Part shown: in pieces, positions 1 through 52,141 of the stretch | Layout of the letters: every line of letters starts with the position of its first letter | How positions within the stretch are numbered: position 1 is the first letter of the stretch | DNA from: Chloroflexota bacterium | Lineage (GTDB): Bacteria; Chloroflexota; UBA11872; VXOZ01 | Length of the DNA stretch: 52,141 bases | Direction of reading: 5' to 3' | Assembly (NCBI GenBank): GCA_028874195.1 | Contig: JAPPLM010000002.1 | Coordinates: 1-52,141 of the forward strand | Position numbers and translations under genes: made by a program | Notes under the pieces: model-generated | What the model saw: only the letters and a program-made list of their open reading frames with translations | Told to the model about the DNA's origin: nothing | Database searches by the model: none

Positions 1-148
1 TGCTCCTCTCTACGACAGTATACATCCGTACATGCTATTTTTGAGACAGCCTCCTCGAGGGAGAGGGAACCGGAAGGGCGCGAACCAAGAGACCTCAATG
101 CGACCACTCAACTCTTGCCGGTGCAAGAGCAATTCTCAACAGCCGGCC

Positions 149-173
149 GTAGCGCGGGGGCTTGTCCCCCGCC
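149..173. repeat. Dispersed 25-bp palindromic repeat, family A, copy 1
   Basis: The unit starts GTAGCGCGGGGGCTTG and its arms GCGGGGG and CCCCCGC form a hairpin. An identical copy is at 7982-8006, and an inverted copy with one mismatch is at 45504-45528. It lies just downstream of the methyltransferase gene. The rest of the first 213 bases shows no gene. Confidence 0.85.
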
Positions 174-213
174 ACTTGGCACCTCAAGAGAACCCCATTC
201 TCGGGTCTGACGC

Positions 214-1188
214 TCAGTTTTCCTGCCGCCGCTCCCAGTTGAACTCCGTCTCGCTCATGGGCTTATCGGGATCGGGTTGCCAAATCTGCTCTTCCTCGAA
301 CTTATCCAGCACCTTCGCCATCTCGCGCACGTGCATGGCGACCGTCCCACAGCAGGCGCCGATGAAGTTTACGCCCATGGCCTTAGCTTTCACGGCGTAA
401 TCCGCCATTTCGTAGCGGGTCATCTGCGTTGGTTCCAGCTTATCCGGAAAGGCAGACGTGCCGGTAAACCACGGCACCTCGTCGCTGGTGCGGTGGGCCA
501 CCGGCTGGGCGGCGATGTAAGCATCGGTAGCACCGCGCATCTCGTCCAGAATGGGATACGTGTGCACGGGGTCCCGCATGCAGTTCGCGCCGACAATCTC
601 CGCACCCGCGTCGGCCAGCATGCGCGCGCAATCGGCAGCGGAATAGCCGTCATCGGTTTCGGTCGTGGCACGGAAAGACATGGTGATCATGGCCGGCAAA
701 TTAGTCTTGGCCTTGATGCGTTCCAAGCAGAGCAGCGCTTCACCCAGGTGCCAGAAGGTCTCGCCAATGAAGAAATCAACGCCTTCTTGCGCTTCAATCT
801 GCTCGTCAAAGATGCCGGCGATCGCGGCATTGCCGGCGTCGTTACCTTCCTCCCACTTCCAAGTGGCGCTGAGGTCTCCGGCCACGAGCGCCTTGTCACC
901 GGCGACACCCTTGGCTATCTGCGTGGTTTTTTGGTTGATCTCGAACGTCCGGTCAGCCTGCCCTACCGTTTCAAGCTTACTGCGACTGCCGTAGAACGCC
1001 ATTACTTGCAACACTTCCGAACCAGCGCGCATGAATTCCACATGCAGCTCGCGAATGGCGCTCGGGTACTCCAGTGCCAGTTCGGGAGTAAATGCTCCAG
1101 CGATGACATAGCCACGCTTCTCAAGTTCAACAATGTAGCCGCCGTCACCGAGTACGACGTCTTCCGCCAACATTTCCAGTATGCCCAT
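214..1188 (-). CDS. Homocysteine S-methyltransferase family protein (BHMT-like)
   Basis: A 324-residue cytoplasmic enzyme of the Zn-dependent homocysteine S-methyltransferase family (Pfam S-methyl_trans), which transfers a methyl group from a donor such as betaine or S-methylmethionine to a thiol such as homocysteine. The family zinc ligands are visible: Cys203 in the GANC motif and the Cys279-Cys280 pair in GACCG near the C-terminus. The methyl donor cannot be told from sequence. I place the start at the ATG at 1188, because AGGAAG lies nine bases upstream. A GTG at 1215 is in frame but lies upstream of that site. It is last in a minus-strand run behind a DegT aminotransferase, from which 157 bases separate it. 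Confidence 0.88.
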   Translation of the reverse strand: MGILEMLAEDVVLGDGGYIVELEKRGYVIAGAFTPELALEYPSAIRELHVEFMRAGSEVLQVMAFYGSRSKLETVGQADRTFEINQKTTQIAKGVAGDKALVAGDLSATWKWEEGNDAGNAAIAGIFDEQIEAQEGVDFFIGETFWHLGEALLCLERIKAKTNLPAMITMSFRATTETDDGYSAADCARMLADAGAEIVGANCMRDPVHTYPILDEMRGATDAYIAAQPVAHRTSDEVPWFTGTSAFPDKLEPTQMTRYEMADYAVKAKAMGVNFIGACCGTVAMHVREMAKVLDKFEEEQIWQPDPDKPMSETEFNWERRQEN

Positions 1189-1302
1189 CTGCAAGAACTT
1201 CCTTTCTAAGGTCACTACACCATGGAAAACCCATTACTTGATTCGCTCTAATGTCCGGAGGCGAGCGATCACTCTACTCCAATCTGACTTGCTTCCCTTT
1301 CC

Positions 1303-1334
1303 GGATATGTGCACTCCTCGCGCCGAGCATATCC
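1303..1334 (-). terminator. Stem-loop after the DegT gene (possible terminator)
   Basis: GGATATG (1303-1309) pairs with CATATCC (1328-1334), and a CTCG/CGAG stem sits inside. It begins 12 bases past the DegT stop on the minus strand. There is no T-run after it, so it may be an mRNA 3' structure rather than an efficient terminator. Confidence 0.35.
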
Positions 1335-1345
1335 TAGTCTACCAG

Positions 1346-2620
1346 TTACGATACCCGCGCTACCGCCAGCAGGTCGCTTGGCACCGCCTGCATGACTTTT
1401 CGCAGCCCGTCGGCCACATCTCGGGCGTCCTGCTCCGTCCAATCCATGCTCAGGTGATATTCACAGACTCGCGGCATCAACTCTTCCGCGCGCGGGCAGA
1501 GGCCGGGACCGTAGTCCGCCTCGCCGGAATAGATTCGTGAATCCCAGGGCGATGGCCCGTCATGCCACATACGCTTCTGCACAATTGGCTCATGCATATA
1601 AACCGGCACGCCACCATACGGAAACTTGATCGGCACACCCTCCGCCGCCAGTGCCTGCCTAGCCCACGCACAGAGTTCCGGCGTCTCGAAAATGAGCACC
1701 GGACTTACGCCGGTGTCGCCATTGGGATCGGCCAAAGGGCGCACACTCACGCCGGGAACATCACGAACGCTCTCCAAGATTATCTCGCCCACATGACGCA
1801 CGTGCGCGCGCAGCCGGTCGAGCTTCTTCACTTGCTCCAGCAGTACCGCCGCCGTGAGTTCACTCATGCGGTAGTTCTCGCCAAAGAAGGGCGGCACCTC
1901 TGCGCCATCGCTCTTGCGGGGCGTCCCCTGGTCTTGGCAGGCGACGGCGCGCTGGTGGAGCATGGGGTCATTGGTCACGACCATGCCGCCTTCACCGGCG
2001 GAGATCACCTTATTCATCTGAAAGCTGAAGATATTTACGTCACCCAACGCGCCGACGTAGCGACCGTGGTACTCCGCGCCGAACGACTGGGCGCAGTCCT
2101 CGAGAATTGCGACTCCACGTCGTTTCCCCACGTCAAGCAACGGCTGTAAATCGGCGGCCGCGCCGCGCCAGTGCACGACCATTACTGCGCGTGTGCGCGG
2201 TGTGATGACGCGCTCGACACTCTCTGCGAAAATGCTAACGCTGTCGTCCAGGTCGGCGAATATCGGCACCGCCTGGCACGCGACCACGGCATTTACACAA
2301 CCATAGAACGTCGCAGCGGGCACGATCACCTCGTCGCCGGGACCCACGCCCAGCGCGCGGAGCGCCACAATCAGCGCTGCGGTGCCAGAAGTCACGCCGA
2401 CGGCGTGCTCAATGCCAATGAGTGACGCCACCGTCTGTTCCAGCGCGTTTACGGCGTAGGCCGGATCGGGGCCGTAATAGCGAAACGGCGAGCGCCGCTC
2501 CAAGACCTCATTCACCGCCCGCTTTTCTTCTTCACCAATTATGGTCGCGCCCGGATACGGACCCGGCAGCGGTGTCGTGCGTACCGGCGTGCCGCCATTT
2601 ATCGCTAGCTTACCGTTCAT
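1346..2620 (-). CDS. DegT/DnrJ/EryC1/StrS family PLP aminotransferase
   Basis: A 424-residue fold-type I PLP enzyme of the DegT/DnrJ/EryC1/StrS family, whose members mostly aminate keto-sugars or act as cyclitol dehydratases. The Schiff-base lysine is K204 in SFQMNKVISAGEGG, and the PLP-nitrogen Asp is D175 in ILEDCAQSFGA. The N-terminus (MNGKLAINGGTPVR) has the family's usual G-G-x-P-V pattern, which fixes the start. A paralogue with the same layout lies at 47987-49279. No sugar-nucleotide biosynthesis genes are next to it, so the substrate is unknown. The neighbours are hydrolases and acetyltransferases, which hints at an accessory metabolic role. Confidence 0.9.
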   Translation of the reverse strand: MNGKLAINGGTPVRTTPLPGPYPGATIIGEEEKRAVNEVLERRSPFRYYGPDPAYAVNALEQTVASLIGIEHAVGVTSGTAALIVALRALGVGPGDEVIVPAATFYGCVNAVVACQAVPIFADLDDSVSIFAESVERVITPRTRAVMVVHWRGAAADLQPLLDVGKRRGVAILEDCAQSFGAEYHGRYVGALGDVNIFSFQMNKVISAGEGGMVVTNDPMLHQRAVACQDQGTPRKSDGAEVPPFFGENYRMSELTAAVLLEQVKKLDRLRAHVRHVGEIILESVRDVPGVSVRPLADPNGDTGVSPVLIFETPELCAWARQALAAEGVPIKFPYGGVPVYMHEPIVQKRMWHDGPSPWDSRIYSGEADYGPGLCPRAEELMPRVCEYHLSMDWTEQDARDVADGLRKVMQAVPSDLLAVARVS

Positions 2621-2727
2621 TAGTCATTCTCTCGTAGGTAGGGGCAGCCCTTGTGGACGCCCCAAGTGAAACCTCTGCAGAACTCCAGCAAGAGCTAAGA
2701 AACCTCGCCTCCCTCAAGGAGACCTTT

Positions 2728-2837
2728 GCATAACTCTAGTTGCAGCCTGCAAGTCCCCTCTCTCTCTCAGGGAGAGGGCTAGGGTGAGGGAGATTCCCAC
2801 TAGCCACCCCCTTTCCCATGGGATTGCAGAGTTATGC
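2728..2837. repeat. Inverted-repeat element with internal palindrome
   Basis: GCATAACTCT (2728-2737) is exactly repeated in inverse as AGAGTTATGC (2828-2837). Between them is a palindrome with arms CCCTCTC (2756-2762) and GAGAGGG (2772-2778), followed by CTAGGGTGAGGG. That GAGAGGGCTAGGGTGAGGG type of sequence is a widespread intergenic repeat in bacteria. No coding potential was seen. Confidence 0.6.
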
Positions 2838-2851
2838 TACGAAAACCTTCC

Positions 2852-4354
2852 TCATGCATTCGCCACCCAAATCGGACTCGACCACGCCACCTGGCCGTTT
2901 TCTTGCGTCGCGCGCAGGTAGTAATAGTCTTCCGCCCGATCCTCGCTCGGCGTGTCGACGAAACCGTACTCTGCGGTAGCCAATTCGTCCGGTACGAGTC
3001 GATGAATTAGGAACGAATCGGAAGGAAAGCCGGTGGTCAGATCGGTAATGGCGTTCTTGGAAGCCTCTTCCAGCGTGTACGTTTCGGTGCGCACCATTGG
3101 CTTGGTGAAAGCAAGCGTCACTGTCGCTGACGGCGGGCCTTCGAGGTCGAAAACAACGGAGTTTTGCGGACAATCGTTCAGACATTCGGAGAGCGACGTA
3201 TAGGTCTGAAACCTGCACTTCGTAGCGGTGGACTCCAGGATAAGGCTGCGTTTCACTTCATCAAAAGGTCCCGGCTGAAAGCACGGCATGGCCTGGTGGA
3301 TGCGGGCGCCGTCCACCGTAACGGTGAGATCCCACTCGGCGATGCGCGGCTTGCCGAACGCCGACCACGGCCCCCAACCCACTTCGACGCGACAGCGATG
3401 CCGCCGCGACCACGGATACCCCTCAGCCGGCTCGTGATCAGCCGGGAAGTGCCGGTGGATGACACGGTTGTTCTTGATGACCTCTACCTTCTCCATCTCG
3501 TCCCAGCCACGCACGTTGACGGCGATCTCGCGCTCACCGGCGGCGGGCAGTTGCGACCCCATCGGCTGACCGTTGATGCGGAAATCCAGTTCGATCTTGT
3601 CACCGGCAGCCGCGTAACACCGGCGGCTCCACAGCGCTTCCCAAATCGCTTCACGGGTGAACTCCGGCACCAGGACCGCCACCTGGCCCTCGTTGTAAGC
3701 GCCCGGATGCGCCTGATGGTCGTCGGAGGAACCGGTAAAGCCCACGTGGTGCCCCAGGGCAAGCGCGTGCTGGATGGTATTGATGGTGACGCGCGGTCCC
3801 AGACCGTGCCGCGTATACGCAAACCGCCCGCGGTCCCGCTCCGCCCCCCCATGCTCGGAGATGATCTCCACAATGGGCGAAACCGATTCATCAAGCCAGT
3901 CCCAGTTGGCGCCGCGGAACCCGCGCATGTAGCCGGGATGATGGGGCACCAACAGCGCGCCGCTGCGCCGGGCGTGCTCCTGGATTTCCCGCACGTGGTT
4001 GGCGAACTGCAGTGGGCCGTCTTCTTTGTAAATGACGCAATGGTCGCCAAAGCCGGCGGAGTGCCACTCGTAGCCCAAGAACGCCTCGAATTGGCCTGGA
4101 TCCGTAGCACCTCGTATCAGTTCTTTCGTCCTCGGCCAGACTTCCCTGTGGCGGTCAAAGCCTTCTTGCCATTGTTCGTGCCGGTTATTGGGCATCACCG
4201 GCATATCGTGCCACTGTGCATGGCCGGTGAAGGCAAAGAAGTCGAGATGGCTCTGCGCCATGTCGATGGCCCTTTCCAGCGTGCCTTTGGTGTAGTGAAA
4301 CAGGCCTACGGTGTTGTGGTTGTGAATGTCGCCCCAAAGAATCTTGTATTCCAT
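2852..4354 (-). CDS. DUF3604 / PHP-like metal-dependent hydrolase, short form
   Basis: A 500-residue protein of the DUF3604 family, related to PHP phosphoesterases. Candidate metal-binding motifs are GDIHNHN (8-14), PHHPGY (137-142) and SSDDHQAHPG (209-218). There is no signal peptide, so it is probably cytoplasmic. The last part is beta-rich and ends in YYYLRATQ...VAWSSPIWV, almost the same ending as the longer paralogue at 5942-7957. The substrate of the family is not established; some relatives are annotated as phosphoesterases. It starts two bases after the stop of the GNAT gene at 4357, so the two are cotranscribed. Confidence 0.8.
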   Translation of the reverse strand: MEYKILWGDIHNHNTVGLFHYTKGTLERAIDMAQSHLDFFAFTGHAQWHDMPVMPNNRHEQWQEGFDRHREVWPRTKELIRGATDPGQFEAFLGYEWHSAGFGDHCVIYKEDGPLQFANHVREIQEHARRSGALLVPHHPGYMRGFRGANWDWLDESVSPIVEIISEHGGAERDRGRFAYTRHGLGPRVTINTIQHALALGHHVGFTGSSDDHQAHPGAYNEGQVAVLVPEFTREAIWEALWSRRCYAAAGDKIELDFRINGQPMGSQLPAAGEREIAVNVRGWDEMEKVEVIKNNRVIHRHFPADHEPAEGYPWSRRHRCRVEVGWGPWSAFGKPRIAEWDLTVTVDGARIHQAMPCFQPGPFDEVKRSLILESTATKCRFQTYTSLSECLNDCPQNSVVFDLEGPPSATVTLAFTKPMVRTETYTLEEASKNAITDLTTGFPSDSFLIHRLVPDELATAEYGFVDTPSEDRAEDYYYLRATQENGQVAWSSPIWVANA

Positions 4355-4356
4355 AC

Positions 4357-4860
4357 CTAGGCTTTATTCCTCTCACTCAGTCTCATCATGTAGACAATGC
4401 TGCGGTTCAGCTCCTTGAAGCCTTGCCGTTCGTACATACGTCGCGCGGGCTCGTAGCAATCTTCCAGCCCGGTAGACACTTGAGCAAACTTCATGCCCGC
4501 TTCCTCAATTAGCTCAAGCACGCGCGCGTCAAGCATTCCACCGATGCCGCGACCGCGGTATTCCGGCAACACGGCGTTATTGCCTACCGTCCCAATGCGC
4601 GTCTCTTCGTTGACGTGAAGGGTGGCAAAGCCAACCGCTTTGCCGTCTGTCTCGGCAATTACCACGTTATTTACGTCAATCGTGCGCATGTCGTCGGCTT
4701 TCCACTCGTCCCACGTGCGCCCACCAATGATGCCATAGCGCTCCTCACGCCAGCGATTGACGGTCACGTCCGCAAAGCCTTGGATAATGAGTTCGATGAG
4801 CGTCTCGCGATCCGCTTCCACCGCCTGCCGAATTATTATCCCCGGTGCGTTCGTCGTCAT
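4357..4860 (-). CDS. GNAT family N-acetyltransferase 1
   Basis: A 167-residue GCN5-related acetyltransferase using acetyl-CoA. The N-terminal strand IIIRQAVEADRETL and the acetyl-CoA pyrophosphate loop EYRGRGIGG in motif A are clear, and the C-terminus ends with the usual MYERQGFKELNRS pattern. Its ATG overlaps the TGA of the upstream GNAT gene (ATGA, 4 bases), giving translational coupling. It is the third of three tandem paralogues, and a DUF3604 gene follows two bases later. The acceptor substrate is unknown. The clustering suggests that the three copies diverged for related amines. Confidence 0.88.
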   Translation of the reverse strand: MTTNAPGIIIRQAVEADRETLIELIIQGFADVTVNRWREERYGIIGGRTWDEWKADDMRTIDVNNVVIAETDGKAVGFATLHVNEETRIGTVGNNAVLPEYRGRGIGGMLDARVLELIEEAGMKFAQVSTGLEDCYEPARRMYERQGFKELNRSIVYMMRLSERNKA

Positions 4861-5357
4861 ACAGCACCCTGCTTGAGCTTCTTCATGTAGTAGACACTAC
4901 GGAAATACGGCCTAAAGCCTTGCCGTTCGTACATGCGGCGGGCGGGCGTATACGGGTCGTCCGAGCCGGTTGAGACCTCTGCAAACTCCATGCCCGCCTC
5001 CTCCAGCAGACCGAGAACGCGAGCGAGAAGCTGCGCGCCGATGCCTCGGCCGCGAAACTCCGGCAATACTGCGTTGTCGCTCACCGTCCCGATGCGGGTG
5101 GCGTCGTCCAGTTCATAGGTCGCAAAGCCCACTGCCGTGCCCGCTGCTTCAGCAACAATGACCCTGTCGACATCGATCGTGCGCATGATATCAGCTTCCC
5201 ACTCGTCCCACGTGCGGCCGCCAATTAACCCAAACTGCTCTTCACGCGAGCGATTTGTCGTAACATCCGCAAACGCGCGCACGATGAGCTTTGCCAAGGT
5301 GTCCCGGTCAGCCTCGACTGCCTGACGAATCTCTATTTCGGTTGATTCCTGTGTCAT
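4857..5357 (-). CDS. GNAT family N-acetyltransferase 2
   Basis: A 166-residue GNAT acetyltransferase closely related to its two neighbours. It has EIRQAVEADRDTL at the N-terminus, EFRGRGIGAQLLAR as the acetyl-CoA loop and MYERQGFRP near the end. Both ends overlap the adjacent GNAT genes by ATGA, so it is the middle cistron of a tight three-gene array. The paralogues share the sequence RTWDEW around residue 50, a probable part of the acceptor site. Function beyond acetyl transfer cannot be assigned. Confidence 0.88.
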   Translation of the reverse strand: MTQESTEIEIRQAVEADRDTLAKLIVRAFADVTTNRSREEQFGLIGGRTWDEWEADIMRTIDVDRVIVAEAAGTAVGFATYELDDATRIGTVSDNAVLPEFRGRGIGAQLLARVLGLLEEAGMEFAEVSTGSDDPYTPARRMYERQGFRPYFRSVYYMKKLKQGAV

Positions 5358-5746
5358 CCGGCACGCTGCGCAAGCTCTTTGAAGTACGTAACACTGCGGT
5401 GGAGCGGCTCGAAGCCCTGCCGCTCGTACATACGGCGGGCGGGCGCGTATGGCTCATCCAGTCCGGTCGACACCTGCGCAAACTCCATACCCGCTTCCTC
5501 CAATAGCTGGAGCACCTGAGCGAGAAGCTGTGCGCCTATGCCACGACCGCGATACTCCGGCAAGACCGCATTGTCATCCACGATCCCAATACGCGTCGCG
5601 TCGTCTAACTTGTAGCTGGCAAAGCCGACCGCTTTGCCAGCCACTTCAGCTATGATTACGTCGCTAACGTCCACTTTGGAAACGACACTTTTCTTCCAAT
5701 CTTCCCAGATACGCGTGAGGATTTCACCAGATTGCCGCGCGCGCAC
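5354..5746 (-). CDS. GNAT family N-acetyltransferase 3, N-terminus uncertain
   Basis: From the GTG at 5746 the protein is 130 residues and keeps the acetyl-CoA loop EYRGRGIGAQLLAQ and the MYERQGFEP end, but it lacks the first strand of the GNAT fold. That strand is present upstream in the same frame: codons at about 5810-5765 read IRRAVEADREALIALIV, matching both paralogues. The frame stays open to 5851 (TAA at 5852-5854) with no ATG, GTG or TTG. An ATG at 5847 exists in another frame and hits a stop after 16 codons. The best explanations are a one-base indel (real or assembly) or a rare start codon behind the AGGAG at about 5835. It overlaps the next gene by ATGA. Confidence 0.72.
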   Translation of the reverse strand: MRARQSGEILTRIWEDWKKSVVSKVDVSDVIIAEVAGKAVGFASYKLDDATRIGIVDDNAVLPEYRGRGIGAQLLAQVLQLLEEAGMEFAQVSTGLDEPYAPARRMYERQGFEPLHRSVTYFKELAQRAG

Positions 5747-5941
5747 GTCTTCGTGTGCGCGAACGATAAGGGCAATCAGGGCTTCTCGGTCGGCCTCTAC
5801 TGCCCGTCGAATTGACGGGGCAGTGATCTCACTCCTACATTGCTCATTATCTTACCACGCGCTCCTCCCCATGCGCCGTTGCATAAACGCACTTGATTAG
5901 AGGGCGCTGACCTGCGCAGCCTCTCTCAGATGCCGGCATTC

Positions 5942-7957
5942 TCAAGGCTGAGGCGGCGAGACCCAAATGGGGCTGGACCAAGCGACGTGGCCGTCTGTCT
6001 GCGTTGCGCGCAGATAGAAGTAGGAGTTCTCGCTCTCTGTTAGCGGAAGAGTTTCCGCCAACTCGGCGATACGACCACTGGCTGGTTGTGAAGAGACCAC
6101 TTCGCCGTTGCAGACCACTTCCAGTCGTTCAATTTGTGCCGTGCCGAGCACACGCGCCGTCACCGCCACCTCCGCTGTGGTTGCCGTAAACTCCGCGCCC
6201 ATGCCGTTGCCGTCCACCTGAAAGTCCAATACGATGCGGGCGCCGGTGGTGGCGTAGCAGCGGCGTTGCCTGAGCGCTTGGATGATCGCCTCGCGGGTGA
6301 GCTCGGGCGCGATAATGGCAGTCAGACCGCCGGTCATGTGGTCGTGGAAGTCGACGCCAGCCATGGAGCAGGTGTTCCTACCGGGTTGGGCGTGATGGCT
6401 GTCCGTGCCGCCCACGAAACCGAGACGGTGCCCCAGCGCCAGGGCATCCTGGGCGGAGGCGCCGCCGCCGCCAATCACCGTAGCACCGCTGGGTTCATCG
6501 GTTTCGAACGCGCCGCGATTCTGCGCTATCTCCAAAACAGTCTGGTACTGAGGGTTGTGGCGCTGCCAGTCCTGCACCTGCCAATTCTGATAGCCGCCCT
6601 CGGAGGTCACATTGATGTGGTGCGGCACCACTACGGCGCCGGTACCCTCCAGCGCCGGCCAGACTTCCTCGATCTTGCTCGTCGTAACGCGCATTCCTGC
6701 GTCAGGATAGAGAATCACCCGGTGTCCGGCAGTAGGATCATTGAGTTCGATAGCGACCAGCGGTGCGAACGCACTGGGTTCATAGAAGTCTGCGATGATA
6801 GCCTGATACTCTTCCCAGTCGTCTTCACGTGGCACAGACCAAATGGCTTCGATGTTTTGCGGCGGCGGAAACCAGGCCACGCCAACACAGTCGAGGCCGG
6901 ATACGTCGCGCGCGTAGCGAAACGCCTCCGCATACGTGCCAACGCCATGCGCCATGAAGGGCCCGTGGGGTCGGTGGCCGGGATCAAGGGCGCGGGGAGC
7001 GTGGGTGTGCAAGTCGCCGAAGTAGATGCGTTCACTCTCTGCCGCCACCACGTCGATGGGATTGCTGACGCCGGAGACGCCTGGTTCCCACGCGGCGGCG
7101 GTGATGTACATCGGGCCGGCGGCATTTCTGGCGGCAATTAAGGGGCCAACCCGGGCCGTACCGCCATCGCTTGCCTGCATGTAGTAGGTTCTGGGAGTGG
7201 TGATGCCGCCAGGCTTCACGCCGAACTCGACCTGCCCTGCAAAGTCCGTGCACATGTTGCCATATTCATCTTCCACCCGCACCAGGACTGAAAACTCCTC
7301 ATAGGGAGCCACCGCAGCAGGGGCAACCACACCCAACCGCACCGGCGGCCCCGCGACCACATCCACTACCGGCAGCTCCGGCAACATGCGATAGCCTTTG
7401 GGATCACCACCGGGATAGCGCGGGTTGCTATAGCTCGCATTACCCTGCACATCCACCAGCACCTGAAAGTGCATCTCATGCATGGCGACTTCCTGCGCAC
7501 GCGCGCGTTCATAGAAGCCGGGAATGAACGAGCCGGCATCGCCAATGGTCACTGCGATCTCTTCACCGGGTTGCAGCACGGCGCCTTCCACGGTGACAAA
7601 CACGATTGGAAACTGCGCGTGGTGGTATTTGAGCGGATAGTCGTTGCGTAGGTGCACGGCAACCCCACACCGGCCGGTTGTCGTCGCCGTGACGTGACCC
7701 AGCCGCCAGCGCATGCTGTGTACGCAGGGCGGCACGACGGCAATGCCGCCTCCGGGCGCGATGCCGGCGCTCCCGGCCGTGTAAGTAATCGTCCACGTGC
7801 CAAACGCACCCGCGACAACCGGTTCGGAAGGGGTCAGCGCACACGTGCCAAGCTCAGCCTGCACCGCCGCATCGGCCGCCTCTGCCGTGATTTGAACACC
7901 GTGGGTAACGCCCTGGCTCTGCGACGCTGACACTGTAGTTTTCTCGTTGTCGCTCAC
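5942..7957 (-). CDS. DUF3604 / PHP-like metal-dependent hydrolase, long form
   Basis: A 671-residue protein. Residues 1 to about 300 form a beta-rich N-terminal extension. The DUF3604 domain follows, with GDLHTH (314-319), VVPHH (ending near 447) and GGTDSHHAQPG (from about 516), the likely metal ligands. The end SYFYLRATQ...VAWSSPIWV repeats the short paralogue's tail. I start it at the GTG at 7957 (VSDNEKTT), which has GGGAG about 11 bases upstream. A frame open to 8131 would add 58 residues encoded by two palindromic repeats, which are unlikely to be coding. No signal peptide is visible with this start. It lies upstream of the GNAT array on the same strand. Confidence 0.8.
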   Translation of the reverse strand: MSDNEKTTVSASQSQGVTHGVQITAEAADAAVQAELGTCALTPSEPVVAGAFGTWTITYTAGSAGIAPGGGIAVVPPCVHSMRWRLGHVTATTTGRCGVAVHLRNDYPLKYHHAQFPIVFVTVEGAVLQPGEEIAVTIGDAGSFIPGFYERARAQEVAMHEMHFQVLVDVQGNASYSNPRYPGGDPKGYRMLPELPVVDVVAGPPVRLGVVAPAAVAPYEEFSVLVRVEDEYGNMCTDFAGQVEFGVKPGGITTPRTYYMQASDGGTARVGPLIAARNAAGPMYITAAAWEPGVSGVSNPIDVVAAESERIYFGDLHTHAPRALDPGHRPHGPFMAHGVGTYAEAFRYARDVSGLDCVGVAWFPPPQNIEAIWSVPREDDWEEYQAIIADFYEPSAFAPLVAIELNDPTAGHRVILYPDAGMRVTTSKIEEVWPALEGTGAVVVPHHINVTSEGGYQNWQVQDWQRHNPQYQTVLEIAQNRGAFETDEPSGATVIGGGGASAQDALALGHRLGFVGGTDSHHAQPGRNTCSMAGVDFHDHMTGGLTAIIAPELTREAIIQALRQRRCYATTGARIVLDFQVDGNGMGAEFTATTAEVAVTARVLGTAQIERLEVVCNGEVVSSQPASGRIAELAETLPLTESENSYFYLRATQTDGHVAWSSPIWVSPPQP

Positions 7958-7981
7958 TTGAGGGTTACTCCCTGAAGGAAT

Positions 7982-8006
7982 GTAGCGCGGGGGCTTGTCC
8001 CCCGCC
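7982..8006. repeat. Family A palindromic repeat, copy 2
   Basis: Identical over 25 bases to 149-173. It sits just upstream of the long DUF3604 gene, next to a family B copy at 8081-8106. A spurious N-terminal extension of that gene would read through both. Confidence 0.85.
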
Positions 8007-8080
8007 TCTCTGTCATCCGCTATCGCGAACGAATGAAGCCAGCCGTGGGCCTTCTCGCAAGTGTCCAATGGCAATAAAGA

Positions 8081-8106
8081 CGCAGGTTTGTAACCTGCGC
8101 TACCGG
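8081..8106. repeat. Dispersed palindromic repeat, family B, copy 1 (inverted)
   Basis: The palindromic core CGCAGGTTTGTAACCTGCG is followed by CTACCGG. Related copies are at 25742-25769, 27645-27672, 41461-41487 and, in tandem, 45586-45669. All copies lie outside genes. Confidence 0.85.
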
Positions 8107-8157
8107 AGTGCTGCTCGGCCAATGTGCGCACCTTTACCTACGCGAGGTGCGACCGTC

Positions 8158-8928
8158 TCAAACCTTGAACAACCGTGCCGCGTTTTCGCGGAAGAGCCTC
8201 TGCTTCTCCGCGTCTGTAATCTGCGTCTCAGTTTCTATGCTGAGCTTTGCCGATTCATGATAGTGCAGCGGCGCGTTGGAGCCGAAGAGCACATGGTCCA
8301 GCCCAATCGTGTTGCAGAGCTTGGCGACGTCGTGGATGGGGCCTTGTACGCGGCTATTCTCAACATACAGGTTTTCCTGCTTGTCGACAGTGCGCCAAAT
8401 GCTCGTTACCTCCCCAAATCGCCCGCCCGTGACGAGAAAACGCACCTGCGGAAAGGCATTGACCGTTTGCGCAATGTCCCCGGCCCCAACATCCGGCACT
8501 ACCACCAACCGGTGGTGATGCCGCACGTCTTCGAGACCGATGGCTATCATAACGAGTAAATCACGTTCGCGCGCGATCTCCAGCAAGCGCAAGTTCTCCT
8601 GTCCCAGCAGTTCGTAGCCATGGTAATTGGGGTGCAGCCGTAGGTTGCGAGCGCCAAGTTCATTGAGGCAAATCTCCAGGTCTTCGTCCCATCCCGGATA
8701 CCCGGGGTTGAGAGTGTACGCGGGAATGAAGCGGTCCGCGTGGGCTTGCACTATGACATGGAGCTCTCGATTGCCTACGAGCAGATCCTTAAAGAAGACA
8801 TTCTCCAAACGCGAAACCACGGCCTTCTCAATGCCGAGATCATCCATCTTGCGCAGCAGTCTTTCCGGTTGGGAGTAAGGCAGCCGCCGAAACGGCCACT
8901 CGCCGACGTAGGCATTGCTATCTATCAC
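8158..8928 (-). CDS. Amidohydrolase-fold protein lacking metal-ligand motifs
   Basis: A 256-residue TIM-barrel protein that resembles the amidohydrolase 2 family (Pfam PF04909), with LRLHPNYHGYE mid-protein and VLFGSNAPLHY near the end. The usual ligands are replaced. The N-terminal DxHxH is D3-S-N5-A-Y7, the AHxGG motif is VTGGRFGE, and the GTDxP motif is GSNAP. It may therefore be metal-free, catalytically altered or inactive. Two canonical but distinct amidohydrolases lie upstream on the same strand, separated by a repeat element. The ATG start gives the expected first strand (MIDSNAYVGEWPF). Confidence 0.75.
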   Translation of the reverse strand: MIDSNAYVGEWPFRRLPYSQPERLLRKMDDLGIEKAVVSRLENVFFKDLLVGNRELHVIVQAHADRFIPAYTLNPGYPGWDEDLEICLNELGARNLRLHPNYHGYELLGQENLRLLEIARERDLLVMIAIGLEDVRHHHRLVVVPDVGAGDIAQTVNAFPQVRFLVTGGRFGEVTSIWRTVDKQENLYVENSRVQGPIHDVAKLCNTIGLDHVLFGSNAPLHYHESAKLSIETETQITDAEKQRLFRENAARLFKV

Positions 8929-8988
8929 GGTTCACCGCACCTTGTTGTGGTCTGGAATTGCTAGGAAGTTGCCCCGTTGTTCGCGGAA

Positions 8989-9095
8989 CCGTTCGTGCTG
9001 AGTGGGCTTCGTGAAGCCCATGTCGAAGCAAGAACTGCCCTTCGACCCTTCGGCAAGCTCAGAGCCTGCCCCGTACTTGATACGGGGGCGAACGG
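8989..9095. repeat. MITE-like element with 7-bp terminal inverted repeats
   Basis: CCGTTCG (8989-8995) and CGAACGG (9089-9095) bound 107 bases. Inside are hairpins GGGCTTC/GAAGCCC and CCCCGTA/TACGGGG, and a segment TTCGACCCTTCGGCAAGCTC typical of dispersed intergenic repeats known from many bacterial genomes. It fills the gap between two amidohydrolase genes. No target-site duplication was recognised. Confidence 0.6.
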
Positions 9096-9130
9096 ATAAG
9101 AATGCACGACACCACCTCTGAAAATAGCTT

Positions 9131-9901
9131 CTAAGCCCTGCACTCCGCCAGCACGCGCGCCATGTTTCCATAGAGAATCTTCTCTTTGTCTGCGCTCGGC
9201 AAGTCCGTGCCAAGCACTTTCGCAAGCTGCGATGGGAACGAACGGCCCGGCATGTCGGTACCGAAGATCACGCGCTCAGCCCCAGCGTGGTCGACGAGTA
9301 TTTGCACGCCGTCGGCATTGCACTCGTTACCTGCAATATCAAGCAAGACGTTTGGCGTACTGCGAAATACCTTAGCGCCGTATTCGTAGTCGCCGCCGGC
9401 ATGGGCAGCGATGATGGTGGCGTTGGGGTGGCGGCGCGCCAAATCGGCCACCATTTCCGGTGGCGATTCGCCGTACCCCAGCCCGCCTGCCTTGAGCCAC
9501 GTGTGTTGTAAGGCCGGCACGCGATAGTGTTCGCAGATTTCTACCATGCGGTCTACCCGGGGGTCGTCGCACGGCAGCGCATGCCAGAGCTTGAGACCCA
9601 CGAATCCGTGTTGTGACAAACGTCTTTCCAACTCCGCCGCCGCGGCATCAGCGTGGTAAGGATTCACGTAGCAAAAGCCGCGCACACGTTTCGGGTAGCG
9701 CTGCATGAGTTCGTACGTTTCATCATTGGAACGCGCGCAGAACTCCGCCGTCGGAAACGAGTACCGCGTCGCGTCCCCCACCGGACGAATGGCATACGTC
9801 ACGAGCACAGCATCGAACTGCTCCGCAATTGCGATCTGTTCCGCGAAGTCATCCAACGATTTGCCGACGTCCGTATGGACGTGAACGTCAATGATGGGCA
9901 T
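9131..9901 (-). CDS. Amidohydrolase 2 family metal-dependent hydrolase
   Basis: A 256-residue cytoplasmic TIM-barrel hydrolase of the amidohydrolase 2 family. Candidate metal ligands and catalytic residues are H7 and H9 (IIDVHVH), H133 (LQHTW), H167 (AAHAGG) and D216 (FGTDMP). Members act on C-N or C-C bonds, including decarboxylations of aromatic acids; the substrate here is unknown. It is a tandem paralogue of the gene at 10218, sharing long identical stretches such as AAHAGGDYEYGAKVFRS and FGTDMPGRSF. The array probably arose by duplication, later split by a repeat-rich spacer. Confidence 0.87.
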   Translation of the reverse strand: MPIIDVHVHTDVGKSLDDFAEQIAIAEQFDAVLVTYAIRPVGDATRYSFPTAEFCARSNDETYELMQRYPKRVRGFCYVNPYHADAAAAELERRLSQHGFVGLKLWHALPCDDPRVDRMVEICEHYRVPALQHTWLKAGGLGYGESPPEMVADLARRHPNATIIAAHAGGDYEYGAKVFRSTPNVLLDIAGNECNADGVQILVDHAGAERVIFGTDMPGRSFPSQLAKVLGTDLPSADKEKILYGNMARVLAECRA

Positions 9902-10217
9902 TAGAATATTCCGATAAAGTCCCCTACGCGCGCTCTGTCATTTCGAGCGCAGCGAGAAATCTAGGGTGCATGGACTAGGTTGTGTGAGCCCTTTAAGAGC
10001 AAGTTCGTCACTCCCGCGAAAGCGGAAATCACATCTCCTCCGTACTCGTGCATGCCGTCCCCAGCGGGGGACGAGCTCCCGCGCTTGGCAATAGATTCCT
10101 CGCTGCGCTCGGAATGACATGAAAGGTCAACACTGCCTAAGATCACGGCCTACTGTTAGGCGAACTGCCTAATCGCCTAGCTGCATTCTAGTCGAAGTGG
10201 ATCTCACCGCACCACTG
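9902..10217. repeat. Repeat-filled spacer with inverted pair of family C repeats
   Basis: GTCATTTCGAGCGCAGCGAG starts at 9937 and an inverted relative ends in CTCGGAATGACA at 10119, so the pair frames about 180 bases. Inside are degenerate palindromes (CCCGCGAAAGCGG near 10013, CCCCAGCGGGGG near 10060). Other family C copies are at 25649-25675 and 33775-33877. No gene is seen. Confidence 0.75.
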
Positions 10218-11018
10218 TCAATTCTGCGCCGCAAAGACCGAGGGGTCACCGATCGTCTTGGTCTGCGCCAGCACGCTCGCCATGTTCCCATAGAGTATCT
10301 TGTGCTTATCTTCTGCGGATAGGTCCGTGCCCAGCACTTTCGCCAACTGGGAGGAAAACGAGCGCCCGGGCATGTCGGTGCCAAAGATCACACGGTCAGC
10401 GCCGACGTGATTCACCAGAATTTCCACGTAACCCGCGTTGCACTCGTTGCCGCCAATGTCGAGCAAGACGTTTTCGCAGGAACGAAAGACTTTCGCGCCG
10501 TACTCGTAATCGCCGCCGGCATGGGCGGCAATGAGCGTCGTGCGCGGATGGCGCTTGGCCAGCGCGGCCACCATTCCTGGCGGTGACTCGCCCGCCTTCT
10601 GTCCGTTGGCCTTCTGCCACGTGTGCTGCAGGGCGGGCACGCGGAAGTGCGCGCAGATCTCCATCAAGGCATCGAGACGCGGATCGATACACGGCACGGC
10701 CACCCACAGCTTGAGTCCCACGAAACGTTGCTCCCGCAGCCGGTAGTCGAGTTCAGTGCACGCTTCATGCGCGTGGCCGGGGTTCACGTAGGCAAACCCG
10801 TGCACGCGGTCAGGATGGCGTTGCATCAGCTTCAATGTCTGATCGTTGCAGTCTCGAATAGTCTCCGGAGACGGATACTCGTGGTTGTTACCCGCGGCTA
10901 CGGGCCGGACGGAGTAGGTAACTAGCTGGACGTCAAATTGCTCGGCAATCGCAATTAGCTCAGCGAAGTCCTCCAAACGGCGCGAAACATGTGGGTGCAC
11001 GTGAACGTCAATAATCAC
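10218..11018 (-). CDS. Amidohydrolase 2 family metal-dependent hydrolase
   Basis: A 266-residue paralogue of the 9131-9901 protein. The ligand set is complete: H6 and H8 (IIDVHVH), H132 (LQHTW), H166 (AAHAGG) and D215 (FGTDMP). I prefer the GTG at 11018, which gives the same N-terminus as the paralogue. An in-frame GTG at 11045 has no visible ribosome-binding site. The protein has about 15 extra C-terminal residues (TKTIGDPSVFAAQN). It follows the sugar-binding protein gene at 11207 on the same strand, with a strong hairpin between them that probably separates the transcripts. Confidence 0.85.
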   Translation of the reverse strand: MIIDVHVHPHVSRRLEDFAELIAIAEQFDVQLVTYSVRPVAAGNNHEYPSPETIRDCNDQTLKLMQRHPDRVHGFAYVNPGHAHEACTELDYRLREQRFVGLKLWVAVPCIDPRLDALMEICAHFRVPALQHTWQKANGQKAGESPPGMVAALAKRHPRTTLIAAHAGGDYEYGAKVFRSCENVLLDIGGNECNAGYVEILVNHVGADRVIFGTDMPGRSFSSQLAKVLGTDLSAEDKHKILYGNMASVLAQTKTIGDPSVFAAQN

Positions 11019-11164
11019 AACATTCGCGCTCTTCTCGTTCAACACCGAGCATTACGCGGCAATTGGCGTTGCATCGGGCCACCGACCAACGGCCGACACA
11101 CAGCTACATACTGCCGTGGTGTCTCTGGCAACTGCGGGGCCGGCGCAAGTCTATGTGAAGAGTT

Positions 11165-11198
11165 CCCTGGCTAAACGGCTCCCACCGTTTAGCCAGGG
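11165..11198. terminator. Hairpin terminator, perfect 14-bp stem
   Basis: CCCTGGCTAAACGG (11165-11178) pairs perfectly with CCGTTTAGCCAGGG (11185-11198) across a 6-base loop. It starts nine bases past the stop of the sugar-binding protein gene on the minus strand. A TTTT lies beyond it only on the plus strand (from 11201), and AAAA precedes it on the minus strand, so it could act in both directions. Confidence 0.75.
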
Positions 11199-11206
11199 CA
11201 TTTTGC

Positions 11207-12634
11207 CTACCAACCCCCCACAAGATCCTGCCACTTGGCGATGATATTGTTCCACTCTTGCTCGACGTTTGCGAGACCCTCTTGAATGGTGATGTTCCCC
11301 GCCATGACGTCGGGCAAGAATCTACTCAACGACGTCCGCATCTCATCCGCACCGGGGATCGGCAGCGTATGCGATGCGCGGAATGGGATCTGGTAGCTCT
11401 GGTGTTCGAGGAACGGATCGCCCTCGGTGAAATCGGGCGAGTTGGCGACCGAAAGCCGAATAGGTACGCGGTCCCAGTCTTTCGCCCAGCGGAGGTTATT
11501 CTCCGGTCGCGACACGAACTCGATCCAGGCAAACGCCTCTTCGGGCACTGTCGTCCACGACGCCATAATCCATATGTGATGCCCACTCCAACTCGCCTGG
11601 CGCACTGCATTCGGCGGTTTGGGGTGCTCGATGAAGCCAAATTCGAATTCCGGGTCAATTGGGTAGATCTCCGCCTTGCGCGTGGAGTACGTGGCGTACA
11701 TTGTGGCGGTAAAGTCGTTGACGAGCGCGGCGCCACGCGGAGAGCCGGACGGGCGCGCAGTCTTGTGCAACGCAGCCAGCGCATCCCAGCCGCCCTGCAT
11801 GTCGTTAATCTTCTTGACCCAGGTTAGGGCCTCGACGGCCTCGGGACCATTGATCGCCGCCTTGGTCAGATCGTCACTTACGCGCTGTCCGCCGAGCTGC
11901 AAGAACGGCGTAATCCACTGGAACCGGCCGCCGCTGCCCCATTCGGGGGGAAACCCCGCCACTATGACGTTTCCTGCACCATCCTTGCGCATGGTTTTCT
12001 GGATGACCGATTCAAGCTCATCCCACGTGGTGGGGCCGTTGTCCGGATCCAAACCGTTTTCCACAAAGATCCCTTTGTGGAGGTAGAGAACGCGTAGATC
12101 CGGGCCGTAAGGAAAGCCGTATAGCTGACCGTCTTTGCTCCAGATCATGTTCTCCGTCAGACTTTGCCAAATGTCCTCCATATCGATATTGGAGCCCTTG
12201 ACGAGGTCATTCAGGCCGCGCGCCTGGCCGAGGGCGCCGTGCTCGATGGCATGCCACTCGCCCCAGGAACTGATGTCGTGAGGAGTGCCGGCGGCAAACG
12301 CAGTACGAAATGCGGCATAGCGTTCGCCCGAATTGCTGGACGGCGGATTGACGTCGAAGTCGATGTGCGGATTCTCAGCGCGAAACTCCGCCACCAACTC
12401 TGCGGAAATCCCTTCCTCTTCTTGGAACTTGAAGTACGGGTGCGTGGCAAAGAGCACGTACACGCTCTCTTTGGCCGGCGCGTCGGCTTCTGCTTGCGGC
12501 GCTTCCGCTTGCGGTGCTTCTGCCGCCGGCTGTACGGGCACGGCGCCACAGGCTGCGAGCGCAACCATTGCCAGTGCACTACCCGAACCGGCCAGGACGT
12601 TTCGACGGGATATTCGCTGTTCTTGCAATTCCAT
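11207..12634 (-). CDS. Extracellular sugar-type solute-binding lipoprotein (family 1), Tat signal
   Basis: A 475-residue ABC-importer binding protein of the SBP_bac_1 type. The N-terminus has a twin-arginine motif (SRRNVL, R10-R11), a hydrophobic stretch and a lipobox LAAC with the lipidated Cys at C29, then a short EAPQA repeat linker. The binding domain follows, with blocks such as PTTWDELESV and the C-terminal EAFAWIEFVSRPENN typical of sugar-binding members. I start at the ATG at 12634, which has AAAGG about seven bases upstream; a TTG at 12664 is less likely. No cognate permease or ATPase is adjacent, so partners must be encoded elsewhere. The ligand is unknown. Confidence 0.87.
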   Translation of the reverse strand: MELQEQRISRRNVLAGSGSALAMVALAACGAVPVQPAAEAPQAEAPQAEADAPAKESVYVLFATHPYFKFQEEEGISAELVAEFRAENPHIDFDVNPPSSNSGERYAAFRTAFAAGTPHDISSWGEWHAIEHGALGQARGLNDLVKGSNIDMEDIWQSLTENMIWSKDGQLYGFPYGPDLRVLYLHKGIFVENGLDPDNGPTTWDELESVIQKTMRKDGAGNVIVAGFPPEWGSGGRFQWITPFLQLGGQRVSDDLTKAAINGPEAVEALTWVKKINDMQGGWDALAALHKTARPSGSPRGAALVNDFTATMYATYSTRKAEIYPIDPEFEFGFIEHPKPPNAVRQASWSGHHIWIMASWTTVPEEAFAWIEFVSRPENNLRWAKDWDRVPIRLSVANSPDFTEGDPFLEHQSYQIPFRASHTLPIPGADEMRTSLSRFLPDVMAGNITIQEGLANVEQEWNNIIAKWQDLVGGW

Positions 12635-12931
12635 CACATTGCCTTTCCCACTCGTTACACCCAATTGTTCTTAAGCCAATCGAGCGTGTCTACGACAGCA
12701 TCCTACGCGGCCACCCAACGGTGACTCTTTGGTGGATTCTGCCATCCTGTCCACACCTCCTCTCTAGCTCGATGATGCTTTCCCTGAGCGCGACGCGCTG
12801 ATTGACGTTACACCATTAGAATACACTACGCGGCACTAATACCCACTTGATCTTTCGCGTGGGACGTGCGAGGAGGCCATGCTTACATACGAAACGAACT
12901 CAAGCGCTGCGAGCCGGCTGCCGCGGAGTTG

Positions 12932-13708
12932 CTAGAGAATCTGGGAAAGGAAGCGCCGCACCCGCTCATGCCGTGGATTATTGAAGAATTCATCCGGCGG
13001 CAGGTCTTCGACGATCTGGCCCTCGTCGAACATGACGATGCGGTCGGCGACTTCGCGGGCAAAGCCCAACTCATGGGTAATGGCGACAATTGTCATCTGG
13101 TGGGAAGCAGCCAGTTCTTTCATTACTTCCAAGACTTCCTTGATCATCTCGGGATCCAGAGCCGACGTGGGTTCGTCAAAGAGCATGATCTTGGGATTCA
13201 TTGCCAACGCGCGCGCGATGGCGACCCGCTGCTGCTGCCCGCCGGAGAGTTCGCCGGGGTACTTTTCGGCCTGTTCAGGAATGCCTACGCGCTCCAGCAA
13301 CTGCATCGCGCTCGCATCCGCCTCGTCCATGGGGGTCTTACGCACCTTAGTCGGGGCCAGTGTGATATTGCGCATGACCGTGAGGTGAGGAAAGAGGTTG
13401 AACGACTGGAAGACCATACCGACTTCACTGCGAATGGCGTCGATATTGCGGACGTCTTCGGTCATCTCAACGCCGTCCACGATAATGTCGCCGCGCTGAT
13501 GTTGCTCCAGACGGTTGATGGTCCGAATGAACGTAGATTTGCCTGATCCCGAGGGGCCGATGACGACAACCACCTCACCGCGACCGACCGTGGTGGTGAC
13601 TCCGCGCAGAGCATGGAAGTTGCCAAACCACTTATGCACGTCGCGGGCAACAATGATGTTGTCTTGCTCAGACGCCGGATCCGCTGCTACCGCTGTTTCT
13701 GTTGCCAC
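12932..13708 (-). CDS. aapP: Polar amino-acid ABC transporter ATP-binding protein (AapP/GlnQ type)
   Basis: A 258-residue ATPase of the polar amino-acid uptake family. It shows Walker A GPSGSGKST, a Q-loop (VFQSFNLFP), signature LSGGQQQR, Walker B IMLFDEPTSALDP and an H-loop THE. The start is the GTG at 13708 behind GGAGG; the in-frame TTG at 13720 overlaps that ribosome-binding site. It is the last gene of the five-gene importer operon and energises the two permeases just upstream. The end FFNNPRHERVRRFLSQIL is the family's usual C-terminus. Confidence 0.93.
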   Translation of the reverse strand: MATETAVAADPASEQDNIIVARDVHKWFGNFHALRGVTTTVGRGEVVVVIGPSGSGKSTFIRTINRLEQHQRGDIIVDGVEMTEDVRNIDAIRSEVGMVFQSFNLFPHLTVMRNITLAPTKVRKTPMDEADASAMQLLERVGIPEQAEKYPGELSGGQQQRVAIARALAMNPKIMLFDEPTSALDPEMIKEVLEVMKELAASHQMTIVAITHELGFAREVADRIVMFDEGQIVEDLPPDEFFNNPRHERVRRFLSQIL

Positions 13709-13781
13709 GATTGCCTCCAAGTGTCTTTGGTGCCCGCAGTCTCAAGTCCATCCTACAAAGGTGTTTGTAAATCAGCTTCGT

Positions 13782-15020
13782 TTACCGCCGGCCCACGCCG
13801 AGACGCCGTTCCACGCGTCGGCTGGCGTAGGACATTGTATACGTAAAGAGCCAGAAGACGACTGCCACAAAGATTAAGTTTTCGCGTCCGTTATCAGTAA
13901 ATTGCACGTTGCCCTGCACGATCGAGCGTCCCATTTCCAGGATGTCGAGCATGCCGACAATGTAGACGAGGCTCGTGTCCTTGAACAGGGCGATGAATTG
14001 CCCCACGATTGCCGGTATCACGTTACGAATTGCCTGCGGCAACTGGATGAGCATTGTGACCTGCCAGCCGGGCAGACCGAGCGCGCGCGCAGCTTCAGCT
14101 TGGCCGGGATGCAAGCCCTGCAGGCCGCCGCGTATGTTTTCAGCCGTATAGGCCGCCGAAAAGAGCGTGATAACAATCGCCGCCCGCGTCACAGAGTCGA
14201 CGGGGAAGTTCGCCGGCAAGGCCAACGGTACCAGCACTTGGGACATAAAGAGCAGCGTAATCAAAGGCACGCCGCGAAAGACTTCGATAAAGACGACGCA
14301 CAGGACCTTTACAACCGGGAGTGAACTCCGCCGCCCCAGGGCCAGCAGTATGCCAATGGGGAAGGCAAAGAAGATGCCGGATACCGCCAGGATGAGGTTG
14401 AGCATCAGCCCGCCCCACTTGCGCGGCGCGACTTCTTCCATGCCGGGGACCCCCGGTATGCCGTTAAGTATCAGCAGCAAGAGCACATAGATTGCGATGC
14501 CGCCCAGCACGAAGTTGCGCGGGCGCGCCGTCTTGGCATTGCTGCCCAACAGGTAGCCAATGCCCAGCGTCAGGAGATTGCCCAAGATGAAGGCACGCAC
14601 CCACCACGGCATCACCACGCCTTCATGGAACATTCCGTAGGGCAGCACTCCAAGCAGAACAGTGACAACTCCGTAGCCAATGGCAATGCGCCGGGCGGCC
14701 CCACCCCACATGGCGGCAGCCATGCCAAACAGGATCGAGACCAACAACCAGCCGATCAGCGGCCGCCAGGCATGTTCGGTGGGGTAGAGACCGATGGCAT
14801 ACTGCTGGGGTCTGCTTGTTATGACCGTCCAGTCGGCAGGGCCAACCAGCCAGCTCACCATCGACCACACAGCCCACAAGATTATGGGCACGGTGACAAC
14901 GGTCACCAAGCCGCTGAGCCAATTGCCAAATAGATTAGCTTTGGCCCAACCGATCCAGCCTGTTTCCGTGCGCGGCGGCGGCAATGATGGCGCCGGTTGC
15001 CACGCTTCCACGGTAGCCAT
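13782..15020 (-). CDS. aapM: Amino-acid ABC transporter permease (AapM type)
   Basis: A 412-residue inner-membrane permease with several hydrophobic segments. The C-terminal half is the His/Glu/Gln/Arg-opine permease domain with the EAA coupling loop (EAARALGLPGWQVTMLIQLP) that contacts the ATPase. The long N-terminal membrane region is typical of AapM proteins, as opposed to short GlnP permeases. It starts seven bases after the stop of the partner permease. The two probably form the heterodimeric channel for general L-amino acids. Confidence 0.9.
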   Translation of the reverse strand: MATVEAWQPAPSLPPPRTETGWIGWAKANLFGNWLSGLVTVVTVPIILWAVWSMVSWLVGPADWTVITSRPQQYAIGLYPTEHAWRPLIGWLLVSILFGMAAAMWGGAARRIAIGYGVVTVLLGVLPYGMFHEGVVMPWWVRAFILGNLLTLGIGYLLGSNAKTARPRNFVLGGIAIYVLLLLILNGIPGVPGMEEVAPRKWGGLMLNLILAVSGIFFAFPIGILLALGRRSSLPVVKVLCVVFIEVFRGVPLITLLFMSQVLVPLALPANFPVDSVTRAAIVITLFSAAYTAENIRGGLQGLHPGQAEAARALGLPGWQVTMLIQLPQAIRNVIPAIVGQFIALFKDTSLVYIVGMLDILEMGRSIVQGNVQFTDNGRENLIFVAVVFWLFTYTMSYASRRVERRLGVGRR

Positions 15021-15027
15021 AGACCAA

Positions 15028-16218
15028 CTAGCCTCCGGTGAACTGGATATGGCGGTTATAGAGATTGCCGATCAATGAGTACGTGAGACTGTAGAGCAGG
15101 TAGATGCCCATGATGATGAGAAATATGGTGACCGCCGGGGCAGTCTGGGTCATGGTCTTGGCAACGCTCGTCAAGTCTGCGTAGCCGATGGCCAGCGCCA
15201 GACTGCTATTCTTTGTTAGGTTGAGGTACTGGCTAATCATGGGCGGAACGATCACGCGCAACGCTTGCGGGAAGGTCACAAAGCGCAGCGTCTGCATCGT
15301 ACCCAAGCCCAAGGAGCGGGACGCTTCGCCCTGGCCGCGGGACACGGACTGTAGCCCGCCGCGCACGATTTCCGCGATAAATGCGGCCGTATAGATGATC
15401 AATCCCACCAGCAAGGCCGTCAATTCAATGGAAATCGTGTAGCCGCCTACCGGATGACCGAAGCGGCCCGCCGGTTCCGGCACGCTCATGACATAAGGCG
15501 CATCGCCAATGGCCACCCATACCAGCCAGGCCACGAATGATCCCGCGATGACGACGCCGATGGCTCCCAGCCAGGGACACGACGGCCGGCCGGTGCGCTC
15601 CTCGCGGCGTTCCAGGAGCATCTTTGTTACGATCCCCAACGCAATAGCCAAAACTACGCAGAGCAACCAGAGCCCCGGCCGCTGCTGCCCCTCCGGCCAC
15701 GGAAACGACAGACCCGCATTGTTGTTCAGGTAAATGGCATTGAACAGGATTATCCCTTCTCGTACCGGCGGCAATCCCAGCAACAAGATGTACCAGAAGA
15801 TTAGTTGGACGAGTAGGGGCACATTGCGGAAGACTTCCACGTAGACCGTGGCAACCTTGCTGATTACCCAATTACCGGATAACTGCACCGCGCCCACAAT
15901 GATGCCGAGCATGGTGGCAAGGATCACACCCACCACCGACACCATCAGCGTATTCGTCGCCGCCACGAGGAAGGCATAGGCGAAGGTATCGCTCTCTTCG
16001 TAAGGCAACAGATGTTCGCTGATGGGAGTGGAGTACTCCCGGTTCAGAAAGGAAAAACCAAAGGGAATATCACGCTGCACCATCGCGGACGAGACATTGG
16101 ACAGGAAGAACGCCACCGCCGCCACCACGAGAATTCCCGACACGATCTGGGCAGTCCAGCTTAGGATGCGGGAGTGCCGCCAAATGGGAATACCTTGGTA
16201 TGTTAGCGAAAGTCGCAC
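15028..16218 (-). CDS. aapQ: Amino-acid ABC transporter permease (AapQ type)
   Basis: A 396-residue inner-membrane permease. The EAA loop reads EASRSLGLGTMQTLRFVTFP, followed by QALRVIVPPMISQYLNLTKNSS. Predicted membrane segments surround a long central insertion with WPEGQQ, as in AapQ. The GTG start has AGGG about ten bases upstream. The gene lies 77 bases after the second binding protein; that gap holds a small stem-loop at 16257-16272. Together with aapM it forms the membrane channel. Confidence 0.9.
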   Translation of the reverse strand: MRLSLTYQGIPIWRHSRILSWTAQIVSGILVVAAVAFFLSNVSSAMVQRDIPFGFSFLNREYSTPISEHLLPYEESDTFAYAFLVAATNTLMVSVVGVILATMLGIIVGAVQLSGNWVISKVATVYVEVFRNVPLLVQLIFWYILLLGLPPVREGIILFNAIYLNNNAGLSFPWPEGQQRPGLWLLCVVLAIALGIVTKMLLERREERTGRPSCPWLGAIGVVIAGSFVAWLVWVAIGDAPYVMSVPEPAGRFGHPVGGYTISIELTALLVGLIIYTAAFIAEIVRGGLQSVSRGQGEASRSLGLGTMQTLRFVTFPQALRVIVPPMISQYLNLTKNSSLALAIGYADLTSVAKTMTQTAPAVTIFLIIMGIYLLYSLTYSLIGNLYNRHIQFTGG

Positions 16219-16256
16219 TGGCTCAAATCCCTACGCGGTTGTGCTACGGGCATCAA

Positions 16257-16272
16257 ATACTGAAAGCAGTAT
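16257..16272 (-). other. Small intercistronic stem-loop
   Basis: ATACTG (16257-16262) and CAGTAT (16267-16272) pair perfectly around a four-base loop between the second binding protein and aapQ. There is no T-run. It may mark an mRNA processing or stabilising site that favours binding-protein expression. Confidence 0.35.
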
Positions 16273-16295
16273 ACACGAATCCGTCTGTCGAACAG

Positions 16296-17432
16296 CTACC
16301 GCAATGGCTGAGAGTAGATTTGTCCCCCTTTGGGGCAATCGGTACAGGGCGCATTCGACCACAGCGCGTTGCGGGAACCTTCGCGCGGTAGATCGATGCC
16401 AGTCTCGGGACCCAGGTTTCGCTCGTATATCTCGCCGTAGTTACCCACCAGCTTAATGACCGTTTGGCCGACAATCTGGTCCAGGCCCAGTTCTTCTTGA
16501 CCGAATGAGCCTTCCGTTCCCAGTAAGCGCTTGGCCTTGACGTTGTCGCTGGCGGCAATCTCATCCACGTTTGTCGAGTTGATGCCGTACGCCTCGGCGT
16601 AGATCAGGATGCCCATCACGGTCTTCACAATGTCGAACCACTGTTCATCACCGTGCGGAACCATCGGCCCCAGCGGCTCTTCGGAGATCGTCTCCGGCAA
16701 GATGATGTGTTCGTCGGGGTTTTCCAGAGAACTCCGTAGCGCCGTCAATGCCGAGCGATCGGTAGTAAGCACCTCACAAGCGCCGCTCTTATACGCCTCG
16801 AAAGCAACCTGCCCCTCTTCGAATGTCTTGGGATTATACTCCATACGGTTCTGGCGGAAGAAGTCAGCCATGTTCAGTTCAGAAGTGGTGCCGGTATTCA
16901 CGCACACAGCCGCGCCGGCCAACTCGTACGCGCTTGATACTCCCAAGCTCTTTGGCACCATGAAGCCTTGGCCGTCATAGAACATCGTCTGCACGGAATT
17001 GCCCCAACTGGCATCGCGGGATGTGGTCCACGTCGTAACGTACACGAGCAAGTCCACTTCGCCCGATTGCATGACAGGGCCGCGCTCCGCCGCGGTAATG
17101 ACACGAATCTCTATAGCGTCCGGGTCGCCCAAGACCGCTGCAGCCACGGCCCGGCATAGGTCTATGTCAAAACCAACGTTGTTGCCGGCTTCGTCCAGAT
17201 AGCCAAACCCCGGCGTGTCGGTAAGGCTCGCGCAGACGAGACGACCGCGCTCGCGGACTGTTTCAAGACGCGAACGCACAGCCGGGGCTGTCACGGTTTC
17301 GGCCTCCGCCTGTGTGGAGGACTCCTCGCTTGCCGGTTCAGCGGTGGTGGCGCACGCCGCGCCGAGCAGCATGATGACCGCCAGCGCCAATGCGGCCGTA
17401 AGTTCTCTCACCCGTCTCCCTTGCCCGCGCAT
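16296..17432 (-). CDS. aapJ: Amino-acid ABC transporter binding lipoprotein, second copy (AapJ type)
   Basis: A 378-residue periplasmic-type binding protein of the general L-amino-acid family. A lipoprotein signal ends at LGAAC with C27, then comes an acidic linker, then the PBPb fold. Family blocks include LETVRERG, NVGFDIDLCRAVAAAVLGD and LLGTEGSFGQEELGL. It is a tandem paralogue of the gene at 17632-18759, and both end identically (GGQIYSQPLR). The ATG at 17432 has GGA five bases upstream. A terminator-like hairpin precedes it, so it is probably expressed less than the first copy. The two may have different ligand ranges for one permease. Confidence 0.9.
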   Translation of the reverse strand: MRGQGRRVRELTAALALAVIMLLGAACATTAEPASEESSTQAEAETVTAPAVRSRLETVRERGRLVCASLTDTPGFGYLDEAGNNVGFDIDLCRAVAAAVLGDPDAIEIRVITAAERGPVMQSGEVDLLVYVTTWTTSRDASWGNSVQTMFYDGQGFMVPKSLGVSSAYELAGAAVCVNTGTTSELNMADFFRQNRMEYNPKTFEEGQVAFEAYKSGACEVLTTDRSALTALRSSLENPDEHIILPETISEEPLGPMVPHGDEQWFDIVKTVMGILIYAEAYGINSTNVDEIAASDNVKAKRLLGTEGSFGQEELGLDQIVGQTVIKLVGNYGEIYERNLGPETGIDLPREGSRNALWSNAPCTDCPKGGQIYSQPLR

Positions 17433-17573
17433 GACATTCCTGCCTCCCCATTGATAGCAGTATGTTCCGTTGCATCAGGATGATATTGAGGCTGCGGCAG
17501 CCCAAGACTCTACTCTATCCGCAATGTATGCAGACCTACGGCAGCCGTCCCAATGCGGCCAAGCGGCAATACC

Positions 17574-17612
17574 AAAAGTCGCGCCGACCCGGATGGTCCA
17601 GGTCGACGCGAC
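17574..17612 (-). terminator. Intrinsic terminator or attenuator between binding-protein genes
   Basis: On the minus strand GTCGCGTCGACCTGG (17612-17598) pairs with CCGGGTCGGCGCGAC (17592-17578) across a five-base loop, 15 pairs including two G-U. TTTT follows at 17577-17574. It begins 20 bases past the stop of the first binding-protein gene. This is the layout of a partial terminator that lets the first gene outnumber the permease genes. Confidence 0.8.
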
Positions 17613-17631
17613 AGTATCAGCGACTACGAAA

Positions 17632-18759
17632 CTAGCGCAATGGCTGAGAATAGATCTGGCCGCCCTTCGGGCAGTCAGTGCACGGCGCATTCGACCACAG
17701 GGCATTGCGGGAGCCTTCACGCGGCAACTGGACGCCGTCGGGATTGTCCAAGTTGCGCGCATAGATCTCACCGTAATTGCCTACTGCGTTGATGACGGTC
17801 TGACCCACGTTCTGATCGAGACCGAGCTCTTCTTGACCGAATGAACCCTCAGTACCGAGCAAACGCTTCGCCTTGACGTTTTCACCGGCAGCCATGTCGG
17901 CGACGTTGGTGGAGTTGATGCCATACGCCTCGGCGTAGATCAGGATGCCCATCACGGTTTTCACAATGTCGAACCACTGCTCGTCACCGTGCGGCACCAC
18001 CGGTCCGAGCGGCTCCTCGGAAATCGTCTCAGGCAGAATCACGTGATCGTCCGGATTGGGCAGAGCCGTCCTCAGCGCGGCAAGCTGCGAGCGGTCGTTC
18101 GTAAAGACCTCGCACGCGCCGCTCTTGTAGGACTCCAGGACCACGTCCGTGTCTTCATAGACCTTCGGGTTGTATTCCAAGTTGTTCTGGCGGAAGAAGT
18201 CGGCCATGTTCAACTCGGTGGTCGTACCGCTGGTCACGCAGACCGCGGCGCCGGCCAACTCGTACGCGCTCGTCACGCCCAGGCTCTTGGGAACCATGAA
18301 GCCCTGGCCGTCGTAGAACATCGTCTGCGCATAGTTGCCCCAAGCGGCATCGCGCGAGGTTGTCCACGTGACGGTGCGGACTAGCAAGTCCACCTCACCC
18401 GACTGAATGGTAGGACCACGCTCGGCAGCCGTAATCAACCGGATTTCGAATGCATCCGGATCGCCGAGCACCGCCGCTGCCACGGCGCGGCAGAGGTCAA
18501 TGTCAAAGCCCACGTTCGTGCCAGCTTCGTCGACAGATCCGTAGCCGGGCACGTCATTGCGGCTGGCGCAAATCAGGTGTCCCCGCTCACGTACCGTCTC
18601 CAGCCGAGAAGCCGCAGCCGGAGCCTCCATCATCTCAGTCTTGGCTTCCTCTGTCTTTGCCATCTCTCCCGTGTCCGCCTCTTGAGTGGCACACGCTGCG
18701 CTGAGGAACAGCGCAAGCATGACACCTAGAACGACCAGGAGCTTACACGCTTTTCTCAT
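17632..18759 (-). CDS. aapJ: Amino-acid ABC transporter binding lipoprotein, first copy (AapJ type)
   Basis: A 375-residue lipoprotein and first gene of the importer operon. Its signal peptide ends at LSAAC with C23; a Glu/Lys-rich linker (MAKTEEAKTEMMEAP) precedes the binding domain. Blocks LETVRERG, NVGFDIDLCRAVAAAVLGD and NALWSNAPCTDCPKGG match the tandem copy. The start is the ATG at 18759, with GGGAGG seven bases upstream; an open frame to 18795 adds only unlikely codons. A good promoter lies 48 bases upstream, and an intrinsic terminator follows the gene. Confidence 0.92.
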   Translation of the reverse strand: MRKACKLLVVLGVMLALFLSAACATQEADTGEMAKTEEAKTEMMEAPAAASRLETVRERGHLICASRNDVPGYGSVDEAGTNVGFDIDLCRAVAAAVLGDPDAFEIRLITAAERGPTIQSGEVDLLVRTVTWTTSRDAAWGNYAQTMFYDGQGFMVPKSLGVTSAYELAGAAVCVTSGTTTELNMADFFRQNNLEYNPKVYEDTDVVLESYKSGACEVFTNDRSQLAALRTALPNPDDHVILPETISEEPLGPVVPHGDEQWFDIVKTVMGILIYAEAYGINSTNVADMAAGENVKAKRLLGTEGSFGQEELGLDQNVGQTVINAVGNYGEIYARNLDNPDGVQLPREGSRNALWSNAPCTDCPKGGQIYSQPLR

Positions 18760-18796
18760 CTCTATACCTCCCAAATAGCACAGTACCCTGCACATT

Positions 18797-18823
18797 GTTG
18801 CAGTTCATTATATTGACTGCAAC
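18797..18823. promoter_or_regulatory. Inverted repeat over the importer promoter (candidate operator)
   Basis: GTTGCAGT (18797-18804) and ACTGCAAC (18816-18823) are exact inverses separated by 11 bases, and the -10 box lies in the spacer. A third GTTGCA lies in the -35 region, at 18831-18836 on the minus strand. A bound repressor would block RNA polymerase here. The regulator is not in this window. Confidence 0.6.
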
Positions 18824-18835
18824 CTTACCTTGCAA
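18807..18835 (-). promoter_or_regulatory. Sigma-70 type promoter of the amino-acid importer operon
   Basis: A perfect -10 TATAAT (18812-18807) lies 17 bases from -35 TTGCAA (18835-18830), which has four of six consensus bases. The predicted transcript starts near 18800 and has a leader of about 40 bases with GGGAGG before the ATG at 18759. Confidence 0.75.
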
Positions 18836-18988
18836 CTAAACCACTTGCCCCATAGACCCCATTGGCTTCCGGCACTCAACCGCGTCGTCAAGCGCAGCGC
18901 GACTTGCAGGCTCTTCGCAAGGCCAGCTTCAACTCCTTTCGTTCACAAGCGACAATACTACAGGTGGCAGAAAAAATGAACCTAGCGC

Positions 18989-19924
18989 TTAGCCGGTTAC
19001 CATGGATTGTTGCGCCAGCACGCGTTCTGCTTCGCGGGCCGATCGCTCGTGGTACTCTACCCAATTCTCAAGGCCATACTCACTCTTGATGCGAGTCATA
19101 GGCCACGCGTCGTCGTTGGATTCAACCATGAAGACACCGTCGTCCCGCGTGCCGACAATGGTTACCTTGTGACCGAGGTCTGTCTGCATCTGCCGAATTT
19201 GCTGGAACTGCATGTCGTAGTGGAACACCTCGGCCTCGAGATCAACCGTGGCATGGGCCACGTGCACGCCCAAGCCACTGGCGGCAATCTCGTCGCCCAG
19301 CTTATCGATGATGCGGGAGCGGCCGCCGCTAACCGAGGAAACGATAACGTAACTATGCAACCAGGCATAGGCCCGCAGCCGCAGGCCTCCGTCGCACATG
19401 CTCGGAAAAACCACCAACTCAGCCCCCGACTCGCCGATGCGCGCCCACTCCTCGGGATAGTCAACGTCGAAGCAGATGAGCATGCCAACCTTGCCGAAGT
19501 CCGTTTCGAATACAGGCACATCGGTGTAGACACCGGGTACCGTTCCCGCTTCGAGCTCGCCGAGCGTCGGGTGGATCTTGTCGTATTGGCCGACAATCTC
19601 ACCTTGGCGGCCGAAGAGAACGCTCGTGTTGATGCGCACGTCACCCCGGACCTCGCACATGCCCGCGGCGACGTACATGCCGTGCTGGCGGGCCTTTGCG
19701 GCGTAGATCTCAGAAGTGGGGCCGGGGATTGGCTCCCAGGCGTTTTCGCGCTCCGCTTGCGGCACGCCCAAGTACGTGAATTCTTCGGGCAGACAGGCGA
19801 GATCAGCGCCCAAGCCGCCCATCTGATCGAGCAGCTCAACCGCCAACTCGTGATTCGCGGCAATCGTGGGACGTCCGCTCATGTGGCCGACGCAGGCAGT
19901 AGCAACCAACGCTTTGCGCGGCAT
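18989..19924 (-). CDS. Carbon-nitrogen hydrolase (nitrilase superfamily)
   Basis: A 311-residue cytoplasmic hydrolase of the nitrilase/amidase superfamily. The catalytic Glu-Lys-Cys triad is seen as E in LACLPEEF, K in YDKIHPT and C in LICFDVDYPE. Members hydrolyse nitriles, amides or N-carbamoyl compounds. The start is the ATG at 19924, directly behind a strong CAGGAGGAGCGAGG; the frame is open to 19957, but that would swallow the ribosome-binding site. A possible -10 TATACT is at 19991-19986. It lies upstream of the amino-acid importer on the same strand but has its own promoter region, so a link in amide or nitrogen use is only suggestive. Confidence 0.87.
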   Translation of the reverse strand: MPRKALVATACVGHMSGRPTIAANHELAVELLDQMGGLGADLACLPEEFTYLGVPQAERENAWEPIPGPTSEIYAAKARQHGMYVAAGMCEVRGDVRINTSVLFGRQGEIVGQYDKIHPTLGELEAGTVPGVYTDVPVFETDFGKVGMLICFDVDYPEEWARIGESGAELVVFPSMCDGGLRLRAYAWLHSYVIVSSVSGGRSRIIDKLGDEIAASGLGVHVAHATVDLEAEVFHYDMQFQQIRQMQTDLGHKVTIVGTRDDGVFMVESNDDAWPMTRIKSEYGLENWVEYHERSAREAERVLAQQSMVTG

Positions 19925-20169
19925 GTTCCTCGCTCCTCCTGAAGAAAAGTCACTCACTCAAAGGAAAGCGTGTTTCACACCCTAGAGTATACTCCAACGA
20001 GATTTGGGCGGCTAGCCTTTCCTCTCCCCCAAATCGAATTGCGCAAGTTAAAGCAGTCTCCTGTTGGTCTGCGCCAAGAACGCGAAGTGAAAAGAGCGTT
20101 GAGCATTCAACGGCGCATCAAGCAAGGAGCGCACGGCAGATGAACGAGTCAAACTGCCTTGCGATACGC

Positions 20170-21087
20170 CTATGCGGGCTTAAGGCCAGGTTCGGTCCCC
20201 GTGAGCTCCGCCGACAGGTCCCAGAGCCGCTGCGCCAGCGCCGGGTTCTTGCTCCGGTCTGTCGAATCGACTTGCTTAGCCGGGCCGCGCCACTCCATCC
20301 GGTTGCCCGGTCCGAAGTATTGGCCGCCCGCTACTTCGGGCGCGGTCGCGCCCAGCAACGTCGACCATGCCCCCTCCGGCGGCGCACTGAGCAGGAACAT
20401 CAAAGGGAAGAGGATGACGTGAAATGCCTGCGGCATGTGCCGTCCGAGGTCGGTATTTGACACTCCCGGATGCACGCCAAGCGCGATCGTGCCTGAGCCT
20501 TGCGCCCTTAACCTCCGATCAAGCTCATACATGAACAGGAGGTTGGCGAGCTTGCTCATGTAGTAGCGCTCCATGGGATGGTAGCGCTGTGTCGCATCGA
20601 TGTCATCGAACAGAATCTCACCCCGCCGATGACCGACGCTGCTGGTGATGACGATGCGCGATCCAGCGGTCCGTTCAAGGGTAGGCAAAAGGAGGCCGGT
20701 AAGCGCAAAGTGCCCGAGGTGATTAACGCCAAACTGCGTTTCAAAGCCGTCTTTGGTTAGTCCGTAGGGTGTGCGCATCACCCCGGCGTTGTTGAGAAGT
20801 CCGTCGAGGCGGGGCTCGGCGGCAACGACATCGGCAGCCCGCCGGACCGACGCCAGGTCTGCGAGATCTAACGCTACGTATTCAAGGTCGGCAGCAGAGT
20901 GATCAGCGCGGATCTTTTCGAGCGCTTCTTCCGCCTTTGCGGCTGAACGGCACCCCAGCAGCACCCGAGCGCCCCGTTCCGCAAGCACTTTCGCCGCCTC
21001 AAAGCCAATGCCGGTATTTGCTCCCGTGATGAAGAAGGTCTTCCCACGCTGATCGGGAACGTCAGCGGCGGTGAAATTGCTTGCCAT
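20170..21087 (-). CDS. Short-chain dehydrogenase/reductase
   Basis: A 305-residue NAD(P)-dependent oxidoreductase of the SDR family, closest in pattern to retinol-dehydrogenase-like members. It has the cofactor loop TGANTGIG, NNAG (LLNNAGVMRTPYG), the catalytic Ser region ITSSVGH and YYMSK with the catalytic Tyr and Lys. The C-terminal extension ends near ELTGTEPGLKPA. The start is the ATG at 21087 behind AGAGGAG; a frame open to 21216 has no support. It is divergent from the phosphoesterase gene at 21303, with 215 bases between the two starts. The substrate is not predictable. Confidence 0.88.
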   Translation of the reverse strand: MASNFTAADVPDQRGKTFFITGANTGIGFEAAKVLAERGARVLLGCRSAAKAEEALEKIRADHSAADLEYVALDLADLASVRRAADVVAAEPRLDGLLNNAGVMRTPYGLTKDGFETQFGVNHLGHFALTGLLLPTLERTAGSRIVITSSVGHRRGEILFDDIDATQRYHPMERYYMSKLANLLFMYELDRRLRAQGSGTIALGVHPGVSNTDLGRHMPQAFHVILFPLMFLLSAPPEGAWSTLLGATAPEVAGGQYFGPGNRMEWRGPAKQVDSTDRSKNPALAQRLWDLSAELTGTEPGLKPA

Positions 21088-21302
21088 GTGATGCTCCTCT
21101 GCTCGCTCAAGATTGACCATTGACGCATGCCCCTTTAGCCAATTGTACATGACGGCTCCGAACTCACTCTCGCAGCCACGAATAGCAACTCTGCAGAAGT
21201 GCATATTGTGAACCATGCTTGCCGTCTAGTATGGTAAGAACTGAGAGAGCACACTCTTTCGCCTAATGCAAACCCTACATCCAATGAGTTCCCGAACCAT
21301 AC

Positions 21303-22769
21303 GTGAGCATTAGAATTCTACATACCAACGACTTGCACGGATTTGTGCGCGCGACCCCGCGCCTGGCGCAGCACGTGCAAGCGGAACGCACGCAGCACGA
21401 CAACGTGCTTTTCATAGACGTTGGCGACTTCTTCCGGCTCAAGCGCCACCGCCGCCCCCAAGACGATGATCGTATAACTGCCTGGACCCTCCGCTCGCTG
21501 GGATACGACATTGTGACGCCCGGCAACTCGGAACTCTCGCGCTTCGATCCCTGGCATCTGGACTTCTTGATTGCGCAAAACTGCGGCACGATGCTCTGCA
21601 CCAGCGGGTTCAACGCGCGCTTGCCAGCCTCATGCCGACCGTACCGGGTGTTCACCATCGATGGCCTGCGCGTCTTGTTCATCGGCATCTGTACGGAAGA
21701 CGACCACTGGGACCTTGCGTCGCCCGCCAACAACTTCTATTCTTCCGCCCGCCGCGCGGCGGCAAAGACCGCCAGCTTGGTGAATGCCTACCGCGACCGG
21801 GTGGATATGGTTATTGTGCTTTCCCACTCCGGTATGGCGCAGGACATTCTGCTGGCTGAAGAGATACCGGAGATTGACCTCATTCTCAGCGGCCACTGCC
21901 ACCACCCGTCACTGCGGCCGATCTGCGTCGGCAAGACGAAGATAGTTCAAGCCGGCCTCAATGGCATGTTTCTAGGACAGGTGGACATTACACCAGCGGA
22001 TGGCGGCCCGCTCATCGAGTACGCTTTGCACACTATCGACGCGGAGACGCCTGAGGATCCAGTGATGGAACGCCTGCTCCGCTTGCAAGGACGCCGCACC
22101 GATCCCGACAGGCTGCGCATCATCGGTGAAGCCGGCGAGAACGTCGGCACGGGCTATCTGTCGAGTAATGGGCTGGGCAATACCGTCACCGATATATGGC
22201 GTAAAGCAACAGGCGCAGACATAGCGTGGACGAAGGCGACCTTCATTACCCCCCTCTTTACCCCGGGCCATGCGCTCACAAGCTGGGACCTGCAGCTCTG
22301 CGTCAGAGGATTCCCGCTTTCAAAAGTGCTCTTGCTGACAGGCGATCAAGTGCAGCAGGCTATGGAACACAGTGTCGCGGACCAATCGTACGCCTTCCTG
22401 CCGCCCGACCGCCGCGATGAACTGGTGCAGCAGCTAGAATCCACCTCAGCCCTGCCGGGGTGCAACTTCCTCCACCAGTCCGGCATGCAGGTGCGGGTTG
22501 ACCTAACGCAACCGACCGGCGAGCGGGTGCAGGAAATCCGCGTGGACGATAAGCCCCTGCAACCTGACGCAGCCTACCGTGTGGCGATGGATGCGTTCCA
22601 CGCCCGCGGCGGCTCGGCATTTACCATGCTCCAAGAGCCCCGCCGCCGCGAGGACCTGACCTTGGACAACCCCGTAGAAGCCCTCGTGCGCGAGTTGGGT
22701 CTACTCGAGGGCACCCTGGACGAGCGCTACAGCATCACCGGGGCCACAGCCCTGGCTGCGCCGGTATAA
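21303..22769 (+). CDS. 5'-nucleotidase/UshA-like metallophosphatase, altered active site
   Basis: A 488-residue protein of the bifunctional metallophosphatase/5'-nucleotidase family: an N-terminal calcineurin-like domain followed by the C-terminal 5'-nucleotidase domain. Metal-site motifs are HTNDLHG (7-13), DVGDFF (D42), SHSGM (H175) and GHCHH (198-201). The normally conserved GNHE motif is GNSE (75-77), so the catalytic His is Ser76. Activity could be reduced or altered. There is no signal peptide, unlike secreted UshA. The GTG start gives the expected MSIRILHTND N-terminus. A second metallophosphoesterase gene follows after 24 bases. Confidence 0.85.
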   Translation: MSIRILHTNDLHGFVRATPRLAQHVQAERTQHDNVLFIDVGDFFRLKRHRRPQDDDRITAWTLRSLGYDIVTPGNSELSRFDPWHLDFLIAQNCGTMLCTSGFNARLPASCRPYRVFTIDGLRVLFIGICTEDDHWDLASPANNFYSSARRAAAKTASLVNAYRDRVDMVIVLSHSGMAQDILLAEEIPEIDLILSGHCHHPSLRPICVGKTKIVQAGLNGMFLGQVDITPADGGPLIEYALHTIDAETPEDPVMERLLRLQGRRTDPDRLRIIGEAGENVGTGYLSSNGLGNTVTDIWRKATGADIAWTKATFITPLFTPGHALTSWDLQLCVRGFPLSKVLLLTGDQVQQAMEHSVADQSYAFLPPDRRDELVQQLESTSALPGCNFLHQSGMQVRVDLTQPTGERVQEIRVDDKPLQPDAAYRVAMDAFHARGGSAFTMLQEPRRREDLTLDNPVEALVRELGLLEGTLDERYSITGATALAAPV

Positions 22770-22793
22770 CCGCAGCATGAACGCCACGCGCCC

Positions 22794-23690
22794 GTGATTC
22801 GCGCGCTCCTGTCACTTACCGCCCTTGGAGTTGCGGCCGTGGGCGCTTACGGTGTCTTCATTGAACCGTATCGGTTGCGCGTGCGGCGCATGCGCTTGCC
22901 GGTTTCGTCCATCCGCGCGCCCGATACTGTTATTCGCATCCTCCACGTTACCGATCTGCACCTGCGCGCGGGGGACAGACGCCGTGTACGGATGCTCCAG
23001 CAGCTTGGCTCCCTGGAGCCCGATCTCCTGCTGCTGACTGGCGATCTCATTCACGGCGGCAGCGACCCCGACGCGGAGCTAGAGACCGTTCTCGCCGCGC
23101 TGGCGCCAATTAAAGCTCGTCACGGGACTTTCGCGGTGCTTGGCAACCACGACCACGTGCGCCGTCATCGCGTGAAGGGTTGGCTGGGACAACCGCTGCG
23201 CTTCAGCGACACAACCCCGCTCGTGAACACGCTTGAGGCCCACGGAGTCCGCGTGCTCACCAACGCCCATGCGAGTGTGACCGTACGCGGTCAGCCGCTC
23301 ACGGTCGTCGGTGTGGACGACCCCTTCTATTGGCTGGATGACATCCGCCGCGCGACGGCCGGCGCGCCACGTGACACCACGAGACTGCTGCTCGCACACA
23401 GTCCCGATATTGTCCGCACTCTGGACGACGAGCGGTTCGATCTCATTCTTTGCGGCCACACCCACGGCGGGCAAGTCCGCTTGGCGGAAAGCATCGTCTG
23501 GCATACGAATACCCGCGTGCCGCTGCCGCGCAACGCTGGACTGATGCAGATCGGACCTCACCGCGTCTATTGCTCGGCCGGTGTTGGCGTATCCGTGCTG
23601 CCGCTCCGCCTCAACTGTCCGCCCGAGGTGGGATGGATCGAGCTCGTGGCGGCAAGAGATGAAGACTCGAACGATTGCAGCCGAGACTAG
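22794..23690 (+). CDS. Membrane-anchored metallophosphoesterase (YaeI/YkoQ type)
   Basis: A 298-residue calcineurin-like phosphoesterase with one N-terminal hydrophobic segment (about residues 4-24) that should anchor it to the membrane. Metal-site motifs are complete: HVTDLHLR, LTGDLIHGG, LGNHDH, LAHSPD and CGHTHGGQ. Some YaeI-family members act on lipid-linked pyrophosphates such as UDP-diacylglucosamine, but the substrate here is unknown. A GTG start is used. The gene lies 24 bases after the nucleotidase-like gene and two bases before the DUF1614 gene, so the three are one transcript. Confidence 0.87.
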   Translation: MIRALLSLTALGVAAVGAYGVFIEPYRLRVRRMRLPVSSIRAPDTVIRILHVTDLHLRAGDRRRVRMLQQLGSLEPDLLLLTGDLIHGGSDPDAELETVLAALAPIKARHGTFAVLGNHDHVRRHRVKGWLGQPLRFSDTTPLVNTLEAHGVRVLTNAHASVTVRGQPLTVVGVDDPFYWLDDIRRATAGAPRDTTRLLLAHSPDIVRTLDDERFDLILCGHTHGGQVRLAESIVWHTNTRVPLPRNAGLMQIGPHRVYCSAGVGVSVLPLRLNCPPEVGWIELVAARDEDSNDCSRD

Positions 23691-23692
23691 GT

Positions 23693-24358
23693 ATGCGCAT
23701 GTTCGGGCCGCTCATACCGCTCCTCTTCTCATTCGTCCTGCTGCCGCTGCTCGTGGTTCTCCTGCATGTGCAAGCAGTCTCGCTGGCCTTCGCCAATCTC
23801 GGCCTTACGCCTACGTCGGTTATCGTAATCTTCTATCTGTCCCTCTTGGGCGGTTTCGTCAACATTCCGGTATCGCGCCGCAGAATTCGCGTGGAGGGCA
23901 AACCGTGGCTGCCCTTGCCAATCCCCATTCCGCTCTTCTATTACCCGCCAAGGGTACGAGAGCAAGTGCTCGCCGTGAATGTCGGTGGCGCGGTGATCCC
24001 CATTCTGCTTTCTCTTTATGTCTTGCCAAATGCGCCGCTGGCCAAAGTGCTCCTAGCTACCGCGGCTGTGAGCGTCGTCTGTTTTGTAATCGCGCGTCCA
24101 AAGGAGGGGGTGGGCATCACGATTCCGGCGTTGATTCCGCCCATCGTCGCGGCGCTTCTCGCCTATCTGCTGGTTCCCGATCCGGCCGGACGCACGGCGC
24201 TGGCATATGTCTCGGGCGTCATGGGCACGCTGATCGGCGCCGATCTCCTCAATCTGCCGCGCATTCACCGCCTCGGCGCGCATGTCGTCAGCATTGGCGG
24301 GGCCGGGGTCTTTGATGGTATCTTCCTGGTAGGCATTCTGGCAGCACTATTGACGTGA
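23693..24358 (+). CDS. DUF1614 family membrane protein
   Basis: A 221-residue polytopic membrane protein with about six to seven hydrophobic segments. It matches the DUF1614 family by its conserved blocks VNVGGAVIPILLS, GADLLNLPRI and SIGGAGVFDGIFL. The family function is not known. I start at the ATG at 23693, two bases after the previous stop; a TTG at 23675 would overlap that gene. The following M20 hydrolase starts seven bases past its stop, so it sits inside a tight operon. Confidence 0.85.
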   Translation: MRMFGPLIPLLFSFVLLPLLVVLLHVQAVSLAFANLGLTPTSVIVIFYLSLLGGFVNIPVSRRRIRVEGKPWLPLPIPIPLFYYPPRVREQVLAVNVGGAVIPILLSLYVLPNAPLAKVLLATAAVSVVCFVIARPKEGVGITIPALIPPIVAALLAYLLVPDPAGRTALAYVSGVMGTLIGADLLNLPRIHRLGAHVVSIGGAGVFDGIFLVGILAALLT

Positions 24359-24365
24359 GGAAGCA

Positions 24366-25583
24366 ATGAGTACGGCAGAAGTACAAACGCGAGTCCGTGA
24401 ATTAGAGCCGGAACTCGTGGCGATTCGCAGAGAAATCCATCAACACCCCGAACTGACGTTTGAATTGGATAGGACCCCCCGCATTGTCGCCGATCGCCTG
24501 GCAGCAGCGGGCTGGGAGGTTGAGACGGACATCGGCGGCCAAGGCGTGGTCGGCATTCTGCACGGTAGCCGTCCCGGCAAGGTGCTGGCTATCCGCCCGG
24601 ACATGGACGCGCTGCCGTTTCCAGACTGGAAACAGGTTCCGTACGCATCGCAAACGCCCGATGTGATGCACGCCTGCGGGCACGACGCCCATACGGCCAT
24701 TGGCATCGGTATCGCCGAGATTCTCGCGAACATGCGCGACCAGTTCCAAGGGACCGTCAAGCTGCTCTTTGATCCGGCAGAGGAAGCCGGCGGCGCGTCT
24801 GAGGCGCTGGGCTTGCCTCCTTGCGGTCCCAAAGCCCTGCGCGCAGACGGCGTGCTGGAGAATCCAAAGGTGGATGCCTTAATGGGTTTCCACAACCTGC
24901 CGGAGATTCCGGTCGGGCAGGTGTGGGTGCGTCCCGGGGTCATCTTCACTGGGTACGACATCATTTCAGTGGAAGTTACCGGCAAAGAGACGCATGCCGC
25001 GCGCCGCCACCAGGGCAAGGACGCGATCCTGGCGGCGAGCCAGGTCATCCAAACCCTTTACGGGGCCGGCTCCCGCGTGGCGCCAAACAACCAGGTGTTC
25101 TCACTCAACATCGGCCTCCTCGAAGGCGGCAAGGACTACAACCTGATCCCATCCACCGTAAAGATGAAGGGCTCCGTGCGCTGCGGCGATCTGCCGACCC
25201 GCGCGGGCCTCAGTGAACGCTTGGCAGCCCTGGTAGAGTCCGCCGCTGAGAGTGCGGATTGTACCGCGGAGTTTACGCTTACGCGGGGCAACCCGCCGGT
25301 GGTCAATGATCCCGCCCTGGCATCACTCGTGCATGCAACCGCGACTGGCGTGCTCGGCACTGACAACGCCGTGATGATGGACGCCCCGCTGCTCATCGGC
25401 GATACGTTTTGCTTCCTCGCCGAAGGTGTGCCGAGCGTCTACTGGCTCTTTGGCTCCGGCAACGCCGACCGCGGCATCACGTATCCGCTGCACCACAGCC
25501 TCTATGACCTGGACGAGGCGTGCATCGGACACGCGCTGCAGGTGGCAGTGGAAGCGACACTGGCATATCTCAACAACGGGTAG
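24366..25583 (+). CDS. M20D family amidohydrolase/carboxypeptidase
   Basis: A 405-residue zinc hydrolase of the M20D peptidase family (hippurate hydrolase, N-acyl amino acid or IAA-conjugate hydrolase type). The N-terminus EIHQHPEL, the MDALP block, the metal motif HACGHDAHT (C104, H106), DPAEEAGG (E139-E140), FHNLP (H176) and a final HHSLYDLDE His give the full ligand set. The dimerisation domain sits between about 185 and 295. GAGGAA lies just before the ATG. It closes the plus-strand operon. It probably deacylates N-acyl amino acids; the acyl group is unknown. Confidence 0.9.
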   Translation: MSTAEVQTRVRELEPELVAIRREIHQHPELTFELDRTPRIVADRLAAAGWEVETDIGGQGVVGILHGSRPGKVLAIRPDMDALPFPDWKQVPYASQTPDVMHACGHDAHTAIGIGIAEILANMRDQFQGTVKLLFDPAEEAGGASEALGLPPCGPKALRADGVLENPKVDALMGFHNLPEIPVGQVWVRPGVIFTGYDIISVEVTGKETHAARRHQGKDAILAASQVIQTLYGAGSRVAPNNQVFSLNIGLLEGGKDYNLIPSTVKMKGSVRCGDLPTRAGLSERLAALVESAAESADCTAEFTLTRGNPPVVNDPALASLVHATATGVLGTDNAVMMDAPLLIGDTFCFLAEGVPSVYWLFGSGNADRGITYPLHHSLYDLDEACIGHALQVAVEATLAYLNNG

Positions 25584-25648
25584 GACATGCTGGAACCTCG
25601 CGTTGCTTCTCGCATAGTCTCCCGCTTTCATTCCATTAGCGTCCTCAT

Positions 25649-25675
25649 GTCATTCCGAGCGCAGCGAGGAATCTA
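25649..25675. repeat. Dispersed family C repeat
   Basis: It begins GTCATTCCGAGCGCAGCGAG and ends in GGAATCTA. This type of sequence is a very common intergenic repeat in bacterial genomes. Related copies are at 9937, 10119 (inverted), 33775 and 33877 (inverted). Confidence 0.8.
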
Positions 25676-25741
25676 AAACGTATAAAACCGAACACGCTGC
25701 GCAAGAGGAGACGAACCCCGCGTCGTGTGCCCCGAGTGCGA

Positions 25742-25769
25742 CCGGTAGCGCAGGTTTATAACCTGCGCC
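25742..25769. repeat. Family B palindromic repeat, copy 2
   Basis: It has 28 bases, starts CCGGTAGCGCAGGTTTATAA and ends ACCTGCGCC. The core CGCAGGTTTATAACCTGCG is a near-perfect palindrome. It matches the copy at 27645-27672 except at the centre. Confidence 0.85.
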
Positions 25770-25999
25770 CATCTGCAACCGGCGTGCGCAGTATGGTATG
25801 CTGGTGAAGCAAGTCTGCATGGAACCCCCTGCTTATTTTCCCGGCCCGTGTCGTCATTCCGGCCCGGAGAGCAAGTAGCTTCCTATCCTTCCTACCGCGG
25901 CAACCGCCCCGTTCTGATTAAAGGTGTTGCGCGCTCGCAGCATTAAGCCCACGCCTGTCCCCAACAAACCCCGCTGAAACACGCCAAAAGGGTGCTTTC

Positions 26000-27580
26000 G
26001 TGAAGCGTATCGTTCTCGTGCTCGTATTCGCAGTGGGTGTTGCCGCCTGCGGCGCAGAAGAGGAGGCAAGAATAGCACCGGCGCCGACGGCGCAGCCAAC
26101 CGCTACGCCACTGCCAACGCCAAGACCCAAACCGACGGCGCGACCCAGTCCGACACGCGTAGCACAACCGACGCCCGCGCCGCTCCGCGAATACGTCGTC
26201 CAACACGGCGACACCCTCTACTCCCTCGCGCGCCGCTTCGGTGTTGGACTGCATGCGCTCGCTGAATTCAACCGGATTGCGGATCCGAGGAAAATCTACG
26301 TCGGCCAACGGTTGTTCATCCCATCCGACGCAATCGTGGCGACTACGCCGCCGGCAAGCCCCACGCCGCCGCGCGTCCACGGTGTCGATTGCGCCTTCCG
26401 GTTCGGCTTCAAGGAACTCTACGATCTCATCCCCGACACTGTTGGTCAATGCCTGGAAAATGAGGAGTATAACGTCAATGGCGATAGCTTTCAACGAACT
26501 ACCGGCGGTCTCTTGGTTTGGCAAAAAGCTGACAATCTAACCACGTTCACAGATGGTAACTGGACCTGGATACACAGGTCGGACGGCCTCGAGAAAAAGC
26601 GTAATAGCGACCGCTTCGTTTGGGACCCGCTGCTGGCACAGGTGCTTGAGACGCTGCGAACTACGCCGACCGGCGAGAGAGTCTACACGCTTTTCATACA
26701 GTCGGGCGCCACGGCACAATTTGAGCCATCGGAGAAGTTTGTATCCCGCTATTTTCCCTTCCGCAATCTCATTGTCATTAATGAACAGTACCGTAACGAA
26801 AGCCCCGAGGCGCTCGCCCACACGCTCATCTGGCCGGCGCTAGGACTCTACTACGAGGCCGAGCGGTCGCGATCCTGGGGCGAGTGCATGGAGCGCGTGA
26901 TCGACCAAGAGACCGCGCAAGCCCAGTGGTGGCGCGAACTGTTTGGTGAGGGCGGCAAGAGCTATCCCACGGATTTGGAGCGATGGGCAAACTACGAAGT
27001 GACCCTGCTTGTCAATGAGAGCCTGCGCCACTGGGTACAGCTAAGCCCTCATTTTCGAGAACAGTGCGCACGATACGGCGCGCCGCCGCAGCGCATCGAC
27101 CCGACGCTCGCAAAGGCGTACCGTACGGCGTTGATGGGAGGCGAATCCGCGCTGGGTAAGGCGGCGGCCGCAATGGTCATTGCCGCCGAAACGGATGTCG
27201 TGTTCGGGCCGTCGGATGGATGGAATGGTCGCTATTCGCCGATTCGTAACCGTATCGAAGTTAACGAAGAACTTCGCGACGCAAGCGCTGACGTGCTCGC
27301 AGCCGTGCTCATACACGAGACCCTGCACGTGGCACAGTATCAGAAGTGGAGCGGACGGCGCTCGCCGGCCGAGTGTGTCGAAGATGAGATTGAAGCGTTC
27401 GCCGCTGAAGCCCAATGGTGGGCAGAACAGCACGGCGACGACGGCAAAGAGGAACAAAGTGAAGCCGAGCGGCACCTGAACGGCCTGTTACTCGCCTGGC
27501 AGCTCGGAATGCTGGAAGCGTTCGTACTGCTAAGTGACAATTATCAGGAACAATGCTTGGGCGGCGTGGTAAATTCATAA
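26000..27580 (+). CDS. LysM lipoprotein with duplicated zincin-like domain
   Basis: A 526-residue surface lipoprotein. The signal peptide ends in VAAC (C17); a Pro/Thr-rich linker (about 26-62) leads to a LysM domain (about 64-108) for peptidoglycan binding. A domain at about 128-206 carries TTGGLLVWQKADN and FTDGNWTW, a pattern I associate with Chloroflexi surface proteins. Two related C-terminal halves follow. The second (about 390-521) has HETLH (439-443) and a downstream Glu-rich helix ending in EAQWW, as in zinc metallopeptidases. The first (about 237-358) has HTLIW in place of HETLH and is probably inactive. GTG start behind AAGGG. Likely an anchored peptidase or cell-wall protein; the substrate is unknown. 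Confidence 0.78.
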   Translation: MKRIVLVLVFAVGVAACGAEEEARIAPAPTAQPTATPLPTPRPKPTARPSPTRVAQPTPAPLREYVVQHGDTLYSLARRFGVGLHALAEFNRIADPRKIYVGQRLFIPSDAIVATTPPASPTPPRVHGVDCAFRFGFKELYDLIPDTVGQCLENEEYNVNGDSFQRTTGGLLVWQKADNLTTFTDGNWTWIHRSDGLEKKRNSDRFVWDPLLAQVLETLRTTPTGERVYTLFIQSGATAQFEPSEKFVSRYFPFRNLIVINEQYRNESPEALAHTLIWPALGLYYEAERSRSWGECMERVIDQETAQAQWWRELFGEGGKSYPTDLERWANYEVTLLVNESLRHWVQLSPHFREQCARYGAPPQRIDPTLAKAYRTALMGGESALGKAAAAMVIAAETDVVFGPSDGWNGRYSPIRNRIEVNEELRDASADVLAAVLIHETLHVAQYQKWSGRRSPAECVEDEIEAFAAEAQWWAEQHGDDGKEEQSEAERHLNGLLLAWQLGMLEAFVLLSDNYQEQCLGGVVNS

Positions 27581-27644
27581 GAAACCCGTCGTTGCTATTT
27601 ACATAGCCGGTCTAGGCTGACTTCATCCAAGACGTCGTTCCGCT

Positions 27645-27672
27645 CCGGTAGCGCAGGTTTGCAACCTGCGCC
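27645..27672. repeat. Family B palindromic repeat, copy 3
   Basis: It starts CCGGTAGCGCAGGTTTGCAA and ends CCTGCGCC, 28 bases. It lies between the convergent LysM lipoprotein gene and the hypothetical gene at 27817. Confidence 0.85.
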
Positions 27673-27816
27673 CGCAGGCCGTCATGCTTGCGAAGGCGAG
27701 TATCCGCATGGGCTCAAAACAGGCCCTACATGGGGAGAAACAGCGGCCGGTCTCCGGTGCGCGTGGGTGCGCCAACTGCCGCCGCCATGACCCGCCTCGT
27801 ACTTTCCGGTCGGTCA

Positions 27817-28260
27817 TCACGGTCCGGAGTCGAGCGGCAGGTACCCGAGCAACTCCGGCTCGATCTCTTCCAGCGGCAGCGCCTCATGGCAGATGGTGAT
27901 GTCGGGAGAAGGCGCGGCAGGGTGCCAAACGGCTCGCCCCACCACCAAATTGTCGGCAACGAAGAATACCAGCACCTGGGCGCACGGGTAGCGGGCATGA
28001 AGAAATTCGGCAAAGGGCAAAATGCGCCCGCAGCGTCCCTCATCGTCGAGCCCATGCCAAAACGCTATTGACGGTTCGTCCAGCGGCATGACGATTACGT
28101 TGGCGACACTCACCGCACGCCGGTATGCCGCATCTTCACCCGCCTCATCCATGTTCTCAGGCGCTAGTGAAAGGTAGGCGTCGCAATTCCACTGCTCCCG
28201 CTTCTCCTGGCGAGAGATGAGATCCGCCGCCGCGCGCGCTTCTCGGTTATTGCCCGCCAT
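27817..28260 (-). CDS. Hypothetical protein
   Basis: A 147-residue protein I do not recognise. It has no signal peptide or membrane segment. The N-terminal third is polar and helical (EARAAADLISRQEKREQ), and the rest has hydrophobic strands (VSVANVIVMPL, CAQVLVFFVADNLVVG) and an acidic Pro-rich end, suggesting a small alpha/beta domain. An ATG start with GGCAGG about ten bases upstream is plausible. It is the only minus-strand gene between two plus-strand lipoprotein genes, so it stands alone. Confidence 0.5.
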   Translation of the reverse strand: MAGNNREARAAADLISRQEKREQWNCDAYLSLAPENMDEAGEDAAYRRAVSVANVIVMPLDEPSIAFWHGLDDEGRCGRILPFAEFLHARYPCAQVLVFFVADNLVVGRAVWHPAAPSPDITICHEALPLEEIEPELLGYLPLDSGP

Positions 28261-28848
28261 CTAAATTCTGCCTGCCATGAGTGCATAACGCTGCCTTCTT
28301 CAATATTGTAGCGCATACTTTCTCTGTCAGTGCCGGTACGATGAGCCTCTCCCTGTTCCGCGCTTGGCACAAGCCCCAGTGCTGCAGTATTGCTCGCGAG
28401 GTAGCACGCTCGCCATCGCCTCAAGGCAAGCAGGCGCGCATCTCCCTTTCCCTAACTCTTGCCGCCACCTTCTCTTGACAGACCACTGTTTCTTATGCAA
28501 AATAGCCGTGCGGTGGTGTGGAAGGTATCTGCCGTTGGCGTTTCCTAGCCTTTGCCCGGCGAGAGGCTCAAGAAGACTCTGCAGTAGCAATTCAGCGCAT
28601 TCTCGAATACCCCTTTCTCTGGGTGCCTGAGAGCACAGATGATGGGACATTCCCAGCACTTGCGGCCTGCTTCCCAATTGCGCTGCAACGCCGTATCGAG
28701 TTCAGCCTCGGATAGGCTGCCCGCCAGAGGCTGAAAGCGCTCGACCGCAACGCACTCCCATACCGCCTGGGGGGCAACAGGCTCCCAGCGCAAAAGCGAT
28801 AAGGGCCGGAGCGGGAATCGCCGCCGCGCAATTAAGGAGATTGCCGAA
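28261..28848. other. Long spacer upstream of the cysteine-repeat lipoprotein
   Basis: About 590 bases separate the divergent genes at 27817 and 28849. No repeat family or clear promoter is recognised. The only coding candidate is the minus-strand frame at 28545-28862, listed separately. AAGGAG lies nine bases before the GTG of the downstream lipoprotein gene. Confidence 0.5.
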
Positions 28849-28862
28849 GTGAGCGCATTCAC
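28545..28862 (-). CDS. Possible small hypothetical protein or gene remnant
   Basis: A 105-codon frame whose C-terminal half reads like a protein (SLSEAELDTALQRNWEAG, CWECPIICALRHPEKG), with codon choice similar to the neighbours. Its GTG start overlaps the first 14 bases of the opposite-strand lipoprotein gene and has no clear ribosome-binding site. It may be a decayed gene or chance. I do not recognise a family. Confidence 0.25.
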   Translation of the reverse strand: MNALTSAISLIARRRFPLRPLSLLRWEPVAPQAVWECVAVERFQPLAGSLSEAELDTALQRNWEAGRKCWECPIICALRHPEKGVFENALNCYCRVFLSLSPGKG

Positions 28863-31107
28863 CTCTCATATCCGTTGGTTGGCGGTCTTGGGAGTCCTGC
28901 TCCTGATTGTGATTCTAAGCGCCTGTGGTGAGATTCCGGCGCTCACTGCTACTCCCGTAGCTACGAGCACGCCGTCGCCGACGCCCATCCCCGTGACTCC
29001 AACGCCGGAGCCGACCCCCGCCCCTATTGCCGAGCTTGATATCAGCATCGATAGCGATACCGTTTGGCGGGAAGTGTTCGCTACGCTCACCCCCGCCGAG
29101 CAAGCGTGCATCCGCGATGCGTTGGGTGATGAGTTGGAATCGGCGCTGGGCCGGCCGGTCATGAGCGAGAGTGACGCGCCGGAGCAGTGGGAGGTTTCTC
29201 TCTTTTCCTGTCTCGCTCCGGAAACTGCCCGCGCCGTCTACCTCTCTGTTGTGGTCACTGAAATGCAGGATGAGGTGGAGCTGAGCGAGAGCGAGCTGGC
29301 CTGCTTGCGGGAGTCGATGGCCAGTACCGACGTGGCCGCCGTGGTTGCCGCCATGGTAGCCGACGCAGACGACCGCACGGCGGCTGCGGAGTTCTTTACG
29401 GACTTCATACGCTGCGTGCCGGACCTGCTCCTTACGACGATGATCGCGGAAATGGGGTTGGAGAGGGAAGATTTGAGCGCGGACGAAGTGTCCTGTTTGC
29501 GCGGGTTGCTGGCCGATGTCGACTGGGGCGCCTTGCTCTTCGCTGATGCCGAAGAAGACGTCGAGGCGTATGCCAGCTTCGGCATCGGCGTCATTTCTTG
29601 CATTCCGGCCCTGCTCCTGTCCAGCGCGCTGGGTGAAGAGGTGGAGTTGAGCGAGGCGGAAGCGTCCTGCCTGCGGGAGGCGTTCGCCGCTATCGACGTG
29701 ACCGCCCTGCTCACGGCCGCTGACGACCTCGCCGGGTTTGCGGCGCTGGCGCCGGACCTGGTGGGATGTGTCCCGGACCTGTTCGTCTCCCTCTTCATCG
29801 CGGAAACGGGGGCGAGCGTAGAAGACTTGAGCGAGGAGGAGCGGGACTGCTTGCGAGAGTCAATCGTCGCTTTCGACTGGGCGGCCGTGGTTGCCGAAGA
29901 TCCTACTGCCGTGTCCGCGGCGTCCTCTGCCTTCTTTTCTTGCGTTCCGGGCCTCCTCCTGTCCGCCGCGATCGGGGAGGACGTAGAACTGAGTGAGGAG
30001 GAAGCGTCCTGCCTACGGGAGGCGTTCGCCGCTATCGACGTGACCACCCTGATTGCCTCCCCGGACGACCCCGACGCGGCTGTGAAGTCGGCCGCGGCGC
30101 TGCTGAACTGCGCTCCGCGTCTGATCTTTGCCGGACTGACCGAGGATGGCGAGGCGTTGAGCGAGGAAGAAGTGTCCTGCCTCCAAGAACTGGTGGCGGC
30201 TACCGACATGGCCGCCCTGATCGCCTCCCCCGAAGACTCCGCAGCGTACGTGAAGTTCGGCGCCGGGCTGTTATTCTGCGTTCCAGACCTGTTCAGCGCT
30301 GAGGATGAGGAAGACCCAGCCTCAGTCTCCGACGGCGTCGACGACTACGCCGACTCCGTTGAGGAGGCCACCGCTGTGACGGTCGGGGAGGCTGTGCCAG
30401 GCGCGCTGGACTTCACGAACGACATCGACGTCTTCGTGTTCCAGGCAGAGGAGGGCGTGTTCTACTGGATAGACGTGTCATTGGGAACGCTCTCCGATTC
30501 GCTGGTGGGGCTGTATGACGCCGATGAGTTGTTGTTGGCTTTCAACGACGATCACGCAGATACGCTGGCCTCGCGCATCGTTTGGAGAGCGCCGCGCTCG
30601 GGTACGTACTACGTCGCGGTGGAAGGCTACGACACCGGTTCGTATACTCTAACATTGGCCGTAACCGACGTCACGGACGACCACGCAAGCGCAGTGGAAG
30701 GTGCAACGACCGTTGCGGTCGGGGAAGCCGTGCCGGGCGCGCTGGACTACACGGACGACATCGACGTCTTCGTGTTTCAGGCAGAGGAGGGCGTATTCTA
30801 CCAGATAGACGTGGCGTTGGGAACGCTCTCAGACTCACTGGTGTATCTGTATGACGCCGACGAGTTGCTGCTGACCTTCAATGACGATCACAGTGACTCC
30901 CTGGCCTCGCGCATCGTTTGGGAAGCGCCGCGCTCGGGCGAATACTACGTCGCGGTGGAGGGCTACGACATCGGTTCGTATACTCTGACGGTGGCCGTAG
31001 CCACGCCTATACCCACGCCGCCTGAAGAGAACACCGAAGCGATCGAGGACGCCACGTCATTGACCATTGCCTCCGTCAGACCGGCCGGTGACGCTTCTGC
31101 GGAGTGA
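28849..31107 (+). CDS. Acidic lipoprotein with seven Cys-pair repeats and two PPC domains
   Basis: A 752-residue exported lipoprotein. The signal peptide ends in LSAC with C26, followed by a Thr/Pro linker to about residue 60. Residues 75-485 hold seven repeats of about 55-65 residues, each with LSxxExxCLRE and, about 33 residues on, CVPDL. The cysteine pairs are 87/121, 152/189, 216/251, 274/307, 334/365, 388/421 and 444/477. Two near-identical PPC (pre-peptidase C-terminal) beta domains follow at about 512-605 and 624-717, each with DIDVFVFQAEEGVFY and YYVAVEGYD. A third PPC start (EAIEDATSLTIAS) is cut off by the stop. The protein is very acidic. GTG start behind AAGGAG. Probably a surface or adhesion protein; function unknown. 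Confidence 0.8.
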   Translation: MSAFTSHIRWLAVLGVLLLIVILSACGEIPALTATPVATSTPSPTPIPVTPTPEPTPAPIAELDISIDSDTVWREVFATLTPAEQACIRDALGDELESALGRPVMSESDAPEQWEVSLFSCLAPETARAVYLSVVVTEMQDEVELSESELACLRESMASTDVAAVVAAMVADADDRTAAAEFFTDFIRCVPDLLLTTMIAEMGLEREDLSADEVSCLRGLLADVDWGALLFADAEEDVEAYASFGIGVISCIPALLLSSALGEEVELSEAEASCLREAFAAIDVTALLTAADDLAGFAALAPDLVGCVPDLFVSLFIAETGASVEDLSEEERDCLRESIVAFDWAAVVAEDPTAVSAASSAFFSCVPGLLLSAAIGEDVELSEEEASCLREAFAAIDVTTLIASPDDPDAAVKSAAALLNCAPRLIFAGLTEDGEALSEEEVSCLQELVAATDMAALIASPEDSAAYVKFGAGLLFCVPDLFSAEDEEDPASVSDGVDDYADSVEEATAVTVGEAVPGALDFTNDIDVFVFQAEEGVFYWIDVSLGTLSDSLVGLYDADELLLAFNDDHADTLASRIVWRAPRSGTYYVAVEGYDTGSYTLTLAVTDVTDDHASAVEGATTVAVGEAVPGALDYTDDIDVFVFQAEEGVFYQIDVALGTLSDSLVYLYDADELLLTFNDDHSDSLASRIVWEAPRSGEYYVAVEGYDIGSYTLTVAVATPIPTPPEENTEAIEDATSLTIASVRPAGDASAE

Positions 31108-31287
31108 GGAGCGACGGCTCGGCATTTGCAGGCGCGACCACCTCACGGTCAAGGCGCCTAGCTCGCTGGCAGAAGCAGGCAGACCCGTCCCAGTCCCTGC
31201 TTCAAAGCCACCTGCGCCTCACCCCCCGGACTCCAGCCCTTTATTACGTTCGGGGCAAACGCTGTGGCAATTTGACAAAGCGCGCAG

Positions 31288-32997
31288 TCAAGCGCGCCCA
31301 AACTCCCGCGCCAGTTGGGCGTGGGTAAGCCGCACCATCGTGGGCCGCCCGTGGGGACATGTGCGCGCGAGATCGCACCGCTCCAATGTCCCCAGTAACG
31401 CCACAATCTGCTCGTGAGTGAGGGTATCCCCCGCCTTGACCGCGCCGTGGCAGGCAATGACCCAACGCAGCCGCTCCAGCGGATCGCCGCGATAGTCGGG
31501 ATTGTCCTTCTGCTCGATGACGGTCTTTACAAACTGCCCCCAATCGTGGCCGCGCTCCGCCAGAAAGAGCGGAACCGCCCGCAAAAGCCAGGCTCCGGCT
31601 CCGAATGACTCCAAGGCAAATCCCATGCGTTGCAATTCCTCGACGTTTGCCTCCAGCCATTGCACATGTGTCGGTGACAGCGTGAGCGGTTGCGGCTCGA
31701 GCAACTGCTGGCTCTGTGCTTCCGGCAAGCGCTTGAGCACGGCTTCATAGAGAACACGCTCGTGCGCCGAGTGCTGGTCGATGAGGTACATGCCGTCTCT
31801 GCCCTCGGCGATGAGGTACATAGCGCCGATCTGCCCAAGCACGCGCAATTCCGAGGGAGTACTTGGCGCGGCATCCGGCGAGCCATTGCCAGACGTTCCC
31901 CCATTGGCGTCCGGCGGTCGGAATAGGTCAACCGCCCCGCGGGTCTGGTCTGCGCTTGGTTGTGTGCCGGGACTGCGCCACGAATCCAGCGACTGGAAGT
32001 GCTGGCGCATGGGCTGCACGGCTACGTGCCGCGCCAGTACCGAGCGCAGCACGTGCCGCAACTGGCGCGTGACGCGGGCAGCGTCCTTGAGCCGAATGTC
32101 CGACTTCTGCGGATGGACGTTTACGTCAACATCCTCTACAGGCAGTTTCAAGTTTAGGGCCGCCAGCGGGTAGCGTCCGTCCGGCATGAGTTCCGCGTAT
32201 ACGTCCGTCACGGTGTACACAAGCGCCCGCTGCTGCACCCAGCGGCTGTTTACAAAGAGGGAAACTCCCGTGCGGTTGCCCCGGTGCACTGTGGGCTGTA
32301 CGAGAACCCCTTGCACCAGCGGGTCGTCCACCGGTATCAACTGTTCGGCAAGCTCATGGCCGTGCATGGCGATGAAGACATCTTCCATGCACCCGCTGCC
32401 TGCCGATGCAAAGACCTCTCGTCCATTGACGTTGAGAGTAAACCGTACCTCTGGGTGGCTCAGGGCCAGGTGCTGCACGCACTGCACGATGCGCTGCGTT
32501 TCCGCCTGCGGGCTCTTACAGAACGCGAGCCGCGCCGGCACGTTGAAGAAGAGGTGCCGCACGTCTACGGCGGTGCCAACCGGCCCAGCCGTCGATCTTA
32601 TTTCTATGTGCTCGCCACCGACGGCCGCAAGCTGTTGCGCGGCGCGGTCTTGCGTGGTACGAGAACGGATGTCCAGGTGCGACACCGCCGCGATTGAAGC
32701 CAGCGCTTCTCCCCGAAACCCCAACGTGCGAATGGCCGCCAGGTCATCCACGCTACTGATCTTGCTGGTGGCATAGCGGCGCACCGTGAGGGGAAGGTCG
32801 TCCGCGGCGATACCGTCGCCATTATCCTCGACGACGATGCGCCTTAATCCGCCCTGCTCAATACCGACCGATATCGCTGAGGCATGGGCATCGAGCGCGT
32901 TCTCGCACAACTCCTTCACCACTGACGCCGGGCGTTCCACCACCTCTCCCGCCGCGATCTTCGCAGCGAGCGCAGCGGGCAAGACTTGGACGGACAT
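31288..32997 (-). CDS. mutL: DNA mismatch repair protein MutL, endonuclease type
   Basis: A 569-residue MutL. The N-terminal GHKL ATPase domain has the catalytic E29 and N33 (KELCENALDA), D58 in DNGDGI and GFRGEALASI. With the ATG at 32997 these residues fall at the same numbers as in E. coli MutL, which supports this start over the frame open to 33078. The C-terminal domain carries DQHSAHERVLYE, a form of the DQHA(x)2E(x)4E endonuclease motif with Ser for Ala, and CPHGRP, so it should nick DNA itself, as in bacteria without MutH. No mutS is adjacent. It is divergent from the Hsp20 gene. Confidence 0.95.
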   Translation of the reverse strand: MSVQVLPAALAAKIAAGEVVERPASVVKELCENALDAHASAISVGIEQGGLRRIVVEDNGDGIAADDLPLTVRRYATSKISSVDDLAAIRTLGFRGEALASIAAVSHLDIRSRTTQDRAAQQLAAVGGEHIEIRSTAGPVGTAVDVRHLFFNVPARLAFCKSPQAETQRIVQCVQHLALSHPEVRFTLNVNGREVFASAGSGCMEDVFIAMHGHELAEQLIPVDDPLVQGVLVQPTVHRGNRTGVSLFVNSRWVQQRALVYTVTDVYAELMPDGRYPLAALNLKLPVEDVDVNVHPQKSDIRLKDAARVTRQLRHVLRSVLARHVAVQPMRQHFQSLDSWRSPGTQPSADQTRGAVDLFRPPDANGGTSGNGSPDAAPSTPSELRVLGQIGAMYLIAEGRDGMYLIDQHSAHERVLYEAVLKRLPEAQSQQLLEPQPLTLSPTHVQWLEANVEELQRMGFALESFGAGAWLLRAVPLFLAERGHDWGQFVKTVIEQKDNPDYRGDPLERLRWVIACHGAVKAGDTLTHEQIVALLGTLERCDLARTCPHGRPTMVRLTHAQLAREFGRA

Positions 32998-33119
32998 GCT
33001 CTCGATCCCCTGGGTGCGTCTACTCGGTAGCAGGATAGCATACGAAAGGCAGCACAAACTCACCTGCAGGATCTGCAACGAGACAATAGAGATTATCTAA
33101 TATATATTACTCATAATAC

Positions 33120-33148
33120 TTGACAGATAGCGACGCATGTTTTAGAAT
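33120..33148 (+). promoter_or_regulatory. Strong sigma-70 type promoter of the Hsp20 gene
   Basis: A perfect -35 TTGACA (33120-33125) and -10 TAGAAT (33143-33148, five of six) are separated by 17 bases. The predicted start near 33155 gives a leader of about 44 bases with AGGAGG. The region upstream (33100-33118) is A/T-rich. No CIRCE-like inverted repeat was seen. Confidence 0.85.
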
Positions 33149-33198
33149 ACTGATAGAGGCTTGGTTCATCACAGGAAAGAATAACAGGAGGCAGAATA

Positions 33199-33648
33199 AT
33201 GGCTGAACTCAAGCGCTACGAGCCCCACACGTTCGCGACGGTGCAGGACGTCTTTGATCGGTTGTTTGATCGCTCGCTCTTTGGTCCGGGTCTGTTCGCC
33301 AATGGAGCCACCCCGCATACGCCCCGGGGCTTCCCATCCAATCTCTGGGAGACCGACGAGGCGTACGTGCTCGAGCTGGCAATCCCGGGCGTCAAGCCCG
33401 ATGACATCGAGATGACCCTGAGCAAGGGCAGTTTGATCATCAAGGGCCGGTACGATGGCGCGGAGGACACAAAGGGCACCCGCATCTGGCGCAACCTGCC
33501 GGAGGGCGAATTTGAACTGGCGTACACGCTGCCCAGCGCCGTCTACGCCGACGAGGCCGCAGTCTCTTGGGCAAATGGCATCTTCACGGTGCGCCTGCCC
33601 AAGGAGGAGAAGGCCAAGTCCAAGCGGCTCAAGATCAACACCGGGTAA
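33199..33648 (+). CDS. Hsp20/alpha-crystallin family small heat-shock protein
   Basis: A 149-residue ATP-independent holdase. The alpha-crystallin domain spans about residues 45-140, with ELAIPGVKPDDIEMTL, GSLIIKGRY and the end-of-domain motif ANGIFTVRLPK. The N-terminal arm DVFDRLFDRSLFG is typical of the family. AGGAGG lies eight bases before the ATG. It is a single-gene unit with a strong promoter upstream and a hairpin terminator downstream. Confidence 0.95.
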   Translation: MAELKRYEPHTFATVQDVFDRLFDRSLFGPGLFANGATPHTPRGFPSNLWETDEAYVLELAIPGVKPDDIEMTLSKGSLIIKGRYDGAEDTKGTRIWRNLPEGEFELAYTLPSAVYADEAAVSWANGIFTVRLPKEEKAKSKRLKINTG

Positions 33649-33683
33649 GCAACGCCGCTAATACCGGCCGGTGAGAGTAGTAG

Positions 33684-33725
33684 AAGACACCCACGGGAGC
33701 TCTTCAGAGCCTTTGTGGGTGTCTT
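33684..33725 (+). terminator. Hairpin terminator of the Hsp20 gene
   Basis: AAGACACCCAC (33684-33694) pairs perfectly with GTGGGTGTCTT (33715-33725). A smaller GCTC/GAGC hairpin sits in the loop. It lies 35 bases past the stop. There is no clear T-run after it. Confidence 0.6.
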
Positions 33726-33774
33726 GTGGATTCTATAGTTAGGTCACCAAAACGTCGCACATGCCATTAAACGT

Positions 33775-33877
33775 GTCATTCCGAGCGAAGCGAGGAATCT
33801 AGTGTGGTGAGTTTATCAGACTCTGTGCAGCTTAGACCCTAGATTCCTCACTCCGCTGCGCTTCGTTCGGAATGACA
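33775..33877. repeat. Inverted pair of family C repeats
   Basis: A unit starting GTCATTCCGAGCGAAGCGAG (33775-33802) is repeated in inverse at 33841-33877, ending CGTTCGGAATGACA. The pair can fold into a long stem-loop. The rest of the 33726-34122 spacer shows no gene. Confidence 0.8.
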
Positions 33878-34122
33878 TTTCCCGTCAACGCTGTCCAGCG
33901 AACCAGTAGTTCTGCCAACGAAATACTCAACTCTTACAATCCCGCGAAGGCGGTAATCCGACTCTATTCCTGCCATGGAAGACCCACCGCAAGCAGGGAA
34001 CAAGCACCAGCGCTGAAGTAACCACTCACGTCCCAACGACCTGGACACCAGCATCCCACACTCTCCGGCACTTCGCTCACCCAAGAGCGTAAGCTTCCCC
34101 GGCTACGCAACGTTCCCCAGCG

Positions 34123-35877
34123 CTAGACGAGGGCGCCCTCCTGCTGAACTTTCCACTGTTGCGCCCGGGCGAGCAGTTCCCGCATGCTGCGCTCGGCTGT
34201 GGCGCCGGAGGAGCCACTCATCGCCGCCAATTCATCCACCTGCTGCTCCACCGACAAGGTTTCGACGCGCGTGAGCGTGCGGCTGCCGTTCGTTGCCTTG
34301 TGGACAAAGTAGTGATGGTCGGCATAGGCGGCCACCTGGGGCAGGTGGGTCACGCAAATTACCTGATGGTTTTGCACAAGACTCCACATCTTCTCGCCCA
34401 ATACGGCCCCGCTGCGGCCGCCGACGCCAATTTCGATCTCGTCGAAGACCAGCACCGGCGTCTCGTCGACGTGAGCCATTGCAGACTTCAGCGCAAGCAA
34501 GAGGCGGGAAGCCTCGCCGCCGGAGGCAATAGCCGCCAGGGGTTTCAGCGGCTCGCCGCGATTCGGGCTGATGAGGAAGGCAACCGTATCGATACCCGTC
34601 GGTCCGCATTGCAGCGCCCGCGGCCCTTCTTCGGTCTCAACGCGGAGCCCGTGCGGCACTTCTTCCTGCGTCACGGCCGCGTGGAACTGCATAGTTGGCA
34701 TGCCTAGCAGCGTCAGTTCCTCGTGCACGGCAGCGGCCAGTTCCTTCACGGCAGCCTTTCGCCGCTCTGAAAGCTCGGCGGCAATCGCGCTTAGTTCGCT
34801 GCTTAGCCGCCGCTCTTCGTTCGCGAGATCGTCGGCGCGGTCTTCACCCGATTGCAGGCGCGATAGCTCCTCTGCCGCTGCATCGACATACTTCAGGATT
34901 TCCGCAACGGTATCGCCGTACTTGCGCTTCAAGTTGTCAATTATGTCCAGCCGTCCTTCCACCTCCAGCATGCGTCCTGGATCCTGCTCCAATGCGTTGG
35001 CGTAGCGCCGCACGTCGGCGGTCAATTCCTCCAACTGCGCTGCGATATCTTGGCCGGTCTGGAGGTAGTGCGCCGTTTCCGGATCGAGTTCGGTCAGGAC
35101 TTGCAAGTCATTTACCGCCTCACCCAGCCACGCGCTGGCGGGCCGGGCGGGCTCGGCAGCGTCACTGAGTGCGTCGAGGATTCTGCCCGTGATGTCCACG
35201 AGCTCTGCGCCGTGACGCAAGCGCCGGAACTCGGTACGCAGCCCTTCCTCCTCACCGGCAGAGAGCCCCGCCTCGGCGATCTCTTGTATTTGGAAAGCCA
35301 GCAAGTCGGCACGCTGCGCCAGCTCGCGTTCATTCCGCTGGAGATGCTGCAACTCAGATTGTACGGACTGCAACGCGCGGTAACAGTGTGTTACCTGCCG
35401 ACGCAGTTCGCTAAGAGCGGCAAAGCGGTCAAGGAAGTCCAACTGCACCTTAGAGCGAAGCAGCGAAAGATTCTCGCCCTGGCCGTGAATGTCAACCAGC
35501 AACCCCGCCACTTGCTGCAACACACCTACAGGCAACGCGCGGCCTTGAATGCGTGCCGTGGTGCGGCCGGAGGCGGCGATCTCCCGCGAGAGCATTAGCC
35601 GGCCCCCATCGTCCGGGGACACGCCGGCTTCCTGCAAAGTCTCTTCAAGCTCAGGGTGGCTGGCGGACAGCGTAAATGTACCCTCTATCCGGGCGGTCCT
35701 CGCGCCGCTGCGCACCTCGGCGGCGCCCACGCGGTTGCCGAGCAGCGCGCCGATGGCGTCGATGACGATCGACTTACCGGCGCCGGTTTCACCGGTAAGG
35801 ACGTTGAATCCAGCGCCAAACTCGACCTGGACTTCGTCTATCAGGGCGAAGTCCTTAATTTCCAAGCGCTCCAGCAT
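34123..35877 (-). CDS. recN: DNA repair protein RecN
   Basis: A 584-residue SMC-like ATPase for double-strand-break repair. Walker A is GETGAGKS (29-36) in the N-terminal head. A long coiled-coil region with Glu/Arg/Leu-rich heptads spans about 150-370. The C-terminal head has the signature ASGGEASRLLLALK, Walker B VLVFDEIEIGVGG and the D-loop/switch region CVTHLPQVAAYADHH. The start follows the nadK stop by eight bases, so the genes are coupled, a gene order common in bacteria. It is the last gene of that operon. Confidence 0.95.
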   Translation of the reverse strand: MLERLEIKDFALIDEVQVEFGAGFNVLTGETGAGKSIVIDAIGALLGNRVGAAEVRSGARTARIEGTFTLSASHPELEETLQEAGVSPDDGGRLMLSREIAASGRTTARIQGRALPVGVLQQVAGLLVDIHGQGENLSLLRSKVQLDFLDRFAALSELRRQVTHCYRALQSVQSELQHLQRNERELAQRADLLAFQIQEIAEAGLSAGEEEGLRTEFRRLRHGAELVDITGRILDALSDAAEPARPASAWLGEAVNDLQVLTELDPETAHYLQTGQDIAAQLEELTADVRRYANALEQDPGRMLEVEGRLDIIDNLKRKYGDTVAEILKYVDAAAEELSRLQSGEDRADDLANEERRLSSELSAIAAELSERRKAAVKELAAAVHEELTLLGMPTMQFHAAVTQEEVPHGLRVETEEGPRALQCGPTGIDTVAFLISPNRGEPLKPLAAIASGGEASRLLLALKSAMAHVDETPVLVFDEIEIGVGGRSGAVLGEKMWSLVQNHQVICVTHLPQVAAYADHHYFVHKATNGSRTLTRVETLSVEQQVDELAAMSGSSGATAERSMRELLARAQQWKVQQEGALV

Positions 35878-35885
35878 GGCGCATC

Positions 35886-36713
35886 CTAGGAGTTTTCGAG
35901 GGGAATCCGCAGCTTGTGCACCAGCGTCTCATAGAAGTAGGTGCGTTCTTGCACGCGAGCGAACTTGCAGCTCTGCTCCGCAGTTGTGAGGTGCATCATC
36001 CCTTCGTTGGCCAGGTCGCCGACCGGCAGCCCGTCAATGGTGACCACGGCCTCGTGTTGATGGAATACCTGCAAACGCAGGCGCGCGGACTGGCGCAAGA
36101 CAAACGGTGTCGTCGGCCCGCGCAGGACACACATCGGGGTGATGAGCATGTTCCGCACCTCAGGGTGCAATATCGGCCCTCCCGCCACCATCGAGTAGGC
36201 CGTTGAGCCGGTGGCGGTAGAAATCATCAGACCGTCCGCCACGTAGTCGGCGAGAAAGGCATCGTCGATCCACACTTTTACGTCCAATACCCGCCGCACG
36301 TGCCCTTGCGTAATTACCGCCTCATTGAGTGCAATAGTATTCTGGGCCTCGCCTTCGATCTGACAGTCAAGCATCGAACGCTCTTCAATCCAATATTCTC
36401 CATTTAAGAATCGCGGCAACGTCTGAATCGCCTCTGTTGGTAGCAATTCTGAGAGAAAACCGAGCCTGCCAAACTTTACTCCGACGATGGGCACGTCATG
36501 CTGCGCACAGAGCGGAGCCGCCCGCAGAATGCTCCCATCGCCTCCGAGCGTAAAGAGGAGGTCGGCGGCGGGAATACGCTCGTGCCACTCCGCCTCCGCT
36601 TCCACGGGAACGTGCCAAGCCTCGTGCCCTTCCTTCTGGATGACGGAGTGCAGCACCGTAGCGAGCGCTTGGGCCTGCTCGCGACCGGGGTGATAGAGCA
36701 ATCCAATGTTCAC
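35886..36713 (-). CDS. nadK: NAD kinase
   Basis: A 275-residue ATP-dependent NAD kinase that makes NADP. It shows GGDG (57-60, LGGDGSIL), the NE-type motif ALNEAVI and the C-terminal DGLMISTATGSTAYS that binds NAD. I start at the GTG at 36713 (MNIGLLYHPGRE), which is the usual family N-terminus. The frame is open to 36839, but that extension has no family character and contains a separate short reading frame in another phase. recN follows after eight bases. Confidence 0.92.
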   Translation of the reverse strand: MNIGLLYHPGREQAQALATVLHSVIQKEGHEAWHVPVEAEAEWHERIPAADLLFTLGGDGSILRAAPLCAQHDVPIVGVKFGRLGFLSELLPTEAIQTLPRFLNGEYWIEERSMLDCQIEGEAQNTIALNEAVITQGHVRRVLDVKVWIDDAFLADYVADGLMISTATGSTAYSMVAGGPILHPEVRNMLITPMCVLRGPTTPFVLRQSARLRLQVFHQHEAVVTIDGLPVGDLANEGMMHLTTAEQSCKFARVQERTYFYETLVHKLRIPLENS

Positions 36714-36715
36714 GT

Positions 36716-36814
36716 CTACTTGCCTATCTGCGACCACACATCGAGTTGATGCATCGCTTCCTGTACTCTCGCAGCTTTGATTTCCTTGGGAATCGGTGGG
36801 TGCAATGCAGCCAT
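36716..36814 (-). CDS. Possible small leader ORF upstream of nadK
   Basis: A 32-codon frame (MAALHPPIPKEIKAARVQEA...) that ends with a TAG two bases before the nadK GTG. Its amphipathic, protein-like composition and its placement between a TATAAT and nadK suggest a coupled leader peptide or small protein. GGGAG lies very close to the ATG. The same frame is open upstream to 36887 without a start codon. It could also be chance or a remnant of a longer gene. Confidence 0.35.
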   Translation of the reverse strand: MAALHPPIPKEIKAARVQEAMHQLDVWSQIGK

Positions 36815-36878
36815 TGCTCCCGGCAATGACTGATACCACCTAACGAATTCGCAAGCGCGAAGATAGTGTTGCGGTTCG

Positions 36879-36884
36879 ATTATA
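36879..36884 (-). promoter_or_regulatory. Candidate -10 box of the nadK-recN operon
   Basis: TATAAT is perfect on the minus strand, about 65 bases before the small ORF. No good -35 is seen at 16-18 bases. Position and lack of an upstream same-strand gene nearby support it. Confidence 0.45.
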
Positions 36885-37086
36885 CCTTAGCGGGCAGCAG
36901 GAAGAACCCCTGAAACGCACGAGCTAGCGGGCGTGTGCGACCCACTATCGCCGCCTGAACAGCAGACTTGCACATTACCACGAACAGCGGGCTCATCTCA
37001 GAGGTAACGCCTACGGTCTTGTCGAATCGGTCAAGAGGTTTCAGAGGGAAAACCTGCAGATCAATCCACGCATGAGAAACGGAGCG

Positions 37087-38241
37087 CTAGGGCCGGGTAG
37101 TCTCTTGCTGCGCGGTGTAGAGCAGACCGTGGGTCAACTGGCGATACATACGCACGGTCTTGGCCGCAATGCGCTCCTGCGTGAAGTCTCTGAGGACCCG
37201 CTCCCGGCCCTGTGCGCCATAGCCACAGCGCAGCGAGGGATCGCCATGCAGTTCCGTCAGTATCTCGGCAAGCGCTTCCACATCTCCTTCGGGGAACGTC
37301 CTGCCGCCCGGATCCTCATCGTCGCTGCCGACGATCTCCGGTATCTCACCCGAGTCCGAACCCACTACGGGCACGCCACATGCCATCGCTTCGATGAGTA
37401 CGCGACCGAACTGCTCTTTCCAATTCGGCATGGTGAGCGAGGGCAAGACGCAGACATGCATAGTGCGGTAGTATGCCGGCATCTCACTACTCGGTACATG
37501 ACCGACGAATTCTACGCGATCCTGGATGCCTAGGGATTCTACGCGCGATCGCAGGCTTGGTTCTGCCGATCCGGCGCCAATGAGCTGCACGCGGCAAGGA
37601 AAAGAGAGCCGCGCGGCAGCCGCAAGCAGCACGTGAATGCCTTTCGCCGGCACAAGCCGACCCACGTAGCCAATCCTAAAGACATCATCGTCGCCCAGAT
37701 GGGAGTTCGGAGAAAAGAGGTCTGCATCCACGCCAAATTGAGGGAAAGCTACCGAAGGGCGGGAATAACGTTTGCGGCGCAGCACTTCCTGCGCCTGGCG
37801 GGTGCCTGCCTGAGCGGCATGGGACTTCACAAGGGAATACAGTTCAATGAGATAGAAAGGCGGAGGATACACGCGGTAGATATTTTGCCAGGCGAAGAAG
37901 ATCGTCTTGGCGCCCACGCGCCGCGCCTGCCAGATCGCGTGCGCGGTGGCAAAGTTATACGGTTCCTCATCAACGTGCACCACGTCGGGCCGCCACTCAA
38001 GCAGTTGCCGCCGGAGGTTGGGGTAGTAGTGTAAGTGATAATGACCGTTGAAACGCATGTGCTCGGCTATCAATTCGTACCCAGACGTGTAGCGGGGTTC
38101 GAGTTCCTGGCGATACTCGCCCTCCCGCCAATAGGGAGGCACAACGGCCCGGAGTTCGACATCCGGAAACTTGGCGATCTCTTCCAGCTTGCGCTGGTAC
38201 GTGCCCACCACGAGGGCCTTGGATATGTAAAGGACTCGCAT
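37087..38241 (-). CDS. Glycosyltransferase family 4 (GT-B fold)
   Basis: A 384-residue retaining glycosyltransferase of family GT4. The C-terminal donor-binding domain has IGYVGRLVPAKG and the EX7E motif in EQFGRVLIEAMACGVPVVGS. The start is the ATG at 38241, whose A is the last base of the TGA stop of the upstream glycosyltransferase gene (TGATG), so the two are coupled. The frame open to 38358 adds no family sequence. It is the last gene of the glycan cluster and probably adds a sugar to a surface glycan or glycolipid. Confidence 0.9.
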   Translation of the reverse strand: MRVLYISKALVVGTYQRKLEEIAKFPDVELRAVVPPYWREGEYRQELEPRYTSGYELIAEHMRFNGHYHLHYYPNLRRQLLEWRPDVVHVDEEPYNFATAHAIWQARRVGAKTIFFAWQNIYRVYPPPFYLIELYSLVKSHAAQAGTRQAQEVLRRKRYSRPSVAFPQFGVDADLFSPNSHLGDDDVFRIGYVGRLVPAKGIHVLLAAAARLSFPCRVQLIGAGSAEPSLRSRVESLGIQDRVEFVGHVPSSEMPAYYRTMHVCVLPSLTMPNWKEQFGRVLIEAMACGVPVVGSDSGEIPEIVGSDDEDPGGRTFPEGDVEALAEILTELHGDPSLRCGYGAQGRERVLRDFTQERIAAKTVRMYRQLTHGLLYTAQQETTRP

Positions 38242-39371
38242 CAGCGCACCTTTGCATAGACCGCAATCGTCTGTGCGGCGGTGTGGTCCCACGAGAACGA
38301 CCGTGCCTGCGTCAACGCCCGTTCGGCATAGTGCGCCCGCTCCTGCGCGGAATCCCACACACGTCCGATGGCGGCCGACCAGGCGTCGGCGTCATCTGGG
38401 GCGACGAGAATGCCCCCGTCCCCCACCACCTCAGGCAGCGACGCAGCGTTGCTGCATACGACCGGCGTGCCGCAAGCCATGGCCTCAAGCGGGTCAAGGC
38501 CAAAGCCTTCGTAACGCGAAGGAAAGACGAAGGTCGTCGCGGCGCGGTACAAGAGCGGCTTGTCCGCTTCGGGAACGCCGCCCAGGAAGCGCACACGATG
38601 TCCAATGTCGGACGCAGTGGCCTGGCGTACCCAATCGGGAAAGAGTGCGGCCTTACCGTGGCGGGTGCGGCCGGCAATAACGAGCGGGACTTCTTCCGGC
38701 AACTTGCTGAGCGCAGAGAACAGTACTCCGAGGTTCTTGCGCACGTCCAGACCGCCCAGGTAGAAGAGAAAGCGCTCCGGCAGATCGTAACGCCGCCGCA
38801 CAGCCTTCACATCCTCATCCGGAATGTCCGGCGTGAAGCGGCCGTCAGCGGCCAGAGGCACGACGTGCACCTCTTCTTCATCCAGTTTGAGATGCTCGAT
38901 GACGTCACGCTTCGCAGCTTCAGAATCCGTGATGATGGCGTCCACCTTTTGCGCCGCTGCCATGACGAGACTTGTGTAGAGCCGCACAAGGAAGTTCCCC
39001 CGGTACTCGGGCAATACAACCGGAATGAGATCGTGAATCGTCGCAACCAGCGGGAAGCTGTGGTAGTGCGGCGGCGCAAAATAGGGCACGTGGCCGACTA
39101 CGCCCTCGCCCACCTTGGCAGCCTGCCGCGGCCAGGTTGCCTGCTCCCACCAGAGTTTTGCCAGGTTGCCGGCACCCAGCAATCCAGCCATGGGCGCGTG
39201 TGCCCGGATGCCGCCAACCGGACGCATCGTGTTGCGCGAGAAGTAGGGCACGCGCACCGTCAGTCGCAAGTCGCCGCCGCGCTTCTCTAAAGCCCGCAGC
39301 AGATGGTATGTGTATTGCCCGCTGCCGGTGTGGTGTACGTTGAGGAAATACCCGTTAACGGCGACTTCCAT
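38241..39371 (-). CDS. Glycosyltransferase family 4 (GT-B fold)
   Basis: A 376-residue GT4 enzyme. The N-terminal acceptor domain begins MEVAVNGYFLNVHHTGSG, with the G-rich loop typical of the fold. The donor domain has LYLGG-like FLFYLGGLDVRKN and the EX7E motif EGFGLDPLEAMACGTPVVCS. The ATG at 39371 is ten bases past the stop of the secreted glycosidase gene; an open frame to 39503 would run back into that gene. Translation is coupled to the next glycosyltransferase. Sugar donor unknown. Confidence 0.9.
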   Translation of the reverse strand: MEVAVNGYFLNVHHTGSGQYTYHLLRALEKRGGDLRLTVRVPYFSRNTMRPVGGIRAHAPMAGLLGAGNLAKLWWEQATWPRQAAKVGEGVVGHVPYFAPPHYHSFPLVATIHDLIPVVLPEYRGNFLVRLYTSLVMAAAQKVDAIITDSEAAKRDVIEHLKLDEEEVHVVPLAADGRFTPDIPDEDVKAVRRRYDLPERFLFYLGGLDVRKNLGVLFSALSKLPEEVPLVIAGRTRHGKAALFPDWVRQATASDIGHRVRFLGGVPEADKPLLYRAATTFVFPSRYEGFGLDPLEAMACGTPVVCSNAASLPEVVGDGGILVAPDDADAWSAAIGRVWDSAQERAHYAERALTQARSFSWDHTAAQTIAVYAKVR

Positions 39372-39381
39372 GAGGGCCAGG

Positions 39382-41130
39382 CTATTTCTCAAGCGCTTGC
39401 AGCGCCAGGTAGGCCGGTCGCGGCTGGAGGTTCTTATCCAGAATGGAAAAGGAGACCGCACTGTCCGTTGGCGCGACGTGACCGGCCAAGACTTGATTGG
39501 CAAAGTTCAGGTTGAACACCACTAGTCCATCCACGTACCAATACCGTTCCTTGACCAGTTGATAGGCCTCGACGAGAAACCGTGCCTGATCCTCTTCGGA
39601 GATGTCGGCCCCGAAAGCAAACTCGGGGTGGAGGTTGCGCGTCGTCCATCCCATCTCAGTCATCCAAATCCTCTTCCCGGTGTCACTATGCCTTTGCAAC
39701 ACTTCCCAGTGTTGCTCGAAGCGCCGAAAGAAGAATGACCAGTGGTCCTTGTACGTAGTGCTCGAAGTTGTGTAGTTGTCCGGAGTGTCGTTTGGCGCGT
39801 TATTGTAGCCATAGGAGTGCACCCCGAGCGCGTCGAAGTAGTTGCGAATCATGCCGTCTCGGTACTGGTACATGGCCTCGAGGTAGCGCACGTCATCCAT
39901 GGCCACTCCCTCGATGTTCACCCCCGTGGGACCCAAGCCGCCAACGATGACGGTGGCGTTAGGATTGCCCCGTTTCACGCCCCGGTAGCCCACGGCGACA
40001 AGCTCGACGAACTCTCCCGGGGCAACTCTACCGTCCCAATTGCCGGCTAAGTTCGGCTCGTTCCAAAGCTCATACGCCTGCACTCTGTCGCCGTAGCGGG
40101 CGGCAATGAGCTCCATGAAGTCCCCGTAATCCCCAAAGTTTGCCGGCGGGCCGTTGTGAAAGCTCCTATGCAGCTCCCACACTTCTTGTGCCGATATTCC
40201 TTCGGGAGATTCCGGCCCGTCAATCCGGTCGCCGGCGGGCTGCACCCGGCGCAACCAGAGAGGCGCCGCGTAGACACTCAACATGACCTCCAACCCGTGC
40301 CGATTTGCCGCCGCGACGATGCGGTCCACCTCCCCCCACGTATACCCGCCGGGCTTGATCTCTATCGCCTTCCATGGTACTTGCTGCTTGATGCCCGTAA
40401 ACCCGGCGGCTTTTGCCAACGAGAGGACGTAGTCGAGATTGGGGTCATAGAAAAGCGCGACTTGTGTCATAAGCTTAGGCCCGGTAGAGCGGCCGGCCGG
40501 TTCAGGCTGAACCGGAACCTGCTGTGAAGGATCGCGTAAGACGAGAAACGCGCGTCCCAGCGGGGCAAGCTGAACCTCAGCGGGCGTGCCGGCTTTCGTC
40601 GGATCGTAGCGCAAGACAGCCCGCTCGAAATACTGGACCGCATGGCGCCAATCGTCGTCAGCAGGCAACGTACCGGAGATTGGCAATCCAAAAGTCTTAA
40701 CACCACCGTGTTTTCGGAAGAACTCAAGGAACGCGAAGCGGACCGTATGCCCGGTCTCAGGAAAGTACTGTTGTGCAGACGTTTGCTCAACCGCTTCTTC
40801 CCCGGCAAAGAACCGCCAATGTGGGTAGAGCAAGCGACCTAGCGGGCTAAGCCGGACCTCATTGCGCTGCGGCCACCACTCCAACCGGGCGTTTTCAAAG
40901 TATTGGACGACGAGGCCGTCCTCTTGCCGCTCGTTCGTTAGCGGCGCCCCGAGCACGGCTTCGCCTCCCATCTGCTCGAAGTAGCGGAGGATAGCGCCAT
41001 GCACGATGGGATCGGTAGTGGTGGAGCTTCTCGCCTGGGTACTCGCAAGCAGCGGCGTCGGAAAGAGCGTGAGACACCAGATAGCCAGCAGCAATCGAAC
41101 ATGCCAACGTCTGAGGCCAACGCTGCCCAT
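39382..41130 (-). CDS. Secreted glycoside hydrolase (clan A) with LGFP-like repeats
   Basis: A 582-residue exported protein. The N-terminal signal segment is about residues 9-30. Two LGFP-like repeats follow: FEQMGGEAVLGAP with a YFENARLEWWP partner (about 44-102) and FFRKHGGVKTFGLP with YFERAVLRYDP (about 130-200). A TIM-barrel glycosidase occupies about 222-582, with the acid/base Glu in LWNEPN (E358) and the nucleophile Glu in MTEMGW (E492), as in clan GH-A families such as GH5/GH39. GAGGAGG lies before the ATG. It is cotranscribed with two GT4 genes, which suggests trimming or remodelling of a surface glycan. Confidence 0.85.
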   Translation of the reverse strand: MGSVGLRRWHVRLLLAIWCLTLFPTPLLASTQARSSTTTDPIVHGAILRYFEQMGGEAVLGAPLTNERQEDGLVVQYFENARLEWWPQRNEVRLSPLGRLLYPHWRFFAGEEAVEQTSAQQYFPETGHTVRFAFLEFFRKHGGVKTFGLPISGTLPADDDWRHAVQYFERAVLRYDPTKAGTPAEVQLAPLGRAFLVLRDPSQQVPVQPEPAGRSTGPKLMTQVALFYDPNLDYVLSLAKAAGFTGIKQQVPWKAIEIKPGGYTWGEVDRIVAAANRHGLEVMLSVYAAPLWLRRVQPAGDRIDGPESPEGISAQEVWELHRSFHNGPPANFGDYGDFMELIAARYGDRVQAYELWNEPNLAGNWDGRVAPGEFVELVAVGYRGVKRGNPNATVIVGGLGPTGVNIEGVAMDDVRYLEAMYQYRDGMIRNYFDALGVHSYGYNNAPNDTPDNYTTSSTTYKDHWSFFFRRFEQHWEVLQRHSDTGKRIWMTEMGWTTRNLHPEFAFGADISEEDQARFLVEAYQLVKERYWYVDGLVVFNLNFANQVLAGHVAPTDSAVSFSILDKNLQPRPAYLALQALEK

Positions 41131-41598
41131 CTTGTTTCAACTACCTCCTCTAGGCCCCCCCCCCGCAGCGGCGGTGTCAGGCGCACGCTAAGTCCAGTTG
41201 GATGCCTTGGTTGCGAGAGTGTTCTGGTTCAGTACGAACGCCGCAAGCAGAAGAAATGACAGGAGTACTGCGTGTGGAGTGAGCGAGAGATGAAATCTAC
41301 CTCGACACATTATACCAGACGCGCGTACTCCCACTTGCCGCCTACTGCTAGTAATCCAACGCTCTTAGATCGACGGGTAACGTAGGTTCGCACGGGACGC
41401 GCGCGCAACCTGCGCCGTCTTCCCGTGATGTGGGGCACTCACGCTCATCCGAGGGGTCAAGCATCAGGTTGCAAACCTGTGCTACCGTTTACTCTACATA
41501 TCGATCCACAATAGATGGACTGCTAGTCTCATTGCGCCCTCCCTATCTTCCTGTTGGCCACGCATAGCCCCAAAAGGCTCACCCTTCTTGGTCCAAAT
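41131..41598. other. Spacer in the glycan cluster with degenerate family B repeats
   Basis: This 468-base gap separates the glycosidase gene from the upstream GT4 gene. It contains a family B copy at 41461-41487 and a degenerate relative around 41374-41416 (GGTAACGTAGGTTCG ... GCAACCTGCGCC). No gene, clear promoter or terminator is seen. Confidence 0.65.
41461..41487. repeat. Family B palindromic repeat, copy 4 (inverted)
   Basis: The sequence CAGGTTGCAAACCTG with flank TGCTACCG matches the inverse of the family B unit. It sits about 110 bases past the stop of the GT4 gene at 41599 on the minus strand. Confidence 0.75.
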
Positions 41599-42729
41599 CT
41601 AGCTCTGTGCCACTCTCGCCAAGTGCGCGCGCATCTCCTCCGCCGCGCGCTGCCAGGTGAATTTCGCGGCGCGCGCTCTGCCTGCGGCGACAAGCTGTGC
41701 GCGCATGCTCTCGTTTGAAGCGAGTTCTACCAGCGCCTCGCCAATAGCGCTGACGTCGGTAGGGTCCACGAGAATCGCAGCCTCACCCGCAACCTCAGGC
41801 AGAGACGATACGTTTGCAGTAATCACCGGCGTCCCGCATGCCATGGCTTCGAGCACCGGGATGCCGAAACCCTCGTGGAGGCTGGGAAAGACAAACGCCG
41901 TGGCCCCGCAGTAGAGCGTCGCAAGGTCTTCATCAGAATCTACGCCGGTCAGGAAGTGCACCCGATCGGAGACGCGGTGCTCGCGGGGAGCAGCGAAGAT
42001 TGGCTCGTAGAGCCAGCCCGGTTGCCCCACGTGCACCAGATGATGAGGGAGACCGCTTTCAGCTACCCCCTGCAGAGCCGCAATGATGCGCGCGATGTTC
42101 TTGCGCGGTTGGATCGTGCCCACCGAAAGAAAGTACGGCTTCTCAATACCGTATCGCTGGCGCACTGCCTGACGCGCAGCGCGCGAGTCTTGAGGCTGAA
42201 AGACCGGGTCAACGCCGCAATAGAGCACTTCGACTTTCGCCGGATCAACGTCATATGTCGCTATCAAATCCCGCTGGGTAGCCGCAGAATCCACAAGGAT
42301 CAAGTCCGCGCGCGCAACGTTGCGTGGCACAACGGCTTCCAAGTACGAACGCAAGGAATCCGGGTATGAATCAGGAAAGAGGCGGTACGACACGTCGTGG
42401 ACGGTTATGACGCCAGGCGCGCGCCACAGGGGAGGCAAGACAAAATCCGGCGCATAGAAGACATCAGATCCGCCCACGAGCAGGTCGGCAAACAGCGGTA
42501 GACGCAAGCGATGCCAAATACGCTTCAGCGTGCGCTCCGATAGCGGCAGATGCCTATACTTCGCGTTAGGCGCGTGGAGACGCTGCCAGTGGCCTGCGGG
42601 GTTTCGCGGCGTCAGGAGTGTGAATTCGTCGGCAGGACACTGCGCGATGAGTGCAGCGACAAGCGACCACGTATATCTGCCGATACCGGCCGCCTGCAGC
42701 GCTGCCGTGAAGTCGACCCCTACTCTCAT
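41599..42729 (-). CDS. Glycosyltransferase family 4 (GT-B fold)
   Basis: A 376-residue GT4 enzyme. It has MRVGVDFTAALQAAGIGRY at the N-terminus, LSVGTIQPRKN in the donor domain and the EX7E motif in EGFGIPVLEAMACGTPVITA, close to the mannosyltransferase-like subgroup. The ATG at 42729 is a good match to the family N-terminus. The flippase-like gene at 42882 lies 152 bases upstream on the same strand. Probable role in building a surface polysaccharide or glycolipid. Confidence 0.9.
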   Translation of the reverse strand: MRVGVDFTAALQAAGIGRYTWSLVAALIAQCPADEFTLLTPRNPAGHWQRLHAPNAKYRHLPLSERTLKRIWHRLRLPLFADLLVGGSDVFYAPDFVLPPLWRAPGVITVHDVSYRLFPDSYPDSLRSYLEAVVPRNVARADLILVDSAATQRDLIATYDVDPAKVEVLYCGVDPVFQPQDSRAARQAVRQRYGIEKPYFLSVGTIQPRKNIARIIAALQGVAESGLPHHLVHVGQPGWLYEPIFAAPREHRVSDRVHFLTGVDSDEDLATLYCGATAFVFPSLHEGFGIPVLEAMACGTPVITANVSSLPEVAGEAAILVDPTDVSAIGEALVELASNESMRAQLVAAGRARAAKFTWQRAAEEMRAHLARVAQS

Positions 42730-42881
42730 GACGCAAAGAACTCCAGCCTGCTCGAATACTGCCCGTTTTTCTACGCCGCAATTCTACTGGACTGCACTGA
42801 GACCTGTTGCACGCAATACCGCACACATGCTGCATGCTACCGAGTGGATGGGTCGTTCTCAAGAGTCTGCGATAACCGGGT

Positions 42882-43766
42882 TCATAGCCTCAATCGGGCG
42901 TGTGTGAAATAGTAGCCCGCCCCGGGAATGAGCACCAGCCAGTAGCTGAAGAGCCGGTCGAGGAACGCCACCGCCGCGGCCGTCTCTACCGGCACGTCGA
43001 GCAGCAGCATGACTCCCACCATGCCACCCTCCACCGCGCCGAGGCCGCCCGGAGTCGGTGCCGCCAGCAAGAGCGCGCCGGCCGCAAATACAAAGAGCAA
43101 TTGCGGTACGGCCAGCGACATTCCCAACGCATGTGCCACCAACAAGAACCGACCGGCTTCCGCGGCCCACACCAGCGCAGTCAACAGAAGCATGAGCCAT
43201 AACGGTCGGACTGACGTAAAGATGCCGCGCTGCACGCGCTCAAACCGCTCTCCCAAATTGAGCGGAAAGCGTGCCAAAATCGTGCTATCCAGACGCCACA
43301 AGACAAACAGACCACCCACCATGATCACAACCAAGATGGTTGCGCCCAGGAGCATTCCCTGCATCTCGGTGAGCAGCCTCCCGCGCACGAAGAGCAGCGC
43401 AGTAATCGTAGCAACAGCGAAGAGCGCGAGAATATCCACCGCGCGCTCCGCAAGCACGCTGCCCGTCGCAAGCGCAAAGGAGATGTTCTCTCTCCGGCGT
43501 AGAATAAGCCCGCGATACAAGTCCCCCATCTTGGCGGGAATGAGATGATTGATAAACCAGGAGAGGAAGATGACCTCGCCAAGCAAGCGTGGCGACACCC
43601 GGTGGCCCAGATTGCGCAGCATGCGCCGCCAGCGCAGCGCGCGGGGAATAAGCGTGGTGTAGTACACCAGCAGCGCGAGGAGATAAAGCCGCGCGTCCAC
43701 TTGCCGAATCTCGGACCAGACCCCGCGCCAATCCAATCCCGCCACGCGCCAGAGCGCGACCAGCAA
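42882..43766 (-). CDS. UPF0104/LPG-synthase TM region family membrane protein, N-terminus uncertain
   Basis: A polytopic membrane protein of the lysylphosphatidylglycerol-synthase TM / UPF0104 (AglD-like) family, about 294 residues from the TTG at 43766. Family signatures are NHLIPAKMGDLYRG and LAERAVDILALF. It lacks the lysyl-transferase domain, so it is a transporter or flippase type. In the same frame upstream, codons to about 43870 read SSFWQRLLSPRTLFSFLIAL, which looks like the normal start of the first membrane helix. No ATG, GTG or TTG lies in that frame up to the TGA at about 43920. A frameshift or rare start is likely. It heads the glycan cluster. Confidence 0.8.
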   Translation of the reverse strand: MLVALWRVAGLDWRGVWSEIRQVDARLYLLALLVYYTTLIPRALRWRRMLRNLGHRVSPRLLGEVIFLSWFINHLIPAKMGDLYRGLILRRRENISFALATGSVLAERAVDILALFAVATITALLFVRGRLLTEMQGMLLGATILVVIMVGGLFVLWRLDSTILARFPLNLGERFERVQRGIFTSVRPLWLMLLLTALVWAAEAGRFLLVAHALGMSLAVPQLLFVFAAGALLLAAPTPGGLGAVEGGMVGVMLLLDVPVETAAAVAFLDRLFSYWLVLIPGAGYYFTHARLRL

Positions 43767-44022
43767 CGCGAGCGCAATGAGAAAGGAAAAGAGCGTCCTC
43801 GGACTTAGGAGCCGCTGCCAGAAAGAGGATGCCGCGCCTTCCGCTAGGTCGTTTGGTTCGGACGGGGAAGAAGCTGCGGGCGTGATAGTGCTATCTCTCG
43901 TCTCGTGCGATGTATCACCTCACTATCATACCGAATGCCTTGCGACTACGGCTAACCGCGGAACCGCAGGGCTTCCCCTAAGGACTAATTCGTCATTGTC
44001 ATACAAAGTAGAAAGCCGACCT

Positions 44023-44052
44023 CCGTCATTCCCGCGCACGCGGGAATGACGG
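44023..44052. repeat. Perfect 30-bp palindromic repeat
   Basis: CCGTCATTCCCGCG (44023-44036) and CGCGGGAATGACGG (44039-44052) are exact inverses around CA. The sequence is of the widespread GTCATTCCCGCG intergenic repeat type. Confidence 0.85.
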
Positions 44053-44087
44053 ACGACGCGCCCCTCGCGTTACCCTCCCACCTTCGC

Positions 44088-44119
44088 TCATTTGTAGGCT
44101 TTCTTCAACATACAAATGA
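44088..44119. repeat. 9-bp inverted repeat next to the palindrome
   Basis: TCATTTGTA (44088-44096) and TACAAATGA (44111-44119) are exact inverses around a 14-base loop. ATGACGG follows, as in the palindrome 40 bases to the left, so it may be part of one composite element. Confidence 0.6.
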
Positions 44120-44288
44120 CGGATCGGGAGCAATGCCCATAGATTTACACTCGCCTCTTGCTGACAGCCACTTCAGCGCCGTACGCTCCAATCTCCTCTA
44201 GCCGTTGGCTCACAACACGGGTACACTACAGAGAGAAAACGAACGGAACACGACACAATTCCGTGGTCAACGCAAGGAGTGCACTTGA

Positions 44289-45326
44289 ATGGAACTCTTG
44301 AAGAGACTCTGTGAGACCCCAGGTATTGCCAGCCGGGAAGACCCGATTCGGGGTGTCATTCACGATGAGCTCAAGCCGCTGGTGACCGATCTCCGCGTTG
44401 ACGCCTTGGGCAACTTGATTGCCTATCGCCAGGGGCAGGGCGGTCCCAGAGTCATGATCGCCGCCCACATGGACCAGATTGGCTTCATGGCCCGGCACAT
44501 CGACGAAAACGGCTTTATTCGCTTGCAGCCCGTGGGGGGCTTCGACCCGCGTACCCTCGTGGCGCAGCGGGTCCGCGTGCACGGCCAAGAGGAACTCACC
44601 GGCGTGCTCATGCCCGCGACCAAGCCGACGCATCTGCTCGACGAGTCTGAAAGGGGCAAGGCGTTGCAACTGGATGCTCTCTTCGTTGACGTAGGGCTGT
44701 CGGGCGAACGGACGAAAGAGCTTGTTCCCCTCGGCACCCCAATCACTTTTGACCGCACGTGCAATGACTTGGGCGATGTGATGGTGTCGCCCGCCATGGA
44801 CGACCGGGTGAGCGTCTATATCATGATCGAGGCAATTCGCGGCCTTGGGGAACACAATGCAGAGGTCTATGCCGTAGCCTCCTCGCAGGAGGAAGTCGGC
44901 CTGCGCGGGGCTACGGTCGCCGCATTTGGCGTAGAACCCGATATCGGCCTGGCGCTTGATGGTACCCTCGCCGTGGACATACCCGGCAGCACAGAAGCGG
45001 ACCGCGTTTCGAAACTCGGGGATGGAACTGCAATCAAGATTATGGACTCGTCCCTAATTTGCGATCCCCGCCTCGTGGCGCACTGCCGCAATATCTGCGA
45101 CAAAAACGACATCAAATATCAGATGGAGATTTTGCCGCGTGGCGGCACGGATGGCGGGGCAATCCAACGGACGCGCGACGGCGTACCCGCCATCACCATC
45201 TCCACCCCAACGCGCTACGTGCACACAGTGAATGAGATGGTGCACAAGCAAGACGTGGCGGCAACGGTGGATCTCGTGCGGCGCTTCATCGAGACCGCCC
45301 ACGAGATCGATCTATCCTGGAAGTGA
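44289..45326 (+). CDS. M42 family aminopeptidase (glutamyl aminopeptidase type)
   Basis: A 345-residue cytoplasmic zinc or cobalt aminopeptidase of family M42 (PepA/tetrahedral aminopeptidase type). Metal ligands and catalytic residues are H60 and D62 (AAHMDQIGFM), D171 (MDDRVS), E201-E202 (SSQEEVGLRGA), D224 (LALDGT) and H312 (RYVHTVNEM). The family dimerisation domain lies between about 65 and 165. AAGGAG is nine bases before the ATG. It is a single plus-strand gene between minus-strand neighbours. Confidence 0.93.
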   Translation: MELLKRLCETPGIASREDPIRGVIHDELKPLVTDLRVDALGNLIAYRQGQGGPRVMIAAHMDQIGFMARHIDENGFIRLQPVGGFDPRTLVAQRVRVHGQEELTGVLMPATKPTHLLDESERGKALQLDALFVDVGLSGERTKELVPLGTPITFDRTCNDLGDVMVSPAMDDRVSVYIMIEAIRGLGEHNAEVYAVASSQEEVGLRGATVAAFGVEPDIGLALDGTLAVDIPGSTEADRVSKLGDGTAIKIMDSSLICDPRLVAHCRNICDKNDIKYQMEILPRGGTDGGAIQRTRDGVPAITISTPTRYVHTVNEMVHKQDVAATVDLVRRFIETAHEIDLSWK

Positions 45327-45503
45327 CATTCCCCACGCATAACCGCTTTGGCTCTCCAACGGAACTATCCTAGAACCCCGTTTGAACTACGAGAGCCAGG
45401 GGCCCAAAACGCCCACACTTCGGCCTCCGGTTTGCGCCACATGACCGGGTAAATCGACACGTTTGCTTTGCCGAGCGAGGGCAAGGGTAGCAAAGAGGAA
45501 AGA

Positions 45504-45528
45504 GGCGGGGGGCAAGCCCCCGCGCTAC
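45504..45528. repeat. Family A palindromic repeat, copy 3 (inverted)
   Basis: The 25 bases equal the inverse of 149-173 with one change (A to G in the loop). It ends in CCCCCGCGCTAC. Confidence 0.85.
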
Positions 45529-45585
45529 GTTATGGCCGGCAGAGCGCTGGCAACTGAGGAGGACACCGACGTCGCCGCCATGCAT

Positions 45586-45669
45586 CCGGTGGCACAGGCT
45601 TCTACCCTGTCAGCCGGTAGCACAGACTTGCACCTTGGCATCCGGTAGCACAGGTTTGCAACCTGTGCC
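45586..45669. repeat. Three tandem 28-bp family B units
   Basis: Units at 45586-45613, 45614-45641 and 45642-45669 have exactly 28 bases each and all begin CCGGT(A/G)GCACAG. Only the third is a good palindrome (CACAGGTTTGCAACCTGTG); the first two are eroded in the second arm. There are no spacers between units, so this is not a CRISPR array. Confidence 0.85.
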
Positions 45670-45751
45670 GCAGCGTAGCGATGTCGGAGTGTCGCGCCAG
45701 TCCGGTCACTCCTCAAGACAACAATAGTGAGCCGCTCGTCGCTTGCGACTC

Positions 45752-47827
45752 TTAGTCGCCCGCGACTTCCGCGGGTTCTTTGGCAGGCGCTTCTTTTGCA
45801 GAATCCTGACGTGCGGCGGGAGGACGTGAGCTCGCATACTCGCAGTCAGGATAGCGGGAGCAGCTATAGAAGACGTTGCCGCGCCTGTTGCGTTTGCGCA
45901 CCACGTCCCCTTGACCGCACTGCGGACACTCCACGCCGATGGTATCCAAGTACTGCTTGGTATTGCGGCATTGTGGAAAACCGCTGCACCCGATGAATTT
46001 GCCGAAGCGGCCTTCGCGCAGCAGCAACGGCTTGCCGCACTTCTCGCACATCTCGCCGGTCTCTACCACCGGGCGCTGGACGCGCTCCGCCTCCTGGTCG
46101 GCTTTCTCCAACGCGGCGCTAAAGCCGCCATAGAATTCCTTGAGAACGGGCGTCCACCGCTTCTCGCCCCGGGAAATAGCATCGAGGTCCTCTTCCATCG
46201 CCGCGGTAAACTCAGTCTTGATGATGTCGGGGAAGTGCTTGACCAACATGTCCCGCACCACCATCCCGAGCTCGGTGGGCTTGAGGCTGCGCCGTTCACG
46301 CTCGACGTACGTACGCTCCTGGATCACCGAGAGAATAGGCGCGTAGGTGCTCGGCCTGCCGATGCCCTCCTCTTCTAGCGCCCTAATCAGGCTCGCCTCG
46401 GAGTACCGAGGGGGCGGTTGGGTGAAGTGCTGCTCCGGCCAGAGCTTGCGGAGATCCAAAACCTCTCCTTCTGCCAGCGTGGGTAGCGTCTTCTTCTCGT
46501 CCTCCTGCTCCTCGTCCGCGCGATAGACCCGATAGAAGCCGGGACTCTTCACCTGAGTTGCCGAGGCTCTGAAGCGACACTTCAGATCGGAACCATCCTT
46601 CCGAGGCGCAATGTCCACGGACGTTGTCTGTAGCAAAGCCGGGCGCATCTGGCTGGCCACGAATCGCTGCCAAATGAGCGTATAGAGCTTGAGTTGGTTC
46701 GTATCCAGGAATTCGCGCATGTGCTCCGGCGTACGCATGGCACTGGTGGGCCGGATCGCCTCGTGGGCTTCTTGCGCATTCTTCACCCGCGACGTATAGC
46801 GATTCGGCTTGTCGGGAATCTCATCAGCGCCATAGGTCTGGCCGATGAAGTCGCGCACCTGCGCCACCGCCTCGTTGCTGACCTGCACGGAGTCCGTGCG
46901 CATGTAGGTGATGAGGCCTACCTGGCCTTCCCCGCCAATCTCGATGCCTTCATAGAGTTGCTGGGCCAGGCGCATGGTGCGCGCGGCGCCAAAGCTCAAA
47001 CGGCCGGAAGCATCCTGCTGCATGGTGCTCGTGGTGTACGGCGCACTCGGCCGCCGCCGCCTTTCCCGCACGGTGATTTTCTGCACCGGCCAGGCAGCGC
47101 CGTCAAGCTCCTGCAGGATGCCCTGCGCCGTCTCCCCCTCGCGGATATCCGGTTTCTTGTCGTGCAGTTGCACGAGTTCGGCATCGAATTGGTCTTGCTT
47201 GCGCTTGGCCGGATTCTTGGCGAGTCTCGCGTGGAGCGACCAGTGTTCCTGCGGCACAAACGCCTCAATCTCGCGTTCGCGATCGACGATGAGCCGCAGC
47301 GCCACCGATTGCACCCTTCCCGCCGACAAGCCGCGCTGCACTTTGCGCCAGAGAAAGGGGCTCATCTTATAGCCGACCAGACGATCGAGCACGCGCCGCG
47401 CCTGCTGCGCGTCCACGAGGTCCGCGTTGATGTCGCGCGGTTCTTCCAAGGCGTGCTGGACCGCATCCTGCGTGATTTCGTGAAAAACCACACGCCTCGC
47501 GCTCAAATCTTGGTCCTTCATCTTGCGCTTGAGCGCCTCGAGCAGGTGCCAGGCTATGGCTTCCCCTTCCCGATCCGGGTCGGTGGCGAGCAAGATCTCA
47601 CTCGACTTCCGCGCTTGCTCAGTCAACTTCTTGATGGTGGCGTTCTTGTCGCGGGGAATCACGTATGAAGGCGCAAAGTCGTTCTCGACTTCCACGCCCA
47701 GCTTGCTCTTAGGAAGGTCTCGCACATGCCCCATAGACGACTCGACGGCAAAATTGCGGCCGAGGAATTTCTTGATTGTGCGAGCCTTCGTGGGCGATTC
47801 AACGACGATGAGTTTGCGTTTTGGCAA
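45752..47827 (-). CDS. topA: DNA topoisomerase I
   Basis: A 691-residue type IA topoisomerase that relaxes negative supercoils. The Toprim domain has VVESPTKA and DPDREGEAIAWH. Other blocks are GLSAGRVQSVALRLI and the active-site Tyr308 in GLITYMRTDS. Two C-terminal zinc fingers are seen: CEKCG...GCSGFPQC and CPQCG...SCSRYPDC, followed by an Ala/Glu-rich tail. The start is a TTG at 47827 with AGGTGA about seven bases upstream; the protein begins MPKRKLIVVESPTKA as expected. A GCGACT/AGTCGC hairpin overlaps the stop codon. Confidence 0.95.
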   Translation of the reverse strand: MPKRKLIVVESPTKARTIKKFLGRNFAVESSMGHVRDLPKSKLGVEVENDFAPSYVIPRDKNATIKKLTEQARKSSEILLATDPDREGEAIAWHLLEALKRKMKDQDLSARRVVFHEITQDAVQHALEEPRDINADLVDAQQARRVLDRLVGYKMSPFLWRKVQRGLSAGRVQSVALRLIVDREREIEAFVPQEHWSLHARLAKNPAKRKQDQFDAELVQLHDKKPDIREGETAQGILQELDGAAWPVQKITVRERRRRPSAPYTTSTMQQDASGRLSFGAARTMRLAQQLYEGIEIGGEGQVGLITYMRTDSVQVSNEAVAQVRDFIGQTYGADEIPDKPNRYTSRVKNAQEAHEAIRPTSAMRTPEHMREFLDTNQLKLYTLIWQRFVASQMRPALLQTTSVDIAPRKDGSDLKCRFRASATQVKSPGFYRVYRADEEQEDEKKTLPTLAEGEVLDLRKLWPEQHFTQPPPRYSEASLIRALEEEGIGRPSTYAPILSVIQERTYVERERRSLKPTELGMVVRDMLVKHFPDIIKTEFTAAMEEDLDAISRGEKRWTPVLKEFYGGFSAALEKADQEAERVQRPVVETGEMCEKCGKPLLLREGRFGKFIGCSGFPQCRNTKQYLDTIGVECPQCGQGDVVRKRNRRGNVFYSCSRYPDCEYASSRPPAARQDSAKEAPAKEPAEVAGD

Positions 47828-47986
47828 TTTCGTTCACCTATGTGGCTGCTTCAGAGCACACCTATACTACAGTATGCGCTACGGCAAGAGAATAGAAATC
47901 CGATCACAAGAGGGCCGGGCAACAGGCGCAACCCATGCCGCGTACCCGTCCAAGACCTACACACTACACCAAGCACCCGCGCTTTG

Positions 47987-49279
47987 TCACGCGGAAGTGC
48001 CGTTGGCGTGTGCTCGCTCCCAAGCATGGAGTTCGGCGACATTCTCCCGAATCTTGCGTACGGCGTCAAGAATTCGGTCCATGGACTCCCTTGGCCCTAA
48101 GAAGAGCGTGTGCGAGAACGCCAGCGCTTCCGTGGCCGCGATGCGCTCCGTTTCGGGGCACTTGAATCTCAGGTAGTCCATCGGCTGACCGTACGTCCGT
48201 GCGTTGAATGGATAGTTGGTACGGCCGCAATGCATCTCGGTCAGGGCCACATGTCTATAGAGCGGCGCAGTTTGGCCCGTACTAACTGGCACGCCTTCGG
48301 CCTTGAGCGCTGCCAGGAAGGTATCACGGTGGATGTCCTCAAATCCCGCGCTCACAAAGCGCCAGTGCCAGATGTAGAAACTCCACCGCGTCACTCGTGA
48401 ATCCCACTTTAGACCCTCTACCCCAGAAATCTCAGCCAGTCCTTGGATCAGATAGCGCGCGTTCTCTTCGCGGGTTGCGACCTGCACGGGCAGACGTTCC
48501 AGCCCCACCAGTCCCAATGCTCCAATCCATTCCGACATGCGCAGATTGGTTGCCGGCAACGACTGTTCCGGCTTAGGCCGTCCCGCGATACCGTTGACGT
48601 GGTGAAAGCCGTAGAGCCGCGCCCGCAATTCATCGCTATCGGTGAGCGCCATGCCGCCCTCACCCAACGCGAGCACTTTGCTGCCCTGAAAGCTGAAAAC
48701 GCCAACGTCCTCAATCGCGCCAACGCCCCTGCCCCGCCACTCGCTGCCGTGGGCATGGGCGCAGTCGCCTACCAGCGCAATACCATGTTTATCGGCGAGC
48801 GCGCGCAAGGCATCTAGATCGGCGGGCATGCCGCCGTTGTGTACGCACATCACCGCCCGGGTCTTGGGCGTAATCGCTTCCTCGACCTTGCCCGGGTCTA
48901 TGTTGTACGTGGCGGGATCGATGTCAACGAACACCGGCGCCGCCCCAACCGCAATCACTGCCGTGGCTACAGTAATCCACGTGGCCGCCGGCATGATCAC
49001 CTCATCGCCCGGTTCCACGCCAACCGCCTTCAACGCCAGCTCTATGCCAGTAGACCCTGTGGCAACCGCTACTCCGTAGCGCGCGTCTTGAAATGCCGCA
49101 AACACGTCCTCGAACCGCCAAACCCACGATTCCTCTTCTTGCGATCCCGTCCGCGTCCATGCGCGACTCTTCAAGACGTCTTCCAGCGCCCGCTCATCGC
49201 GTTCATCGTAGACCGGCCAAGGCGACGCCAACGGCGTTTCTATGATCGGCACTCCGCCGGTCAGGGCAAGTTTTCCCAT
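47987..49279 (-). CDS. DegT/DnrJ/EryC1/StrS family PLP aminotransferase
   Basis: A 430-residue fold-type I PLP enzyme, second of its family in the window. The Schiff-base lysine is K201 in SFQGSKVLALGEGGM, and the PLP-nitrogen Asp is D172 in VGDCAHAHGSEW. The N-terminus MGKLALTGGVP repeats the pattern of the paralogue at 1346-2620. AGGAG lies about 11 bases before the ATG. It stands alone upstream of topA, with no sugar pathway genes alongside, so the substrate is unknown. Confidence 0.9.
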   Translation of the reverse strand: MGKLALTGGVPIIETPLASPWPVYDERDERALEDVLKSRAWTRTGSQEEESWVWRFEDVFAAFQDARYGVAVATGSTGIELALKAVGVEPGDEVIMPAATWITVATAVIAVGAAPVFVDIDPATYNIDPGKVEEAITPKTRAVMCVHNGGMPADLDALRALADKHGIALVGDCAHAHGSEWRGRGVGAIEDVGVFSFQGSKVLALGEGGMALTDSDELRARLYGFHHVNGIAGRPKPEQSLPATNLRMSEWIGALGLVGLERLPVQVATREENARYLIQGLAEISGVEGLKWDSRVTRWSFYIWHWRFVSAGFEDIHRDTFLAALKAEGVPVSTGQTAPLYRHVALTEMHCGRTNYPFNARTYGQPMDYLRFKCPETERIAATEALAFSHTLFLGPRESMDRILDAVRKIRENVAELHAWERAHANGTSA

Positions 49280-49588
49280 GCGTGAATGGTCTCCTCGTCA
49301 TTTTGGCCCTCGCTAGGAATTCCGGGCGTGCCAGTTGCTGAGCAAAACCGCGTTAGACTGGCGGCCAACAGACAAGAAACAAGATTCCGGCCCGATTGCC
49401 ATTTGGAATAGCACAGAACTCTACGTTAGAGTAAACCACTTTGGGGCAGTCTTTCCACGTGGAATGGCGTGTCACCAAGCGAACACTGGGCAAAAGCAGG
49501 TGGTCGGTGACGTGTCAGGCATGCTATGAGCCACATGGCGGGAGCGGAAAAGCGAGAGCAAATGGTCTTCGTTAATCACGAACACAAA
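49280..49588. other. Intergenic spacer without recognised features
   Basis: A 309-base spacer between the DegT gene and the di-heme protein gene. A short plus-strand frame exists (49335-49529) but has no family match or ribosome-binding site. No repeat, tRNA or promoter was recognised. Confidence 0.5.
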
Positions 49589-50989
49589 CTACAGTGATCT
49601 CAAGAATGCGAGCAGCGCTTCCCGCTCTTTCAGGGAAAGCCCTTTAAAAACCTCCCGCGACGCTTCCGCCTCGCCACCATGCCAAAGAATGGCTTCCTCA
49701 AGGTTGCGGGCGCGACCGTCATGCATGAAGCGGGTATGCCCGTTGACGGCCTGCACCAGCCCGATGCCCCAGAGCGGAGGCGTGCGCCATTCCCGGCCGT
49801 TGGCTTGTCCGTCGGGTCGGTTGTCCGCGAGGTCGTCTCCCATGTCGTGCAGGAGCAAGTCCGTGTAAGGATAGATCACTTGGCTGCTGAGCGCACCTAC
49901 CGAGAAATCCGGGGCGGTAACGTGCCGCGGCGTGTGGCACGCCGTGCATCCAATGTCATGGAAGATGCGCGCTCCCCTTTGAACGGTGGGGACATCTACG
50001 TTGCGCATCGCGGGTACGGCCAGCGTATGCACATAGAACACCACCTTCGCCAACCTTTCGTCCGGCACTTCGGGCATGCCGCCATTCGGCGCTCGTCGGC
50101 ATGCTTCTTGAGCAGGAGGGCAATTCTCCTCAGGGAAAAGCGTGGAAGTAATGCCAATATCCCCGTGGAAAGCGCCGGCGCCTTGTTGTTCAATCGTTGG
50201 TTGGCTTGCCTTCCAGCCAAAGCGGCCTAGCGCATACGCCTGTCTCCGGATATCCCAGACCATGTTCGTCCGGCCGGATATACCGTCATTGTCCAGATCT
50301 TCAGGATCGGCTAAGGACAAGATCCTGGACTCCGGAATAGCTTCGAGCAAGCCCATGCCAAAAACCGCGGGGCCTATGCGGGGGGAGATCATCGTGTCCG
50401 GCCGCAGTGGGCCAAACGCCGGGTCCAGGATGTGGTAGATGGGCTTTTGCAGCGTGTAGGGCGTGCCATCCGCATATGTACCGGAAATCGGCTCATAGCG
50501 AATTACCAAGCGGCCTTCGGGGGGAACACCGTTGATGGCGCGATCTTGAAGCTGGTCACCGTAGATCGGGTCGTCTATCGGTCCGTCGGGGCCCGGAATA
50601 CTTAACTTGAGCAAAAGACCCCGCACCGGGTCGGAGTCGTTCTCCGGCGGTCTCGCGCGACCGTCGTGGCTGTGACATGAAGAACACGCCTGGGCATTAA
50701 AGGTAGGCCCAAGCCCGTCGCGCGCCACTGTTGAAGCTGGCGCCGTGACCCAGTTTTGATTGAAAAAGCTATCGCCAACGTTGAACGTGCGGCGTTCTTC
50801 GTTATTGAGATTGCGGGCCGACAACTCGAAGGCATTGCGCCCGGCGCTGAACGCCGTAGTAGCACCGCCCAAACGTGCATCGAGCACGATACGATCACGG
50901 CCCGGCCCAGTAGTGTGGGCCAGGCCGGATACAATCACAAGTACCGTGGCCGCCGCAAAGCGAACTAGCTGGCGCCAATCATACGCCAT
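49589..50989 (-). CDS. Di-heme oxidoreductase family c-type cytochrome (DUF1111/COG3488)
   Basis: A 466-residue exported protein with two heme c sites, CSSCH (102-106) and CTACH (348-352), the arrangement of the di-heme oxidoreductase (putative thiol oxidoreductase, COG3488) family. An N-terminal hydrophobic segment (about 9-25) is a Sec signal or anchor. The loop DLDNDGISG (about 231-239) looks like a calcium-binding site, seen in this family. Its ATG directly follows the imelysin stop codon with no gap, so the two are translationally coupled. The COG3487/COG3488 pairing is a known conserved pairing linked to iron-regulated proteins. Confidence 0.9.
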   Translation of the reverse strand: MAYDWRQLVRFAAATVLVIVSGLAHTTGPGRDRIVLDARLGGATTAFSAGRNAFELSARNLNNEERRTFNVGDSFFNQNWVTAPASTVARDGLGPTFNAQACSSCHSHDGRARPPENDSDPVRGLLLKLSIPGPDGPIDDPIYGDQLQDRAINGVPPEGRLVIRYEPISGTYADGTPYTLQKPIYHILDPAFGPLRPDTMISPRIGPAVFGMGLLEAIPESRILSLADPEDLDNDGISGRTNMVWDIRRQAYALGRFGWKASQPTIEQQGAGAFHGDIGITSTLFPEENCPPAQEACRRAPNGGMPEVPDERLAKVVFYVHTLAVPAMRNVDVPTVQRGARIFHDIGCTACHTPRHVTAPDFSVGALSSQVIYPYTDLLLHDMGDDLADNRPDGQANGREWRTPPLWGIGLVQAVNGHTRFMHDGRARNLEEAILWHGGEAEASREVFKGLSLKEREALLAFLRSL

Positions 50990-52060
50990 TTAGCTCACGC
51001 TAATTGTTATGCCAATCAACTGGGCGGCTGATACGATGGTGTCCGTTTGATTCTCAAGCGACACGATTGTCTCGAGGACGGCCTTTCTGCCGGCAGCCTC
51101 ATCGGAAACATCCGACAGCAAGTGTTGATCGAACGGACTTGGGATCGCCTTGGCAAGATCCACGCTCTGGCTGATCTCCGAGGCGAGCCGGTCCGCAAGT
51201 TCCTGGTCCAGCGCCGCGATCAGATCTTTGATACCCAGACCGGAAACGCCACCGAAGTTGCCGAGATAGACCATCTGAATGCCAAGCGCATTCGCGATGA
51301 TGTCTGCGGTAGTGTTGTCGGAGAAGCAGGAGTGTTCGTCTTCCTGGGAGCGCTCCTCGTAAGCGACAGTCATACGCTCGCCAGCCAGCTCACCACGGCT
51401 CAACTCTCCAATGCCGGTGATGATCTTCTGCAGGGCTTCGTCGACCGCGAGCGATTCGAAATCAGCGCGATAGTTGTCGCTGCTATCCGGCGCCCACGCA
51501 TCTACCATCGCCTGCAGGTGGGACACGAGCAAGTCCGATGCTACGGCAAGATAGGTCGAGCGGCGTTCGGCATTGGCATTGGTGGTGTAATCCTCAACCG
51601 GGCGCTGCCCTGGGCCGTCAACGCTGAGGTCCTGGCCCCACAAGAGGAATTCAATGGCGTGCCAGCCCGTGGAGACGTTCTCCTCGCCGCCCTCTTCATT
51701 GAGCGAGACCAAGAGATCGGCATCAATCGTCGGGAAGGCATCGGGGTTATTGATAATGCCCGCGTTCGGATTGCCTTCGACATAGTCAATGTACGCCTCG
51801 TCCAGCGGCCATGCGTTGATCAGTCCCTCCGGGCCGTCATCGGGGTTGTCGATTGGGCCGTCATAAAAGCGGAATGCTTCGGTTGGGCCGTAAAGGTCAC
51901 GGGCACTGAGCCACGCCTGCTTGGCCGCTTCCAGATTCGCCGCGTTCGGCTCTGCGAGAAAAGCGTCAATTGCCTTGTCCAACTCAAGAGCGGACGCCAG
52001 GCTTTGCGCATAGAGATGGTGCACTCCGTTGGCGTAGTTCGCCACAACATCGCGTTTCAT
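50990..52060 (-). CDS. Imelysin-family protein (M75/IrpA-like), no signal peptide seen
   Basis: A 356-residue protein of the imelysin/iron-regulated protein A family, built of two related helical bundles. The family GxHxxE motif is present as GWHAIEFLLWGQD. The sequence starts at MKRDVVANYANGVHHLYAQSL, which is where mature imelysins normally begin, so the export signal is missing. Upstream in frame is IIPCGVSGPSED after a TAG, without a start codon. The protein may be cytoplasmic, or its signal may be lost by a sequence change near the window edge. It is coupled to the di-heme gene downstream. A palindrome at 52120-52141 lies upstream. Confidence 0.85.
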   Translation of the reverse strand: MKRDVVANYANGVHHLYAQSLASALELDKAIDAFLAEPNAANLEAAKQAWLSARDLYGPTEAFRFYDGPIDNPDDGPEGLINAWPLDEAYIDYVEGNPNAGIINNPDAFPTIDADLLVSLNEEGGEENVSTGWHAIEFLLWGQDLSVDGPGQRPVEDYTTNANAERRSTYLAVASDLLVSHLQAMVDAWAPDSSDNYRADFESLAVDEALQKIITGIGELSRGELAGERMTVAYEERSQEDEHSCFSDNTTADIIANALGIQMVYLGNFGGVSGLGIKDLIAALDQELADRLASEISQSVDLAKAIPSPFDQHLLSDVSDEAAGRKAVLETIVSLENQTDTIVSAAQLIGITISVS

Positions 52061-52119
52061 GTCCTCGCTTGGGCCGCTAACACCACACGGAATGATAAGA
52101 ATATGACTTGACTACCTAT

Positions 52120-52141
52120 AACCTGTTTGGTACAATAGGTT
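52120..52141. promoter_or_regulatory. Imperfect 22-bp palindrome upstream of the imelysin gene
   Basis: AACCTGTT (52120-52127) and AATAGGTT (52134-52141) match as inverses in seven of eight positions around TGGTAC. It lies 60-81 bases before the imelysin ATG, where an operator would sit. It touches the window edge, so the full promoter is not visible. Confidence 0.4.

Follow-up and report, generated by a model that had tools for sequence, protein, structure and literature searches.

The window, by which we mean the whole stretch of 52,141 nucleotides analyzed, belongs to a 3.5-Mb Chloroflexota genome and carries on its forward strand an open reading frame for a protein of 752 amino acids, with a GTG start codon, a TGA stop codon, and, as read in the sequence, AAGGAG 9 bases upstream of the start (Table 1). 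The protein is made up of a signal peptide with a lipobox, a Pro/Thr linker, seven repeats, two bacterial pre-peptidase C-terminal (PPC) domains, and a short tail, in this order. The peptide LLLIVILSAC ends at Cys26 and agrees with the lipobox pattern L-[AS]-[AG]-C after a signal peptide. This lipobox is kept in the four orthologs of the genus as well as in nearly all members of the wider family described below, which supports the view of the preliminary description that the product is a bacterial lipoprotein. Three further genomes of the genus hold orthologs, which are about 79 to 80% identical (one lies on contig JAAXIC010000017.1), and the window gene is under purifying selection, with a dN/dS of 0.27 to 0.31 for the repeats in pairs with the window. 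A C-terminal frameshift was considered as the cause of the short tail after the second PPC domain and was rejected, as two orthologs end alike.

Table 1. Coordinates of the lipoprotein gene and its parts in the window
Feature	Position	Strand	Basis
Ribosome-binding site AAGGAG	28834..28839	+	read in sequence
Whole gene, 752 aa	28849..31107	+	ORF, orthologs, dN/dS
Signal peptide and lipobox LSAC, predicted lipid-anchor Cys26	28849..28926	+	sequence, orthologs, family
Pro/Thr-rich flexible linker, aa 27-70	28927..29058	+	sequence; similar linker in most family members
Repeat 1 (N-terminal type), Cys87/Cys121	29080..29274	+	sequence, profile, repeat comparison
Repeat 2, Cys152/Cys189	29275..29466	+	sequence, profile, repeat comparison
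Repeat 3, Cys216/Cys251	29467..29640	+	sequence, profile
Repeat 4, Cys274/Cys307	29641..29820	+	sequence, profile; modeled together with repeat 5
Repeat 5, Cys334/Cys365	29821..29982	+	sequence, profile, model with repeat 4
Repeat 6, Cys388/Cys421	29983..30150	+	sequence, profile
Repeat 7 (C-terminal type), Cys444/Cys477	30151..30300	+	sequence, profile, repeat comparison
PPC domain 1 (Pfam best stretch aa 526-593)	30334..30666	+	PF04151
PPC domain 2	30667..31002	+	second PF04151 stretch; internal repeat of PPC domain 1

Besides the lipobox cysteine, the protein contains exactly 14 cysteines, one pair in each of the seven repeats, as had been described before; the PPC part has none. The two cysteines are 34, 37, 35, 33, 31, 33, and 33 residues apart within repeats 1 to 7, and the second cysteine of one repeat is 31, 27, 23, 27, 23, and 23 residues from the first cysteine of the next. 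The regular pairing noted earlier, with the second cysteine 31 to 37 residues on, is thus borne out, and spacings within the observed ranges (31 to 37 and 23 to 31) never arose when 14 cysteines were placed at random 2 million times. A single repeat profile yields seven tandem matches along the protein, and four columns (L, E, C, and C) are invariant when the seven repeats are aligned. Repeats 2 to 7 share the motif LSxxExxCLR ... CxPxL, and the second cysteine stands in CVPDL, CIPAL, CVPDL, CVPGL, CAPRL, and CVPDL, respectively. The motif pair LSxxExxCLRE and C(V/I)PDL first proposed for all repeats therefore applies to repeats 2 to 7, with a looser second half, and not to repeat 1, which is a separate type (LTPAEQACIRD ... 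FSCLAPE). The DNA identity among repeats 2 to 7 is 54 to 68%, whereas repeat 1 is only 38 to 47% identical to the others, which marks the repeats as old duplications and not a recent tandem array. The repeat region is strongly acidic, with a net charge of -66 over 406 amino acids.

The PPC domains were identified by PF04151, with two matching stretches and a score of 38 bits against a gathering cutoff of 25.9 (E value of 3.2e-9). These matches lie distal to the repeats, in agreement with the PPC cap proposed in the preliminary description, and span only about amino acids 496 to 718; the seven repeats are unrelated to PPC. The window protein carries no protease domain. Some of its relatives hold further PPC copies. 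A PPC domain of Vibrio collagenase has been shown experimentally to bind collagen (PMC8799719).

Relatives were sought with two kinds of profile, one built from the repeat and one from the first 150 to 180 residues, and we defined the family by a lipobox, a linker, an N-terminal-type first repeat (W-x-x-x-F ... E-x-x-C-I/L-R), and further Cys-pair repeats, all of which the window protein possesses. By these features, the window gene belongs to a widespread, unnamed lipoprotein family found in at least two classes of Chloroflexota. Members have two to seven Cys-pair repeats, with the module either on its own or joined to PPC, PQQ propeller, TolB-like propeller, LRR, periplasmic-binding, or apparent thioredoxin-like domains, which are mostly extracellular binding types. 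The finding thus exceeds the preliminary description, in that the module recurs across a family, attached to many different surface domains. In the class of the window, one protein combines five pairs with at least seven PPC domains (G011), others combine six pairs with a PQQ propeller (G007 to G010 and G018), and a standalone form has about three pairs (G026 and G027). The TolB-like propeller and LRR of the PQQ proteins were scored in both members that were scanned and were read in the sequence of G007, and PQQ_2, PD40, and LRR were matched in a module-bearing protein. At an E value of ≤1e-6, 42 of the 393 genomes from the second class (19 of 226 genera) have a match, and one genome has as many as eight. 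Most second-class members read consist of a lipobox, a linker, and three or four pairs and nothing else; others add Peripla_BP_6, PQQ_2, PPC, or LRR. One second-class protein (L145) has seven pairs and PPC like the window protein and is 42% identical to it over the repeat region, so this architecture would be either old or transferred.

Several of the related proteins have further features. Those at L050:5103-11264 (minus strand), L080, L081, L082, and L083 are about 1930 to 2050 amino acids long and contain, in addition to the module, PQQ and TolB-like propellers and a plant-type LRR array. The lipobox cysteine is seemingly missing in the PQQ/LRR proteins of G008 to G010. The lipoprotein at L085:1171-3447 (plus strand) unites the Cys-pair module, a PPC-like region, and Peripla_BP_6, a branched-chain-type receptor domain. 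Two lipoproteins, at L158:310-2043 (plus strand) and L160, have the module at the C terminus. The N-terminal part of the former reads by eye as thioredoxin-like (CTNAVC) and had no Pfam or NCBIfam match. Matches in the genome of the window itself, on C29 and C65, are linker or out-of-frame matches and not paralogs.

Comparison of individual repeats suggests how the family is built. The first repeat of each compared member scores best against repeat 1 of the window protein, and the last repeat of L145, G011, L150, L152, and L085 scores best against repeat 7, so that members open with an N-terminal type and close with a C-terminal type, with internal repeats in varying number between them. A two-repeat dyad is the unit of duplication in L140 and L142, where repeat 1 resembles repeat 3 and repeat 2 resembles repeat 4; this is a separate route of expansion. 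The PQQ-LRR proteins retain a trace of the same alternation.

We additionally examined whether the repeat corresponds to a known family or fold. The repeats of the window protein had no Pfam or NCBIfam match at E values up to 10 (chance-level matches occurred elsewhere only), ten diverse family members had none in common over the repeats, and the PDB gave no match by sequence. The earlier statement that no named family covers the repeat holds in these libraries, and a literature search, mainly of openly accessible journals, found the repeat described nowhere. Foldseek comparison of the repeat models with the PDB and viral models returned nothing at an E value of ≤0.001, and VIA-align gave no Z score of 5 or more. 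The best VIA-align overlays, on the DnaK lid (Z of 4.8) and pieces of albumin (Z of 4.5), were treated as common helical arrangements. Human serum albumin is likewise all-helical and disulfide-rich. However, the overlay is weak and partial (root mean square deviation of 4.2 over 66 residues), a Z score so low is common for helical models, and there is no sequence match to the repeats; it is not evidence of a relationship. The cysteine pattern and domain size of albumin are also unlike those of the Cys-pair repeat. The missing fold match does not prove a new fold.

Three helical families were considered and rejected. A saposin-like domain has six cysteines in three disulfides per about 80 residues, compared to two cysteines per about 57 residues here, and no saposin model matched; twin CX9C (CHCH) proteins, which have two CX9C motifs in a hairpin, do not fit spacings of 31 to 37 and 23 to 31; and an EF-hand, suggested by the calmodulin-like LSEEExxCLREAF, lacks support from a DxDxDG loop or a Pfam match. 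The closest parallels in overall design are LRR or PQQ-propeller surface lipoproteins and adhesins, which also combine a lipid anchor, a linker, tandem repeats, and accessory binding domains; some relatives of the window protein themselves carry LRR and PQQ. In contrast to those proteins, the window repeat has its own motif, with one Cys pair and four predicted helices per about 57 residues, and none of the family libraries searched contains it. A scan of viral contigs gave no relative, so a phage origin is unsupported.

Structural models were obtained with AlphaFold2 for amino acids 62 to 490, using the window protein and one ortholog (L013; two aligned sequences; pLDDT of 74.6 and pTM of 0.57), and for repeats 4 and 5, using six aligned rows (pLDDT of 81.8 and pTM of 0.69). 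The sequences behind both models came from the window and L013, and confidence is moderate, with alignments of two and six sequences. In both models, each repeat folds into four short helices and the cysteines keep one register throughout, which speaks against the single helical hairpin per repeat proposed earlier. Helix A bears the first cysteine after the LSxxE capping motif, helix B is short, helix C ends at the second cysteine, and helix D follows.

An even number of cysteines follows the lipobox in the 27 proteins first examined, with a single exception (the true lipobox of a few was assigned by eye). The same holds for every clear lipoprotein of a second set, in which some reading frames are cut by the end of the locus. 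As these proteins are homologous, the even counts are not independent. The exception is the G005 ortholog, in which Cys152 is replaced by Gly and the partner cysteine is kept; across the four orthologs of the genus, 55 of 56 repeat cysteines are conserved. At least the Cys152 bond would thus be dispensable. Among 92 repeats at the second-set loci, 81 align both cysteines, none substitutes one, and 11 are partial alignments, although the repeat profile was built on Cys-defined slices and is biased toward aligned pairs. The family-wide even counts support the disulfide pairing suggested in the preliminary description, most simply within a repeat.

In our best reading, held with moderate confidence, the module serves, on a flexible tether, as a disulfide-stabilized helical scaffold for the display of binding domains or as a supplement to them. 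The lipid on Cys26 would anchor the exported protein outside the cytoplasmic membrane, and the Pro/Thr linker would then carry seven tandem alpha-helical repeats followed by two PPC beta domains. Each repeat would most likely be closed by one disulfide from helix A (LSxxExxC) to the end of helix C (C-x-P). The acidic scaffold may hold the PPC domains off the membrane to bind a polymer, and it probably provides a binding surface of its own. Such a lipid-anchored display scaffold is in keeping with the fusions to other domains, the differing repeat numbers, and the PPC tip. However, many members end after the module, and display of a distal domain therefore cannot be its general role. These standalone members argue against a purely passive stalk; the module is probably more than a passive rod (the rod envisaged before is itself an interpretation) and must also act by itself, most likely by binding.

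It is possible, though on balance doubtful, that ligand binding or a receptor function resides in the Cys-pair module itself, with the linker as a spacer and PPC, PQQ, LRR, and the other domains as accessories. The many members with only three or four repeats after the linker, the up to eight matches in single genomes, and the C-terminal position of the module in L158 and L160 would suit this, as would the first repeat with W-x-x-x-F, which keeps its identity between distant members. However, no ligand, pocket, or conserved polar residue set was found in the repeats, conservation falls mostly on cysteines and on helix-capping or core residues, and a repeat number ranging from two to seven suits a scaffold. 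Disulfides could also join the second cysteine of one repeat to the first of the next, forming a ladder along the solenoid, and the gap of 23 to 31 residues between repeats is as regular as that within them. This is unlikely, because the first cysteine of a member is of the first type and its last cysteine is of the second: pairing within repeats uses all of them, but a ladder leaves two, unpaired or paired across the whole array, and yet both are kept in proteins of two to seven repeats. Least probable is that the cysteines form no disulfides and instead bind metal, heme, or another cofactor or are redox-active; VKOR oxidase was not found in the genome of the window and an apparent thioredoxin-like domain with CxxxxC is fused in L158, but each repeat has one isolated pair 31 to 37 residues apart with no CxxC, CxxCH, or His partner motif, and the even counts hold with no other conserved metal ligand.

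Returning to the tethered scaffold, we more tentatively propose that the repeat is a previously undescribed alpha-helical fold that forms an expandable, disulfide-closed scaffold and serves as a general-purpose module for surface recognition and display in Chloroflexota, recombined with many sensor and binding domains. In marine and host-associated habitats, Chloroflexota are abundant, with hardly any in culture, and to our knowledge little of what they carry on their surfaces has been described. The unnamed module, carried by about one in ten sampled genomes of one class, offers a good way to approach these surfaces. With a profile of the module, many proteins now called hypothetical could be annotated, and the short members of three repeats are of a size suited to structure determination and disulfide mapping.

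Within its genus, the gene is an accessory gene for a predicted surface protein. It is present in four of six genomes, one of the two genomes without it being only 69% complete. In the window, its neighbors are a conserved small ORF on one side and mutL on the other, and it has no conserved partner operon. G003 lacks the lipoprotein gene, and mutL there directly adjoins the small ORF; in G004 the ortholog is at another place (L052:9160-14322), where it adjoins AIM24-like genes and, by eye, an apparent CRISPR-Cas cas3/cse1 locus. Upstream of the window gene, positions 26000 to 27580 (plus strand) encode a lipoprotein with LysM (PF01476) and a weak, below-cutoff match to the metallopeptidase-like DUF6782; it was not found at the syntenic place in G002 and G003 and is present in G005. 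Positions 27817 to 28260 (minus strand) hold a conserved 147-amino-acid ORF with no Pfam match, which is kept beside the locus in G002, G003, and G005.
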